A DNA stretch of 54,861 nucleotides from Acidobacteriota bacterium. Lineage in GTDB: Bacteria; Acidobacteriota; UBA6911; RPQK01; JAJDTT01. This document shows, in pieces, positions 1 to 54,861 of this stretch (the stretch's first letter is position 1; the number at the start of each line of letters is the position of its first letter). The stretch lies in assembly GCA_028874215.1 (NCBI GenBank), contig JAPPLF010000064.1, forward strand, positions 1 through 54,861, read 5' to 3'. The position numbers were made by a program, and so were the translations under genes. The notes under the pieces were generated by a model that had not been told where the DNA came from, did not search any database, and saw only the letters and a list, made by a program, of their open reading frames with translations.

Positions 1-95
1 TTCTATCTTACTGATATAGATACAGTTAGACCGACTATCCGAAGTGAAGTTCCGCCTAACCGCCGATTCTTGAGCCGCCGGGAGACGCGAACAGG

Positions 96-126
96 ACCGG
101 GCGATTAGGGAATCGTCCCCCCTCAG
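96..126. repeat. degenerate copy of the intergenic hairpin repeat tail
   Basis: A short inverted repeat (CGATT at 102-106, AATCG at 111-115) lies in a context resembling the conserved tail of the repeat family at 9395-9440 and 51190-51230. Bases 50-80 also resemble the GGCGG/CCGCC hairpin units but are degraded. The copy sits just beyond the 3' end of the first gene, like the other family members. Bases 1-95 otherwise show nothing coding. Confidence 0.4.
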
Positions 127-1616
127 AACAGCGCCCGCACGCTTCGGGGAGGAATCACCCGGAACCCATAGATCGTGGCCTGCTTCAGATACAGTCGGAC
201 GCTGAACGCCCCCCGGGCCACCACCGGAGCCAGGCTCTCCTGCCCTTCCCAGACCACCTCCTGTTGATGCCCGTTGCCGGTCATCGGCCGGCATTCCTCC
301 CGCGTGTACCCCGCGATGGGCTGTCCCCGGGCATCGAGGAGTTCCGCCCGGATCTCGCCGCCCTCGGCTTCCGCGTTCAGGAGCAGCGCCGGCTCCCGGT
401 CCTTGGCCAGCAGAAGCCGGGTGGTCAGCGTCCCATCGCTCCGCGCCCTCCACCCGGCGAACGCTCCCTGCTGGTAGGTTGCCAGACCGACTCCCCTCGT
501 CCCCTCCCGGTCGTGCAGCGAATGATCGCTGCCCGTGTAGAAGACGGCCATCCGGCCGTCGACCACCGCTTCGGCGGGAATCGGACGCACCGATCCGGCA
601 TCCCATGTCCCGGCGCTGGTGTCGGCAAAGTACCCCTCCCGGAACCGCTTCCAGTGGATTCCGTCCCGGCTCAGGCCCAACTGCCCCCGGAAGATCTCGG
701 TCTCCGAGTCGTAGCCCTCTCCGTACATGACGTAGACATCCCGTGCCCGGCTGTACTTGAAGATGCCGGGACCATAGATCTGCCACGCGGGAGGATCCTG
801 TTCATCCAGGGTGTGGACCGTGACGGGCGCCGACCAGTGGAAGGCGTCCGGACTCGTGGCCCGCCCGATGGACCGTTTTCCCCGGACGTGGGTCCGGAAA
901 TATCCGGTGTAGAGGCCGATCCGATCGTCCCAGAAGAAGAGGTTGTGCGTGTCGAATCCGCCCAACCGGTTGACGTAGGGCGTGAATTCCCAATGGATCC
1001 CGTCGGGGGACCAGCCGATTCCCACGCCCCGGCCCCGGAAGTCCCACCGATTGAGCATCATCTTGAACCGCCGGCCGGCGTCCGCGGCGGCGTAGTCCTT
1101 CACCACCCAGTAGACGGGCGTTCCCCGCGGCCGCTCGTTGGGATCCAGAAACAGGATGTTGTTCTTCTTCGAGCCTTGGAAGTCCACCAGTCCCAGCTCC
1201 GGTTTCTCCCACCGGACGCCGTCGGAGGACTCGGCATAGAGGCAATGGCTGCGGTTGACCCCTTCCTCCGTCCGTCCCAGGATCTGGTACCACATCCGGT
1301 AGAGCCCCTCTTCCTCGTCGTGAAGAACAGCCACGTAGTTGAGGATCCCCTGCCGCTCCCAGGGGCGGTCGATGACCAACAGTGGATTGGCTGGATGCTT
1401 TTCGAGCCGGGCCTGGACCAACTCCAGGCCCTGCCGGTCCCGGACCAGCCGGTCGTCATGCAGCAACAGCACCTGCTGGCGGTTCAGCACCAGCGGCTCC
1501 GCCACGGACGAAGAGTCGGGAAGATGTCCGCAACCGGACCCGATTCCAAGTGCCAGCAGAGCGAGAATGGGAGCAGCGTGGCCGGCGCGGCCCAACTGCA
1601 AGAGATTCCTGTCCAT
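123..1616 (-). CDS. secreted five-bladed beta-propeller protein, GH32/43-like (paralogue 1 of 3)
   Basis: A 497-residue protein with an N-terminal export signal; hydrophobic residues about 14-28 end in a Cys (GIGSGCG), so a lipoprotein is possible. The body has repeated 'DG(I/V)xW' blade-like motifs (SSDGVRWEKPELG, SPDGIHWEF, SRDGIHWKR) typical of GH32/43/sialidase-like propellers, and a C-terminal beta-sandwich (about 390-497). It shares layout with the proteins at 39114-40649 and 48127-49602. No catalytic triad can be assigned with confidence, so the substrate is unknown; a carbohydrate role is inference. The start is supported by GGGAGGAA upstream on the minus strand (about 1621-1629). It is divergent from the acetyltransferase at 1643. 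Confidence 0.75.
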   Translation of the reverse strand: MDRNLLQLGRAGHAAPILALLALGIGSGCGHLPDSSSVAEPLVLNRQQVLLLHDDRLVRDRQGLELVQARLEKHPANPLLVIDRPWERQGILNYVAVLHDEEEGLYRMWYQILGRTEEGVNRSHCLYAESSDGVRWEKPELGLVDFQGSKKNNILFLDPNERPRGTPVYWVVKDYAAADAGRRFKMMLNRWDFRGRGVGIGWSPDGIHWEFTPYVNRLGGFDTHNLFFWDDRIGLYTGYFRTHVRGKRSIGRATSPDAFHWSAPVTVHTLDEQDPPAWQIYGPGIFKYSRARDVYVMYGEGYDSETEIFRGQLGLSRDGIHWKRFREGYFADTSAGTWDAGSVRPIPAEAVVDGRMAVFYTGSDHSLHDREGTRGVGLATYQQGAFAGWRARSDGTLTTRLLLAKDREPALLLNAEAEGGEIRAELLDARGQPIAGYTREECRPMTGNGHQQEVVWEGQESLAPVVARGAFSVRLYLKQATIYGFRVIPPRSVRALF

Positions 1617-1642
1617 ACGTTCCTCCCGGGTGGCGTCACCGA

Positions 1643-2605
1643 ATGCCGCAAACTATGATGAGGCTCATGGTGCCACAGCAGGAGACCGGCCAGAAGGGAT
1701 TGACGCAGGATGAGATTCGGCAGGGACTGGTCCGGATCGGATTGAGACCGGGGAACGTGGTCCTGGTCCACTCGGCCATGCGGACCTTCGGGCACATTCG
1801 AGGCGGCGCCGAAACCGTGGTGGAAGCCTTCCTGGAAGTTCTCGGCCCGGCGGGAACGCTGGTGGCTCCCAATTTCACCTTCGTCCACGAGGCCGAGGAG
1901 GATCCTCTCATCGACCCGGAGAACGACCCGTCGGAGATGGGGATCATCAGTGAGACGGTGCGGCGTCACCCCCGGTCGATCCGCAGCACCGGGTTTCGCC
2001 ACTCCTTTTCGGCCATCGGGCCCAGAGCCGAGGTCATCACCCAGGTGGACCCCTCCCTCTCGGCCTTCGATCTGCGCTCCTCCTTCGGCGTCATGCTGGC
2101 GCTGGACACGCAGATCGTGCTGGCCGGAATGACCTACCACGCCTCCACCAGCCACCACTTCGCCGAATGGTTCTGCGACGTGCCCTACCGCCGCACCATC
2201 CCGCTGAACGTCCGGCTCCGGCGGCCGGACGGCTCCATCGTCCGACAGGACATGCTGGACTACCAGCCCAAGCCGGGCGACGCCGGCGCCTACTACGACC
2301 GCCACACCGACTTCAACCGCTTGGGGCGCATGCTGGAAGAGCAGGGGTCCGTGGGGATCACGGCCATCGGGAACTCGGCAGTCCGGCGTTTCGCCATGCG
2401 GGACCTCATCGACCTGGCCCAGGTGGAGGCGGCCGCCGACTTCAACATCTTCCGCGTGGCGGACGAAACCGCCCAGCACGACTTCGCGCCCCTGGACTTC
2501 GGCGTGACCGTACTCAGCCCGCCTCTTCCTGACGGCGCCGGCCGGCCGAATCAGTACCAGTGGTGCGTGGTGGACGAGGCCGCGCTCCAGGCGACCCTGA
2601 AGTAG
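1643..2605 (+). CDS. AAC(3)-family N-acetyltransferase (aminoglycoside 3-N-acetyltransferase-like)
   Basis: About 320 residues. The family hallmarks are visible: an N-terminal 'VLVHSAMRTFG' segment, then a GGAETVV helix, 'GTLVAPNFTF', and 'RSTGFRHSFSAIGP' in the middle. These match the Antibiotic_NAT fold, which transfers acetyl from acetyl-CoA to an amine. Environmental members often have no demonstrated antibiotic substrate, so resistance is not implied. Several in-frame ATGs (1643, 1655, 1658, 1667) are possible starts and none has a strong ribosome site; the reading frame remains open further upstream, but that stretch overlaps the divergent gene. The gene ends 3 bases before the stop of the convergent phosphodiesterase gene. 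Confidence 0.82.
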   Translation: MPQTMMRLMVPQQETGQKGLTQDEIRQGLVRIGLRPGNVVLVHSAMRTFGHIRGGAETVVEAFLEVLGPAGTLVAPNFTFVHEAEEDPLIDPENDPSEMGIISETVRRHPRSIRSTGFRHSFSAIGPRAEVITQVDPSLSAFDLRSSFGVMLALDTQIVLAGMTYHASTSHHFAEWFCDVPYRRTIPLNVRLRRPDGSIVRQDMLDYQPKPGDAGAYYDRHTDFNRLGRMLEEQGSVGITAIGNSAVRRFAMRDLIDLAQVEAAADFNIFRVADETAQHDFAPLDFGVTVLSPPLPDGAGRPNQYQWCVVDEAALQATLK

Positions 2606-2608
2606 TTC

Positions 2609-3124
2609 TCAGACCTGGTCCAGACTCACAATCCGGAAGCTGTTGTCCGCCGTCTCATAGAGACCCAGGCTTGGGGATTTCCCCATGTCCCCCAACAGGC
2701 CGGGATTGGCCAGCAGAACCTGTTTCCCCCCTGCTTCCAGAACTTCCTGGCGGCAGGTGTGGTCATGGCCGAAAAAGACGGCATCGTATTGCCCGGTCAA
2801 GGCCAGGCCCCGGGCCAGGGTGGGATAGTGCTGCAGAGCGATCTTCCGGCCGTCGACCTCGATCTCTCCCAGCTCGGCGCCGTGGTGGTGCAAATGGGGA
2901 AATTCGGTGGTCCGGGTGACCATGAGGAACGGGTCTCCGTCCACGTTCCCGAGGACCAGGTGGATCGGGTTTTGGAACGCCGCCGCCAACCGGCGCAGCG
3001 TCAAAGGCGCGCAGACGTCCCCGCAGTGCAGGAGCATGCGAATGCCCAGCCCGTTCAGGTAGTTGCAGGCGCGATCCAGGTTGGGCCAGTTGTCGTGGGT
3101 ATCGGAAATGACGGCGACCTTCAT
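2609..3124 (-). CDS. YfcE/MJ0936-type metallophosphoesterase
   Basis: 171 residues, the usual length for the compact single-domain phosphodiesterases of this family. The metal-binding motifs are in order: 'ISDTHDN' (about 6-12), 'HCGDVC' (about 33-38), 'GNVDGD' (about 59-64), 'FGHDHTC' (about 117-123) and 'NPGLLGD'. The protein should be a soluble cytoplasmic binuclear-metal phosphodiesterase; the natural substrate is not known from sequence. It abuts the acetyltransferase gene tail to tail (3 bases between stops), leaving no room for a separate terminator. It is transcribed divergently from the Gfo/Idh gene. Confidence 0.9.
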   Translation of the reverse strand: MKVAVISDTHDNWPNLDRACNYLNGLGIRMLLHCGDVCAPLTLRRLAAAFQNPIHLVLGNVDGDPFLMVTRTTEFPHLHHHGAELGEIEVDGRKIALQHYPTLARGLALTGQYDAVFFGHDHTCRQEVLEAGGKQVLLANPGLLGDMGKSPSLGLYETADNSFRIVSLDQV

Positions 3125-3199
3125 TGTGTTCCAGCGTAAGAACGGCGTCCCCGACTGTCAATTGTGGGGACCGGCTTCGGACATTCCTGATTCCCTTTC

Positions 3200-3228
3200 T
3201 TGACAGGAACGCCGGATCGGTCCATACC
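3200..3228 (+). promoter_or_regulatory. possible sigma70-type promoter for the Gfo/Idh gene
   Basis: A perfect TTGACA lies at 3200-3205, with a 17-base spacer to CATACC at 3223-3228, about 60 bases before the start codon at 3289. The -10 match is weak (3 of 6). This is a visual call only. Confidence 0.35.
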
Positions 3229-3288
3229 TGAGAGTACGCAAATCGGATCCGACAACCGTCCGCAAGGACCACTGCCACGGAGATTCAC

Positions 3289-4605
3289 ATGGCCCAAGCC
3301 AATCGTCGATCGTTCCTCAAGTCCGCCGCACTCTCGAGCGCGGCGCTGGCGACCCCCGCATTCCGGAAGGATGCCCAGAGTCCCAACGAGAAGTTTCGCG
3401 TCGCCTGCATGGGAGTCCGCGGCAGGGGCGGAGGACTCCTCTACGGGTTCGCCGAACTGGAGGACGTGGAGGTCACCCACGTCTGCGACGTGGACACCCG
3501 GGTCTTCGAGGAAAAGCTCAAGAGGACCGAGGAGATCCAGGGGAAACGCCCCAAACCCGAGACCGACTTCCGGCGCCTTCTGGACGACCCGTCCATCGAC
3601 GCCATCGTGATGGGGACACCCACCCATTGGCACGCCATCCCCACCATACTGGCCTGCCAGGCCGGAAAGCACGTCTATGTGGAAAAGCCCGCCTCCCACA
3701 ACATGATAGAGGGCCGGGCCATGGTGGAGGCCGCCCGCAAGTACGACCGGGTGGTGCAGGTGGGCATCCAGTCGCGCAACGGCCGTTTCTTCCAACAGGC
3801 GTTCGACTACATCCGTTCCGGTGTCCTGGGGAAGGTCCGCTTCGCCAAGGGTTGGGAGAGCGCCCACAACCGGAACCTGGGGTTCCCGGCGGACACCGCC
3901 CCTCCGTCCGGCGTCGACTACGACATGTGGCTGGGACCGGCCCCCGAACGTCCCTTCAATCCACTCCGCTTCCACAGCCACTGGCGCTGGTTCTTCGACT
4001 ACGGCTGCGGCGACCTGGGCAACGACGGCGTCCATCGCCTCGACTACGCCCGGCGCGGGTTGGAGGCGGGACTCGAAGCCCAGGGCGAGACCCTTCCCGA
4101 GTGGCCGTCGGCGGTGAGCGCCAGCGGCGGCAAGCTGGTTCTGGACGACTGCCAGGAATGGCCCGACACCCAACTGGTCATGTACGACTATCCCAACTGC
4201 ATCCTCATGTACGAGATGCGCCTCTGGTCCCGGCCTCCTTTGGAGGGCCTGGTCGAAGGCGCCGCCGTCTACGGGGAGAACGGCTACGTGATCATCGGAA
4301 ACCGCAGTTGGCGCGCCTACGGCCCCAAGGCCGAACTGCTCCACGAAGCCCAGGGCTCGAAGAGGGAGGACGACGTCCGGCACAAACGGGACTTCCTGAG
4401 CTGCATCAAAAACGGCGGCAGGCCCGCCTGCGACATCGAGATCGGCCACGTGGCCTCCGGCATCGTCCATCTGGGCAACATTGCCTGGCGCACGAACAAC
4501 AAACTCAAGTTCGACGCCGCCACCGAAACCTTCACCAATGACGAGGGGGCCAACCGGTTGCTGGGCCGGACCTATCGGGAACCCTGGACACTCCCGAAGG
4601 TCTGA
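3289..4605 (+). CDS. Tat-exported Gfo/Idh/MocA-family oxidoreductase
   Basis: 438 residues. The N-terminus has a twin-arginine signal (NRRSFLKS, residues about 5-12) followed by an Ala-rich hydrophobic stretch, so the enzyme is probably folded with its cofactor and exported. The Rossmann NAD(P) domain begins about residue 38 (VACMGVRGRGGG). 'YVEKPASHN' (about 129-137) is the family's EKP motif, and a C-terminal alpha/beta domain carries 'GNDGVHRLDY'. The family oxidises or reduces sugars and sugar alcohols; the substrate is not readable. It is followed after about 140 bases by two glycosyl-hydrolase-like genes in the same direction, which fits a carbohydrate locus. Confidence 0.9.
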   Translation: MAQANRRSFLKSAALSSAALATPAFRKDAQSPNEKFRVACMGVRGRGGGLLYGFAELEDVEVTHVCDVDTRVFEEKLKRTEEIQGKRPKPETDFRRLLDDPSIDAIVMGTPTHWHAIPTILACQAGKHVYVEKPASHNMIEGRAMVEAARKYDRVVQVGIQSRNGRFFQQAFDYIRSGVLGKVRFAKGWESAHNRNLGFPADTAPPSGVDYDMWLGPAPERPFNPLRFHSHWRWFFDYGCGDLGNDGVHRLDYARRGLEAGLEAQGETLPEWPSAVSASGGKLVLDDCQEWPDTQLVMYDYPNCILMYEMRLWSRPPLEGLVEGAAVYGENGYVIIGNRSWRAYGPKAELLHEAQGSKREDDVRHKRDFLSCIKNGGRPACDIEIGHVASGIVHLGNIAWRTNNKLKFDAATETFTNDEGANRLLGRTYREPWTLPKV

Positions 4606-4742
4606 GCCCGGGAGAAGCCGGCGGCACATGGTGAGGCCTCACCACGGGACGGCATCCACCGGCAGAGTGATTTCCGGATCGGCGGCGCGGGTTGTCGTGC
4701 GTCCACACATTCAATCCGAGACATGGAGACGCGAGGTTGACC

Positions 4743-5990
4743 ATGGCGGACAGCAATATGAACCGAAACATCATGAGTGTCAGTTGGGGCGACCACCTGG
4801 AAGCCTGGGACGGGGACGACGCCATGGATCAGCCGGACAAGATCCTGCGCTGCGCCGAGCGCTGGAAGTCGGAGTTCGGCGCCGGCGCCATCTACTGGCG
4901 GGAGATGAGGAGCTGGAGCAAGTTCCGGATCGGCTTCACTCCCCCCGGCGCCCCGCCCCGCAAGGTCTTCGACGACTACGAGCGCAAAGGGTACGACGAG
5001 CACGAGTTGATCACCACCCAGGTCAAGGAGATGGGCTACAAGGTCTACATGTACGCCACCATGTTCGACGAAGGGTTCCCCCTGAGCGAGGGCTGGCAGG
5101 GAGGCATCTACGGCTGGCAGAGCCAGTTCACCATGGCCAACCCCGAGTACCTGGCCCGGGACAAGGAGGGCCGGCCACATTACGGCATCATGGAGTACAC
5201 CTTCCCGGACGTGCGCCGCTACACCATCCGGCGCATCCTGTCGGCCCTGGGGGACTACGACTTCGATGGGGTCTTCGTCTGCACCCGCTCCCAGTCCAAA
5301 CCGGCCGTCCATGGCGACCAGTTCGGATTCAACGAGCCGGTGGTCGAAGAGTATGAGCGACGCTACGGCGTCGACATGATGCGGCGCAACTTCGAACTGG
5401 AGCCTTGGCGGCGGCTCCGGGGAGAGGGATTGACCCAGTTCTTCAGAGAACTGCGATCGGCCCTCGACGCCCGGGGGATGAAACTGGGAATCGGAGTCCC
5501 TGCCGGAAACTACATCGGCCCACCCCTGGGCAACCTCTACCTGGATTGGAAGACCTGGGTCGAGGAGAAGCTGGTGGACGATCTGGTCATCGACCAGGTG
5601 GCGGTCCGCTGCCCCTCCTTCTGGCACCTCATGTGGCCCAAGAATCCGGGGTACGGATACCTGGTCAACGACGAGGACCACTACGGAATCAAGGGGGGCG
5701 ACGACTACGGCGAGAAACGCTTCTGGTCGATTCCGCTGGTCAAGGGGTCGCCTGCCTACGAAGGAGCCATGGAGCGCCTCTACGGCGCCATCCGCAACGA
5801 CTACGGCCCCCATTGCGCCCGTAACGGGTGCCGGCTGCACGTGGCCCGCATGTGGTCGGTGCATGATCCGGAGGAAGAGGCCCGGCTGCTGGACACCGAG
5901 GGCGTTTCGGGTTTGGCCCTCGGCTCGTTCGGAGCCGTGGTCGACCGTCGGGCCGGCGGGGTCCGCCCCGACGTGGCCAATCCGGCCTGA
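4743..5990 (+). CDS. family-10-like glycosyl hydrolase (GHL10-type TIM barrel), copy A
   Basis: 415 residues with no evident signal peptide. The segment 'MGYKVYMYATMFDEG' followed by 'DFDGVFVC' and a 'LGIGVP' strand fits the (beta/alpha)8 GHL10/DUF187-type putative glycosidases. The ATG at 4743 is chosen because it is preceded by a gcgaGGttgacc context that is conserved before copy B. The protein aligns without a single gap to the next gene at about 84% identity by eye. Catalytic acids cannot be assigned without a structural comparison. The substrate is unknown. Confidence 0.75.
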   Translation: MADSNMNRNIMSVSWGDHLEAWDGDDAMDQPDKILRCAERWKSEFGAGAIYWREMRSWSKFRIGFTPPGAPPRKVFDDYERKGYDEHELITTQVKEMGYKVYMYATMFDEGFPLSEGWQGGIYGWQSQFTMANPEYLARDKEGRPHYGIMEYTFPDVRRYTIRRILSALGDYDFDGVFVCTRSQSKPAVHGDQFGFNEPVVEEYERRYGVDMMRRNFELEPWRRLRGEGLTQFFRELRSALDARGMKLGIGVPAGNYIGPPLGNLYLDWKTWVEEKLVDDLVIDQVAVRCPSFWHLMWPKNPGYGYLVNDEDHYGIKGGDDYGEKRFWSIPLVKGSPAYEGAMERLYGAIRNDYGPHCARNGCRLHVARMWSVHDPEEEARLLDTEGVSGLALGSFGAVVDRRAGGVRPDVANPA

Positions 5991-6045
5991 ATCCGGTCCG
6001 GACCATTGACCCGGCAAATTGGAAACGAAGACTTCGAGGTTGACC

Positions 6046-7293
6046 TTGGCTGAAAACAGCACCAAGCGGACCATCATGAACGTCAGTTGGGGCGACCACC
6101 TGGAAGCCTGGGACGGGGACGACGCCATGGACCGGCCCGGCAAGATCCTGCGCTGCGCCGAGCGCTGGCGGCGCGAATTCGGCGCCGGCGCCGTCTACTG
6201 GCGGGAGATGAAGACCTGGAGCAAGTTTCGCATCTGCTTCAGCGCCCCGGGCGCCCCGCCCCGAAGGGTCTTCGAGGACTACGAGAACCAGGGCTTCGAC
6301 GAGCACGAACTGATCACCACCAAGCTCAAGGAGATGGGCTACAAGGTCTACGTCTACGCCACCATGTACGATGAGGGCTATCCCCTGAGCGAACGGTGGC
6401 AGGGAGGGACCTTCGGTTGGCAGAGCCAGTTCACCATGGCCAACCCCGAGTGCCTGGCACGGGACCGGGAGGGCCGTCCCCACTACGGCGTCATGGAGTA
6501 CGCCTATCCGGACGTGCGCCGCTACACCATCCGCCGCATCCTGGCGGCCCTGGGGGACTACGACTTCGACGGAGTCTTCGTCTGCACCCGCTCCCAATCC
6601 AAGCCGGCCGTCCATGGCGACCAGTTCGGATTCAACGAGCCCGTCGTCGAAGAATACGAACGGCGCTACGGCGTCGACATGATGCGGCGCAATTTCGACC
6701 CTGAGCCGTGGCGGCGGTTGCGGGGAGAGGGGGTGACCCGGTTCCTGAGAGAGTTGCGGTCGGCCCTCGACGCCCGGGGGATGGAGCTGGGAATCGGCGT
6801 GCCCACCGGCGACACCATGGGCCCGCCTCTGGGCAACCTCTACCTGGACTGGAGGACCTGGGTCCGGGAGAAGCTGCTGGACGATCTGGTCATCGACCAG
6901 GTGGCGGTGCGCTGCCCCTCTTTCTGGGGGCTCCTGTGGCCCAAGCACCAGGGTTACGGCTACCTGGCCAACGACGAGGACCACTACGGGATCAAGGGTC
7001 TCGACGACCACGGGATCCCGAGCTACTGGTCGATCCCCCTGGTCAAGGGCTCGCCGGCGTACCAAGGGGCCATGGACCGGCTGTACAGTGCGATCCGGGA
7101 CGACTACGGCCCCCACTGCGCCCGGCACGGCTGCCGGCTGCACGTGGCGCGCATGTGGTCGGCGCACGATCCGGAGGAAAACGCCAGGCTTCTGGACACC
7201 GAGGGGGTTTCGGGTCTGGTCATCGGCTCGTTCGGAGCAGCCGTGGACCGGCGATGCGGGGGATATCGTCCGGACGTGTCACCGTCGGCCTGA
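6046..7293 (+). CDS. family-10-like glycosyl hydrolase (GHL10-type TIM barrel), copy B with TTG start
   Basis: 415 residues, exactly the length of copy A, and collinear with it. The start is TTG at 6046: the 11 bases before it (cgaggttgacc) are identical to those before the ATG of copy A, and the residues after it align from position 1. A second TTG at 6019 is open in frame but lacks that context. The two genes are a recent tandem duplication; identity is highest through the central 'CTRSQSKPAVHGDQFGF' region. Differences cluster in the N-terminal third and near residues 310-330, which may mark altered substrate loops (inference). Confidence 0.75.
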   Translation: MAENSTKRTIMNVSWGDHLEAWDGDDAMDRPGKILRCAERWRREFGAGAVYWREMKTWSKFRICFSAPGAPPRRVFEDYENQGFDEHELITTKLKEMGYKVYVYATMYDEGYPLSERWQGGTFGWQSQFTMANPECLARDREGRPHYGVMEYAYPDVRRYTIRRILAALGDYDFDGVFVCTRSQSKPAVHGDQFGFNEPVVEEYERRYGVDMMRRNFDPEPWRRLRGEGVTRFLRELRSALDARGMELGIGVPTGDTMGPPLGNLYLDWRTWVREKLLDDLVIDQVAVRCPSFWGLLWPKHQGYGYLANDEDHYGIKGLDDHGIPSYWSIPLVKGSPAYQGAMDRLYSAIRDDYGPHCARHGCRLHVARMWSAHDPEENARLLDTEGVSGLVIGSFGAAVDRRCGGYRPDVSPSA

Positions 7294-7345
7294 ACCCGGT
7301 TTTCGCCGGCGCAACCCCAAGGCCCTCAGGAGAAGGGAGGAACCC

Positions 7346-9328
7346 ATGTCGAACCGGAACCGAGCGGGAAGCATGAGCAGCCTCGGGCGCGGGGCGGTAT
7401 GGCCGGTTCTTCTGCTGGGTTTCCTCTTGGGGGCCAACGCGCCGGCCCATCCCACCGAGGAGATGCTGAAGGCCCGCCTGGCCGTTCACACCTGGGCCAA
7501 CGGCTTCCTGAACCGGGACATGGAGACCATGGCTTCGATCCTGGACCCGGAGATGACCACGGACCGGGGCGAGAACCGGGAGCAGTACCTGGAGACCCTG
7601 CACCGGGGCATGCACAAGATCACCCACGTCTGGCTCCGCTTCGCCCACTACCAGGAGGTGGGAGACACGATCCGGGTCCACCCGGTCCTGGTCTACCGGT
7701 CCCATGGCGTCACCAAGCCGGCCCTGACCCTGACGCTGCGCCGGAGGGACTCGGACTGGAGGATCGTCCACATCGGCAGTGAACGCCGCCCGGACCTTCC
7801 GCCGGAACTCGCAGTCCACAACCCCGAGCAGCAGCCCCTGCACCTGGTCCGGGTCCACTTGCGGGACCGGGACAGCGGCGCGGCCGTGGCGGCGCGAGTC
7901 CGGGTCCTGGACCAGGACGGAACCTACTGGCCGCCTCAGGGTCACCAGTGGCGGGTCCCCATCGGCTGGCGCGAGGATGTGGGAGGAGACGTGGTCGTGG
8001 TGGACAAGACCTATGCCTACGTTCGTCCCGATTTCATTCTGCCCCTGGCCGCGGGAAGCTACGAAATGGAGATTCTCAAGGGAATCGAATACGAGCCCCG
8101 CAGCATCGCCTTCTCCGTCAAGAAGGGGCAGGTTCCGGAACTGGAGGTCCAACTGCGGCGCTGGTCCAACCTCCAGAGGGACGGCTGGTATTCGGGCGAC
8201 ACCCACGTCCACTTCGTGAGTCCCCACGCCGCCCTGCTGGAGGCCAAGGCGGAAGACCTGAACGTCATCAACATCCTGGCCACCAAGTGGGACGAGCTGA
8301 TCACCAACGTGGAGCACTTCACCGGTGAACCGGACCGGGTCTCGGAGCCGGAAACCATCATCTACGTGAACGAGGAGAGCCGGCACGACTTCCTGGGGCA
8401 CACGGTCCTGCTGAATCTCAAGAACCTGGTCTATCCCCTGACCTGGGGCGGCCCCGACGAAGGGGTCCCGGGCGGTATCGACTACCCGCCCATGGCGCAC
8501 CAGGCGGACAAGGCCCATGCCCAAGGCGGGTTCGTGAGCTGGGCCCACTTCCCGGGAGCGCGCGGCGAACTGGCCATCGACGTGGCCCTGGGCAAGGTGG
8601 ATTCCATCGATCTCATGACCTGGGGCGACCCCCTGGCTCCCCGCCGCAACCGTCCTGCGGCCGCCGAGATCTGGTACCGCTTCCTGAACTGCGGATTCCG
8701 GCTGGCCGCGGCCGGCGGCACCGACAAGATGTCCAACATCCAGGTGGCCGGAATCCCCCGTGTCTACGTCCAGGTCCCCGGACCCTTTTCCTACGATGCC
8801 TGGCTGGACGGGATCCGGGCCGGACGGACCTTCGTGACCACCGGCCCCATGCTCCGGTTCACCGCCGGCGGCCGCAAATTGGGGGAGACCCTATCGGCCT
8901 CGGCGGGCGAGGAGATCGAGGTGACGGCTTCCGTCCGATCCAGGATTCCAGTCGACTGGGTGGACATCGTCCAGGGCGGCAAGGTCGTCGCCAAACTGGA
9001 GAACCCGTCCGGCGAACGGGACCTGACGCTGAAAGACCGGATCCGGGTCCAGGACACCTCCTGGATTGCGGCCCGGGCCTACGGACCCGAACTGGTCTAC
9101 CAGGGAGGAATTCCCCTGGTGGCCCACACCAGCCCCATCTATCTTCAGGTGGGGGACCGGAAACCGCGATCGCCCCAAGACGCCGCCTTCTTCCTCACCT
9201 GGATCGACGAGGCTCTGACCTGGCTGGAGGAGACGGCCAACATCCCCGACCCGGCGCAGCGCAAGGAAATGAAGGATCTCTTCGAGAAGGCCAAGGGAAT
9301 CTACGAGAAGATGAGGGACGAAGGTTGA
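7346..9328 (+). CDS. secreted NTF2-like/PHP two-domain protein, CehA/McbA-type metallohydrolase
   Basis: About 660 residues. A signal peptide (about 1-32) is followed by a SnoaL/NTF2-like cone domain (about 35-145, beginning KARLAVHTWANGFLNRDMETM). Next comes a beta-rich linker of about 120 residues, then a PHP-type metallohydrolase domain starting at 'GDTHVHF' (about residue 288) with later motifs 'SWAHFPGARGE' and 'AAGGTDKMS'. This C-terminal half resembles CehA/McbA-type proteins. The start is set by GGGAGG five bases before ATG 7346. It follows the glycosidase pair closely and may be co-transcribed. The substrate is unknown; a phosphoester or carbamate hydrolase role is family-level only. 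Confidence 0.8.
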   Translation: MSNRNRAGSMSSLGRGAVWPVLLLGFLLGANAPAHPTEEMLKARLAVHTWANGFLNRDMETMASILDPEMTTDRGENREQYLETLHRGMHKITHVWLRFAHYQEVGDTIRVHPVLVYRSHGVTKPALTLTLRRRDSDWRIVHIGSERRPDLPPELAVHNPEQQPLHLVRVHLRDRDSGAAVAARVRVLDQDGTYWPPQGHQWRVPIGWREDVGGDVVVVDKTYAYVRPDFILPLAAGSYEMEILKGIEYEPRSIAFSVKKGQVPELEVQLRRWSNLQRDGWYSGDTHVHFVSPHAALLEAKAEDLNVINILATKWDELITNVEHFTGEPDRVSEPETIIYVNEESRHDFLGHTVLLNLKNLVYPLTWGGPDEGVPGGIDYPPMAHQADKAHAQGGFVSWAHFPGARGELAIDVALGKVDSIDLMTWGDPLAPRRNRPAAAEIWYRFLNCGFRLAAAGGTDKMSNIQVAGIPRVYVQVPGPFSYDAWLDGIRAGRTFVTTGPMLRFTAGGRKLGETLSASAGEEIEVTASVRSRIPVDWVDIVQGGKVVAKLENPSGERDLTLKDRIRVQDTSWIAARAYGPELVYQGGIPLVAHTSPIYLQVGDRKPRSPQDAAFFLTWIDEALTWLEETANIPDPAQRKEMKDLFEKAKGIYEKMRDEG

Positions 9329-9337
9329 ACGGACCGG

Positions 9338-9440
9338 AGCGGCGGTTTCCTAACCGCCGAACTGGAGCGGCGGTTTCCAACCGCCGAACTCCTATGTGAC
9401 AAATTTGGCGAAGAAGACTGGGCGATTGGAAATCGTTCCT
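9338..9440. repeat. intergenic hairpin repeat, forward copy with two hairpins and conserved tail
   Basis: Two near-identical units of about 27-28 bases each fold into a perfect 8-bp hairpin: CGGCGGTT (9340-9347)/AACCGCCG (9352-9359), and CGGCGGTT (9368-9375)/AACCGCCG (9379-9386). They are followed by a tail (9395-9440) with its own CGATT/AATCG stem. The tail recurs near 51190-51230 in the same orientation and near 44115-44162 inverted. The repeat ends just before the ribosome site of the SDR gene. Confidence 0.85.
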
Positions 9441-9464
9441 TTTTCCCGGAAGGAGAGGTCCAGC

Positions 9465-10232
9465 ATGTCCGCTAGTCTCAAGGACAAGGTGATTCTCATC
9501 ACCGGCGCCGGATCGGGCATCGGCCGCGCCACCGCTCTGGCCTGCGCCCGGGAGGGAGCCCGGGTCGTGGTCTCCGACCTGAATCCGGAATGGGCCGCAA
9601 GAACCACGGAACAGATCCTGGCTGCCGGCGGCACGGCCCATTCCCTGCCCGCCGACGTCGCGGACCGGGACCAGGTCGAAGCCCTGATCCGGGACACGGT
9701 GAAGCTGCACGGCCGCCTCGACTGCGCCCACAACAACGCCGGCATCGAAGGAGAGACGACCCCCTTTCACGACTACTCGGAGGAGATGTTCGACCGGGTG
9801 ACGGCCATCAACCTGACAGGCGTCTGGTACTGCATGAAGTTCCAGATCAGGCAGATGCTGCTGCAGGGAGGCGGCGTGATCGTCAACACCTCTTCGGGCT
9901 CCGGCCTGGTGGGGACCGGCAACGGGGTCAGCGCCTACAACGCCAGCAAGCACGGTGTCATGGGCCTGACCCGGGCCGCCGCCGTGGAGTACGCCCGGGA
10001 GGGCATCCGCGTGAACGCCGTCTGTCCCGGCGCCATCGACACCCCCATGGCCGACAGATTGTTGGGACGGGATCCGGCCAAGATGGCCGCGACCGCCATG
10101 CGCACCCCGTCGCGGCGCTGGGGAACGGCGGAGGAGGTGGCGGAGGTCGTGGTCTGGATGTGTTCCGACGCCGCGTCCTACCTCACCGGCCAGCCCGTGA
10201 GCGTGGACGGAGGCTCTCTGGCCGGGAGGTGA
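9465..10232 (+). CDS. short-chain dehydrogenase/reductase (SDR), classical type
   Basis: 255 residues, typical for classical SDRs. The cofactor motif 'TGAGSGIG' is at about 11-18, 'NNAG' at about 90, the catalytic Ser in 'NTSSGSG', and the Tyr-Lys pair in 'YNASK' (about 158-162). The C-terminal 'LTGQPVSVDGG' is the usual SDR ending. ATG 9465 is chosen over the upstream in-frame ATG because AGGAGAGG lies directly before it and the upstream stretch is intergenic repeat. The substrate is unknown. The 3' 50 bases overlap, antisense, the tail of the LolA-like gene at 10183. A fragment of a second SDR 3' end exists at 11347-11406. Confidence 0.92.
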   Translation: MSASLKDKVILITGAGSGIGRATALACAREGARVVVSDLNPEWAARTTEQILAAGGTAHSLPADVADRDQVEALIRDTVKLHGRLDCAHNNAGIEGETTPFHDYSEEMFDRVTAINLTGVWYCMKFQIRQMLLQGGGVIVNTSSGSGLVGTGNGVSAYNASKHGVMGLTRAAAVEYAREGIRVNAVCPGAIDTPMADRLLGRDPAKMAATAMRTPSRRWGTAEEVAEVVVWMCSDAASYLTGQPVSVDGGSLAGR

Positions 10233-11070
10233 CCCGGCTCGACTGCGAAGGCGTCTCCGCAACCGGCTCGAAATCGCTCCAGTGGGAGGTCCGCCGGGTG
10301 TGCATGGATCGAAACAGGACCCTCCCCTTGAGATAGATCCGAAAAAGACTCGGGAACCAATTCCCGCCCTCCCCTTCCCGGCACTCCAGCATGCCCTCGA
10401 CGTGGGATATGGAACCCAGGATGCCCCACCCGAACCGGGTGGTCCGAAACATCCGGAACTCGACCCGGGCGATGTCGTACGACTCCTGGTCGAGCCAGAC
10501 GCGGCCTCTGGAGTTGTTCAGGGCCCGGTCGACTCTGTGCCGGACCGGAAGCTTTTCGCTCTTGGGCTCGAAGCTCACGACGAACGCCTGGCGTCCGTTG
10601 ACCTCGCCGGTCCCGGTGAGACGAAATCGATACCGGTCCACCAATTCGCGGTTGAAGCGGAACACCCGCGCGTTCAAGCTGTCCCCCTCCCCGTCTTTCC
10701 GCAAGCGGCGCCGAAAGTCATGCTCTTTCCGGCGCTCGGCCCCCTTTTCCCGCTTCCCCAGCGGTTTTCCGTCCTTCTCCAGCAGTCTCTCGTAGCGCAT
10801 TCCGTCGATGTACACCACCTGGTACAGGAACTTCTCGACCCGGACGGGACGGGAGTCCCGGTCCAACTTCTCCACCACCCGGAGCAGCCGGTGCGTATAA
10901 CGTTGATCCACACCCTGCTGTTCCCGGGCCAGGCCCCGTTCCAGGGCCCGGGCAAGGACCTCCTTCTCGGAGGGCTGAGGTGCGGGGTCCTGCCCCCACA
11001 ACCGGGCTCCCGTTACGGTCCAGGCCAGCAGAACAACGACGCAGATCGAACGCCTCACGATGGACTCCAC
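10183..11070 (-). CDS. LolA-like secreted protein, copy A, with antisense C-terminal extension
   Basis: 295 residues with a signal peptide (about 1-27, ending at GQDP). The rest is mixed beta-rich and charged, with 'YERLLEKDGKPL', 'RHRVDRALNNSRGRVWLDQESYDI' (given in parts) and a late 'SHWSDFEPVAE', resembling outer-membrane lipoprotein-sorting (LolA-like) or DUF-type periplasmic proteins. The parallel gene at 11417-12247 has the same layout and ends right after 'SHWSDF-PVAERSE'. Copy A has instead lost that stop and reads on for about 20 residues across the stop of the convergent SDR. Those extra residues (Ser/Arg rich) are probably not functional. The function is unknown. Confidence 0.7.
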   Translation of the reverse strand: MESIVRRSICVVVLLAWTVTGARLWGQDPAPQPSEKEVLARALERGLAREQQGVDQRYTHRLLRVVEKLDRDSRPVRVEKFLYQVVYIDGMRYERLLEKDGKPLGKREKGAERRKEHDFRRRLRKDGEGDSLNARVFRFNRELVDRYRFRLTGTGEVNGRQAFVVSFEPKSEKLPVRHRVDRALNNSRGRVWLDQESYDIARVEFRMFRTTRFGWGILGSISHVEGMLECREGEGGNWFPSLFRIYLKGRVLFRSMHTRRTSHWSDFEPVAETPSQSSRVTSRPESLRPRSRAGR

Positions 11071-11347
11071 TCGGTTCCGGGCAAGAGCAGGGCTCCTTCC
11101 ACCACAACAGTTTTACCCCATCTTGCCGGAACGACCTGATACGTCCCGGCGAGCGGTGGGAAAACGTACCGCTCGATCTCATTTCAAATCGGGGCGAAGA
11201 ACAACTCCTCGCCACTCAGGCTCACCCCGCCTCCCATCACGATGATCTCAAGCGCCAGCAGGTTCAGATCTTGGGCAACGGCCCATCCCAGCGCCCGGGT
11301 CGCCCGGCTGAACGGGGCCAGAGCCACGGGGTCTCCGAACCGAGCCG
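11055..11347 (-). pseudogene. ROK-family C-terminal remnant with in-frame stop
   Basis: Read on the minus strand, this stretch translates as the last ~95 residues of the ROK protein at 12232-13191 (ALGWAVAQ, VMGGGVSLSGEELFFAP, NEIERYVFPPLAGTY, GTEWS). It carries a TGA (plus-strand TCA at 11184-11186) where the intact gene has Arg, and it lacks the N-terminal two thirds. It overlaps the start of LolA-like copy A in the same way that the intact ROK gene overlaps copy B. It is therefore a decayed duplicate, fused at its 5' end to an SDR tail fragment near 11347. Confidence 0.85.
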
Positions 11348-11406
11348 CCTCGCACCTCACCGGCCAGCCCGTGAGCGTCGACGGCGGCTCCCTGGCGGAG
11401 CGATGA
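11347..11406 (+). pseudogene. SDR 3'-end remnant at a duplication junction
   Basis: Bases 11356-11406 encode LTGQPVSVDGGSLAER and a TGA stop. This is nearly the same as the end of the intact SDR at 9465-10232 (LTGQPVSVDGGSLAGR stop). Most differences between the two DNA copies are synonymous. The fragment joins the ROK remnant within a short GCCGC-TC stretch that is present in both parents (GCCGCGTC at 10170-10177 and 12521-12528). Confidence 0.8.
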
Positions 11407-11416
11407 CTTCACCGGA

Positions 11417-12247
11417 CTATTCGGAGCGCTCTGCCACCGGCACGAAATCGCTCCAGTGGGACTCGAGCCGGCTGTGCAGGGACCGGAACAGGATCCTCCC
11501 ATTGAGGTAGAGCCGGAAATAACTGGGAAACCAGTGGCCGTCCCGGCCTTCTTTCCGATCCAGCCTTCCATCGACGCGTGAGATGGAACCCAGGATTCCC
11601 CCCCAGATTCGCGTCGGACGCATGAGCTCGAACTCGACTCGGACGATCTCGTACGATTCCTGGTCCAACCAGACCGAGCCGCGGGAGTTGTTCAGGGCAC
11701 GGTCGATTCGTCGCCTGACAGGCAGCTTTCCGCTCTTGGGCTCAAAGGTCAGCCGGTAGACCTCCCGGCCATGCAGCTCCTCCGTCCCTTCCACTCGAAA
11801 GTGATACCGGTCCACCAAATCCCGGTTGAACCGGATTTCATCTTCGTCCGGCCTGCCGCCATCCCTGGCCCTCTCGATACTCCGACGGAATTTTTGCTCG
11901 TTCCGGCGTTCGGCCTCCTGCTCCTTCTCGTTCAGGGGCTTTCCGTCCTTCTCCAACAACCTCTCATAGCGGACGTTGCCTACGGGAACGACCTGGTAGA
12001 GGCGCCTTTCGACCCGGGTTGGTTGGGCCTGCTTGTTCAGTTTCTCCGAGATCCGGAGGTGTCGAAAGGAATAGGCCTGTTCCGAACGCCGCCTGTCGTT
12101 GGCCAAGCTTCGTTCCATGGCCCGGGAAAGGATTTCTTTCTCCGAGGGCTGCGCGGGGGAACTCTGCCCCAGGGAAATACCGCAGGTTCCGGCCCAGGCC
12201 AGCAGGAGAGTTACTGCGTAAGTTGAACGCTTCAACCTCGACTCCAC
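11417..12247 (-). CDS. LolA-like secreted protein, copy B
   Basis: 276 residues with a signal peptide (about 1-28, ending SLGQS). It is paralogous to the gene at 10183-11070, sharing 'QPSEKE(I/V)L-RA-ER', 'RYERLLEKDGKPL', the central 'FNR(D/E)LVDRY-FR' and 'LDQESY(E/D)I-RVEF' blocks; identity is about half by eye, so the duplication is old. The role is unknown; a periplasmic lipid- or lipoprotein-binding fold is a guess from the layout. The first 16 bases overlap the 3' end of the ROK gene, so the two are translationally linked. It ends normally without the extension seen in copy A. Confidence 0.72.
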   Translation of the reverse strand: MESRLKRSTYAVTLLLAWAGTCGISLGQSSPAQPSEKEILSRAMERSLANDRRRSEQAYSFRHLRISEKLNKQAQPTRVERRLYQVVPVGNVRYERLLEKDGKPLNEKEQEAERRNEQKFRRSIERARDGGRPDEDEIRFNRDLVDRYHFRVEGTEELHGREVYRLTFEPKSGKLPVRRRIDRALNNSRGSVWLDQESYEIVRVEFELMRPTRIWGGILGSISRVDGRLDRKEGRDGHWFPSYFRLYLNGRILFRSLHSRLESHWSDFVPVAERSE

Positions 12248-13191
12248 TCGGTTCCGGCCAAGAGCAGGGCTCCTTCCACCACAACCGTTTCACCCAGCTT
12301 CGCCGGAACGACTTGATAGGTCCCGGCGAGCGGAGGGAAAACGTACCGCTCGATCTCGTTTCGAATCGGGGCGAAGAACAGTTCCTCGCCACTCCGGCTC
12401 ACCCCGCCGCCGATCACGATCAACTCAGGCGCCAGCAGAGTCAAGACCTGGGCAATGGCCCACCCCAGCCCCCGGGTGGCCCGCCGGAACGCGGCCAGTG
12501 CCAGCGGGTCTCCGGATCGAGCCGCGTCGGCGACCATCCTGGCGGTCAGACGCGCCGGGTCTCCGTGGCAGAACTCCAGCAGCCGGCCATCGTTCGGGTT
12601 CGAATCGCACTTCGCGGCACTCAGCCTCCTGCGGGCGAATTCGGCAATGGACCATCCGCTGGCCAGGCGTTCCACGATTCGGTCCGGATCCTCTGCGTCC
12701 AGGCCCGGGCGCAGATGCCCGATCTCGGACACCGACGGCCGCCCCTGGCCTTGAAGCCGCCCGTTGACGACGTAGCCGCCTCCCACGCCCGTTCCCACCG
12801 TCACGAAAAAGACCGAGTCCTTTCCCCGGCCCGCCCCGATGCGGCTCTCGGCCAACGCGGCCACGTCGCAATCGTTTCCCAGAACGGCCGGCAAATCCAG
12901 ATTCCGGCGGAACCAGTCGACCAGAGGGTAGTTCTCCCAGCCGGCGATGTGGTGGCTCTTGCGCACCCGGCCCTTCGCTCCGTCCACCGGACCACCGAAA
13001 CCCACTCCGACCCCTCGAATGGAATGGGCCGACGCCAATTCGGCAGCCGCCTCGCGAATCATCTCCAGGATGCCCGCCGCGCCGGCCGGGGGATCGACTC
13101 TCCGGCGTGTCAGGGAGACCGGGGGAGTCCCGTCTCCGGCGCCGACACCGAACTGGAGTTTGGTCCCGCCGATTTCGATGCCCAAGAACAT
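12232..13191 (-). CDS. ROK-family protein (sugar kinase-like), without the zinc Cys cluster
   Basis: 319 residues. The N-terminal phosphate-binding motif 'GIEIGGTKLQFGV' (about 4-16), 'GVGFGGPVD', 'LGNDCDVAALAE' and 'VTVGTGVGGGYV' are all present, consistent with an ATP-dependent sugar kinase of the ROK type. The family's CxCGxxGCxE zinc motif that normally follows the conserved 'EIGH' is absent: 'SEIGHLRPGLDAEDPDRI' runs straight into a helix. A zinc-free ROK kinase or a non-kinase regulator are both possible. There is no N-terminal DNA-binding domain. It lies 57 bases after the CtBP-like gene and overlaps LolA-like copy B. Confidence 0.85.
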   Translation of the reverse strand: MFLGIEIGGTKLQFGVGAGDGTPPVSLTRRRVDPPAGAAGILEMIREAAAELASAHSIRGVGVGFGGPVDGAKGRVRKSHHIAGWENYPLVDWFRRNLDLPAVLGNDCDVAALAESRIGAGRGKDSVFFVTVGTGVGGGYVVNGRLQGQGRPSVSEIGHLRPGLDAEDPDRIVERLASGWSIAEFARRRLSAAKCDSNPNDGRLLEFCHGDPARLTARMVADAARSGDPLALAAFRRATRGLGWAIAQVLTLLAPELIVIGGGVSRSGEELFFAPIRNEIERYVFPPLAGTYQVVPAKLGETVVVEGALLLAGTEWSRG

Positions 13192-13248
13192 GGAATCAAG
13201 AGCTCTCGGGTGCGTTCGGCCCCGGAGACGACCCTGACGGCCGAGCCG

Positions 13249-14289
13249 CTACCGGTCGGCGTAAGGCTTCAACTCCAACCGGGGCCGGACCGTGGGATTG
13301 AAGGGAAAGGGAGGCCAGTAACCCTGCATCAGACAGGAGACCGCCTCGGTCACTCCACGGAAAACGTCGGCCAGGGCTTCCACGGATGCGGCTCCATGGT
13401 GCGGCGTGACGATGGCGTTCTCCAGGCTCCTCAGAGGGCTGTCGGCGGCGAGCGGCTCCTGATCCGTCACGTCCAGGCCGGCTCCCCCGATCCGGCGGTC
13501 CTTCAGAGCCGCCACCAGAGCTTCCTCGTCCACCACCCCGCCGCGGCTGGTGTTGATGAGAAACGCCGTGGGCTTCATCAGTCCGATTTCGTGCGCTCCG
13601 ATGAGATGCCGGGTGCTGGGGTTCAAAAAGGTATGAATGGAGATGAAGTCCGACCCCTCCATGACCCGTTCCAACGAGGTCAACTCCACATCCAGGTCCG
13701 ACGCGATTTCCGGGTCCACAAAAGGGTCGGTGGCGATGATCCGCATACCGAATCCCCGGAGCCGAGGGACCACACGGCGGCCGATGTTCCCGAATCCGAC
13801 CAACCCCACGGTGAGACGATCAAGCCGGCGCAGCGGCGGATCCAAAGGCGGATCGGTCCAACCGCCCGACCTGACATATCGATCAGAACTCACGACGTTC
13901 CGCGCGCAGGCCAGGACCAGGGCCGCGGCGTGGTCCGCCACCTCGTTGACGCAGTAGTCCGCCACGTTGAAGACGATGATCCCATGGTCGGTGGCGGCTT
14001 CGACGTCGATGTTGTCCACGCCGATCCCGTAACGTCCCAGGGCCCAGCAGTCGTCCAGGTTTTCGATCACCCGCCTGCTGATGGGACTGGACAGGCCTTC
14101 GCTCAGGATGATCCGGGCTCCGGCGCAGGTCTCGATGATCTCCTCTTCGGTGAGCGCCCGCTTCAGAACCAACTCGCCGCCCAGATCTTCGATCGTTTTC
14201 CTCTCGTCGGCATAGTTGTCGCTCTTCTCCGCGAGATAGCAGTCCACATTTACGACTCGAACCGGTTCGCCCGGCGATCCACTGGTCAT
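13249..14289 (-). CDS. CtBP-like D-2-hydroxyacid dehydrogenase
   Basis: 346 residues. The NAD-binding motif 'VGLVGFGNIGRRV' (about 165-177) is followed by the catalytic Arg in 'INTSRGGVVDEEAL', Glu in 'LDVTDQEPL' and His in 'TPHHGAAS', the standard R-E-H set of D-isomer 2-hydroxyacid dehydrogenases. The N-terminal part ('GRYGIGVDNIDVEAATDHGI') matches the C-terminal-binding-protein-like subgroup. The reaction would be NAD(H)-linked interconversion of a 2-keto and 2-hydroxy acid; the substrate is unknown. Its start has GGGAG seven bases upstream. It lies within a minus-strand run after the amidase (38-base gap) and before ROK. Confidence 0.9.
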   Translation of the reverse strand: MTSGSPGEPVRVVNVDCYLAEKSDNYADERKTIEDLGGELVLKRALTEEEIIETCAGARIILSEGLSSPISRRVIENLDDCWALGRYGIGVDNIDVEAATDHGIIVFNVADYCVNEVADHAAALVLACARNVVSSDRYVRSGGWTDPPLDPPLRRLDRLTVGLVGFGNIGRRVVPRLRGFGMRIIATDPFVDPEIASDLDVELTSLERVMEGSDFISIHTFLNPSTRHLIGAHEIGLMKPTAFLINTSRGGVVDEEALVAALKDRRIGGAGLDVTDQEPLAADSPLRSLENAIVTPHHGAASVEALADVFRGVTEAVSCLMQGYWPPFPFNPTVRPRLELKPYADR

Positions 14290-14327
14290 TGGGGTTCACT
14301 CCCTTGATGAATGATGAAATCCGGATG

Positions 14328-15776
14328 TCAATCGTCGAATTCGGGGGGACGCCTGTCGGCCCAGGGCCGCGCTTCCTCGAAAGCCGCGGAAGCGGCCAGC
14401 ACCGTCTCCTCGTCGCCCCAACGGCCCACGATCTGCAGCCCGATGGGCAGTCCGTCGTCGGAAAACCCGCAGGGGACGCTGGCCGCCGGATTCTCCGTCA
14501 CATTGAACGGAAAGGTGAAGGGAAAGAAACGCCAGGCCGGCTTGGAGAGCCGGCGGCCGGCAACCACTTCGGGAGGCCGTCCGATGGGAAACGCCCACAC
14601 CGAGGTCACGGGGGTCAGCAGAAGATCATATTCGCCGAAGAAACGGGCGGTCTCGGCCCGATAGAACCCGATCTTGTTGAGAGAGCGGTAGCAGTCCGCC
14701 GCCGACAGGCTGCGGCCATGCTCCAGAGTCTCCCTGAAATAGTCGGTGAGCTGTTCCCGGGACTTGCGGTCGTCCAGGAACTGTCCGAGGCAGGCGTAGC
14801 CCTTGGCCGCGAAGTAGTCGAAGAAATCCTGGAACATCACGTCATTGTGTTCCGGGCCGAAGGTGACCTCCTCCACCCGGGCGCCCAACTCGACGAACAC
14901 CAGCACCGCGCTCACGACACGCTCCGCGACTTGGGGGTCCACGACGGCTCCCCCCAGATCCAGATTGAACCCGACTCTCAGACCGCGAACTCCCCGGCCC
15001 ACCGCCGCCTCGAAGTCGGGAGGCTCCTCCTGGATGGTCCCGTACTCGGCGTCCGGAGCGGGTCCGGCCAGGGCGGCTGCGAGAATGGCGGCGTCCCGGA
15101 CGGTCCGGGTCATGGGACCGACCGACGAGTTGTTGATGGGATTCCAGGAATTCATGTCCGCGTGGCGGCGCGGGATGCGGCCCTGGGTGGCCTTGAGGCC
15201 GTAGATTCCGTTCAGGCAAGAGGGGATTCGGATGCTCCCGCCTCCGTCGCTGCCTTGCGCCACCGCGGTGAGCCCGGCTGCCACCGCGGCGCCCGCACCG
15301 CCGCTGGACCCTCCGGACGTCCTCTCGGGGTTCCAGGGATTCCGGCAGGGACCGTAGATCAGATTCTCGGTGGTGCCGGAGAAGCCGAACTCGGGGGTGT
15401 TGGTCTTGCCGATGATGACCCCGCCGGCGTCCTTCACCCGCTCCACGCAGAGGGCGTCGCTGGCGGCGACCTCATCGGCCGGAACCGAGCCGTGGGTGAA
15501 GCGGACCCCCTCGACGCCCTCCAGGTCCTTGATGGGCACGGGAATACCGTGCAGAGGTCCCAGAGGCTCGCCCGCCAGGACCGCAGCCTCCGCTTCCCGC
15601 GCCTGTTCCAGCGCCAGATCGTGGGTGACGGTGATGAAGGCCCCCAGCCTGGAGTTGTAGTGGTCGATCCTCTCCAGCGTGGCCTCCACCAGTTCCACCG
15701 GCGACAGCTCCCTGGACGCGATGAGTTCCCGGAGCCGACTGAGGGGTTGATACGCCAGTTCATGGTCCATAGCCAT
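14328..15776 (-). CDS. amidase-signature-family amidase
   Basis: About 482 residues. The Ser-cisSer-Lys triad motifs are all visible: Lys in 'GIPVPIKDLEG' (about 78-88), the Gly/Ser-rich signature 'TSGGSSGGAGAAVAAG' (about 150-166), and 'QGSDGGGSIRIPS' just after. The family hydrolyses amide bonds; specificity cannot be read. The start MAMDHE at 15776 is preferred over in-frame upstream starts because AAGGGA lies about eight bases before it and the residues upstream run into the neighbouring SDR gene. It is part of the minus-strand run with the SDR upstream and the CtBP-like dehydrogenase downstream. Confidence 0.92.
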   Translation of the reverse strand: MAMDHELAYQPLSRLRELIASRELSPVELVEATLERIDHYNSRLGAFITVTHDLALEQAREAEAAVLAGEPLGPLHGIPVPIKDLEGVEGVRFTHGSVPADEVAASDALCVERVKDAGGVIIGKTNTPEFGFSGTTENLIYGPCRNPWNPERTSGGSSGGAGAAVAAGLTAVAQGSDGGGSIRIPSCLNGIYGLKATQGRIPRRHADMNSWNPINNSSVGPMTRTVRDAAILAAALAGPAPDAEYGTIQEEPPDFEAAVGRGVRGLRVGFNLDLGGAVVDPQVAERVVSAVLVFVELGARVEEVTFGPEHNDVMFQDFFDYFAAKGYACLGQFLDDRKSREQLTDYFRETLEHGRSLSAADCYRSLNKIGFYRAETARFFGEYDLLLTPVTSVWAFPIGRPPEVVAGRRLSKPAWRFFPFTFPFNVTENPAASVPCGFSDDGLPIGLQIVGRWGDEETVLAASAAFEEARPWADRRPPEFDD

Positions 15777-15849
15777 CGTTTTTTCCCTTATCCCCATTCC
15801 CGCCGATGCAACTGCGGGAGACCCCGCCGGGTCCCGGCCGGCAGGGCCA

Positions 15850-16647
15850 TTATCCCATGGCCGCGCCGCCGTCCACGCAGATGGTCTGACCCGTGATGTT
15901 GCGGGCCTCGTCGGAGGCCAGGAAGGCCGCCAGGTGACCGATGTCCTCGGGGGTCTGCTCCCGCTGCATGGGAGTGGCGCTCTTGACCCATTGCTCGAAC
16001 ATCTGGCGGGGATCCTCGACGTCGAAATCGGGGTGCGCACCGATCATGGGAGCCAACCGGTGCCAGAACGGGGACCAGATCATGCCCGGGCAAATTGCGT
16101 TCACGTTGACGTTGTAGGGGGCCAGATCCTTGGCCGTGACCCGGGTCAGGCTCAGCACGGCGTTCTTGGCGGCAGTGTAGTCTGGGAGGATCTGGGCATC
16201 CCGCCGGGCGGCAATGGAAGAAATGTTGATGATCTTGCCGTACCGGCGCTCCATCATGTGCGGCGCCACCGCCTTGGAGAGCAGGAACGGACCCTTGACG
16301 TTGACCCGGTAGCAGTTGTCCCAATCCTCTTCCACCTGGTTCGTGAAGGGCATGCCGATCCGCCTTCCGAAGAGCCCGGCGTTGTTGACCATGATGTCGA
16401 TCTTGCCGAACGCTTTCCGTCCGGCTTCCACCAGGCCGAGGCAATCCTGTGCGAGGGTGACGTCCGCCCGGACGACCAGGGACCCGCGGCCCAGCTCCCG
16501 CAACTTAGCGGCGCAGCGTTCCGCCGCTTCCACGTCGATGTCCGAAACCACCACGTCGGCCCCGTCGCGAGCCAGCGCCAGACAGATCCCGGAGCCGATG
16601 CCGCCTCCGCCTCCGGTTACCACGGCGACCCGATCCTGCAATCGCAT
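15850..16647 (-). CDS. short-chain dehydrogenase/reductase (SDR), second
   Basis: 265 residues from the ATG at 16647, which has a clear AAGGAG ribosome site. 'VTGGGGGIGSG' (about 10-20) binds NAD(P), 'VNNAG' is at about 90, and 'INISSIAARR' plus 'YTAAK' (about 160) give the Ser-Tyr-Lys catalytic set. 'ITGQTICVDGG' closes the fold. An insert 'RLAPMIGAHPDFDVEDPRQMF' (given in one piece of 20 or fewer: RLAPMIGAHPDFDVEDPRQM) around residue 200 enlarges the substrate-binding lobe. It is the first gene of the minus-strand run. It is not close to the other SDR at 9465 and is unlikely to be its recent duplicate. Confidence 0.92.
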   Translation of the reverse strand: MRLQDRVAVVTGGGGGIGSGICLALARDGADVVVSDIDVEAAERCAAKLRELGRGSLVVRADVTLAQDCLGLVEAGRKAFGKIDIMVNNAGLFGRRIGMPFTNQVEEDWDNCYRVNVKGPFLLSKAVAPHMMERRYGKIINISSIAARRDAQILPDYTAAKNAVLSLTRVTAKDLAPYNVNVNAICPGMIWSPFWHRLAPMIGAHPDFDVEDPRQMFEQWVKSATPMQREQTPEDIGHLAAFLASDEARNITGQTICVDGGAAMG

Positions 16648-16795
16648 GCTTGATCTCCTTACGGTTTGCAGTGAGTGAAAACGGCGGCAGAATACACTTG
16701 TGCCGAACTGAAACTCAATCGGCGCGGGCCGGCGAGGACAGCGGGTCGAGCCGATTCGATCTGCTAGACTGACTGCGTCCCCGAGCAGCGCCGCC

Positions 16796-16984
16796 ATGCC
16801 TTCTACGATCTCCGATTTTCTCTCCCAGCTTCGATTCCCCTACCTGTTCCTGCTCACGGCCGCCGTCTTCTTTCTGGACGTGCTGGTTCCCGATCTCGTC
16901 CCTTTCGTTGACGAGATCCTGCTGGCGTTGGGGACCCTGTTGCTGTCGAGACTCAAAAGGAACAGAAGCGATGGCGCGGGTTAG
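16796..16984 (+). CDS. small membrane protein, DUF6116-like
   Basis: 62 residues: a short amphipathic start, two hydrophobic segments (about 14-32 and 36-52) separated by 'VPDLVPFVDE', and a basic tail (RLKRNR). The 'RFPYLFLLTAAVFFLDVLVPDL' pattern (in part) matches small proteins I associate with DUF6116. The function is unknown. It is divergent from the SDR at 15850-16647, with about 150 bases between starts. Confidence 0.7.
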   Translation: MPSTISDFLSQLRFPYLFLLTAAVFFLDVLVPDLVPFVDEILLALGTLLLSRLKRNRSDGAG

Positions 16985-17158
16985 TTGCGTGTTGGCCGTC
17001 ACCGGGAGTCTCTCCCGAACGGAACACGCGAACCCCCGCGTTTAGCCCAGTCCTTCAAGCCCAGAGGTGAGTCGGATCGCGGCATATTCGATGCCGCAAG
17101 GAGTCATTTGGCTGCCTGCAGTGACATTCTCGACGGGCTGACCCGGGAGGTGGAGGAA
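16985..17158. other. non-coding gap before decayed toxin-antitoxin genes
   Basis: I see no gene, clear hairpin or family repeat in this stretch. It borders the BrnA-like remnant on the minus strand and may contain its lost C-terminal part in unrecognisable form. Confidence 0.4.
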
Positions 17159-17383
17159 TCAGTCACAGGTATCGTCACCGGCAATGCTGATGGGGCACGA
17201 GTCTTGGCCGTCATGGGGTCTGATCTGCTGTTTTGCGGGCCTGTAGAACACGCCCCGCCTGGCCTCCGCCCAATCGAGAAGCTCGGGAACGTCCGCGGTA
17301 TCGATCCGATCATCGGGCAACTCTTCGAGTGCCGAAAGCTCAGCGTTTCGATGGTTGGCCAACCTGGTGCTCCCCTTCTTCAT
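17159..17383 (-). pseudogene. BrnA-like antitoxin remnant (DUF4415-like, wrong C-terminus)
   Basis: 74 residues from the ATG at 17383. The N-terminal 54 residues look like BrnA/DUF4415: 'LEELPDDRIDTADVPEL', then 'ARRGVFYRPAKQQI'. In intact relatives 'KQQI' leads into a ribbon-helix-helix ('TLRLDADV...'). Here it is replaced by a short Asp/Pro-rich tail ending at 17159, so the DNA-binding part is lost. The gene start overlaps the 3' end of the BrnT-like gene by 44 bases, a spacing that supports the brnT-brnA reading. It is probably non-functional. Confidence 0.6.
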
Positions 17384-17690
17384 AAGCGGCTCTCTCCCGT
17401 CTCGACGCCTTGCGGTTGCTGATGATGCTTCCGAACTGCTCCCCGCTCTCGTAATCGACTCCCGGGCAAGCATGAACCACGATCAACACCACCGGGCCCA
17501 CCATGCCCATGTTTCGCCATCCTGGCTCGTCCGGACCCGGATCATCTCGTGTAATGGCGAGTGCATTTGCGACTATACTCATCCTAGTGATGCATTCGCG
17601 ACTGGTCAGTTTGTCCCTGCTGGCAGTACATCCAGAGTTCAAGAGAGGTTTGATGCAGCGGCTGTTTGGCGTGAAGTCCAGTCCGATCGT
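17340..17690 (-). pseudogene. BrnT-like toxin remnant, frameshifted
   Basis: The C-terminal part is clear on the minus strand: 'MSIVANALAITRDDP', 'WRNMGMVGPVVLIVVHA', 'GVDYESGEQFGSIIS' and 'RKASRRERAAYEEG', the usual BrnT (type II ribonuclease toxin) ending. The N-terminal 'FEWD..KA..N..KHGV' part is not in that frame. A degraded 'DWTSRQTAAASNLS' is found in another frame near 17640-17690, followed by stops. At least one frameshift therefore separates the halves and the toxin is not intact. It is the partner of the BrnA-like remnant. Confidence 0.65.
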
Positions 17691-17723
17691 TGGCAAGACC
17701 AATGTTTGACAAGGAAATGAAAC

Positions 17724-17951
17724 ATGGATGCTGAACTCATTCAATCCGATCCCGCAGTCATGATGGGCAAGCCCGTGGTTGCAGGGACACGAGTTACCGT
17801 TGAATTGATTCTGGAAAAACTCTCTGCTGGTGAGACCGTGGACCAGATTCTCGAGGCTCATCCCCGCCTGACCAGGGAAGGCGTCCTGGCAGCCTTGAGT
17901 TTCGCAGCTCGCGCCCTGCGGGCTGATGTCGTTTATCCGACCGTCGGGTAG
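17724..17951 (+). CDS. DUF433 antitoxin
   Basis: 75 residues with the typical DUF433 pattern: 'IQSDPAVMMGKPVVAGTRVTVELILEKLSAGET' (read as two parts) and a C-terminal helix-turn-helix-like half ('ILEAHPRLTREGVLAALSFAA'). This family is the antitoxin partner of DUF5615 PIN-like toxins and also binds its own promoter in related modules (family knowledge). An AAGGAAATGAAAC stretch precedes the ATG. It is followed after 5 bases by the toxin gene, so the pair is an operon. Confidence 0.88.
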   Translation: MDAELIQSDPAVMMGKPVVAGTRVTVELILEKLSAGETVDQILEAHPRLTREGVLAALSFAARALRADVVYPTVG

Positions 17952-17956
17952 AGCAC

Positions 17957-18322
17957 GTGAACCTGCTGGCGGACGAAGGCGTGGACCGACTCATCGTTGA
18001 CCGCTTGCGGCAGGATGGCCACACCGTGCAGTACGTTGCAGAGATGGAACCAGGAATTGATGACGCTGCCGTGCTGCGACGAGCTACCCAGCATGGCGCC
18101 CTGCTGATTACGGCGGATAAAGACTTCGGCGAATTCGTGTTTCGCATGGGACAGATCCACACCGGTGTAGTGCTCCTTCGCTTGACAGGCTTGCCTGGGG
18201 AAACGAAGGCGCGAATCGTATCCGCTATCCTCGCCGAACGAAACCGCGAACTCCTCGCTGCTTTCAGTGTCATTTCCCCGGGGACGGTACGGATTCGTCC
18301 GCAGGCGGGAAGCGTTCATTGA
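17957..18322 (+). CDS. DUF5615 PIN-like toxin (GTG start)
   Basis: 121 residues starting at GTG 17957. It has 'LLADEGVDRLIVDRLRQDGH' at the N-terminus and 'LLITADKDFGEFVF' in the middle, giving the acidic residues (Asp5, Glu6, and the Asp pair in 'ADKDFGE') typical of the Mut7-C/PIN-like nuclease fold. The toxin presumably cleaves RNA (family inference). The frame is intact, unlike the neighbouring BrnT. It lies immediately downstream of the DUF433 antitoxin gene. Confidence 0.85.
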   Translation: MNLLADEGVDRLIVDRLRQDGHTVQYVAEMEPGIDDAAVLRRATQHGALLITADKDFGEFVFRMGQIHTGVVLLRLTGLPGETKARIVSAILAERNRELLAAFSVISPGTVRIRPQAGSVH

Positions 18323-18337
18323 GATAACGTGAGATCG

Positions 18338-18655
18338 ATGCGACGCGACATCGTTTCAGCTATCGACCGGGGTGACTACCTCATCGAAATCGAGTTCGAG
18401 AATGGCCGACATGGAACCGTTGACTTCTCGAATTACCTGGACCGGCAAGGAGTATTTCAACGATTCAGGGACCTTGAGTTCTTCCGGAGCTTCGCCATCA
18501 ACCGGGAGCTCGGAGTTCTCACGTGGGGCGACGAGATCGACATCGCACCGGAAACCTTGTATTCCAAGGCTACTGGAACCGCTCTTCCGGAATGGATGCA
18601 TACGGGCAAAGAGACTCTGGCGAACCCACGGTCGCCGACACGCGGGCGAACCTGA
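18338..18655 (+). CDS. DUF2442 protein
   Basis: About 105 residues. The core 'LIEIEFENGRHGTVDFSNYL', 'GVFQRFRDLEFFRSF' and 'LTWGDEIDIAPETLY' is the DUF2442 pattern, which usually ends near 'LPEWM'. The extra 15 residues after that are Arg/Thr rich and may be a read-through extension. DUF2442 genes often sit beside a DUF4160 gene in a putative toxin-antitoxin pair; no DUF4160 is visible here. ATG 18338 is preferred to GTG 18329. It lies 15 bases after the toxin gene. Confidence 0.78.
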   Translation: MRRDIVSAIDRGDYLIEIEFENGRHGTVDFSNYLDRQGVFQRFRDLEFFRSFAINRELGVLTWGDEIDIAPETLYSKATGTALPEWMHTGKETLANPRSPTRGRT

Positions 18656-18667
18656 TCGAAACGACTA

Positions 18668-20490
18668 ATGACACTACCCTCCTTCCAGGAAGACCTGATC
18701 TCCCGACTACGGGCACTGGGTCTCCTGCAGAACCTCGGCTACGAGTACCTCACCCGGAAGAAGCGGACGACGCCCGGGGCGGGCGGCTGGGCGGCGTTCT
18801 CCTGAAACGCGTACTGGCGGAGCAACCCCGCAGGCAGAACGTCATCCGCTTCAAGAAGCGCGAACACACCTTCAGCGAGGGCAACATTCTTGCCGCCGGC
18901 CCGACATCGTGCTCTTCGTCAACGGGATCCCCCTGGTGGTCATCGAGTGCAAGCGGCCGGACATGAAGGACCCCATCGCTCAGGCCGTCAGCCAGCAGAT
19001 TCGAAACCAGCAACAGAACCAGATTCCCCACCTTTTTTTTCGCGCAGTTGCTCCTTGCCGTCTCGAAGAACGAAGCCAATTACGCCACGGTGGGAACTCC
19101 ACCCAAGTTCTGGTCGGCATGGAAGAAAGACTTCGGTGAGAGGGATCTGGCCGACCTGAACGAGAAGGTGAATCTCCCGCTCAGCGAAAGGCAGATCGAC
19201 AGAATCTGCGCTTCCCGGGACCTCGGGCGAGAGCACGTGGCGAGCTACGGCCGCCTGGAACGCCAAGTGACGCCGCAGGACAGGGCGCTCTACTCACTGT
19301 GCCGCAGAGAGCGGCTTCTGGAACTGGTCCATGGTTCCATGGTCTTCGACGCAGGAGAGAAAAAGGTCGCCCGGTACCAGCAGTATTTCTGCGTCAGGAA
19401 GATCCTCGACCGGGTGCGGCGAACCCGGCGGGACGGATCCCGCCAAGGGGGGATCGTTTGGCATACCCAGGGCAGCGGTAAAAGCCTGACCATGGTGATG
19501 TTGGCCGAGGCATTGGCCCTGGAACCAAGCATCGACGACTACAAGATCGTATTGGTGACCGACCGCGTCGATCTCGACGACCAGATCTACAAGACCTTCC
19601 GCCACTGCGGCACCCAGCCCGTCCAGGCGAGAACCGGCAAACACCTGGGTGGGCTGCTCATGAACGACAAGGCTCAGATCATCACCGCGGTGATCGACAA
19701 GTTCGAGCTGGCGGTCGGCAAAGCCGGCGTGCGCAATGAACATCCAAACATCTTCGTCCTGGTGGACGAGAGCCACCGGGGGCATTTCGGGGAGATGCAC
19801 GCCAAGATGAAGCTGGCGCTCCCCAACGCCTGTTTCATCGGCTTCACCGGCACGCCGGTCATGCGGAAGGACCGGAACACGATCCAACGATTCGGAGGTT
19901 TGATCGACGCCTACACCTTGGAGCAGGCGGTGCAGGACAAGGCTGTGGTTCCGCTGCTCTACGAAGGCCGGCACGTCGATCAGAAGGTCGACACCGAGGC
20001 GGTCGATGACTGGTTCGAGCGTATCACGGAGCGTCTCACCGACCGGCAGAAAGGAGACCTGAAGCGGAAGTTCTCGTCCAGCGACCAGTTGAACAAGGCC
20101 GAGCAGAAGGTCATGCGAATCGCCTGGGACGTCAGTGAGCATGATGCCGACAACTGGCGCTCCACTCCCTACCAGGCCCAACTCGTCGCGCAGGGCAAGG
20201 CTACGGCGCTCCTGTACAAGCGGTTCGTCGACGAGTTCGGCATGGTCACCAGCGAGGTGCTGATCTCCGGACCGGATGATCGAGAGGGGGAAACGGACGT
20301 CCACGAAGAGTCCAGGGACCTGGTCAAGGTTTTCCGGAAAAGGATGATGGCGAAATATGGCAGCGAGAAGGAGTACAACCGCCAGATCATCAGCGCCTTC
20401 AAGAATGCCGAGACGCCCGAGATCATCATCGTCGTCGACAAGTTGCTGACAGGCTTCGATGCGCCGCGCAACACCGTCCTCTACTTCCTC
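18668..20490 (+). pseudogene. hsdR: type I restriction endonuclease HsdR, frameshifted and truncated
   Basis: Pieces of HsdR occur in three frames. 'FQEDLISRLRALG' starts in one frame, 'VLLKRVLAEQ' and 'KKREHTFSEGNI' lie in the next, and 'IVLFVNGIPLVVIECKRP' (nuclease-domain Glu-x-Lys) in the third. After a run of eight T (19032-19039) the frame shifts again to 'LLLAVSKNEANYATVG'. From there the motor is readable: 'TQGSGKSL' (Walker A), 'LVDESHRG' (DExH), 'GFTGTP' and 'DKLLTGFDAPRNTVLY'. The match stops there, losing the C-terminal half. No HsdM or HsdS is in the window. It is clearly dead as a restriction enzyme. Confidence 0.88.
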
Positions 20491-20651
20491 ACAAGCTGCC
20501 CTCGTCCGTTTCTTCGTCCCGTTACCGCCGAATGGTACTCCGCTTGGACACGGTCACGGAAGCAACCCGGATTCAGGCCGCCCGTATCAGCTCTTCCGGA
20601 CGGCGCCAGAACCTTATTGCGAGTGAGATTGCGGCTATACTCGGCCCTAAG

Positions 20652-21500
20652 GTGCGGTGGAGACTCGGCTGTTTTTTCCTGCTGGCGGCTATGACTGCGG
20701 GAGCGAATGCCAGCGACAAGGAGGAGTGGGTCCAACTCTTCAACGGCAGGAACCTGGACGGCTGGGTCCCCAAGGTTCGCGGCCACGAGACGGGAGTCAA
20801 TTTCGGAAACACCTTCCGTGTCACGGACGGGGTGATGCAGGTCGGCTACGAGACGTACGAAGGTCCCTTTGACGCACGATTCGGCCACATCTTCTACGAG
20901 CGTCCGTTCTCCTACTACATTCTCGTCGTGGAATACCGGTTTGTGGGCCAACAGGCAAAGGGCGGTCCGGAATGGGCCCTTCGCAACAGCGGCATCATGA
21001 TGCACTCGCCGGCCCCGGAGACAATGGGCCGCAACCAGGACTTCCCGATCTCCATCGAAGTTCAACTGTTGGGGGGAGACGGGGAACGGGAGCGGACCAC
21101 CATGAACCTCTGCACACCGGGGACGAACGTGGTGATCAACGGCAAACTCGAGACGAGGCACTGCATCAAGTCCCGGTCGAAGACCTATCACGGGGAGCAA
21201 TGGGTCCGGGCTGAGGTGATGGTGCTGGGCAGCTCCGTGATCCGGCACATCGCCGAGGGAGAGGTCGTCCTGGAGTACGAGATGCCGCAGATCGGCGGCG
21301 GGGCCGTCGACGGTCACGACCCGGCATTCAAGCGGGACGGCGAACTGCTCGAGAGCGGCTACATCTCATTGCAGAGCGAGAGCCACCCCATCGAGTTCCG
21401 CAAGGTCGAGTTGCTGAACCTGGCGGGATGCATGGATCCGGACGCGTCGAACTACAAGAGCTACTACGTCAAGTCCGAGCCGGATACCTGCCGATACTAG
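20652..21500 (+). CDS. secreted DUF1080 (3-keto-disaccharide hydrolase-like) protein
   Basis: About 282 residues from a proposed GTG at 20652 that gives a clean signal peptide (RWRLGCFFLLAAMTAGANA). 'WVQLFNGRNLDGWVPK' is the DUF1080 opening, and the LamG-like sandwich continues with 'SGIMMHSP' and 'FPISIEVQLLGGDGE' to 'GYISLQSESHPIEFRKVELL'. The family acts on glycosides or 3-keto-glycosides outside the cell. The protein ends in a 'GCMDPDASNY...CRY' tail, a short Cys-bounded motif found at the C-termini of many secreted environmental proteins. The ORF upstream of 20652 runs into the HsdR wreck and is not part of this gene. Confidence 0.78.
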   Translation: MRWRLGCFFLLAAMTAGANASDKEEWVQLFNGRNLDGWVPKVRGHETGVNFGNTFRVTDGVMQVGYETYEGPFDARFGHIFYERPFSYYILVVEYRFVGQQAKGGPEWALRNSGIMMHSPAPETMGRNQDFPISIEVQLLGGDGERERTTMNLCTPGTNVVINGKLETRHCIKSRSKTYHGEQWVRAEVMVLGSSVIRHIAEGEVVLEYEMPQIGGGAVDGHDPAFKRDGELLESGYISLQSESHPIEFRKVELLNLAGCMDPDASNYKSYYVKSEPDTCRY

Positions 21501-21684
21501 TCCGGCGGTTCCCGGAACCGGCGGCGTTCCCGACAGCTTCGACGCAGTGATCGCTACCGGCGCACAAGCGTCCTCGACGAGACCGGGCTTGCTATATTGG
21601 AAACAGAACTCTCCGGACAGGTGATTGATTTGGGTCTCTGGACAACGCTCTACCTCATCCAAGTCAGGGCCGGGAGCTAATGCG
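21501..21684. other. intergenic region before the Fic gene
   Basis: A TATATT near 21592-21597 could serve as a -10 element, but no convincing -35 is visible. No gene or family repeat is seen. Confidence 0.3.
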
Positions 21685-23292
21685 ATGAAGCGTGTCTGTC
21701 CAATTTCAGGAGAACTGGCAGAGATCGTCGAGTCCAATGACGAGGTCATCGTCGAGCAGGCGAAACTTGGACGGTACATCCTGGACGCGGGTGCACACTC
21801 GGCACTTTCGTCTGACACCGTAACAAGAACGCGCATGGCCAGGTGGATCGCGGAATCCCACTCGCTCGGCATCAATATCCCACGACTCACCGTCGAGCAC
21901 GTTCATTTCTTCCAACGTCTCACGGATCTGGAGGCACGGATTTCGAATTGGCGCGACCGGCGCCACGAGGTGAAATCAACAGATGACGAACGTCTTTGGA
22001 AGAAGCTGAGGCTCGAATGGAACTACAACAGCAACCACATCGAGGGGAACCCCCTCACCTATCACGAAACTGAATTGCTACTCATGTTCGGCCGCACGGC
22101 TGGAGGACACCCGTTACGGGATTACGCGGAGATGAAAGCGCACGACGTGGCCATCGACCACACCCGGCGACTCGCACAAGGGGAGCGGCTTCTGGGCGAG
22201 GGCGATATACGGGATCTAAACCAGATTCTGCTCAAGGAGCCGTTCTGGCAAACGGCTGAAACACCGGACGGCCAGCCGACGCGAAAGCGCATCGTTCCGG
22301 GTCAATACAAGACACAACCAAACCATGTCCGAACCGCCACAGGTGAACTGCATCGATTCGCGGAACCTGAGGACACGCCTGCCCGGATGGCCGAATGGAC
22401 CCGTAAATTCCACCGGGACCTGGCGCGGCACGCGTACCCATTGCCCATGTTCCTCGCCGAATCACACTGGCGCTTCTTGCGCATTCATCCATTCGACGAC
22501 GGCAATGGGCGCACGGCGCGGTTGCTCGCCAACTACGCACTGCTTCGGAGAGACCTTCCGCCCATCGTCATCAGAAGCCGAGAAAAAGACCACTACATAG
22601 GTGCACTTCAAAACGCCGATGTGGATCGAAGGCTACCACTCGCCGACTTCATGCTGCGGAACCTCTTGAGATCTATTGATCTTGCCATTCGAGCCGCGAA
22701 GGGGAAATCGATCCGCGAACCCGAGGACATGGTCAAGGAAATCGGCATCTTTGTGCGAAGAAAAAAGGGACCCGACCCGAACAAGTCCGATCTCGACATG
22801 CTCGATGACGTTTTTCTGATGCACGTGAATCCAGTCATTCAAACGTTGGACAGTCGATTTGAATCCTTGTCCCCGCTGTTTAGACGGTATTACGCGCTCT
22901 CATACCTGTCACAGGGATCGAACTCGGTTCAATCCGGCAATCTGTTCGAGAGGGAGAATTGGGAAAACACCAAGCAGTCCCACATCGTGATCCCAGGATT
23001 CAGCCTAATCAATGAGCAGGAACTCACGCTCAAGCAAGAATATCGCTTCCAGGAATACACCGGAACCGGGGACACCCGTTTCGACTTGACACGATCCGTG
23101 ACCTGGAAACTGGGCTCCGAAGGATTCCTGTTTGAGATAACGACCAACAGAGCAGGCCCCGCGGCAATAAGCCAACGGATCGCATACTCGGAACTCGAAG
23201 GCCAAACCACAGCAATGGAGCCGACGATCGACCAGATTTGCCGAAGCATGATGAATGAAATCGATGGCCGGTCGAAGGGACTGATTCAGTAG
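21685..23292 (+). CDS. Fic/DOC-family protein with N-terminal inhibitory helix (class II-like)
   Basis: 535 residues from ATG 21685 (GGGAG about eight bases upstream). The Fic motif 'HPFDDGNGRTARLL' starts at His268 and is complete. The inhibitory motif [S/T]xxxE[G/N] is present as 'SNHIEGN' (Ser116, Glu120), N-terminal to the core, as in class II Fic proteins. An N-terminal region of about 100 residues and a long C-terminal region (about 350-535, including 'RRKKGPDPNKSDLDMLDDVF') flank it. The activity is probably AMP transfer from ATP to a hydroxyl on a protein (family inference); the target is unknown. GC is visibly lower than in the metabolic genes, suggesting an accessory gene. Confidence 0.88.
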   Translation: MKRVCPISGELAEIVESNDEVIVEQAKLGRYILDAGAHSALSSDTVTRTRMARWIAESHSLGINIPRLTVEHVHFFQRLTDLEARISNWRDRRHEVKSTDDERLWKKLRLEWNYNSNHIEGNPLTYHETELLLMFGRTAGGHPLRDYAEMKAHDVAIDHTRRLAQGERLLGEGDIRDLNQILLKEPFWQTAETPDGQPTRKRIVPGQYKTQPNHVRTATGELHRFAEPEDTPARMAEWTRKFHRDLARHAYPLPMFLAESHWRFLRIHPFDDGNGRTARLLANYALLRRDLPPIVIRSREKDHYIGALQNADVDRRLPLADFMLRNLLRSIDLAIRAAKGKSIREPEDMVKEIGIFVRRKKGPDPNKSDLDMLDDVFLMHVNPVIQTLDSRFESLSPLFRRYYALSYLSQGSNSVQSGNLFERENWENTKQSHIVIPGFSLINEQELTLKQEYRFQEYTGTGDTRFDLTRSVTWKLGSEGFLFEITTNRAGPAAISQRIAYSELEGQTTAMEPTIDQICRSMMNEIDGRSKGLIQ

Positions 23293-23479
23293 CTGAGAGT
23301 ATCCGGACTCGGACACCACCAAGGGTCGCCTTTCCGGACTTGCCCAAATAGCTGAATCGTGTGGGCAATTATTTTGATCTCGGGTTGTCGGACTTGTGGC
23401 GGGCTTCGACAAGAACTGAACGCGACAATCCTCCCCGATCATCGCGCTCCGAGATGAGAAACTCGGGCTCGCGAATGTC

Positions 23480-24280
23480 ATGGATCAAACAGATCTCCCC
23501 CCTGACCATCAGTTGACCGTCTCCGTAGACAATCTGACGTTCAGCTACGGGAGCAACCGGGTCCTGCACGGGTTGTCGTTCGCCCTGGGCAAAGGCGACG
23601 TGGTGGGGCTGCTGGGACCCAACGGCGCGGGGAAGAGCACGACCATCAAGGTCCTGACCGGGATCCTGCCACCGGACGAAGGATCGGTTCGCGTCGCCGG
23701 TTATTCCATGCCGGGCGAGGTTGTGGAGGCCAAGAAACGGATCGGGTACGTACCCGAAGCCGCGGCGCTTTTCGAAAGCCTCTCGGGACAGGAATTCCTG
23801 GAGCTCATGGGCCGCCTGCAGGAAGTGCCGGAAGAGCTGCTTCAATTCCGAATCGCCCGATTCCTCGAGCAATTCGACTTGGCCGGAGTCCGCCTCCGGC
23901 GTCTGGACGGCTACTCCAAGGGGATGCGCCAGAAGGTGCTCCTGAGCGCGGCCCTCCTTCACAATCCCGACGTTTTGATGCTGGACGAACCCCTCTCCGG
24001 CTTGGACGTCAACGCCGGACTCATGGTTCGGGACCTCATCGCCGCCCTGGCCGCGGAGGGCAAGACCGTACTCTACAGCTCGCACGTCCTGGACGTGGTG
24101 GAGCGGGTGTGCGACCGCGCCTTGATCATCCACGAAGGCCGCCTCATCGCGGACGGGTCGCTGGAATCACTGAAGGTTTCCACCCGGAAGGGCCGTCTCG
24201 AAGACGTTTTTCGCCAACTGACCGATGAGGAAGGGACGGTGAGCGGCGTTTCGGAAATCATCGAGGCTCTCCGGTCATGA
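23480..24280 (+). CDS. ABC transporter ATP-binding protein
   Basis: 266 residues. Walker A is 'GPNGAGKSTT' (about 50-59), the signature is 'YSKGMRQKV' (about 145-153), Walker B is 'VLMLDEPLSGLD' (about 165-176), and a switch His follows in 'YSSHVLDVVE'. It is the ATPase of an ABC-2-type exporter. It overlaps the permease gene by four bases (ATGA), so the two are translationally coupled. No substrate-binding protein is nearby, which fits export. Upstream is about 190 bases with nothing recognisable. Confidence 0.93.
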   Translation: MDQTDLPPDHQLTVSVDNLTFSYGSNRVLHGLSFALGKGDVVGLLGPNGAGKSTTIKVLTGILPPDEGSVRVAGYSMPGEVVEAKKRIGYVPEAAALFESLSGQEFLELMGRLQEVPEELLQFRIARFLEQFDLAGVRLRRLDGYSKGMRQKVLLSAALLHNPDVLMLDEPLSGLDVNAGLMVRDLIAALAAEGKTVLYSSHVLDVVERVCDRALIIHEGRLIADGSLESLKVSTRKGRLEDVFRQLTDEEGTVSGVSEIIEALRS

Positions 24281-25983
24281 AGGCAATTCTCATGAAAGCG
24301 CTTCGTTCGCTGAGCAAACGGCTCTTCCACGGCCCGGAGTTCACCGCGCAGCTGCGACGATTCGGAATCGAGCCCCGCCGATACTGGATCCTGGTCGATC
24401 TGTTCGAGACGCTCGGCAAGCGGCAGGAAGTGGCGCGGATGGGTTCCGACGCCTTCACTATGCGCACCTTCACGATCATCTGGTTCTTTCTTTCAGGTGG
24501 AATAGGCATTGTGATGGCAGCGTTTGGCGCCAACGCCGGAGTCTACCTCCTGACCTTTCTCGCGCTCACCGCTTTCCAACTCAGCATGTTGCTGATCCCC
24601 GAGATCGCCGAGGGACTCGTGAACCCGGTCGAGGGACTGATTCTGGCTCATCAGCCGGTCAACGGCGCCACATGGCTCGCTGCCAAACTCACCCATCTCT
24701 TCAGGATCGTGGGCTACGTGGTGGCAGGGGTCAACGTCGTGCCGGCGCTCGTTCCCCTTCTCGGTCCCAGCGGAGAAGGGTTTCGGCCATTGGTTTATCC
24801 CTTCCTGCATCTTATGGCGGCTCTCGGGATCGGGCTGGTGGTCGGGTTTCTCTGCTGCAGCCTCTTCGGGTGGTTGGTCCGCTTCATTCCCGTCCGGCGT
24901 CTCAAGGCGGCCGCGGCCATGGTCCAAGTCATACCCATGTTGATTGGGGCAGGTCTTCAGTTCTTGAGTGCGTCGGGTGTGCTCGTGAACAACCTGGAGC
25001 GTTGGTTGATCTCCATCGAGCCGCCCGAAGCCTGGTTCGGAATCGGCAACGCGGTTCCCGGGGGATTCCCGGCTCTGCTGGGTGTGATGGTCTTTGCGCT
25101 CATGGCGGTTGCCGTCGTGCCAGGGCTGCGGGCACTCTCCGTGGATCATTTGATCCGCGTCTCGAGTCTGATGCGCTCGGGAGCCCGGGTGCGCAGGCGC
25201 GTGCGGAGAGGATGGCCGATGGGGCCACGAATCGCCAGGTTCGCCGGCGGTCAGGCCGGCCGCGCCGGTTACGAGTATCTGCGCTCGATGGCTTTGAGAG
25301 ACTGGCAATTCCGGAAGAACATGGCCGTGAATACGCCGTATCTGTTCATCGGCCTCATCGGCCTGCTCGTCGTGGGCACCGAAACCACTCCATTCGCCGC
25401 CGGCTTCGCCTACACTCACTTTCTGCCCCATCTGATCGGTTTGATGGTTTTTGTCACCTGCCTTTACTTGGCGTATGGCAACGACTACAAGGCGGTCTGG
25501 ACGTTTGGCATCGTTCCAGGTTCGTCTTTCCGTCCGTTCGCGAGGGGAATCCATGGGGGACTCTGGCTCCTGCTGGTACTTTTTCCCAACCTGGCCTGCT
25601 TCATCGTGCTGACCTGGTCCTGGGGCGTCAGAGATGCGCTGTGGGTCATCGCTTACAGCACCGCGGTGGCCTCCCTGTATCTGGCCGTCGGCCTCCGATT
25701 GATCGACGGGATCCCCTTCGGAAAAAAGACCCCGCCCGCCCGGCAGGTCGTCACCGTGGCGATGATGATGGTTTACTTCTTGGTTCTGAGTGTCGCCATC
25801 GGAATCCAGTACCTCGTGTTCCGTTCCGTCGTGGCGGTTGCCGCCGTGACGGTCCTCGTGAGTGTTGGGGCCTACTTTCTGACCATGGCGACGCTGGCCG
25901 ATTTCGAGTCCCGCATTCGGCAAGGCCTGATTCCGGGTGCGGGGCGACAATTCCTCGCCTTCGTCCAACCGAAAACGCCATGA
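24277..25983 (+). CDS. ABC-2-type membrane permease
   Basis: 568 residues with about twelve hydrophobic segments in two clusters (about 60-290 and 355-550) separated by a basic cytoplasmic loop (about 295-325, 'RSGARVRRRVRRG'). It starts inside the stop of the ATPase gene. Its size, about twice that of a usual ABC-2 permease, suggests that a single chain supplies both halves of the channel (inference). The cargo is unknown. Confidence 0.8.
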   Translation: MKAILMKALRSLSKRLFHGPEFTAQLRRFGIEPRRYWILVDLFETLGKRQEVARMGSDAFTMRTFTIIWFFLSGGIGIVMAAFGANAGVYLLTFLALTAFQLSMLLIPEIAEGLVNPVEGLILAHQPVNGATWLAAKLTHLFRIVGYVVAGVNVVPALVPLLGPSGEGFRPLVYPFLHLMAALGIGLVVGFLCCSLFGWLVRFIPVRRLKAAAAMVQVIPMLIGAGLQFLSASGVLVNNLERWLISIEPPEAWFGIGNAVPGGFPALLGVMVFALMAVAVVPGLRALSVDHLIRVSSLMRSGARVRRRVRRGWPMGPRIARFAGGQAGRAGYEYLRSMALRDWQFRKNMAVNTPYLFIGLIGLLVVGTETTPFAAGFAYTHFLPHLIGLMVFVTCLYLAYGNDYKAVWTFGIVPGSSFRPFARGIHGGLWLLLVLFPNLACFIVLTWSWGVRDALWVIAYSTAVASLYLAVGLRLIDGIPFGKKTPPARQVVTVAMMMVYFLVLSVAIGIQYLVFRSVVAVAAVTVLVSVGAYFLTMATLADFESRIRQGLIPGAGRQFLAFVQPKTP

Positions 25984-26040
25984 AGGACAGCACGGGCAAA
26001 GTGCTGCTGGATGTGCGATCGACGCAAACCCGGATGAAGA

Positions 26041-26093
26041 CACCCGCCAAGTAGGCCCGGCGCGGCTTCCGTAGCCGCCGGCCCTCGCCGCCG
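26041..26093. repeat. hairpin between convergent genes, resembling the intergenic repeat family
   Basis: CGGCT (26063-26067) pairs with AGCCG (26073-26077) around a TCCGT loop, in a GC-rich frame like the repeat units at 9338 and 44170. It lies between the permease and the convergent enolase-superfamily gene and may act as a shared terminator. Membership in the family is tentative. Confidence 0.4.
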
Positions 26094-27194
26094 TCAGGCC
26101 ACCCGGTACGGTTCCAGCACCTCCCAGTTCGGCTCCATGCCCAGTCCCGGGGTCTGGGGAACGCTCACGCATCCGTCCTCGTCCAGGGTCAGCGATTCCT
26201 CGAAAATCTGCCCGTGCAACGGGTTCACCGTCTCGCGGTAGAACTCCAGGATCAGGCCGTTGGGAATGGCGGCCACCAGGTGGATGTGCACCTCCTGGGC
26301 GCCGTGGGGGGCGATGTGCAGGTCGTGGGCCGACGCCAGGGAGGCCACGTTCATGAATTCGGTGATTCCGCCCAGGATCTGGGCGTCGGCGTTGAGTATG
26401 GACGCCGAACCGTGCTGGATCAGGTCGCGGAAGCCGTAACGGGTGTATTCGTTCTCCCCCGTGGCCACGGGAATGGAAGAGGCTCGGGCGACCCGGGCGT
26501 GCCCCTCGTAGTCGTCCGGCGCCACCGGCTCCTCGAACCAGAAGACGTCGTAGGGTTCCATCTTCCTGGCGATCTCGACGGCCTGGTAGGCCACGTAGGC
26601 GTTGTTGGCATCGACCATCAACTTCACGTCGGGTCCGATGGTCTCGCGCACGACCCGAACCCGCTCCACGTCCTGGTTGATCTCCACTCCGCCGATCTTC
26701 ATCTTCACCGCCCGGGCGCCCAACTCCAGGTTCTCCTCCATTTCCCGGGCCAACTCGCGGAGGCCCTTTCCCTCCTCGTAGTAACCGCCGGCGACATAGG
26801 TGGGAATCCGGTCGCAAAAACCCCCCAGCAGCTTGTGAACCGGCATCCCGAGGGCCTTTCCCATCAGGTCCCAGAGCGCGATGTCCACGGCGCTGATGAT
26901 CCAGGTGGTCAGACCCCGGCGGCCCACCACCTTGGGCAGCCACATGTTCTCCCAGATCCGGCGGTAATTGAACGGATCCTCTCCGATCAGGGCTTCCTTG
27001 AAATGTTCCACCAGCGCGACGGTCATGGGAGCCGACAAGCCGGGACCGCCCGCCCAACCCACACCGTAGAGCCCGTCGTCGGTATGCACGCGGACCAGGT
27101 TCAGCCGAACCGTGGCATAGGTGTATTTCCCGTTGCTGATGGGCCGGGGACGGGGCCAGGAATAGCACTGAACGTTCACCTCGGTGATCTTCAT
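26094..27194 (-). CDS. mandelate racemase/muconate-lactonizing enzyme-family dehydratase-like
   Basis: 366 residues from the ATG at 27194 (AAGGAG upstream). The 'MKITEVNVQCYSW' capping domain is followed by the barrel. The KxK pair in 'VKMKIGG' is at about 166-172. Metal ligands are Asp in 'MVDANNAY', Glu in 'WFEEPV' and Glu in 'TGENEYTR', and a late His in 'IAPHGAQ' is the second base candidate. This is an intact enolase-superfamily active site, expected to abstract a proton alpha to a carboxylate (acid-sugar dehydratase or epimerase). The exact substrate cannot be read. Confidence 0.9.
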   Translation of the reverse strand: MKITEVNVQCYSWPRPRPISNGKYTYATVRLNLVRVHTDDGLYGVGWAGGPGLSAPMTVALVEHFKEALIGEDPFNYRRIWENMWLPKVVGRRGLTTWIISAVDIALWDLMGKALGMPVHKLLGGFCDRIPTYVAGGYYEEGKGLRELAREMEENLELGARAVKMKIGGVEINQDVERVRVVRETIGPDVKLMVDANNAYVAYQAVEIARKMEPYDVFWFEEPVAPDDYEGHARVARASSIPVATGENEYTRYGFRDLIQHGSASILNADAQILGGITEFMNVASLASAHDLHIAPHGAQEVHIHLVAAIPNGLILEFYRETVNPLHGQIFEESLTLDEDGCVSVPQTPGLGMEPNWEVLEPYRVA

Positions 27195-27430
27195 GGGTGG
27201 TGCTCCTTGCCCGGGCACCATAGCAGTCCGCGCCGAAAGTCTCCATGAACCCACCAAAGACCCGAGTGCCGAGTGCTGTGGACGGTTCGGATGCGTGCAT
27301 CCTCCTGGCGTGGTTATTTTTTTCCGGTCGGTCTCACCCCGTGACCGTAGTGTGATGCGTCGCTCACCCGTGGTACGATGAGCCCCACGCGATACGGTAA
27401 CGAAGGTCCCAGGATCACATTGCCACCGAG

Positions 27431-28336
27431 ATGACCGCCCTTTCGAGTCGACCCACGCGACGGCGCTTTCAGCGGGAACTGGGAATGGCTCTGGCCGGCG
27501 GCGGCTGGATTCTTCCCGCGGCCTGCGGCGCGCCGGCCACGGAGTCCTCCGCCGGTAGCGGCGCCGGCGTCCCGCTCGCCTGCAACTTCCGATCCTCCTT
27601 CATGACCTGGGACTATCCTCCTCCGGCCTACACCGAGAAGCACGACATCCCCTACGGGAACATTGCCCGGATTCAGTTGGACGCCATTACCGACGTCATC
27701 GACGATTCCAGCGGCGAGAGAGTGCGGTTCGTTCTGATCCAGCCCTGCCGGACGGAGCGCGTCTACAAGGAGGACCGCCTCTTCCAGATCCCCAGCGCCG
27801 AGTATCGCGTGATCTATTCGCTGGAACAGTTCCGCAGCGTCGGCAAGGGGATGACCTACGGGGGGCGGAGGCCGGTCGGAAAATTGGTCAAAGACACGTA
27901 CCGGTCCCTGGTCATCGACGTGGCGACCTTTTCGAACACGCGGGTTCTCCGAACCCCCGCTGAAGTCAACGAGGCGACCGGCGCCAACCATCCCCTGGTG
28001 GGGCGCACCGAGATCAAGGATCCGAAACGTCCACTGCGTTACGTCATCGAATACCCCATCAAGACCATGAATTTCATGCCCAAGGACAATTCCTACCAAA
28101 TCGATACGGGTCCTCTCCTGGTCCCCGATTTCGACCTGGATCAGGACTCGGCCATCGATCGACTGGAAATGGCCCATGTCGCGTTCAACCACAAGGCTCC
28201 GGACCTGGCCGAGTTCATTCTGCGGCAGCCCACACCGGTCTTGGACGATGACGGCCGGGAGCTCTGCCAGGTTCTTCACTACTCCAAGGTCCGAGTCCAT
28301 GCGGCCCGAAATACGCTGCTGGCCGGTATTGCCTAG
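27431..28336 (+). CDS. Tat-type lipoprotein-like secreted protein preceding a TonB receptor, copy A
   Basis: 301 residues of unknown family. The N-terminus has a twin-arginine-type signal (TRRRFQREL, about 9-17), a hydrophobic Gly/Ala segment and a Cys (ILPAACG, about residue 32) followed by a Ser/Ala/Gly linker, so a lipidated Tat substrate is likely although the lipobox is imperfect. The mature part has invariant blocks shared with copy B: 'FMTWD', 'ITDVIDDSSGE', 'LIQPCRTERVYKEDRLFQIP', 'NEATGANHP' and 'YVIEYPIKTMN'. It lies 25 bases before the receptor gene. I do not recognise the fold. Confidence 0.75.
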   Translation: MTALSSRPTRRRFQRELGMALAGGGWILPAACGAPATESSAGSGAGVPLACNFRSSFMTWDYPPPAYTEKHDIPYGNIARIQLDAITDVIDDSSGERVRFVLIQPCRTERVYKEDRLFQIPSAEYRVIYSLEQFRSVGKGMTYGGRRPVGKLVKDTYRSLVIDVATFSNTRVLRTPAEVNEATGANHPLVGRTEIKDPKRPLRYVIEYPIKTMNFMPKDNSYQIDTGPLLVPDFDLDQDSAIDRLEMAHVAFNHKAPDLAEFILRQPTPVLDDDGRELCQVLHYSKVRVHAARNTLLAGIA

Positions 28337-28361
28337 CTGATTCATTCCGGAGATTCACATC

Positions 28362-31300
28362 ATGTCGCTCAGAAGCCTGCTCCCTGACTCTGATTTTCTT
28401 CGCTTGCGCCGCTCACTGCGCGGGCCGGGGATCGCGGCGGCGGTTCTGCTGTCTGTCGTGGTGCTGCTGCCCGCCCAGACCGACACCGGGACCATCCGCG
28501 GCTACGTCTACGACGAGACCCGGGCCGTGTTGCCCGGCGTCACCGTCACCGCCACCTACCAGGGCCGCGGCGTGACCCGGGAGACCCTCACTTCGGATGT
28601 CGGCGAATACGTCCTGAGCCGGGTCGATCCCGGCCACTACACGCTCCGCTTCGAGCTGCCCGGATTCGCTCCCTATGTGGTGCAGGACCTGGAGGTGCTG
28701 GTGGGAGAGACACAGAGCTTCTCTCCGGAGATCGTGGTGGCCGCGGAGGCCATCGTCGTCACTGCGGAAGCGAACCGGACAGTGATCGCCCACGACAAGG
28801 TCCACCAATCCAACCATATCGATTCCACCAGCATCGACGACCTTCCCATCAACCGCCGCGACTACCTGGACCTGGCGCTTCTGACTCCCGGCGTCGTGGA
28901 CTCGAACTACGTGGCGGATGACAAGGATTTCCGCATCGCCCCGACCCCGGCGTCGGGACTGGGGATCGGCGGCGGAGGCGGCCGCGGCAACACCTTCACC
29001 ATCGACGGCCTGAACAACAACTACGGCAGCGGCGCCGTCCGGTCCTCCGTCACCCAGGAAGCGGTGCAGGAATTTCAGATCAACCGCAACTCGTTCTCGG
29101 CGGAACTGGGCGGTGCGCCCGGCGGCGCCATCAACATCGTCACCAAGGGGGGGACCAACGAATTTCGCGGGTCCGTCTTCGGCGTGCTCCGCAACCGCCA
29201 TTTCCAGGCCCGCAATTACTTCGATCCGTCCGAGTCGGCCTACACCCGCGCCCAGAGCGGGGGTTCCTTCGGAGGCCCCATCCTGCGAGACAGGACGTTC
29301 TTCTTCGCCGCCTACGAACGCCTCGACCGTCACGAGTCTGCGTTTGTTCCCCTGCTCCAGGACAGGTCGTTTCTCTACGAATTGAAGCCCACGCAGCAGG
29401 CCCTGGCCGATTTGCTCACCAGTCCCGCCGTTCCGGCGTTTCTGGTCCCGGCGGCAAAGGAGCTCGTCCAGGCCCTGACTCCGGGAAACCATCCCCACGT
29501 CGTCCAATTGTTCGAAAACAACAGCGGGGTCTTCCCCTTCTCGGAAGAACGGCAGCAGTTCATCGCCCGCATCGACCATGCGGTGGGGACCGGACACGAT
29601 CTCTTCTTCCGGGGGAACTGGACGGGCCTGAACAGTCAGCACACCAACTTCGGTTCGCTGGTGGCCCGCAGCCGGGGACGCAACAACGACGTGAACGATT
29701 TCACCATCGGATTGGGCAACAACTGGGTGATCAATCCGGAATGGATCAGCGAAACCTGGTTGGCCGTCGGGTACCATGACTCCGGCACCTACCCCACCGA
29801 TCCGCACGGTCCCTCCATCGATATCAGCGGGTACGGTAATTTCGGACGGGACTTCATCCTGCCGACCCGGAACGTCGAACGCATGTACCAGGCACGGCAG
29901 AACTTCACCTACGTCCATGGCAACCACACGGTGAAGGTCGGTGCGGACCTCCATCCGTTCTACGACAGCGTCCGGTCCGAGACCTTCTTCAGCGGACGGT
30001 TCATCTTCGGAGAGGCGGTTCCCCTTTCGCTGCTGATCGACAGCGCCTTTGGGTCTCCCATTTCCCCGCTGATCAAGGGATTGCTGATTTCGGCCGGCAG
30101 GAATCAGTTGGCGGAGGCTGTCGACGAGCCCATCACCTCACTCCAGGCCTACGCGCTGGGCCTCCCCATCGTCTACCAGCAGGGGTTCGGGAATCCCTAC
30201 TGGCGCGGCTGGGGGCACAACTACGGGTTCTTTCTGGAGGACTCGTGGCGCATCCACCCCAAGTTCCTGCTGACTCTGGGGTTGCGCTACGAACTCTTTC
30301 GTGCATCCGATTTCCCCCGGGACAACAACAATTTCGGACCGCGGGTGGGATTCGCCTTTAGCCCCGACGCCAAGACCGTGGTGCGCGGCGGCTACGGGAT
30401 CTTCCACGGCCGGATCGACAGCCAGATCGTCTACATCCACGATCTGCTCTCAGACGAATCGCAGCAGATCTTTCAGGCCTTCGTCCCCCTGACCGGCATC
30501 GGCTTCATCAGTGCGTTGACCGGAGCGCCCCTCAGCTCGGCGGAGATTTATCAAACGGCCTTGTCTCGGGGCATCCTGGGCAAGCGGCAGATGGTGGCAG
30601 AGGATCTGGCCATCCACGGACTCACTCCCATGCGTGACCTCCCTTTGCGCGTCGCGTTCTCGGTGGCCGACGATATCGTGAACCCCTACTCCCAACAGGC
30701 CAGCCTCGAGATTCAGAGAGAAGCGGGCGGATTCTCCCTGTCGGCCGGCTACAACTTCAACCGCGGCGTCCACATCGTCCGGCCTCTGGACATCAACATC
30801 TACCAGGCCGGGACCAATGCCGCGGGCAGGCCTATCGTCGGGTTCCACCGGCCGGAGATCCTGCAGAACAACTACTACGGGAGCTGGGCCAATTCCTTTT
30901 ATCACGCCCTGGTCCTGCAGCTTGAAAAGCGCATCTCCAACAGCTTCATGATCTCGGCCCACCACACCTGGAGCAAGGCGATGGACGAGATGACCGACTA
31001 CAACTCCTCGTTCCAACCGCATCTGCAATGGGACGCCCGGGCGGAGATGGCCCTCTCCTCGTACCACCGGGGACACCGGTTCGTCATCCGCACCCTGGGG
31101 AAACTCCCCTGGAAAGCGGGCCGGGGCAAGGGATTCGGACACAACGTGTTCGGCGACCTGACTCTTTCCGGCATACTCACGGCGCGCTCGTTCGCCCCCT
31201 TCAACCTCAACGCGGGCTACGACAACGTGGGCGACCGCCACACCGACACCCACCGGCCCTGGGGCCTGGGACGCAACGTCGGGATCGGACCCGACTTTTT

Positions 31301-31550
31301 CAGCATCGACATGCGCGTGAAGCGCCGGGTCACCTTCGCAGAGGAGAAGAGCGTGGACATTGCCGTGGAGGCGTTCAACCTGCTCAACCGCACCAACTTC
31401 AAGCACGTCAACGGCGAGGTGGGAACGCTCGCGTTGGAAGAGCTTCCCTCCTCCTACAAGGGGCGCATCGGCCCCGTAACGCAGCCGTTCTCGTACACCG
31501 CGGCGTTCCCGCCCCGGCAAATCCAGCTCTCACTCCGGATCAACTTCTGA
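28362..31550 (+). CDS. TonB-dependent receptor with N-terminal carboxypeptidase-regulatory-like domain (Oar-like), copy A
   Basis: 1062 residues. After a signal peptide (to about residue 40, 'PAQ') comes a carboxypeptidase-regulatory-like beta-sandwich ('TGTIRGYVYDETRAVLPGV', about 43-120), a TonB-box-like 'AIVVTAEA', a plug ('FTIDGLNNNYGSG', 'GGAPGGAINIVTKGG') and a long beta-barrel ending in aromatic 'IQLSLRINF'. Acidobacteria-type Oar-like receptors have this layout. It should sit in the outer membrane and import, or interact with, a large substrate using TonB energy. It pairs with the upstream Tat-type lipoprotein gene, and the whole cassette is repeated downstream. Confidence 0.92.
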   Translation: MSLRSLLPDSDFLRLRRSLRGPGIAAAVLLSVVVLLPAQTDTGTIRGYVYDETRAVLPGVTVTATYQGRGVTRETLTSDVGEYVLSRVDPGHYTLRFELPGFAPYVVQDLEVLVGETQSFSPEIVVAAEAIVVTAEANRTVIAHDKVHQSNHIDSTSIDDLPINRRDYLDLALLTPGVVDSNYVADDKDFRIAPTPASGLGIGGGGGRGNTFTIDGLNNNYGSGAVRSSVTQEAVQEFQINRNSFSAELGGAPGGAINIVTKGGTNEFRGSVFGVLRNRHFQARNYFDPSESAYTRAQSGGSFGGPILRDRTFFFAAYERLDRHESAFVPLLQDRSFLYELKPTQQALADLLTSPAVPAFLVPAAKELVQALTPGNHPHVVQLFENNSGVFPFSEERQQFIARIDHAVGTGHDLFFRGNWTGLNSQHTNFGSLVARSRGRNNDVNDFTIGLGNNWVINPEWISETWLAVGYHDSGTYPTDPHGPSIDISGYGNFGRDFILPTRNVERMYQARQNFTYVHGNHTVKVGADLHPFYDSVRSETFFSGRFIFGEAVPLSLLIDSAFGSPISPLIKGLLISAGRNQLAEAVDEPITSLQAYALGLPIVYQQGFGNPYWRGWGHNYGFFLEDSWRIHPKFLLTLGLRYELFRASDFPRDNNNFGPRVGFAFSPDAKTVVRGGYGIFHGRIDSQIVYIHDLLSDESQQIFQAFVPLTGIGFISALTGAPLSSAEIYQTALSRGILGKRQMVAEDLAIHGLTPMRDLPLRVAFSVADDIVNPYSQQASLEIQREAGGFSLSAGYNFNRGVHIVRPLDINIYQAGTNAAGRPIVGFHRPEILQNNYYGSWANSFYHALVLQLEKRISNSFMISAHHTWSKAMDEMTDYNSSFQPHLQWDARAEMALSSYHRGHRFVIRTLGKLPWKAGRGKGFGHNVFGDLTLSGILTARSFAPFNLNAGYDNVGDRHTDTHRPWGLGRNVGIGPDFFSIDMRVKRRVTFAEEKSVDIAVEAFNLLNRTNFKHVNGEVGTLALEELPSSYKGRIGPVTQPFSYTAAFPPRQIQLSLRINF

Positions 31551-31584
31551 TTTCAGGAAAAGGGTCACTACCGGGGACACCGCC

Positions 31585-32484
31585 ATGTTGAATCGATCGA
31601 CGCGCCGCCACTTTCAGGGCCAGTTGGGAGTGGCGCTGGCCGGAGGCAGTTGGATTCTTTCCGCGGGCTGCCAGGCGCCCGCGGAAGAGTCTTCGTCCGG
31701 GGACGGCAATACCGCCACGCGGCCGGCCTGCGACTTTCAGGCCTCTTTCATGACCTGGGACTTCCCGCCCCCGCCGACCAACGAGAAGCACGAACTCCCC
31801 TTCGGCAACATGGCCCGGATCCAATTGGAGGCCATCACCGACGTCATCGACGACTCCAGCGGCGAGAGCGAACGGTTCATCCTGATCCAGCCCTGCCGGA
31901 CCGAGCGGGTCTACAAGGAGGACCGCCTCTTCCAGATTCCCAGCGGCGAGTATCGGGTGATCTACTCGCTGGACCAGTTTCGGAGCGTCGGCACGCGGAT
32001 GACCTACCAGGGAGGACGCTCGACGGGGGCGCCGGTGAAGGACAAGTTCCGGTCATTGGCCATCGACGTGGTCACCTTCCCCGACACCCGGGTGCTCCAA
32101 ACTCCCGCGGAAGTCAACGAAGCAACCGGAGCCAACCACCCCATCGTGGGCCGCACCGAGATCAAGGATCCCGAGCTGCCGCTGCGTTACGTCATCGAAT
32201 ACCCCATCAAGACCATGAACGTCATGCCCACGGACAACTCCTACCAGATCGACACGGGTCCGCTCCTGGTTCCCGATTTCGACCTGGAAGCGGAGCCGGT
32301 CATCGATCGCCTGGAGATGGCCCACGTCGCGTTCAATCACAAGCACCCGGAGCTGGCGGAGTTCATCCTCCGGCAGCCCACGCCGGTGACGGACGAAGAG
32401 GGCAAGGAACTCTGCCGAATCCTCCACTACTCCAAGGTCCGGGTCGATTCGGCCCAAAACTCGCTCCTGGCGGGCATGGGATAA
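31585..32484 (+). CDS. Tat-type lipoprotein-like secreted protein preceding a TonB receptor, copy B
   Basis: 299 residues, about four fifths identical by eye to the protein at 27431-28336. The Tat-type start is 'TRRHFQGQL', followed by a Gly/Ala hydrophobic stretch and 'LSAGCQ', again an imperfect lipobox before an acidic Ser-rich linker. All blocks listed for copy A are kept, with divergence concentrated in the linker and around residues 115-130. It lies 34 bases after receptor A and about 80 bases before receptor B, in the same order as cassette A. Confidence 0.75.
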   Translation: MLNRSTRRHFQGQLGVALAGGSWILSAGCQAPAEESSSGDGNTATRPACDFQASFMTWDFPPPPTNEKHELPFGNMARIQLEAITDVIDDSSGESERFILIQPCRTERVYKEDRLFQIPSGEYRVIYSLDQFRSVGTRMTYQGGRSTGAPVKDKFRSLAIDVVTFPDTRVLQTPAEVNEATGANHPIVGRTEIKDPELPLRYVIEYPIKTMNVMPTDNSYQIDTGPLLVPDFDLEAEPVIDRLEMAHVAFNHKHPELAEFILRQPTPVTDEEGKELCRILHYSKVRVDSAQNSLLAGMG

Positions 32485-32564
32485 GATCTTCAGCTCCGTT
32501 GGGAATCTCACTTCAGGACCAAGCCCAAAGTCATAAGCGGCCGAGACTGGGCTCAACGGGTTTC

Positions 32565-35500
32565 TTGCGTCGAGCGGGAACCGTGGGCGCGCTCCTCGCC
32601 AACGCCGTCCTGCTGAGCGCCCAGACCGACACCGGCACCATCCGCGGCTACGTCTACGATCAGACCCAGGCCGTCCTTCCGGGGGTGACCGTCATTGCGA
32701 CCTACCAGGGCCGCGGCGTCATTCGGGAAGTCTTCACTTCGGATCTCGGCGAATACGTCCTGAGCCGGATCGATCCCGGCCTCTACACGCTGAGCTTTGA
32801 TTTTCCCGGTTTCGCACCCTACGTGGTCCAGGATCTGGAGGTGCGGGTGGGAGAGACCCGGACCTTCTCCGCGGAGCTGGCGGCGGCCGCCGCGGCGATT
32901 GAAATCACCGCCGAGGCAACGCGAACCATCGTCTCCCACGACAAGACCCAGCAGTCCAACCACATCGACTCCGTCAGCATCGAGGACCTTCCCATCAACC
33001 GCCGCGACTATCTGGCCCTGGCCCTCCTGATCCCCGGTGTCGTCGACTCGAGCTACGTCGCGGATGACAAAGACCATCGGCTCGCCCCGGCCCCCGCGTC
33101 GGGCCTCGGCATCGGCGGCGGCGGCGGCCGCGGCAACGCCTTCACCATCGACGGCCTGAACAACAACTACGCCACCGGCGGCGTCCGGTCCTCCATCAGC
33201 CAGGACGCGGTGCGGGAGTTCCAGGTCAACCGGAACTCGTTCTCCGCCGAACTGGGCGGGGCGCCCGGGGGAGCCATCAACATCGTTACCAAAGGAGGAA
33301 GCAACGATTTCCGCGGATCCATTTTCGGAGTTCTGCGAAACCGCCGCTTTCAAGCCTACATTCCCAGCATTCCGGATGGCTGGGAATACACCCGGGCTCA
33401 GAGCGGGGCGTCCTTCGGCGGTCCCATCGTGCCCGGAAAGACGTTTTTCTTCAGCGCGTACGAGCGTCTCGACCGCCACCAGATGGGATACGTTCCCCTG
33501 CTCAGGAGCGAGGCGTTTCTCTACGAACTGACACCCTCGCAACAGGCCCTGGCCGAAGCCCTCGCCAACGGCGCGTCCCCACCCCACGCCAGATCGCTGG
33601 CACGACTGCTCTCAACCTCATTGATTCCGGGAAACGACTCCCACGTGGTGTCCCTGTTCGAGGAAAACAGCGGCCTCTTCCCCTTCGCGGAGGAGCGCCA
33701 GCAGTTCATGAGCCGTTTCGACCACGCGTTCGGGCCCGGACACAATCTCTTCCTGCGCGGAAACTGGACGGGTCAGGACAGCGAGAACACCGACTTCGGA
33801 GCACTGGTGGCCCGGAACCGCGGACGCGACAAGCACCTGAACGATTTCTCCCTGGCACTCGGCAACAGCCTTGTGATGGGCGCCAAGTGGATCGGCGAGA
33901 CCTGGCTGGGATTTGCGTACCACGACTTCGGCATCGAACCCACCGACCCCTACGGCCCCGCCATCGACATCAACGGATTCGGCCAATTCGGAAGAGATCT
34001 GATCCTGCCGATCCGGAACATCGAGCGCATGGGGCAAGCGCGGCAGAACTTCACCTACGTCTCGGGCAAACATACGGTCAAGTTCGGCGCGGACATCTAC
34101 ACCTTCTACGACAGCGGCCGTTCCGAAACCTTTTTCAGCGGGCGATTCGTCTTCGGGGAGGGCGTGCCCCTTTCGGCTGCGATCGACGACCAGGTCGGCA
34201 GCGGCGCTTCCCGATCGATCAGGGAGTCGTTGCTGCGTTCCGATTCTCCCCAGTTGGCGGCGGCGGTCGACGAGCCCATGACCTCGCTTCAGGCCTACGC
34301 GCTGGGCCTGCCCCTCGCCTACCAGCAGGGTTTCGGCGATCCTCACTGGACCCGATGGGCGAATTCCTTCGGGTTCTTCGTGGAGGACTCGTGGCGGGTC
34401 CATCAGAGCTTCCTGTTGACCCTGGGAGTGCGTTACGACCTCTTCCGAAAGGCGGGGTTTCCCCAGGACAACAACAACTTCGGGCCGCGGGCCGGATTCG
34501 CCTGGAGCCCCAATCCCAAGACCGTCGTGCGTGGCGGCTACGGAATCTTTTTCGCGCGGATCAACCGCCAGATCACGCACATCAAAGACCTGTTCGGAGA
34601 GGAAGCCCAGCAGATCCTCCAAGTCTACGTCCCGCGAACCGGCATCCCGGGAATCGAAAGTTCACTGACGGGACAGCCCCTCACGTCGTCGCAGATCTAC
34701 CGGTCGCTCCTTGACCTGGGCGTCCTGGGCCGGCGGCGGATCTCAGCCGAGGATCTGGCGTTGCACGGTCTGGTTCCGGCCCGCGACCTGCCCTTCCGCG
34801 TCGGGTTCGATGTGGCCGACGACATCGTGAACCCCTACGCCCAGCAGGCCAGCCTGGAGGTTCAGAGGGAGTTGGGAGGCTTCGCACTCTCGGCCGGATA
34901 CAACTTCAACCGCGGCGTCCACGTGGTCCGCTCTCTCGACGTCAACGTCTATCGCGCCGGGACCGACGCCCGGGGACGGCCCATTGTCGGATTCCACCGC
35001 CCGGACCTGCTGCAGGACAACAGGTACGGCAGTTGGGCCAATTCCTTCTATCACGCCCTTCTCCTGCAACTGGAAAAGCGTTTTTCGAAGATTCTCACCA
35101 TCTCGGCGCATCACACCTGGAGCAAGGCCATTGACGAGAACACCGACTTCAACTCGGCGTTCCAGCCTCATCTGCAGTGGGACGCAAAGGCGGAACGAGC
35201 CCTGTCCTCCTTCCACCGCGGTCACCGCTTCGTCCTGAGGACCATCGGGAATCTCCCCTGGAAGGCGGGCCGGGGTCGAGGATTGCGAAACAACCTGTTC
35301 GGCGACCTGACCCTTTCCGGGATCGTCACCAAACGCTCCTTCGCCCCCTTCAATCTCCTCGCCGGATACGACAATGTGGGGGACCGCCACACCAGCACCC
35401 ACCGGCCCTGGGGAGTGGGCCGGAACGTCGGCATCGGACCCGACTACTTCACCGTGGACATGCGCGTGAAGCGCCGGTTCTCCCTGTTCGAGGGCAAGAG

Positions 35501-35699
35501 CCTGGACGTCGTCATCGACGGCTTCAACATGTTCCACCGCACCAATCTGAGGAAGGTCAACGGGACCGTGGGAAGGCTGACCCTGGAGGAACTCCCGTCC
35601 TCCTACGAGGGACGCCGGGGAGCGGTGACGGAGCCGTTCTCGTTCACCTCGAGATTCCTGGGGAGGCAGTTTCAGGTGTCTCTCCGGCTGAACTTCTGA
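32565..35699 (+). CDS. TonB-dependent receptor with N-terminal carboxypeptidase-regulatory-like domain (Oar-like), copy B
   Basis: About 1044 residues. Its domains are the same as in copy A: 'TGTIRGYVYDQTQAVLPGV', then 'AIEITAEA', plug motifs 'FTIDGLNNNYATG' and 'GGAPGGAINIVTKGG', barrel and a terminal 'FQVSLRLNF'. The reading frame is open far upstream, but it overlaps the lipoprotein gene in another frame there. TTG 32565 is the proposed start because it gives a good signal peptide (RRAGTVGALLANAVLLSAQ). At the place corresponding to the ATG of copy A the frame reads ATC (32505), so the ancestral start appears lost. Copies differ most in the predicted extracellular loops. Confidence 0.88.
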   Translation: MRRAGTVGALLANAVLLSAQTDTGTIRGYVYDQTQAVLPGVTVIATYQGRGVIREVFTSDLGEYVLSRIDPGLYTLSFDFPGFAPYVVQDLEVRVGETRTFSAELAAAAAAIEITAEATRTIVSHDKTQQSNHIDSVSIEDLPINRRDYLALALLIPGVVDSSYVADDKDHRLAPAPASGLGIGGGGGRGNAFTIDGLNNNYATGGVRSSISQDAVREFQVNRNSFSAELGGAPGGAINIVTKGGSNDFRGSIFGVLRNRRFQAYIPSIPDGWEYTRAQSGASFGGPIVPGKTFFFSAYERLDRHQMGYVPLLRSEAFLYELTPSQQALAEALANGASPPHARSLARLLSTSLIPGNDSHVVSLFEENSGLFPFAEERQQFMSRFDHAFGPGHNLFLRGNWTGQDSENTDFGALVARNRGRDKHLNDFSLALGNSLVMGAKWIGETWLGFAYHDFGIEPTDPYGPAIDINGFGQFGRDLILPIRNIERMGQARQNFTYVSGKHTVKFGADIYTFYDSGRSETFFSGRFVFGEGVPLSAAIDDQVGSGASRSIRESLLRSDSPQLAAAVDEPMTSLQAYALGLPLAYQQGFGDPHWTRWANSFGFFVEDSWRVHQSFLLTLGVRYDLFRKAGFPQDNNNFGPRAGFAWSPNPKTVVRGGYGIFFARINRQITHIKDLFGEEAQQILQVYVPRTGIPGIESSLTGQPLTSSQIYRSLLDLGVLGRRRISAEDLALHGLVPARDLPFRVGFDVADDIVNPYAQQASLEVQRELGGFALSAGYNFNRGVHVVRSLDVNVYRAGTDARGRPIVGFHRPDLLQDNRYGSWANSFYHALLLQLEKRFSKILTISAHHTWSKAIDENTDFNSAFQPHLQWDAKAERALSSFHRGHRFVLRTIGNLPWKAGRGRGLRNNLFGDLTLSGIVTKRSFAPFNLLAGYDNVGDRHTSTHRPWGVGRNVGIGPDYFTVDMRVKRRFSLFEGKSLDVVIDGFNMFHRTNLRKVNGTVGRLTLEELPSSYEGRRGAVTEPFSFTSRFLGRQFQVSLRLNF

Positions 35700-35705
35700 G
35701 GCCCA

Positions 35706-35735
35706 GGAGCGGCGGATTCCAAACCGCCGACTTCC
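35706..35735. repeat. intergenic hairpin repeat, single unit
   Basis: CGGCGG (35710-35715) pairs with CCGCCG (35724-35729) around an ATTCCAAA centre, flanked by GGAG before and ACTTCC after, as in the other units. It lies just after the stop of receptor B, between two convergent genes, where it may end transcription. Confidence 0.7.
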
Positions 35736-35759
35736 GGCAGCAACAAGACGACACCCGGC

Positions 35760-36782
35760 TCAAGGTTTTCTCGCCGTGATCAGGCTCCGATGACACTTCA
35801 TCGGGACGAATTGGAAGTCAACGAAGCCGGTGGCCTCAAGCAGGCCGTTCATCTCCGATACCGAATAGCATTTCCCCTCCGTCGAATACATCAGCAGCAC
35901 CGAGTATTCGGCGACCTCCAGGGGTCCGGTCTTGCCGGCGTTGATGTGCGTATCGTGAATCGCGATCAGCCCTCCGGGCATGAGCGATTCGAAGGAGCGG
36001 GCGAGGACACGCTCGACATTGCCCCGGTCCCAGTCGTGCAGCACGTTGGAGAAAAGGTGAACGTCGTATCCGGAGGGTATCCCGTCGAACATGTCGCCGG
36101 CGACGATCCCGATTCGATGGGAGAGGCCCATGGTCTCGATGAAGCCGCCCGCGACGGCGTCTGCGGGTGGTTTCTCCAGAATCGACGCCTCAAGATGCGG
36201 GTGCTCCAGCACGAGATGGCAGGCGTAGATTCCCGACCCGCCGCCGATGTCCAACAGCCGCGTCCGGTCCCGGCAATTCAGGCACCTGGCCAGGAGAGGA
36301 GCGAACCAGGCGCCCCGGCTGTCCATGGCGGCCGTGAACGACCCGGCGAATTCCGCATCTTCCATGGCGGACACCCACTCCTGCCGGCTGCCGTCGGCCC
36401 AGCTCGCCGGTTCGCCGGTGCGGAGCACGTTCACCATCGACCGGCAGACGGACCGCGTCCCCAACGAAGCAAAGTAAGGAAGCAGGCTGCGCCGGGAGCC
36501 TCGGGTCAGGAAGGTCCTGGAGAGCGACGTCAATACGAAGCCTTGGTCCCGGCGGCGCACCAGGCCCATGGCGGTGAAAAGCGTCATCATCACGTCCGCC
36601 GGGCGGTCTTGGATTCCCAGCGCGGAACAGATCGCGTGCCGGTCCATGACCCGGGTCTCCAGCCGGGAGAACAGGTCCAGGTGGACGGCGGCGGCGAGCA
36701 GCAGGTCGGAGGCGTAGATGCTGTCCCGGGCCCGGAACAGGATTCCCGGGTCGGGAAGACCGCCGCCTCCACTCTCATTCAT
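35760..36782 (-). CDS. SAM-dependent O-methyltransferase (methyltransferase_2 type)
   Basis: 340 residues. An N-terminal winged-helix dimerisation part (about 15-110, 'LLAAAVHLDLFSRLE') precedes a Rossmann-like SAM domain. 'LLDIGGGSGIYACHL' (about 176-190) is motif I, 'GDMFDG' is the adenine loop, and 'NVLHDWD' holds the His-Asp pair that acts as catalytic base in plant- and polyketide-type O-methyltransferases. The substrate is likely a phenolic or enolic small molecule (family inference). It is the third gene of a minus-strand operon, 40 bases after the dipeptidase homologue. Confidence 0.88.
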   Translation of the reverse strand: MNESGGGGLPDPGILFRARDSIYASDLLLAAAVHLDLFSRLETRVMDRHAICSALGIQDRPADVMMTLFTAMGLVRRRDQGFVLTSLSRTFLTRGSRRSLLPYFASLGTRSVCRSMVNVLRTGEPASWADGSRQEWVSAMEDAEFAGSFTAAMDSRGAWFAPLLARCLNCRDRTRLLDIGGGSGIYACHLVLEHPHLEASILEKPPADAVAGGFIETMGLSHRIGIVAGDMFDGIPSGYDVHLFSNVLHDWDRGNVERVLARSFESLMPGGLIAIHDTHINAGKTGPLEVAEYSVLLMYSTEGKCYSVSEMNGLLEATGFVDFQFVPMKCHRSLITARKP

Positions 36783-36822
36783 GGGTCGAGTCCCCGGGCC
36801 GGGTGGCCCATTCGATGGCCGG

Positions 36823-37824
36823 CTACCACACTTCTTCGAAGATCCGCATCCAGTTCCCGCCCAGGATCTTCAGAGTGTCCTCGTCCGAATACCCCCGGTT
36901 CAGCAGGGCATCCGCGAGATTGGGGAACTTGTGCGGCCCCTCCAGATCCTTGGGCTGGAAGGGAAGGTTCAGGTAGTCCAGGGACGTGTCGCTGAACGTA
37001 GACGGGTAGCCGGTCCCCTGCTGGGAGGTGATGTAACGCCAGAAGGAGAGCGGCTGGTCCTGGGTGTTGTCGGTCCCCACCGCCACGTGATCGATGCCGA
37101 CCCGCTGCACCATGTCGTCCACGGCGTCGATGTAGTCCTCCAGGGTGGACTCGAACCGCTTCGGCAAAAAATTGCAGAAGGGGGTCGTCCCCACGACGCC
37201 ACCGTTGGCCGCCAACCGCTTCAGCGCCTCGTCCTGCTTGTTCCTGGGATGGTCGTAGAAGGCGCGCGCGTTGGCATGGGTGACCGTCACGGGCTTCTCA
37301 GAAACCTCGATGGCCTCCAGCGTCGTCCGGTCCCCCACGTGGGAGAGATCGATGAGGATCCCCAGGCGGTTCATCTCCCGGACCGCACCCACGCCGAAAT
37401 TGCTCAAGCCGTCGTCGCGGCGCTCGAAGCAACCGTTGCCCAACAGATTCCGCTCGTGGTACGTGAGCTGGATGACCTTGACTCCCAACGCGTGAAAGAG
37501 CGCCAGCCGATCCAGATCGTTCTCGATGGGCGACGCATTCTGGAAGCTGAGGATGACGCCGGTGCGGCCGGACCGCTTGGCTTGCCGGATGTCCTCCGTG
37601 CACTTCACCTGGACGATGTCGTCCCGCTCCCGAAACCGGCGCAGCCAGCCGGCGACGGCGTCCATCGTCTCCTGAAAGCCCTCCCAGGTCGCCAGGGTGG
37701 CGCTGATGGCGGTGATGCGGCCCTTTTGCAGGCTCGCGTACACCGCCGGGCTGTCCCAGTTGCTCACATTCAGACCATCGATGACGATGGCGCCATCGTA
37801 AAGTGCTCTGGCCCGCTCGCTCAT
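36823..37824 (-). CDS. membrane dipeptidase (M19) homologue lacking part of the metal site
   Basis: 333 residues from ATG 37824. The M19 fold is evident ('LGVKVIQLTYHERNLLGNG', 'GILIDLSHVGDRTT', 'PVTVTHANARA', 'IDHVAVGTDN'). The two late zinc His residues are kept in 'LSHV' and 'VTHAN'. However, the N-terminal HxD is 'DGLNV' here (Leu18, Val20), and the bridging Glu position reads Gln95 in 'ILSFQNAS'. At most one metal could bind in the usual way, so the enzyme is either a mononuclear variant or does a different job. It lies 59 bases after the flavin oxidase gene in one operon. Confidence 0.85.
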   Translation of the reverse strand: MSERARALYDGAIVIDGLNVSNWDSPAVYASLQKGRITAISATLATWEGFQETMDAVAGWLRRFRERDDIVQVKCTEDIRQAKRSGRTGVILSFQNASPIENDLDRLALFHALGVKVIQLTYHERNLLGNGCFERRDDGLSNFGVGAVREMNRLGILIDLSHVGDRTTLEAIEVSEKPVTVTHANARAFYDHPRNKQDEALKRLAANGGVVGTTPFCNFLPKRFESTLEDYIDAVDDMVQRVGIDHVAVGTDNTQDQPLSFWRYITSQQGTGYPSTFSDTSLDYLNLPFQPKDLEGPHKFPNLADALLNRGYSDEDTLKILGGNWMRIFEEVW

Positions 37825-37883
37825 TTCATGCCCTCTCGTGGCGATTTCCCCCGCGTGGTCATGGACTCTTTGCGAAGCGGCTC

Positions 37884-39017
37884 TCAATCGAAACGGGCGC
37901 CGATCCGAAACAGTTCTCCCAGGGGATTGTGCTTTTCCTCCAGTGCGTCGGCGATGACGGGCCCGATGGAGCCGCCGAACTTGAAGCCGTGGCCACTGCC
38001 GCAACCGGCGATCAGGATCCGCCGCGCGCCCGGGGCCCAGTCGATGACGAAGTGGTCGTCGGGAGTGTTGGTGTACAGGCAGGAACGCCCGCCCACCATC
38101 TCGGCGCCGTGCAGGCCGGGCATGCGCTCCTCGATGAACCGGGAGACCATTTCGAGAAAGCGCCGGGTGTTGGTCCGCTCCACTTCCGGGTGGGTCTCGT
38201 CCACCTTGAGATCGTCGGCGACCTTGACGTATCCCTCCACCAGCATGGGAAACCCGTACCAGGCCTCCTTCCCCGTGTTCACGGACCAGACCGGCAGGTT
38301 CTGCCGGCTGAAGAGCTCCGGGTCCCGGGGGACGAAAAACGCCATCTGGTTGCGGGTCAGGTAGAGGGATTCGGCAAGCGCCGGCCAGAGACGGACGATC
38401 CAGGCGCCCGCGGCCGCCACGACCCGATCGAAGAGCAGGGTCTGGCCACCGCACCGGAGACGGACTCCGTTTTCGGTATCTTCCAGTTCAGTGACCGGAG
38501 ACTCGGATCGGACCTCCACGCCCCGGGCCCGGGCCAGACCGGCCAGATCGGCCACTGCCTGTCCGCTGCGAAGGTAACCGGTCCATGGGTCGTAGCGAAC
38601 CTTGTCGTCGTCATGGAAATGGAAATGGGGAAACCGGACGCGGGCTTCCTGCACAGTCAGGTATTGGGAGCTGTCCTCGGTCAGGTCCGGGCCCGACCAA
38701 GTCCGATAGTGGGAAATGTAGTGGGAGGACCCGCTGACGATCGACACCTGTCCCGTCCGGAAGAGGAACGACCCGCCCATCTGTTCCTGCCACGCCCTCC
38801 ACCGGCGCCCGGCGCGTTCGACCAGCTCGACGTAGGTTTCGTGCTGGTAGCCGATCCGGCGAATGACCTTGGAGACGTCGTTGGAACTGGCCCGGGGTCC
38901 GGGAATCCCCTCCTGCTCCAGAACGGTCACCCGGTGGCCCCGGTCCCGAAGCTCCAGCGCTGCCGCCAGACCGAAAATGCCGGCGCCCACCACCCCCACG
39001 TTCATGCGCGCCATCAT
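37884..39017 (-). CDS. sarcosine-oxidase-like FAD-dependent amine oxidase (MSOX/MTOX type)
   Basis: About 377 residues. The FAD motif 'VGVVGAGIFGLAAALEL' is at the N-terminus. Cys313 in 'SCLYTNTPDDHFVID' lies where monomeric sarcosine oxidase carries its covalent FAD (Cys315), and 'GCGSGHGFKFG' closes the FAD domain. It is expected to oxidise an N-methyl or secondary amino acid, giving H2O2. The start could be TTG 39032, or ATG at 39017, 39014 or 39005; none has a strong ribosome site. It is the first gene of an operon with the dipeptidase homologue and the methyltransferase. Confidence 0.9.
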   Translation of the reverse strand: MMARMNVGVVGAGIFGLAAALELRDRGHRVTVLEQEGIPGPRASSNDVSKVIRRIGYQHETYVELVERAGRRWRAWQEQMGGSFLFRTGQVSIVSGSSHYISHYRTWSGPDLTEDSSQYLTVQEARVRFPHFHFHDDDKVRYDPWTGYLRSGQAVADLAGLARARGVEVRSESPVTELEDTENGVRLRCGGQTLLFDRVVAAAGAWIVRLWPALAESLYLTRNQMAFFVPRDPELFSRQNLPVWSVNTGKEAWYGFPMLVEGYVKVADDLKVDETHPEVERTNTRRFLEMVSRFIEERMPGLHGAEMVGGRSCLYTNTPDDHFVIDWAPGARRILIAGCGSGHGFKFGGSIGPVIADALEEKHNPLGELFRIGARFD

Positions 39018-39113
39018 ACTGGCGGCAATCAAGAATTACGAACTGGCATTTGAGCGAATTGCCGGCAGCCGGACGTGTACGATAAGGGCTTGGAACAGCC
39101 GGGGAGGAAGTCG

Positions 39114-40649
39114 ATGATCTCAAGCAACTTGGCCTGTCGAACCGCATTCCGGAGCCTCGCGGTCCTCATCTTCGTTCTGGAGCTTTGGATTCCCAGCGCG
39201 GCGGGGGAGCACTCCGCCTACGACATGGGCTCGAAGCGCGAGTTGTTCGTCGGCGGCTTCCTGATCCAGGAGCAGTCCGGAGTCCGCCTGCAAATGCACC
39301 ATCCCATGCCCAAAGAGATCGTCTTGCACCACGACAAGCTCTGGGAGGGGAATGGCTGCAACTACTACTCCATCTTTCGCGATGGCGACCGCTTCCGGAT
39401 GTATTACGACTCCTGGGCTCACGAGCCTTCGAGCATTCCCGTCCACGATGTCTTCATCGGCTACGCCGAGAGCAAGGACGGCAAGAACTGGGTCAGACCG
39501 GACGTGGGACGGTTCGAGTTCAACGGCTCCAAGCGGAACAACATCGTCTGGGCCAGTGAGAACCTGGACAATTGGGGAGCGTTCAAGGACACCAATCCCG
39601 ATTGCGCCCCGGAGGCGCGATACAAGGCTTTCTACAACGGCAACGGCGGCCTCATGGCCGCCCAGTCGGCGGACGGCATCCGCTGGTCCCCGGTCCAAGA
39701 CGAGCCGGTCCTGACCGACGGGGCGTTCGACAGCCACAACCTGGCTTTCTGGGACCACCGGAAGGGCCATTACCGGGCCTACTACCGGGATTTCAGGGAC
39801 GGCCTCCGGGACATCAAGACCGCGACCTCCGGGGATTTCATCCATTGGACGCCGGGGGAGTGGTTGGAATACCCCGGGGCGCCGCCCGAGCAGCTCTACA
39901 CCAACAACATCATTCCCTACTACCGGGCGCCCCACATCTACCTGGGCTTTCCGGCCCGCTACCTGGACCGGGGCTGGTCCGACGCCATGAGGGCGCTGCC
40001 GGAGCTGGAGGAGCGCATGGCGCGGGCCAATGTCCGCAACTACACCACGGCGTCAGGCAGAAAGGTGAGTTCGGAGCGGTACGGGACCGCCCTGACCGAC
40101 GGGCTCTTCATGAGCAGCCGCGACGGCCAGGTGTTCCATCGCTGGGGGGAAGCCTTCATCCGTCCGGGGCTGCGCTACACCGACAATTGGGTCTACGGCG
40201 ACAACTACCAGAACTGGGGGCTGATCGAGACCGAGTCGGACCTGCCGGGCGCACCCGATGAAATCTCCATCTACGCCACGGAGCACTACTGGCGAGGGGC
40301 ATACACCAATCTGCGCCGTTTCGTCCTTCGTGTGGACGGTTTCGTCTCCGTCAACGCTCCCGCCAAGGGTGGCGAGTTCACCACCCGGCCCCTGGTGTTC
40401 GACGGCGACCGGCTGGAGATGAACTTCTCCACGTCGGTCGCCGGGAGCGTCCGGGTGGAGATCCAGGACACCGGGGGGAAACCGCTCCCCGGCTACACTT
40501 TGGACGACTGTCCCGAGATCTTCGGGGATCATCTGGAACGGGTGGTTCATTGGAAGAAGGGTCCCGGCGTCGGCCCGCTCTCGGGCAAGCCGATTCGGCT
40601 CCGGTTCGTCATGCAGGACGCCGACCTCTACTCGATTCGGTTTCGCTAG
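39114..40649 (+). CDS. secreted five-bladed beta-propeller protein, GH32/43-like (paralogue 2 of 3)
   Basis: 511 residues from ATG 39114 (GGGGAGGAAG five bases before). The signal peptide is about 1-30 (ends SAAGEHS). 'KRELFVGGFLIQEQSGVRLQ' opens the mature protein and aligns with the opening of paralogue 3. Blade-like 'SKDGKNW', 'SADGIRW' and 'SRDGQVFHRW' recur, and the C-terminal beta-sandwich ends 'RLRFVMQDADLYSIRFR'. An extra segment (about 275-320, 'MRALPELEERMARANVRN') is absent from paralogue 3. The substrate is unknown. Confidence 0.78.
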   Translation: MISSNLACRTAFRSLAVLIFVLELWIPSAAGEHSAYDMGSKRELFVGGFLIQEQSGVRLQMHHPMPKEIVLHHDKLWEGNGCNYYSIFRDGDRFRMYYDSWAHEPSSIPVHDVFIGYAESKDGKNWVRPDVGRFEFNGSKRNNIVWASENLDNWGAFKDTNPDCAPEARYKAFYNGNGGLMAAQSADGIRWSPVQDEPVLTDGAFDSHNLAFWDHRKGHYRAYYRDFRDGLRDIKTATSGDFIHWTPGEWLEYPGAPPEQLYTNNIIPYYRAPHIYLGFPARYLDRGWSDAMRALPELEERMARANVRNYTTASGRKVSSERYGTALTDGLFMSSRDGQVFHRWGEAFIRPGLRYTDNWVYGDNYQNWGLIETESDLPGAPDEISIYATEHYWRGAYTNLRRFVLRVDGFVSVNAPAKGGEFTTRPLVFDGDRLEMNFSTSVAGSVRVEIQDTGGKPLPGYTLDDCPEIFGDHLERVVHWKKGPGVGPLSGKPIRLRFVMQDADLYSIRFR

Positions 40650-40672
40650 GGGAACTTTCTTGTCCCCCACGC
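40645..40672 (+). terminator. possible terminator hairpin
   Basis: GGGGA (40649-40653) and TCCCC (40663-40667) flank a T-rich loop directly after the stop of the propeller gene. It is followed by a C run rather than T residues, so intrinsic termination is uncertain. The loop (CTTTCTTG) resembles those of the repeat hairpins. Confidence 0.35.
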
Positions 40673-40755
40673 CGGGGTTTCTTTCGTTCCAAACGTGGCC
40701 CATGGCCAGGGATCGCTGGCAACCGAAGCGGGGGACAGATGCCCTATCGCCGCGG

Positions 40756-41790
40756 TCAGTCCATTGTGTTCGGCGGTTCGTAGCCCCATTCACGCACGGC
40801 GAACCGCCACTCCCGGTCCACCTTGTCAATCAGGGGCCGATCGAACAGGTAACGGTTCTTGCGGTAGCCGGATAATGTCCCGAGGTATTTTTCGACAGGC
40901 TCTCGCGCCTGGTCCCAACCCGGCAAACTCAACGCCGCATAGATGCGTTTCAGGACGCCCATCGCATCCGCCTCGATGTCCTCGAAGTGCACTTCGATCA
41001 GGTTCCCCTTCGGGATCGACGCCCGGTCGTGCATGTACCGGCGGGTCATTTCAACGTAGTTGGAAAACACCGAGGTTTCGATATCGTCCCAGTCCACATC
41101 CTGAAGCCGGTACATGGGAATCAGAGTACGGAAGAGCTTCATCGTGGAAAGGAACACGACATACGGATTGCGCACGACGAAGATGAATTTCGCGTCGGGA
41201 AACAGTCGAAGCAGCAAGGCGGTCCGGCCCAGGTTGGCTGGCGACTTGAGCACCAGCCGGCGTCCCTCCGAAGCCAGCGTGGCCTTGCGCAGCACGTGCA
41301 GATAGCTGTCCCGCCACTCCCTCATCTCGGCCCCGGTCAGCCGCATGGCCCCCATCTTCGCCACGATTTCCCTTGCCCGCCCCGGAAACGAGAGCTGGTG
41401 CACGGACGAAAGCCGGGACACGGCGGCAACGGCCAGTTCCTCTTCCTGGGGGAGGTCCAGGGACACCGCAACATTGTCCATCGGGCGTTTCGACGGGAGC
41501 CGTCCGGCCAAGAGCCGCTCCAGCCACCCGCGCGAGATCAGGAAGAAGGGGGCCGCGACTGCATGAAAGGTCGACACGTACCCCAGATCGGGATCATGCG
41601 CCACCAGGAGGCCGTAGCGAAGCCTCTCAAGGAGCCGCAACGGTGCCGTGAGGGTACTCGTCGCTAATATGCCCGCAAACTTTCCCCAGTACCGCCGCTC
41701 TACACCGCCGTATTCGCGTATGAGGCTCCACCACAGGGACAGCGGCGAGGTTGCGAACAGATGCGGTTGAGATTCGCTGGAGTTGGCCAT
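40756..41790 (-). CDS. PAPS-dependent sulfotransferase
   Basis: 344 residues. The 5'-phosphosulfate-binding loop is 'RLVLKSPANLGR' (about 191-202) and the 3'-phosphate region is 'FIFVVRNPYVVFLSTMKLF' (about 213-231). Both match the bacterial Sulfotransfer family, which moves sulfate from PAPS to a hydroxyl. A Pro-rich hydrophobic N-terminal segment around 'AVAAPFFLI' could lie on a membrane. A GAGGAA ribosome site precedes the ATG. The start is 34 bases after the stop of the GPP34-P450 gene on the same strand, so the two form an operon and may act in sequence: hydroxylation, then sulfonation (inference). Confidence 0.88.
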   Translation of the reverse strand: MANSSESQPHLFATSPLSLWWSLIREYGGVERRYWGKFAGILATSTLTAPLRLLERLRYGLLVAHDPDLGYVSTFHAVAAPFFLISRGWLERLLAGRLPSKRPMDNVAVSLDLPQEEELAVAAVSRLSSVHQLSFPGRAREIVAKMGAMRLTGAEMREWRDSYLHVLRKATLASEGRRLVLKSPANLGRTALLLRLFPDAKFIFVVRNPYVVFLSTMKLFRTLIPMYRLQDVDWDDIETSVFSNYVEMTRRYMHDRASIPKGNLIEVHFEDIEADAMGVLKRIYAALSLPGWDQAREPVEKYLGTLSGYRKNRYLFDRPLIDKVDREWRFAVREWGYEPPNTMD

Positions 41791-41824
41791 GCCCGAAATT
41801 CCTCATGATTGGCGGCGAGCCATC

Positions 41825-43867
41825 TCAGTGGCGGCGGGTAATGACGATCTTGAAGCTGGATTTCGGAGACGCCACCGTAGAATAGCTCAGCTTCAGTCGA
41901 TAGCTGGGCGGATGCATGGTGATTTCGGCCCCGTGCAGCATGGCCGCGAGCGTCAGCACAAGGCTGACCTCCGCGAAGCCGCTGCCCAGGCAGCGGTGCG
42001 TGCCCAAGCCGAAAGGTGCGTACACTCCCGGCACCCTGTGTTCGGCGCGTTCCCGCGCGTAGCGGTCGATGTCGAACCGTTCCGGGTCGGGGAAGTATTC
42101 CGGCAGGACATGCGGCACGGTGGTGGCGAACATGACCGTCGTGCCAGCCGGGATCAGAAACCCGGCAAACTCGAAGGTGTTGACCACCGTTCGCACCAGC
42201 ACCGGTGCGACTCGATATAGCCGCAGGGTCTCCATCACCACGCGGTGGGTGACATCCATCGCGTGAAGCTTCCCGGCCGTGGGACCGCCGCCGGCGAACA
42301 GCTCGTCCACCTCGGGGAGCATCCGCGCCAGCGTCTCGGGGTGCTTGAGCAGCGCGTACAGCATGCATGTGGCGACGCTGGCTGCGGTGTGCAGGCCGGC
42401 GATGAAAGGTCCGATACAGGCGGACACCAGTTCCGTTTCGGGCAGGAACTGCGGGTCGGCCCGGTGCAGCGCCAAGACATCGTCGATCAGATTCGCCTTC
42501 CCCCGGGGCCGGTCGGCTTCGTGCAATCTCACGAGGTGCTCGCACAGTGCATCCATCCGGGCGCGCAAGCGCCGCATGCGCGGTGTTCGCATCGTGAACC
42601 CCGGACGGCGCTTCGTCGTGACCGCGATCATCCGGTCCACGTATGCAAGGAGGTCCCTTTGATACTCGTCTGTCTGGACACCGGTACAGAGCACTCCGAT
42701 TTGCTTGGCGATGGTGCGTTGCAACACCGGCAAGGCCGGCACCGGCACGCGCTCGGGCAGGTCGCCGATCTCCCGGGCCACGATCTCGATTGCGTCATCG
42801 ATGCGGTCGAGGAAATACCTTCGCGAATAGCCGTGCCCCAGAGCCTTGCGGAGGCGGAAATGTTCGGCGCCGTCCATCCCGAGGACGAACCGGTGAGCGC
42901 CCAGGGCCCGCGTCATACCGGAGTAGAATTCAACATTGCGAAGGTGCAGCCTGCCGTGGCGCTGGAGGAACATGTTGGCTTCCGCACCTGCGAGGACCGT
43001 GAACGAGTGCGAAAACGCGCGGAGGCGGAAGACCGGTCCGATTTCGCGGTATTGCCGGGCGAGGTAGGGTACCGGATCTCCCATCATGCCGAACGCGTTG
43101 CCCACGATGGGGAGTCCACCCCCGTCGGCGCGGGGTATGGCGGCCAGCGCCCGAGTCCGAGCCGCCGGGGAACTCAGGGCCGGCCTCCGCCGCCTGACGG
43201 ACTCGACGCCGGGAACGCCCGCCTTGCGGATCGCTGCGAAGACCGTCCGGCCGATCAATTCCATCTTGCAGATGAGTTCGATCCGGTCCCGGACCTCGGC
43301 CATTTCTCCGGGTGAGAGCAACCGTCCGAAGATTCCGCAAGCATTCACGAGCGCGATCAACATGACATCCCGGGGAGCCGGAACCTCCTCCGAGAAGAGA
43401 CCGGTCATGAGCCGCAGTTCGACTTCACGTCCGGCGTCGCCGTCCACCTGTGGATACCGGCGCGACCGGACGACCCTGCGCGTCACCGCAAGCAGTCCGC
43501 CCGTCTCTCGCTCTACGATGCCCCGCTCGACGAGACGGTCGAAAGCCCTCCTCTGCACCTGGTCCGCATGCGCCGGTTCGGCCATGCGGTCGATCCAGTA
43601 GGCCGGGTCCCGGGTCTCGGCGGCCGAAGCGATCGACCTTAGGCAGGGATCGAGCAGGCCGTCGCCAACGGGGGTGGAATCGACCAGGAAGAGGCGCTCA
43701 AGATCGGTATCGATGCGATTCTCCAGCGCCAAGTCCATCAGCACGGACCCGGCGAGGGCGCACCGCAGGGATCGATCCGGAATCGGGGCGAGCGCGCCGG
43801 TGTCCTTGTCGAGCAGAAGGAGAATCAGTTCTTCGGCGAATCTAAGCATAGGACGCGACCCGGACAC
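41825..43867 (-). CDS. GPP34 (Golgi phosphoprotein 3-like) domain fused to cytochrome P450
   Basis: 680 residues from a GTG at 43867 preceded by AAGGAG; the frame upstream is intergenic repeat and is not coding. The N-terminal ~220 residues match GPP34: 'MLRFAEELILLLLDKDTG', 'CALAGSVLMDLALENRID' and 'LVDSTPVGDGLLDP', with a helical, basic remainder. From about 250 a complete P450 follows: a Pro-rich entry ('GGGLPIVGN'), the I-helix 'AGLHTAAS', ExxR in 'METLRLYRVAP', 'PERFDIDRY', and the haem loop 'FGLGTHRCLGSG' with Cys626. It should be haem-bound and need a separate redox partner, none of which is visible. GPP34 binds phosphoinositides in eukaryotes; the bacterial role is unknown. Confidence 0.88.
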   Translation of the reverse strand: MSGSRPMLRFAEELILLLLDKDTGALAPIPDRSLRCALAGSVLMDLALENRIDTDLERLFLVDSTPVGDGLLDPCLRSIASAAETRDPAYWIDRMAEPAHADQVQRRAFDRLVERGIVERETGGLLAVTRRVVRSRRYPQVDGDAGREVELRLMTGLFSEEVPAPRDVMLIALVNACGIFGRLLSPGEMAEVRDRIELICKMELIGRTVFAAIRKAGVPGVESVRRRRPALSSPAARTRALAAIPRADGGGLPIVGNAFGMMGDPVPYLARQYREIGPVFRLRAFSHSFTVLAGAEANMFLQRHGRLHLRNVEFYSGMTRALGAHRFVLGMDGAEHFRLRKALGHGYSRRYFLDRIDDAIEIVAREIGDLPERVPVPALPVLQRTIAKQIGVLCTGVQTDEYQRDLLAYVDRMIAVTTKRRPGFTMRTPRMRRLRARMDALCEHLVRLHEADRPRGKANLIDDVLALHRADPQFLPETELVSACIGPFIAGLHTAASVATCMLYALLKHPETLARMLPEVDELFAGGGPTAGKLHAMDVTHRVVMETLRLYRVAPVLVRTVVNTFEFAGFLIPAGTTVMFATTVPHVLPEYFPDPERFDIDRYARERAEHRVPGVYAPFGLGTHRCLGSGFAEVSLVLTLAAMLHGAEITMHPPSYRLKLSYSTVASPKSSFKIVITRRH

Positions 43868-43931
43868 CGCCGCTCCTTTCCTTTTTCTGCCGGGCGTCCG
43901 CCGTCCCGGGCCGATAGGGAAGCTTCTAAGA

Positions 43932-43990
43932 AACTGAGGAAAGAGTAAAGAGGAGTGAGGAAAGAGTGAGGAAAGAGTGAAGACAGACTG
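43932..43990. repeat. short tandem direct repeats upstream of the P450 gene
   Basis: The motif TGAGGAAAGAG occurs three times, twice back to back, with a related AAAGAGGAG between copies, within about 50 bases, followed by a diverged TGAAGACAG. It lies about 70-120 bases upstream of the P450 start and could be a regulator site or simple sequence drift. Confidence 0.6.
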
Positions 43991-44075
43991 GTCGATTACG
44001 CCCAGACGACTCGGCAATTGAGATGGACACGCAGGGGAAGACGGAGCCGGATGAACACGATGCCTGTTTCTCCCA

Positions 44076-44310
44076 GGCATCCGCCGGATCGGGCCGGTGA
44101 GGAAGCTTCTGAGAAAAAGGAACGATTTCCAATCACCCAGTCTTCGTCGCCAATAATGTCACACGGGAGTTCGGCGATTGGAAATCGCCGCTCCAGTTCG
44201 GCGATTGGAAATCGCCGCTCCAGTTCGGCGGTTAGGAAACCGCCGCTCCCATCCTTTTTCTGTCGGCATTTCGCCGGGCATGGGCCGGTGGGGAAGCTCC
44301 TGTCTTGCCG
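44076..44310. repeat. intergenic hairpin repeat, inverted copy with three hairpins and flanking blocks
   Basis: An inverted tail lies near 44115-44162. Three perfect 8-bp hairpins follow: CGGCGATT (44172-44179)/AATCGCCG (44183-44190), the same again at 44199-44206/44210-44217, and CGGCGGTT (44226-44233)/AACCGCCG (44238-44245). The first two have A-T where the others have G-C, changed in both arms. A third block (CTTTTTCT... to GGGGAAGCTCCT, 44253-44310) recurs at 51085-51130 inverted, with partial copies near 43880-43930 and 44080-44120. The cluster fills the gap between the divergent P450 and gamma-glutamyltransferase-like genes. Confidence 0.85.
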
Positions 44311-44357
44311 GAGCCCGTCTCCTGGTGTACAACCGGAGCCGGATGGGAGATTGGATC

Positions 44358-46034
44358 ATGCGCAACTCGACGTTGATTTTGTTGATTCTGCCGGGGGTCC
44401 TGGCGTGTTTGTTGGCGACCGGCTGGGCATCGGGCCACATCACTTGGAAGGCCTCGGGCAAGGGAGGCGCCGTGGCGGCCGGGCATCCCGACGCGGTGGC
44501 GGCCGGCATCCGGATGCTGGAAGCGGGCGGCAACGCCGCCGACGCGGCGGCCGCAACGCTGCTGGCGCTCTCGGTGACCGACTACGGGATGTTCGCCATC
44601 GGCGGCGAGATCCCGTTCCTCATCTACGACGCCGAGAAGAAAGAGGTGAAGGTTCTCTCCGGCCTGGGGCGCGCCCCCCTGGACCAGGCCGCCATCGACT
44701 GGTACTACACCAACACCATTCCGGCCCAGGGCAGCATGAAGGCCGCCCCGACGCCCGGGGCCGTGGACCTTTGCATCACCGCCCTGAAGCTGTATGGCAC
44801 CAAGTCCTTCGAGGAAGCGTCGGCCCCGGTGCTGGAGGTCCTGGACGCCGGATCGGAAGAGTGGCATCCCAAGTTGGCCGTCACCTTCCGGAAACTCGTT
44901 GAAGCGGAACAGAAGGCTACCGGAACCCGAGAGGAGAAGCTGACGGCGGCCCGGGACCGCTTCTACAAAGGGGACGTGGCCGACGAGTTGGAGGCATGGT
45001 ACATCGCCACCGGCTCCTTCCTCCGAAAGAAGGATCTGGCCGCTCACGTCACCCGCGTCGAAGATCCGGTTTCGGTGGACTACCGGGGATACACCGTCTA
45101 CAAGTGCCCGTCCTGGACCCAGGGCCCGGCCCTGTGCCAGGCACTGAGGCTCTTGGAGGGGTTCGACCTGAAGCAGATGGGGCATCTCTCCGCCAGCTAC
45201 ATCCACACCCTCACCGAGTCGTTGAAGCTGGCCTTCGCCGACCGGGACGAATATTACGGCGACCCCCTCTTCGCCCAGGTCCCCATGAAGACCCTCCTGT
45301 CCCGGGACTATGCGCGGGTCCGCCGCACACTGATCGACCCAAACCGGGCGTCCCTGGAGCGCCGTCCCGGAGACCCGTACCACATGAAACCCCTCAAGGG
45401 CATGATGCGGGCCGGCGACAACCCGAACCGGATTCCCATCAGCGACACCACCACCTGCGTGGTGGCGGACAAGTGGGGCAACGTGGTGGCCGCCACCCCC
45501 AGTTGCAACCTTTCGGGCAACGTTCCGGGACCCTCGGGCGTCACCACGGGGAACCGGCTCCGGAGCCTGAACACGACCCGCGGCCATCCCAATCGCATCC
45601 AGCCGGGCAAACGGCCCCGCATCACCCTGACGCCCACCCTGGTCACCCGGGACGGCAAGCCGGTCATCGCCATCAGCGTGGCGGGAGGAGACCTCCAGGA
45701 CCAGACCACGCTGAACGTGCTGTTGAATCACGTGGAGTTCGGCATGCTTCCGGACCAGGCGGTGACGGCGTCCCGCTTCAACACGGACCACCTCCAGAAT
45801 TCCTTCGATCCCAATCCGAACCGAGACGAGGCATTCGTCAAGGCGGGAAGCCTGCGGGTCCACAGCGGTGTCGGCGGCCAGGTCCAGGAGGAATTGAAGC
45901 AAAAGGGGCACCGGCTGACCACCACCGACGGCTTCATCGCCCGGCCGGTGATGCTCTTCATCGACCGGGAAAAGGGAGTCATCCACGCCGCGGGGGATCC
46001 GGCCGCGGGCCGTCACGCCGCCGCCATCGACTAG
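44358..46034 (+). CDS. gamma-glutamyltransferase-like Ntn-hydrolase precursor
   Basis: 558 residues from ATG 44358, with a signal peptide (about 1-26). 'AVAAGHPDAVAAGIRMLEAGGNAADAA' (in parts) is the classical GGT opening. The autoprocessing site is 'SDTTTCVVADKWGNVVA', where Thr364 should become the N-terminal nucleophile of the small subunit. In most GGTs this reads TTH; here His is Thr. The later 'GSPGG' substrate loop reads 'SVAGGDLQDQ'. It is therefore an outlying GGT subfamily, probably a periplasmic amidase or transferase with altered specificity. The ribosome site GGGAG precedes the chosen ATG. Confidence 0.88.
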   Translation: MRNSTLILLILPGVLACLLATGWASGHITWKASGKGGAVAAGHPDAVAAGIRMLEAGGNAADAAAATLLALSVTDYGMFAIGGEIPFLIYDAEKKEVKVLSGLGRAPLDQAAIDWYYTNTIPAQGSMKAAPTPGAVDLCITALKLYGTKSFEEASAPVLEVLDAGSEEWHPKLAVTFRKLVEAEQKATGTREEKLTAARDRFYKGDVADELEAWYIATGSFLRKKDLAAHVTRVEDPVSVDYRGYTVYKCPSWTQGPALCQALRLLEGFDLKQMGHLSASYIHTLTESLKLAFADRDEYYGDPLFAQVPMKTLLSRDYARVRRTLIDPNRASLERRPGDPYHMKPLKGMMRAGDNPNRIPISDTTTCVVADKWGNVVAATPSCNLSGNVPGPSGVTTGNRLRSLNTTRGHPNRIQPGKRPRITLTPTLVTRDGKPVIAISVAGGDLQDQTTLNVLLNHVEFGMLPDQAVTASRFNTDHLQNSFDPNPNRDEAFVKAGSLRVHSGVGGQVQEELKQKGHRLTTTDGFIARPVMLFIDREKGVIHAAGDPAAGRHAAAID

Positions 46035-46044
46035 TTTTCCGATT

Positions 46045-46197
46045 GGAGGGGGGCCATTCCTGTCCCCCCTTCGGAGGGGCGACATCCTTGTCGCCCATTC
46101 CTGTCTCCCAATCTTTCCTGCGCTAACTTTTTCATTGCATACGGTGACAGGGCGGTTGGAAACCGCCCCTCCGGTTCGGCGGTCAGAGACCGCCGCT
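46045..46197. repeat. cluster of four intergenic hairpins
   Basis: AGGGGGG (46047-46053)/CCCCCCT (46064-46070); GGGCGACA (46077-46084)/TGTCGCCC (46089-46096) with loop TCCT; GGGCGGTT (46150-46157)/AACCGCCC (46161-46168); CGGCGGTC (46177-46184)/GACCGCCG (46188-46195). All but the first are perfect 8-bp stems, and the loops (TCCT, GGA, AGA) match those of the repeat family. The last overlaps the 3' end of the convergent gene and supplies its final codons (SGGL). Confidence 0.85.
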
Positions 46198-48042
46198 CCG
46201 GTCCCACGGAAACGCGAACGTCGGTGGGTTCACGTAGCGCTTCATCTGAATCGAGAGACGTGAACCGGCGCCGGCGTCCAGGCGGACGGTGAACCTGGAG
46301 TCCCCCACCTCGATCCGGCGGCCATCGACCGTAACCGCCACGGCGTCGTGCTCGGCGTAGGCGCCGGTCTGAACTACGAGCTCGCGGCTCTCCACCGGGT
46401 TGGTATTGACCAGGACGAGGGTGACGCCGGCGGGACCGATCTTTTCGACCAGCGCACCCACCCCCCGGGGCAGGCCCGGCCGCCGCTCCCCGGCGTCGAA
46501 ATAGCGAAGCTGCGCGTGCACCACGTTGCCGCCGCTGCCCGGATCGTTGGCCCCGAGCATGAGGTTGTGGAGGCTGCTGACGGAGGTGACCACCGGCATG
46601 TCGGGAGCCTGCCGGGTGTCCGTCGTCCGGGTATCCTCCCGCACCTTTTGGACCTGCCTCCGGATCACGTCCAGATCATGCGCCATCGCCTCCATGGGAA
46701 AGTCCGGGTCATCACCCCGCAGGTACCGGACCCAGGGCTCTTCCGCGACCCGGGGCAGGTCGGACTCCTCCAGGGTCCAGGTGTAGATGTCGGTCAACTC
46801 CGGGAGCGACCAGAAATTGACGTTCCCGCCGCGGCGGTTGCTGTTGTCGATGTAGGCGTACCAACCGTCGTCGCCGTACTTGTGCGGGACCATGAGGCGT
46901 CCGTCGATGACCTTCTGCGCCGCGTACATGTTCTCGATCTGCGCTCGCAACGTGTCCACGTACTTGCGGTCGCCCGTGAGCATGAACGCGATGCCGAAAC
47001 CGACCCGGGCGCCCCGCATCACGTAGTTGTTGCCCGGATTGTCCGATCCGTCGGCCGACTTGGGACGGAAGTTCCATCCGTAGACTCCGCCCCACCACTT
47101 GCCGTCCCACTCGCCTCCGATGGACCCGTCGAGGCCGATGTTGCTGGGAAGGTTGCCGCCGTTGCGGGCGGCCCGATCGACCCAGGCGTCGACGTACTCC
47201 AGAATCCAGTCCCGGTACTTCTCCTCCCCGGTCAACATGTACGCGGTCATGGCCAGGTTCGTGGCCAGCATGTTCTGGGGGTGGTCGCCGCTCAGGTTGA
47301 CCGTGTATCCCATCCGGGTCCAGCGCTCCGTTCTCGGGGGTTGCCCCGGCCGGGGGTCGTGACGGGGCCGCGGGTTCCCACCCCAGTGATACTCCGTGGC
47401 CGGCGTCAACAGCGGACCCCGGCTTCCGTTGAACAGGCTGCGGATGATCTTTTTCTCCGGGTCGTAGTTGGGAGCCTCGGGGTCCTCGTCCATGTAGAAG
47501 CCGGCATAGCGCCGGGCCCGGATCAGGTATTGCGGGTCCTGAGGGCGGGCGAGACCGTACCAGTACCAGGGAGCCATCCCTTCGCCCGTGTGCTCCCAGT
47601 CGAGTTGCGGACAGAACTCCCGGTAGAACATGCCGTCCTTGGCCGCCGCCACCAGGGGTTCCCGGGCTTCCGTGAACTGGTCGAGGTGTCCTTCCCAGAT
47701 CTTCTTGTGCAAGGCCAGGATCTCGGGCGGCCCCCCCAGCATGTAGAGGATGGGCAGATCGCGATAGGTTTCGGTGACGTCGTCGGGGCCGTCCATGGCC
47801 CCCCAGTTGGGGGTGATCCGCATCCAACCGCGGACGTCGACGTACTTGTCGGCCGCCACGGACGCCGCCTCGGCGTTGGAATCGATGAGCGCCCACTGGG
47901 CCATGGCCCAGGCCGGCGGAGGCATCGGCGTGGTGATCTCGATGTCGGGTTTCGCCAGGGTCAACGATCCGGTCAAGAGACCGAGAGCGACGAAGATAAC
48001 GGTGAGCCGGAATTTCTTCCGGTTTGGATTAGTTGCGGCCAT
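46183..48042 (-). CDS. secreted protein of unknown family, alpha/alpha-toroid-like
   Basis: 619 residues. The signal peptide is about 1-30 (LTVIFVALGLLTGSLTLA). Many aromatic Trp/Tyr/Gly blocks follow ('DWEHTGEGMAPWYWYGLAR', 'YAGFYMDEDPEA', 'EYHWGGNPRPRHD', 'GYTVNLSGDHPQN'), with repeated helix pairs ('AMTAYMLTGEEKYRDWILEY', 'GIAFMLTGDRKYVDTLRAQ') of the kind seen in (alpha/alpha)6-barrel glycosidases and polysaccharide lyases. A C-terminal beta domain begins about 500. No specific family is recognised. GGGGAGGAAAGAA precedes the ATG. It is divergent from propeller 3 with 84 bases between starts. Confidence 0.65.
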   Translation of the reverse strand: MAATNPNRKKFRLTVIFVALGLLTGSLTLAKPDIEITTPMPPPAWAMAQWALIDSNAEAASVAADKYVDVRGWMRITPNWGAMDGPDDVTETYRDLPILYMLGGPPEILALHKKIWEGHLDQFTEAREPLVAAAKDGMFYREFCPQLDWEHTGEGMAPWYWYGLARPQDPQYLIRARRYAGFYMDEDPEAPNYDPEKKIIRSLFNGSRGPLLTPATEYHWGGNPRPRHDPRPGQPPRTERWTRMGYTVNLSGDHPQNMLATNLAMTAYMLTGEEKYRDWILEYVDAWVDRAARNGGNLPSNIGLDGSIGGEWDGKWWGGVYGWNFRPKSADGSDNPGNNYVMRGARVGFGIAFMLTGDRKYVDTLRAQIENMYAAQKVIDGRLMVPHKYGDDGWYAYIDNSNRRGGNVNFWSLPELTDIYTWTLEESDLPRVAEEPWVRYLRGDDPDFPMEAMAHDLDVIRRQVQKVREDTRTTDTRQAPDMPVVTSVSSLHNLMLGANDPGSGGNVVHAQLRYFDAGERRPGLPRGVGALVEKIGPAGVTLVLVNTNPVESRELVVQTGAYAEHDAVAVTVDGRRIEVGDSRFTVRLDAGAGSRLSIQMKRYVNPPTFAFPWDRSGGL

Positions 48043-48126
48043 TTCTTTCCTCCCCGTGTCATGATAGGGGTCTCAAGCGCGCAAGAGAAACCGGATTTTC
48101 AAATGAGAGGGAGGGGAACGCCTGAA

Positions 48127-49602
48127 ATGCAACAAGCGATAGCTGTAACCGTCATGATTCTGGTGTCATTCGGGCAGGTCTTGGCCGGAGCGGATTCCAC
48201 CTCTCCGCTCGACATCGGGTCCCGTTTGGAGCTGTTCGTGGACGACGCCCTCATCGAGTCCATGGACGGCGTTCGCCTCCGCCTTCATACGCCGCAGCCC
48301 GCGGGCATCGTCATGCAACACGACAAACCCTGGGAAGGCACCACCAGCGCCTACCACTCGGTCTTCCAGGACGGCGACATCTTCCGCATGTACTACCGGG
48401 GCAGCAGCCATGCCGGATACACCATAAAGTCGCTGATGAAACCGGGCGAGACACCCATTCCGGAACATGAGCAGGTGGCCTGCTACGCCGAGAGCCCGGA
48501 CGGGATCCACTGGACCCGTCCCTCCCTGGGGCTGATCGAGTTCGAGGGATCCAAGGACAACAACATCGTCTGGATCGGAAACCGGGCCGGAGGGCACAAC
48601 TTCGCCCCCTTCAAGGACGGAAATCCCGATGCTCCGGATTCGCAACGATACAAGGCCGTAGGGTCGAGCAATATCGGCGGAAAACCGGTCCTGCTGGGCT
48701 TCGTTTCTCCCGACGGAATCCACTGGAGCAAGGTCCGGGACGAGCCCATCATCACCGACGGACACTTCGATTCACTGAACGTGGCCTTCTGGGATTCGGT
48801 GCGGCAGCGTTACTCGGCCATCTACCGGTCCGGTCATGAAGGCGTCCGGTCTATCAAGTTCTCCCATTCCGATAATTTCGTCGACTGGCCCCCGGGCACG
48901 TATGCCGACTACGGCGACACTCCCCGGGAACAGCTCTACACCAACGCCACCGCGCCCTATTTCCGGGCGCCTCACATCTACCTGGCTTTTCCCAAGCGTT
49001 TCGTTCAGTGGAGGACCGTTCACCAGGACGTTTCCGGTTCCGGCGTATCGGAAGGGGTCTTCATGAGCAGCCGGGACGGAGTGCACTGGGACCGGCGCTT
49101 CATGGAGGCGTTCGTGCGGCCCGGACGGGACCCCAGGAGCTGGGTGCACCGCACGAACATGATCGCGGCCGGAGTGCTGCCCACCGCCGGCGATGAGATT
49201 TCGATCTACGTGGCCCGCCATTACACCTCTCCCAGCTGCCACTTGGAACGGATGGTCCTGCGCACCGACGGTTTCGCGTCTGCCTCTGCGGACTATTCCG
49301 GCGGAGAGCTGCTGACCAAGCCCCTGCTGTTCCAAGGGACCAACCTGGTCCTCAACTTCGCCACGTCGGCCGCCGGAAGCATTCACCTGGAGATTCAGGA
49401 TGCCGAGGGCAGACCGCTCCCCGGCTTCGCTCTGGAGGAATCGCCCCTGATCTGGGGGGACGAAATCGAGCACACCGTCCGCTGGGAGCGCTCCCATTCC
49501 AGGGCCACCTCAGACGAGCCCTTGAGACGGATTTCCGAGAAACCGGTGCGGCTCCGCTTCGTCATGAAAGACGCCGATCTGTTTTCGCTGCAGTTCAGGT
49601 AA
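48127..49602 (+). CDS. secreted five-bladed beta-propeller protein, GH32/43-like (paralogue 3 of 3)
   Basis: 491 residues from ATG 48127 (GAGGGGAA about eight bases upstream). The signal peptide is 1-20 (VTVMILVSFGQVLAGA). 'GSRLELFVDDALIESMDGVR' opens the mature part. 'SPDGIHWTRPSLGLIEFEGS', 'VSPDGIHWSKVRDEPII', 'DGHFDSLNVAFWD' and 'SRDGVHWDRRF' mark propeller blades and correspond closely to paralogue 2. The C-terminal sandwich ends 'RLRFVMKDADLFSLQFR'. The three paralogues are about 38 and 8 kb apart, so this is not one tandem array. The substrate is unknown. Confidence 0.78.
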   Translation: MQQAIAVTVMILVSFGQVLAGADSTSPLDIGSRLELFVDDALIESMDGVRLRLHTPQPAGIVMQHDKPWEGTTSAYHSVFQDGDIFRMYYRGSSHAGYTIKSLMKPGETPIPEHEQVACYAESPDGIHWTRPSLGLIEFEGSKDNNIVWIGNRAGGHNFAPFKDGNPDAPDSQRYKAVGSSNIGGKPVLLGFVSPDGIHWSKVRDEPIITDGHFDSLNVAFWDSVRQRYSAIYRSGHEGVRSIKFSHSDNFVDWPPGTYADYGDTPREQLYTNATAPYFRAPHIYLAFPKRFVQWRTVHQDVSGSGVSEGVFMSSRDGVHWDRRFMEAFVRPGRDPRSWVHRTNMIAAGVLPTAGDEISIYVARHYTSPSCHLERMVLRTDGFASASADYSGGELLTKPLLFQGTNLVLNFATSAAGSIHLEIQDAEGRPLPGFALEESPLIWGDEIEHTVRWERSHSRATSDEPLRRISEKPVRLRFVMKDADLFSLQFR

Positions 49603-49637
49603 GCCGCCGAGTCCGGTCGAATAGAAGGGAATAGGAA

Positions 49638-51083
49638 TTGGCCGGGACGATCCGGAAGACATCGTTCATCCGCAGGTCGTTTCCCGGAATTCTGTTGGCC
49701 GCCGTCCTGGCGGCGTTCGGCGCAGCCTGTTCAGGACCGGACGCAAACGAATCGACGATCGAGACCGGATGTTTGCAGCCACGGACAGAATCGGTCCCTA
49801 TGCCTCCGGACACCGGCAACCGCTCGCGGCCGCTCCGGATCGCCGCCGTCGTGACCACCTTCTTTCCCAACAGTCATGCGGGGGTCATCGTCGACAAGTT
49901 CCTCCGCGGATTTCCCACCGACGAGGGCGTCATTCCACCCCGGTCCACGATCGTCTCGCTGTACATCGACCAGATTCACGAGCGTGACGTCGGCCGCCAG
50001 ATCGCCTACGAGTTCGAGATCCCCTTGTACGAGAGCATCCGGGCGGCGCTGACCCTGGGAGGAGATGAACTGGCGGTGGATGCCGTGTTGCTGATCGGGG
50101 AGCACGGCGACTACCCGCGGTCGGAACTGGGCCAGGAGATGTTGCCGCGGCGCTACTTCTTCGAACAGATCGCCGGAGTCATCGGCGAAGCGGGGCGGCC
50201 CATCCCGGTCTTCAACGACAAGCACCTCTCCTACCGGTGGGACGATGCGGCCTGGATGTACGAAACGGCCAAGGCAAAGAATATCCCCCTCTGGGCCGCG
50301 TCGGCTCTGCCCGTCGTCTGGCGCAACCCCAACTGGGAACATCCCTTGGGTCAGCCGGTGGACCAGGCCCTCGTCATCGGATTTCACATGGTGGAGCGGT
50401 ACGGCTTTCACGCCCTGGAGGTCCTCCAGTCCAACGTCGAACGGCGGCGCGGCGGCGAGACCGGAGTCCGCTCCGTGCAATGCCTTACAGGAGAAGAAGT
50501 GTGGCGCGCCGGTGAAGCGGGCCGATGGTCAATCCCGCTGGCCAATGAGGCGCTGAGCCGGATCGAGAATGGACCGGGCCAACTGGACCCGAAGCAGGTC
50601 TACGATCCCCATGTTTTCCTCGTGGAATACGTCGACGGACTGGAGGCCGCGGTCCTGATGCTGGGCGACGGCTACGTCCGCAAATTCGCCTACGCCCAGC
50701 AACGCGGCTCATCGACCGACGCACTCGAGTACCACATCGCCGAGGGTCCCGCCCGGGCCGCGTTCGGTTATCTGGGTCTCAACATCGAGGACTTCTTCGC
50801 CTCGGGCCTCGCTCCCAACCCCGTGGAACGAACCCTGCTGACCACCGGAATCCTCGAGGCAGCCATGATCTCCCGGAGCCAGGGCGGGACACGGGTGCTG
50901 ACTCCGCACCTCTCCACCATCCGGTACCAACCGGGAAAAGGAGCCAGGAGGCCGTCGGGAACGCGGCCGAAGGGAGCGAGCGTCGGCGATTGGATCGTCC
51001 ACGAGCCCGGCGCCACGCCCGTGGCCCAGCCGATTCCCATCAAGCGCGACGGAACCGTCCGCCGACCCCGACCCACGAACTAG
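49638..51083 (+). CDS. lipoprotein of unknown family
   Basis: 481 residues starting at TTG 49638 (GGGAATAGGA just before). The signal ends in a lipobox-like 'AFGAACSG' (about residue 31). The mature protein begins with an alpha/beta layout ('LRIAAVVTTFFPNSHAGVI', 'STIVSLYIDQIHERDVGR', 'AVDAVLLIGEHGDYPRSELG'), reminiscent of Rossmann-type sugar-binding or oxidoreductase-like proteins but without a clear GxGxxG. The tail (about 445-481) is Pro/Arg/Lys rich. It may be cotranscribed with propeller 3, 35 bases upstream. I do not recognise the family. Confidence 0.6.
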   Translation: MAGTIRKTSFIRRSFPGILLAAVLAAFGAACSGPDANESTIETGCLQPRTESVPMPPDTGNRSRPLRIAAVVTTFFPNSHAGVIVDKFLRGFPTDEGVIPPRSTIVSLYIDQIHERDVGRQIAYEFEIPLYESIRAALTLGGDELAVDAVLLIGEHGDYPRSELGQEMLPRRYFFEQIAGVIGEAGRPIPVFNDKHLSYRWDDAAWMYETAKAKNIPLWAASALPVVWRNPNWEHPLGQPVDQALVIGFHMVERYGFHALEVLQSNVERRRGGETGVRSVQCLTGEEVWRAGEAGRWSIPLANEALSRIENGPGQLDPKQVYDPHVFLVEYVDGLEAAVLMLGDGYVRKFAYAQQRGSSTDALEYHIAEGPARAAFGYLGLNIEDFFASGLAPNPVERTLLTTGILEAAMISRSQGGTRVLTPHLSTIRYQPGKGARRPSGTRPKGASVGDWIVHEPGATPVAQPIPIKRDGTVRRPRPTN

Positions 51084-51084
51084 G

Positions 51085-51262
51085 AGCTTCTCCACCGACC
51101 CATGCCCGGCGAAATGCCGGTAGAAAAAGGATGGGAGCGACTTTCCTGTCGCCGGTGGAGCGGCGGTTTTCCTACCGCCGCACTCCGTTGTGACAAACTT
51201 GGCGACGAAGACTGGACGATTGGAAATTGCCCCCTTTTTCTCAGAAGGGGGGACTGTTAGTC
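51085..51262. repeat. intergenic hairpin repeat, forward copy with flanking block
   Basis: A block (51085-51130) matching the inverted one at 44253-44310 is followed by hairpins GCGAC (51137-51141)/GTCGC (51148-51152) and CGGCGGT (51161-51167)/ACCGCCG (51174-51180). The tail (51189-51232) is almost the same as at 9395-9440. The repeat sits just after the lipoprotein gene. Confidence 0.85.
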
Positions 51263-51702
51263 CCAACTGGCCGACAGTCAAAGACTACCGAACATTAACG
51301 TTTTCAGTTATTTGCCGGGTTCTTCGCGGACTCGGTAGAGTGGTTGACTCCTCATGTTGGACCAGCTGAACAGGCAGCCATATCGGCTCCTGAAAGCCGC
51401 CCCTCCCTTTTCCCTCTTCCGTTGCCTGGCTCAGAGACTTTGTGAATTCGGCCTGTCAATCAAGTGCCGAAGGTCAGAAACCATCTGGCGACTGGGAGCG
51501 CTACACGCCGTTCTATTACACCGATGCATCGAGGCTGACAACCCCATTTGGTTGTGCGTTTAGGGGAGCGTATCGGCCGACACCAGACGAGCCCACCAGA
51601 GCGCCTTGCAGTTCCTCTCTGACATCCTCGCCGGGGAGCCGATCAATGGCCATTGACAGCACCGAATGCCGCCGCAGCTAAACCGACAATGGGCACGGAT
51701 GG
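51263..51702. other. intergenic gap
   Basis: About 440 bases with no convincing gene. A 69-codon open frame (51354-51563, plus) has no ribosome site, no family resemblance and unusual Cys/Arg content, so I do not call it. No hairpin repeat is seen after 51262. Confidence 0.5.
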
Positions 51703-52623
51703 TCACCCCTTGCCGAACAGGTCAGTCAATTTGGTGGCTGTCTGTAGCTTGGAAATGCTGGTATAGCGGGGCCCCTGCATCGTCCCAGGTGGCGCATCGT
51801 CATACGGGATCGGGCCGACCGTCTTCGCCTTTGCCGAGAAGATGACCTTGTACTTTCCGGCCTCGCCGTAAGACTCGATGCGGGACACCGGCGCATAGTG
51901 GGTGATGGCCGACACCGGTCGGGATTGGTATCCGGCGATGTACTTGATCTTGTCGAGCATGCCACCGGAAATGCGGATCGCATACCAACAATCCTGGCCC
52001 AGGAACACGTCGTCAAAACCCTTCTTCTGGGCTGGTACGATAATTGTGTCTTGCTTAGAGGGCAGAGGTCCTCCACCACCAGGCGGAACAGGGGGCGGGG
52101 GCGTAACGACTGCCTTCGGGTACTTGAAAGCCCGCAAGCCGACGAGCGGCAGGATTTGTAGGATCTCGTTTAGAAATCCCTGCGTGTCCGCCTTTTCCGC
52201 TTCGCTAAGCCCCGGTTCCTGTGGCGCATTACCGTTGTCGAGGTGGTAGCGCTTCACTTCTGCCGCCCTTTTGATCAAGGCGTGCTCCAGCCAAGTCACA
52301 TGGGCGCGATTCAGGCCGTCACTGCTAGAGACAAACACCACACCCCGATCCCAGAAGTCCTTCTTTGTGAAGTGTGATTGGATCCGGCTGCCAACACTGT
52401 CGGCCTGCCCCACGTAAATAGTCGGAAGATCGTCCTCGTCGTTCTTGTAGCCGTCGAGGACATAAACACCGGTTCGCAACATCTCGGGTCTTTTCCGTAT
52501 ATTGGGCCACTTGGCGCGCGGGAATACCAAGACCAGGCCAGTCCAGTTCATGCGGTCGATAATGAGAACGCCCTCTGGGTCGCCGTCCGGCACAAAGATG
52601 CGTATGGTGAAAGGGTCTGCCAT
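51703..52623 (-). CDS. GIY-YIG nuclease-domain protein
   Basis: 306 residues from ATG 52623 (AGGAGG upstream). The GIY-YIG core is 'RTGVYVLDG' (about 50) to 'TIYVGQADSVGSRIQSHF' (about 69-86), with the downstream catalytic Glu candidate in 'THVTWLEHALIKRA' (reads AHVTWLEHAL). A Pro/Gly-rich linker (about 175-192, 'TPPPPVPPGGGGP') leads to a C-terminal beta-rich domain of unknown type ('CWYAIRISGGMLDKIKYIAGYQ'). Such stand-alone GIY-YIG proteins are often mobile or defence related. The protein is intact, without a neighbouring methyltransferase. Confidence 0.82.
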   Translation of the reverse strand: MADPFTIRIFVPDGDPEGVLIIDRMNWTGLVLVFPRAKWPNIRKRPEMLRTGVYVLDGYKNDEDDLPTIYVGQADSVGSRIQSHFTKKDFWDRGVVFVSSSDGLNRAHVTWLEHALIKRAAEVKRYHLDNGNAPQEPGLSEAEKADTQGFLNEILQILPLVGLRAFKYPKAVVTPPPPVPPGGGGPLPSKQDTIIVPAQKKGFDDVFLGQDCWYAIRISGGMLDKIKYIAGYQSRPVSAITHYAPVSRIESYGEAGKYKVIFSAKAKTVGPIPYDDAPPGTMQGPRYTSISKLQTATKLTDLFGKG

Positions 52624-52695
52624 GGTTCCCAAACCTCCTGCCCCAATGCGGCGGCCACGCCAAATGCGGGGCCATTTGCTCCATAGGGGGGCTTT

Positions 52696-53007
52696 TCAAC
52701 CAGATTGATCGGCGGGCCGGGGACCCACTAGCCGGAAGTCCAGACGCGGCGATCCAGCGACCAGTTCCAGGAACCGTTTACTTTGGACAGTGAGGGCTGA
52801 ACCATCCTCGGGAGCAACCGTTCCCGTTCGCGACCGGACCCACCGATCTCCAGAGTGCGCTTTCGCAGACGTAGCGGTGACGTCGATTTCGGTAGCTGGT
52901 CCCCCCACGACCTGAGGCCAGAATTCCTTCAGGAAGATCACGGCCACCTCTTCATCCCAGATGACCTCCTGCACCCAAGGGAGAAACGGCGGTCCTACCA
53001 CCCTCAT
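52696..53007 (-). CDS. small hypothetical protein
   Basis: About 103 residues beginning 'MRVVGPPFLPWVQEVIWDEE'. The composition (mixed hydrophobic and acidic, 'VAVIFLKEFWPQVVGG', then 'EIDVTATSAKAHSG') looks coding, but there is no ribosome site and no recognised family. An upstream extension in the same frame to 53085 is possible. It lies about 70 bases before the start of the GIY-YIG gene on the same strand and might be its partner. Confidence 0.35.
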   Translation of the reverse strand: MRVVGPPFLPWVQEVIWDEEVAVIFLKEFWPQVVGGPATEIDVTATSAKAHSGDRWVRSRTGTVAPEDGSALTVQSKRFLELVAGSPRLDFRLVGPRPADQSG

Positions 53008-53328
53008 CGGGGGTTTTCGTGGGTTCCCAAAAGGGTCCGTCAGGTCTTGATCCTGGCCTCGATCTCCAGATCCCGGTGGACGCATGCTTTCGGCAGTTTA
53101 GCAAAAAGTCCTGGGAGGTCCTCCAAGCGGGCGGGCGAAAGGGGAGCGAGGAGAACTTTCCCAGTCGGGAGCATGGAGGGCCTTGGTGACCGCCCCAAAC
53201 GCTCGCAATCCCGAGCACCTAGTCTGACTCGAGTGGCTCAGCCTTGAGCACAGGTTCGTTCGATGCTCACGCTCGCCCGTTTTTTCCTCGGAAACGATAT
53301 CATCACAGCGAAGAGGAGAGACGGACAC

Positions 53329-54054
53329 ATGTTGGGGAGAAACAGGACACTGTTAAATCTGGTGGCTGTGACAGTAGCGGTTGTTGGCTGCACGATGCAA
53401 TTCCTTTCGTCCAATGAAGACGAGTACGAACGCGTCTACTGGGATCGCGGGGATGCACGAAAAATCATCAAGCGAGCCCACGTCACGGATCATGGCAGTT
53501 TCGGAGAAGTATTCGGGGCTGTTGTTTCCCGTAGCGGTTCTCCGATAACACATGGCGTCTGGCTCACGGACGATGTCTGCTGGGCAATCGCTGTTTTCGT
53601 ACAACACGAAGAGCGCCGCAATGATGAAGAGAAAGAGGAGGTCTACAAGGACTGCCGAGCCGATGCAGACCGCTATTACACCATATACGTGTCAGCCCAA
53701 GCTATGGTGTTTCCAGATTTTGGAGCGCTAAATCCCCTTCCTCACATCATCGACGAGCACCGAAGCGGCCAAATCTTCCTCCAGCAGCGCAAAAACAAGG
53801 ACAAGTTTGTACGTCCGGGCAGGATCGACACGCCACCAGCTTACTTCATGCACCTCAGGATCGTAAGCAATGCCACGAAGATGGCGGACTTCGATATCGA
53901 AAGGGACATCCTCATTAGGTTCCCGCGCAATGAAGAACTCTTGAGAGGCCAGAAGGACATCGACCTCGAGCTCCGCCAAGGGGGCAACAAGCAGCGGCTC
54001 AAGTTCAGCCTTAAGAAGCTGCGAGCCAACAAGGGGCGCTTAGACAACCTATAG
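53329..54054 (+). CDS. small predicted lipoprotein, unknown function
   Basis: 241 residues from ATG 53329 (GAGGAGAG upstream). The signal 'LLNLVAVTVAVVGC' ends in a lipobox-like Cys at about 21. The mature part is charged ('KIIKRAHVTDHGSFGEVFG', 'HEERRNDEEKEEVYKDCRAD', 'KKLRANKGRLDNL') and beta-rich, with a conserved-looking 'FPDFGALNPLPHIIDEH' and a middle 'HLRIVSNATKMADF'. No family is recognised. Lower GC than the metabolic genes suggests acquired DNA. Confidence 0.6.
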   Translation: MLGRNRTLLNLVAVTVAVVGCTMQFLSSNEDEYERVYWDRGDARKIIKRAHVTDHGSFGEVFGAVVSRSGSPITHGVWLTDDVCWAIAVFVQHEERRNDEEKEEVYKDCRADADRYYTIYVSAQAMVFPDFGALNPLPHIIDEHRSGQIFLQQRKNKDKFVRPGRIDTPPAYFMHLRIVSNATKMADFDIERDILIRFPRNEELLRGQKDIDLELRQGGNKQRLKFSLKKLRANKGRLDNL

Positions 54055-54112
54055 AGGCGTGAACACGATAACATCCTATCCTAACTATAAGGGACAGTCT
54101 CGATTTCCATAG

Positions 54113-54127
54113 GGTATCTGAGATACC
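54113..54127. promoter_or_regulatory. perfect palindrome, possible operator or terminator stem
   Basis: GGTATC-TGA-GATACC is a perfect inverted repeat about 60 bases after the lipoprotein gene and about 145 bases before the predicted promoter of the acyl-carrier gene. It is not followed by a T run. Confidence 0.4.
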
Positions 54128-54256
54128 TTGGATGCGTTTCAGACAGGAGGGGAGTGCATACCGTTCCGGCTCCACTTACCTAAACGGTGACCCCCGTTCG
54201 ACGGTCACAAACGCGCCTCCGGAAAGCCGACTCGGAATCCGCTAAAGTACATCGTA

Positions 54257-54285
54257 TTGACATGAAATTTGAGCCGTTTTAAACG
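54257..54285 (+). promoter_or_regulatory. sigma70-type promoter candidate for the acyl-carrier-like gene
   Basis: A perfect TTGACA (54257-54262), a 17-base spacer and TAAACG (54280-54285) lie about 75 bases before the ATG at 54361. The -10 element is weak, but the surroundings are AT rich compared with the rest of the window. The rest of 54055-54256 shows only the palindrome at 54113. Confidence 0.45.
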
Positions 54286-54360
54286 TTCCGTCCATGAAAA
54301 ATTCGCTAACTTTAGAAGCTGGTTACATCCAACCACCCCGCACCGAGGGGCAGCCGAACG

Positions 54361-54591
54361 ATGGCCGGAACCGAAAGCCGCCTCGTGGCACTAATCGACG
54401 AACACCTGGACCTTGGCCGCGCGCCCGATCTCGACCGGGGACTCGCCAATTCCGGCATATCAGCGCTGAACGCCGTGGCCTTCATCAAGGTCGTCGAGCG
54501 GGAGTTCGACGTTTCGATCCCGCCCGAGGATTGCGACACGATCGAAACCCTTGGGAAGCTCATCGCCCACGTGGATTCGAAGCTTGGCTGA
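54361..54591 (+). CDS. acyl-carrier-protein-like, Ala at the phosphopantetheine Ser position
   Basis: 76 residues, the length of a free-standing ACP. The helix pattern matches ACPs: 'NAVAFIKVVEREFDVSIPPED' (in parts) aligns with the 'DAVELxxxLEExFxIxIPDED' segment of typical carriers. At the position of the modified Ser in the DSL motif this protein has Ala35 ('GISALNAV'), with a Ser one residue earlier. GCG (Ala) is one base from TCG (Ser). Either the carrier is non-functional or unusual, or there is a base error. It is followed after about 130 bases by an alpha/beta hydrolase gene. Confidence 0.72.
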   Translation: MAGTESRLVALIDEHLDLGRAPDLDRGLANSGISALNAVAFIKVVEREFDVSIPPEDCDTIETLGKLIAHVDSKLG

Positions 54592-54720
54592 CATCAATCG
54601 AGCCGGCCGTCCGGTCCCCCTCGCTACCCCCATTAGAGCCCTGGGCCGGTGAGCCCGTGGGTGTTCCTCCCTTCGCTGGCGACTTCCCCCGCGTTGAATC
54701 CACCCCCGCCCGGCTCCGCC

Positions 54721-54861
54721 ATGAGTGACCCTGAACGCACGCAGGTCTGGCAGGTGCCCGAGCCCCTTGCCATGCACGACGTGCGCCTGGGCGACGGTGC
54801 CGTGACTACGCTCCGGCGCCACGGGAATCCCTCCGGCCCGCGCATCGTTCTCAGCCACGGC
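54721..54861 (+). CDS. alpha/beta hydrolase, N-terminal part cut by the window end
   Basis: 47 codons from ATG 54721 run to the last base of the window. The end 'GPRIVLSHG' matches the first beta-strand and oxyanion-loop region of alpha/beta hydrolases (usually HGxxG). It follows the acyl-carrier-like gene in the same direction and may belong to the same acyl-transfer locus. The nucleophile and acid/base residues lie outside the window. Confidence 0.6.
   Translation, partial: MSDPERTQVWQVPEPLAMHDVRLGDGAVTTLRRHGNPSGPRIVLSHG

Follow-up and report, generated by a model that had tools for sequence, protein, structure and literature searches.

A gene encoding a GPP34 (GOLPH3/Vps74-like) domain followed by a cytochrome P450 lies on the minus strand of the window, the whole 54,861-nucleotide stretch analysed here (Table 1). 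The arrangement described in the original prediction holds: in Pfam searches, residues 11–214 match GPP34 (PF05719; 127.3 bits, curated cut-off 29.1) and residues 251–653 match p450 (PF00067; 173 bits, cut-off 22.8), both within one uninterrupted frame and each far above its cut-off. The ATG is the likely start, since a same-genus relative (G003; L019/L025) does not conserve the GTG at 43867. The hydrophobicity of the fusion suggests no clear transmembrane anchor, its peaks corresponding to core helices of the P450 and of GPP34.

Table 1. Features of the fusion gene and its downstream neighbour in the window
Feature	Position	Strand	Remarks
Sulfotransferase CDS, probable operon partner	40756..41790	-	34 bp downstream of the fusion, same strand
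GPP34–cytochrome P450 fusion CDS	41825..43849	-	674 aa, single open frame; ATG start at 43849, stop 41825-41827
GPP34 (GOLPH3/Vps74-like) domain	43226..43837	-	Pfam PF05719, E=1.1e-36; AlphaFold2 and Foldseek
Loop/hairpin ending TRRVVRSRRYP	43445..43516	-	Arg-rich, partly disordered in the model; sequence and DSSP, position inferred
Interdomain linker	43118..43225	-	Arg-rich, low pLDDT; AlphaFold2 model and sequence
Cytochrome P450 domain	41909..43117	-	Pfam PF00067, E=9.4e-51; phmmer and Foldseek top match CYP51
I-helix motif AGLHT	42386..42400	-	His in place of the acid; sequence
ExxR motif ETLR	42221..42232	-	sequence
Haem-binding loop FGLGTHRCLG	41984..42013	-	contains Cys620; sequence

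The sulfotransferase partner is conserved beside the fusion at loci L057, L059, L060, L064, L121, L122 and L010, the last in a 'Rhodothermales' MAG (G396) of a second phylum. The Sulfotransfer_3 match (Pfam) of the window protein begins at profile position 86, and that of its L010 homologue at position 1. The two proteins are otherwise 85% identical, in a match split into 1–64 and 89–371; the window protein lacks, in frame, the 24 residues 65–88 of the homologue. The PAPS 5'-phosphosulfate loop falls in this gap and is missing from the window protein, so that the gene is either dying or wrongly assembled there. With this loop-less sulfotransferase as the only neighbour of the window fusion, the pathway of the window copy may be decaying. 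The fusion itself looks intact. Intergenic DNA in the window also carries a REP-like family of ~27-bp palindromic repeats (AGTTCGGCGATTGGAAATCGCCGCTCC), at 44168-44249, 9336-9390, 46045-46100 and 46151-46202.

It is scarcely conceivable that the fusion is an artefact of assembly or annotation joining two genes. It recurs on three separate contigs of the window genome (including C25 and C92), in other genomes of the genus and also in a second phylum, and the trees of its two halves are largely congruent, which rules out such a join.

Folds and residues of the two domains

An AlphaFold2 model of the isolated GPP34 domain reached pLDDT 86.5 and pTM 0.85, and all seven of its significant PDB matches in Foldseek were GOLPH3 or Vps74 (TMq 0.64–0.77; E 6e-8 to 9qpq and 8e-7 to 3kn1). 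Besides this fold, the GPP34 half shares with GOLPH3/Vps74 the Pfam family PF05719 and the absence of a transmembrane segment. However, GOLPH3 recruits enzymes in trans, whereas in the bacterial protein the catalytic domain is covalently fused.

In GOLPH3, PI4P is contacted by W81, R90, R171 and R174, a hydrophobic beta-hairpin inserts into the membrane and an acidic groove binds enzyme tails (PMC13408441). In the window GPP34 the four contacts are replaced by P, A, D and Q, respectively, by an alignment for which sequence alone gives weak support; the R90 position is Ala in all fusions examined. PI4P-type lipid binding therefore has no residue-level support. The domain had been proposed to bind a membrane lipid and present it to the P450; it might do so, although the PI4P version of this presentation is unlikely. 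A globally basic patch, for which the model was to be inspected, is unsupported: the domain is net acidic in seven of seven fusions examined, with −5 for the window protein and −22 at the lowest. The only basic parts are the disordered Arg-rich loop at the GOLPH3-hairpin position and the Arg-rich linker. A position corresponding to the GOLPH3 membrane hairpin exists in the window protein; it is rich in Arg and, in the model, disordered in part.

We know of no settled function for bacterial GPP34 domains. Free-standing bacterial members (e.g. from a Pseudonocardia plasmid, L012, L013 and L039) belong to the same Pfam family as the fusions, but consist of a single domain. Several of them (L012, L033, L036 and L037) carry an Ala-rich hydrophobic C-terminal tail, which is absent from the fusions with their P450. 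In several genomes (L049, L052, L013), a small STAS-like gene of the anti-anti-sigma type adjoins the free-standing GPP34 gene. A 541-aa frame in G231, considered as a second fusion type, was rejected, its GPP34 being an ordinary gene of ~200 aa with an out-of-gene extension.

In the P450 half, the ExxR pair (E540/R543) and the haem-binding Cys620 (numbered 626 in the original prediction) are present as described. The I-helix, described as intact, is so in part: Thr488 is kept, but the usual Asp/Glu is replaced by His487 (A484-G-L-H487-T488). A His-Thr pair in the I-helix is also found in CYP51. The whole-fusion AlphaFold2 model (18 homologues) gave pLDDT 77 and a pTM of 0.61, at which the position of one domain relative to the other is unreliable. 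Its top PDB matches (Foldseek) were to the P450 domain of the Methylococcus capsulatus CYP51-ferredoxin (7jj1, 7snm). This protein, likewise a P450 fusion, is the best match of the P450 half in both structure and sequence; however, its extra domain is a C-terminal ferredoxin, whereas here it is an N-terminal GPP34. Membership of CYP51 was rejected, since the identity in the structural alignment (Foldseek) is just 24–26%, against a family level of ~40%. In phmmer, the fusion P450 matched CYP51 at 6e-32, compared with 1e-107 for the true CYP51 that at least one carrier genome (G697) encodes separately. No redox partner gene was identified near the fusion.

The oxygen-activation pair of the I-helix differs between classes of the fusion: it is His-Thr in the window and Asp-Thr in the paralogue on C25, and neither occurs in the class encoded near a sterol C24-methyltransferase (SMT). 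There, the I-helix reads VASVYVG or VASIYLG, lacking an acid-alcohol pair, while ExxR and the haem Cys are retained (L058, L061, L093–L095, L198–L200). Such an I-helix is unusual for a monooxygenase. Its absence of an acid-Thr pair suggests that SMT-class P450s may perform unusual chemistry and may not be ordinary monooxygenases.

Distribution and single origin of the fusion

The survey took in 396 genomes from the window's phylum (the first phylum) and 395 from that of G396 (the second), with carriers counted from open frames of at least 650 aa. The fusion is carried by 16/396 and 13/395 genomes, respectively. The same architecture was found in 44 genes across the two phyla, each of which BLAST aligned with the fusion along most of its length, and all 44 loci were read. 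A single genus accounts for some two thirds of the loci in the first phylum, so that the counts overstate independence. Family searches, on which genome-wide statements on the window genome rest, retrieved exactly three GPP34 genes from it, all three of them GPP34-P450 fusions.

The fusions form one clade in the tree of each half (support 100/100 for GPP34 and 98/98 for P450), with largely congruent subclades. The fusion thus arose once and later diversified. The free-standing GPP34 proteins nearest to this clade are those of L013/L018/L024. Among free P450s, sampled from plasmids and the window's own genome only, the nearest is that of a steroid-type cluster on a Planktothrix plasmid, which contains an oxidosqualene cyclase (TIGR03463, 741 bits), a 3-ketosteroid-dehydrogenase-like (KSTD-like) flavoprotein and Rieske proteins. 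The stretch upstream of this P450, suspected of hiding a GPP34 gene, proved to be a truncated P450 copy. No plasmid or phage record spanned both halves, and a scan of viral contigs retrieved no relatives of the fusion.

The L010 fusion, on a 2.9-Mb contig of another lineage, is 78% identical to the window fusion over 676 residues. As a pair, fusion and sulfotransferase are 78–85% identical between these two loci of different phyla, and a transposase gene lies just upstream in L010, which together suggest horizontal transfer. We found no description of a GPP34-P450 fusion in a literature search that excluded most subscription papers; 'Gpp34' there is mostly the name of an unrelated pesticidal protein.

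Gene neighbourhoods and proposed role

At least one sterol/triterpenoid-type partner gene was encoded within 6 kb of 41 of the 44 fusions. The partners within this distance were SMT (13 fusions), KshA-type Rieske oxygenase (20), FAD oxidoreductase (19), RND pump (22), sulfotransferase (9), squalene-hopene cyclase (SHC; 5) and acyltransferase (4). Two kinds of these partners, RND pump and FAD oxidoreductase, are not sterol-specific. The window fusion belongs to the sulfotransferase class. At a locus of G160, the stop of an SHC gene (TIGR01507, 608 bits) and the start of the fusion share 4 bp, and a sulfotransferase gene follows 13 bp after the fusion; further SHC-fusion-sulfotransferase loci are present in G136, G229, G236 and G119. 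Broken SHC copies adjoin the fusion in G144 and G152, and two sulfotransferase genes lie downstream of it in L010.

In the acyltransferase class, the fusion is paired with an acyltransferase-3 gene, at the C25 paralogue of the window genome and at three second-phylum loci. In the SMT class, the C92 paralogue is encoded near OEP and MFP genes and 1 kb from the sole SMT gene of the window genome. The fusion of G222 is surrounded by SMT, RND, OEP, MFP, FAD oxidoreductase and KshA-type Rieske oxygenase genes. G236 encodes RND, SMT, fusion and FAD on one strand, the SMT reading frame lying 26 bp upstream of the fusion. At L090 (8629-10873), a second, different type of SMT (genus g78) is directly followed by another Rieske-like oxygenase gene.

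The earlier guess that the substrate is a lipid gains support from these neighbourhoods and can be narrowed to polycyclic isoprenoids, namely sterols and triterpenoids, because paralogous and orthologous fusions sit among SMT, SHC, KshA-Rieske, acyltransferase and sulfotransferase genes. We consider it probable, with moderate confidence, that this single-origin family tailors sterol or triterpenoid lipids on the cytoplasmic side of the membrane, with GPP34 as an adaptor for membrane or partners. For membrane attachment, catalytic activity, exact substrate and the order of steps, we infer the following. The GOLPH3-like domain, itself without a transmembrane helix, would act as a peripheral adaptor that keeps the P450 attached to the inner membrane, contacting either lipid or partner enzymes. 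The access channel of the P450 would thereby come to lie against the bilayer that contains sterol or pentacyclic triterpene substrates, and the enzyme would oxidise their ring system or side chain. The co-encoded partner would next methylate (SMT), further oxidise (KshA-type Rieske), sulfate or acylate the product; in the SMT class, the nearby-encoded RND pump may export or traffic it.

Alternatively, the chemistry would still be that of sterols or triterpenoids, with GPP34 acting as a protein-protein scaffold that recruits a nearby-encoded membrane enzyme or pump (SHC, acyltransferase, RND) into a metabolon, as GOLPH3 holds glycosyltransferase tails. The acidity of the fusion GPP34 domains, set beside the tail-binding acidic groove of GOLPH3 (PMC13408441), the loss of the PI4P residues and the presence of membrane proteins among the partners (RND, acyltransferase-3) agree with such a scaffold. 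Nevertheless, no partner is common to all classes, the partner varying while GPP34 stays, and for the window class the abundance of Arg at the hairpin position points to direct contact with lipid; we regard a pure scaffold as rather unlikely.

More doubtful still is the idea that unrelated small molecules are the substrates of the P450, the isoprenoid neighbours being coincidental in the case of the window class, which is at most ~45% identical to the classes linked to a cyclase or SMT. The window locus itself is without an isoprenoid gene, and the window-like loci L162 and L178 are without a recognised neighbour. However, the window clade is nested inside the fusion clade, and the SHC-fusion-sulfotransferase operon of G160 holds a 49%-identical homologue of the L010 sulfotransferase, the intact orthologue of the window's.

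Predicted sterol-making capacity of the carriers

SMT was detected in 14/396 genomes of the first phylum and 9/395 of the second, and all 23 SMT genomes carry the fusion. Counted by genome, the hypergeometric probabilities of this co-occurrence are 6e-24 (first phylum) and 1e-15 (second), both inflated by relatedness; counted by genus, that for the first phylum is 7e-7. Within g78, the genus of the main carriers, the two surveyed species without the fusion (G203 and G341) also lack SMT.

Judged by gene content, several of the carriers seem able to make sterols de novo. G697 encodes SdmA, SdmB, an ERG24-type reductase, its true CYP51, a squalene epoxidase-oxidosqualene cyclase fusion and SMT, and G788 also has de novo sterol loci. 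The window genome has SMT, and the family searches found no sterol or hopene cyclase in it; many other carriers likewise have no real cyclase, which suggests that the sterols they modify are imported too. Considering this combination, the substrate in the window genome is probably imported, from a host or the environment. Use of host sterols by SMT-bearing symbionts has been proposed earlier (PMC10070321).

The lack of a cyclase in many carriers, the window genome included, would also fit a detoxification system, in which the P450 (with FAD or Rieske proteins) modifies toxic terpenoids or steroids of host or environment and the RND pump expels them, in defence and not biosynthesis. RND/MFP/OEP efflux genes are indeed adjacent to about half of the fusions. 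However, the biosynthetic SMT and dedicated SHC genes stand in operon-like order with fusions, and G697 and G788 hold de novo sterol loci, so that we find detoxification unlikely.

Taking sterol/triterpenoid tailoring as the preferred role, a broader and tentative reading is that bacterial GPP34 domains could be ancestral membrane-lipid or enzyme adaptors for sterol and hopanoid metabolism. The fusions would then be a new family of steroid/triterpenoid oxidases acting on imported or home-made sterols, in bacteria of which some are possibly host-associated, with SMT-class members of unusual chemistry. If so, the link of GOLPH3-type domains to sterol-rich membranes may predate their Golgi role. 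A conserved covalent fusion to an enzyme, beside sterol and triterpene genes, offers a specific, testable hypothesis for bacterial GPP34 and directs attention to a so far undescribed family of steroid/triterpenoid-tailoring P450s. It bears on bacterial sterol biosynthesis, on sulfated and acylated triterpenoid natural products and on the debate over which organisms make the side-chain-modified sterols used as biomarkers.

The nearest described loci are the sterol clusters of sponge symbionts (Brown et al. 2023, PMC10070321), where bacterial SMTs are likewise clustered with other genes for sterols, among them OSC and homologues of SdmA/SdmB. However, the main text of that paper mentions neither P450 nor GPP34, whereas SMT is here coupled to GPP34-P450. 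Genes for a squalene epoxidase fused to an oxidosqualene cyclase (~1,140–1,160 aa) were also observed at L194 (4467-7961), L118 (8075-11563) and L192 (9148-12567), with both Pfam domain sets confirmed in L194 and L118. Those of L194 and L192 adjoin CYP51-like, Rieske, SDR and SMT genes, and appear to be de novo bacterial sterol loci.
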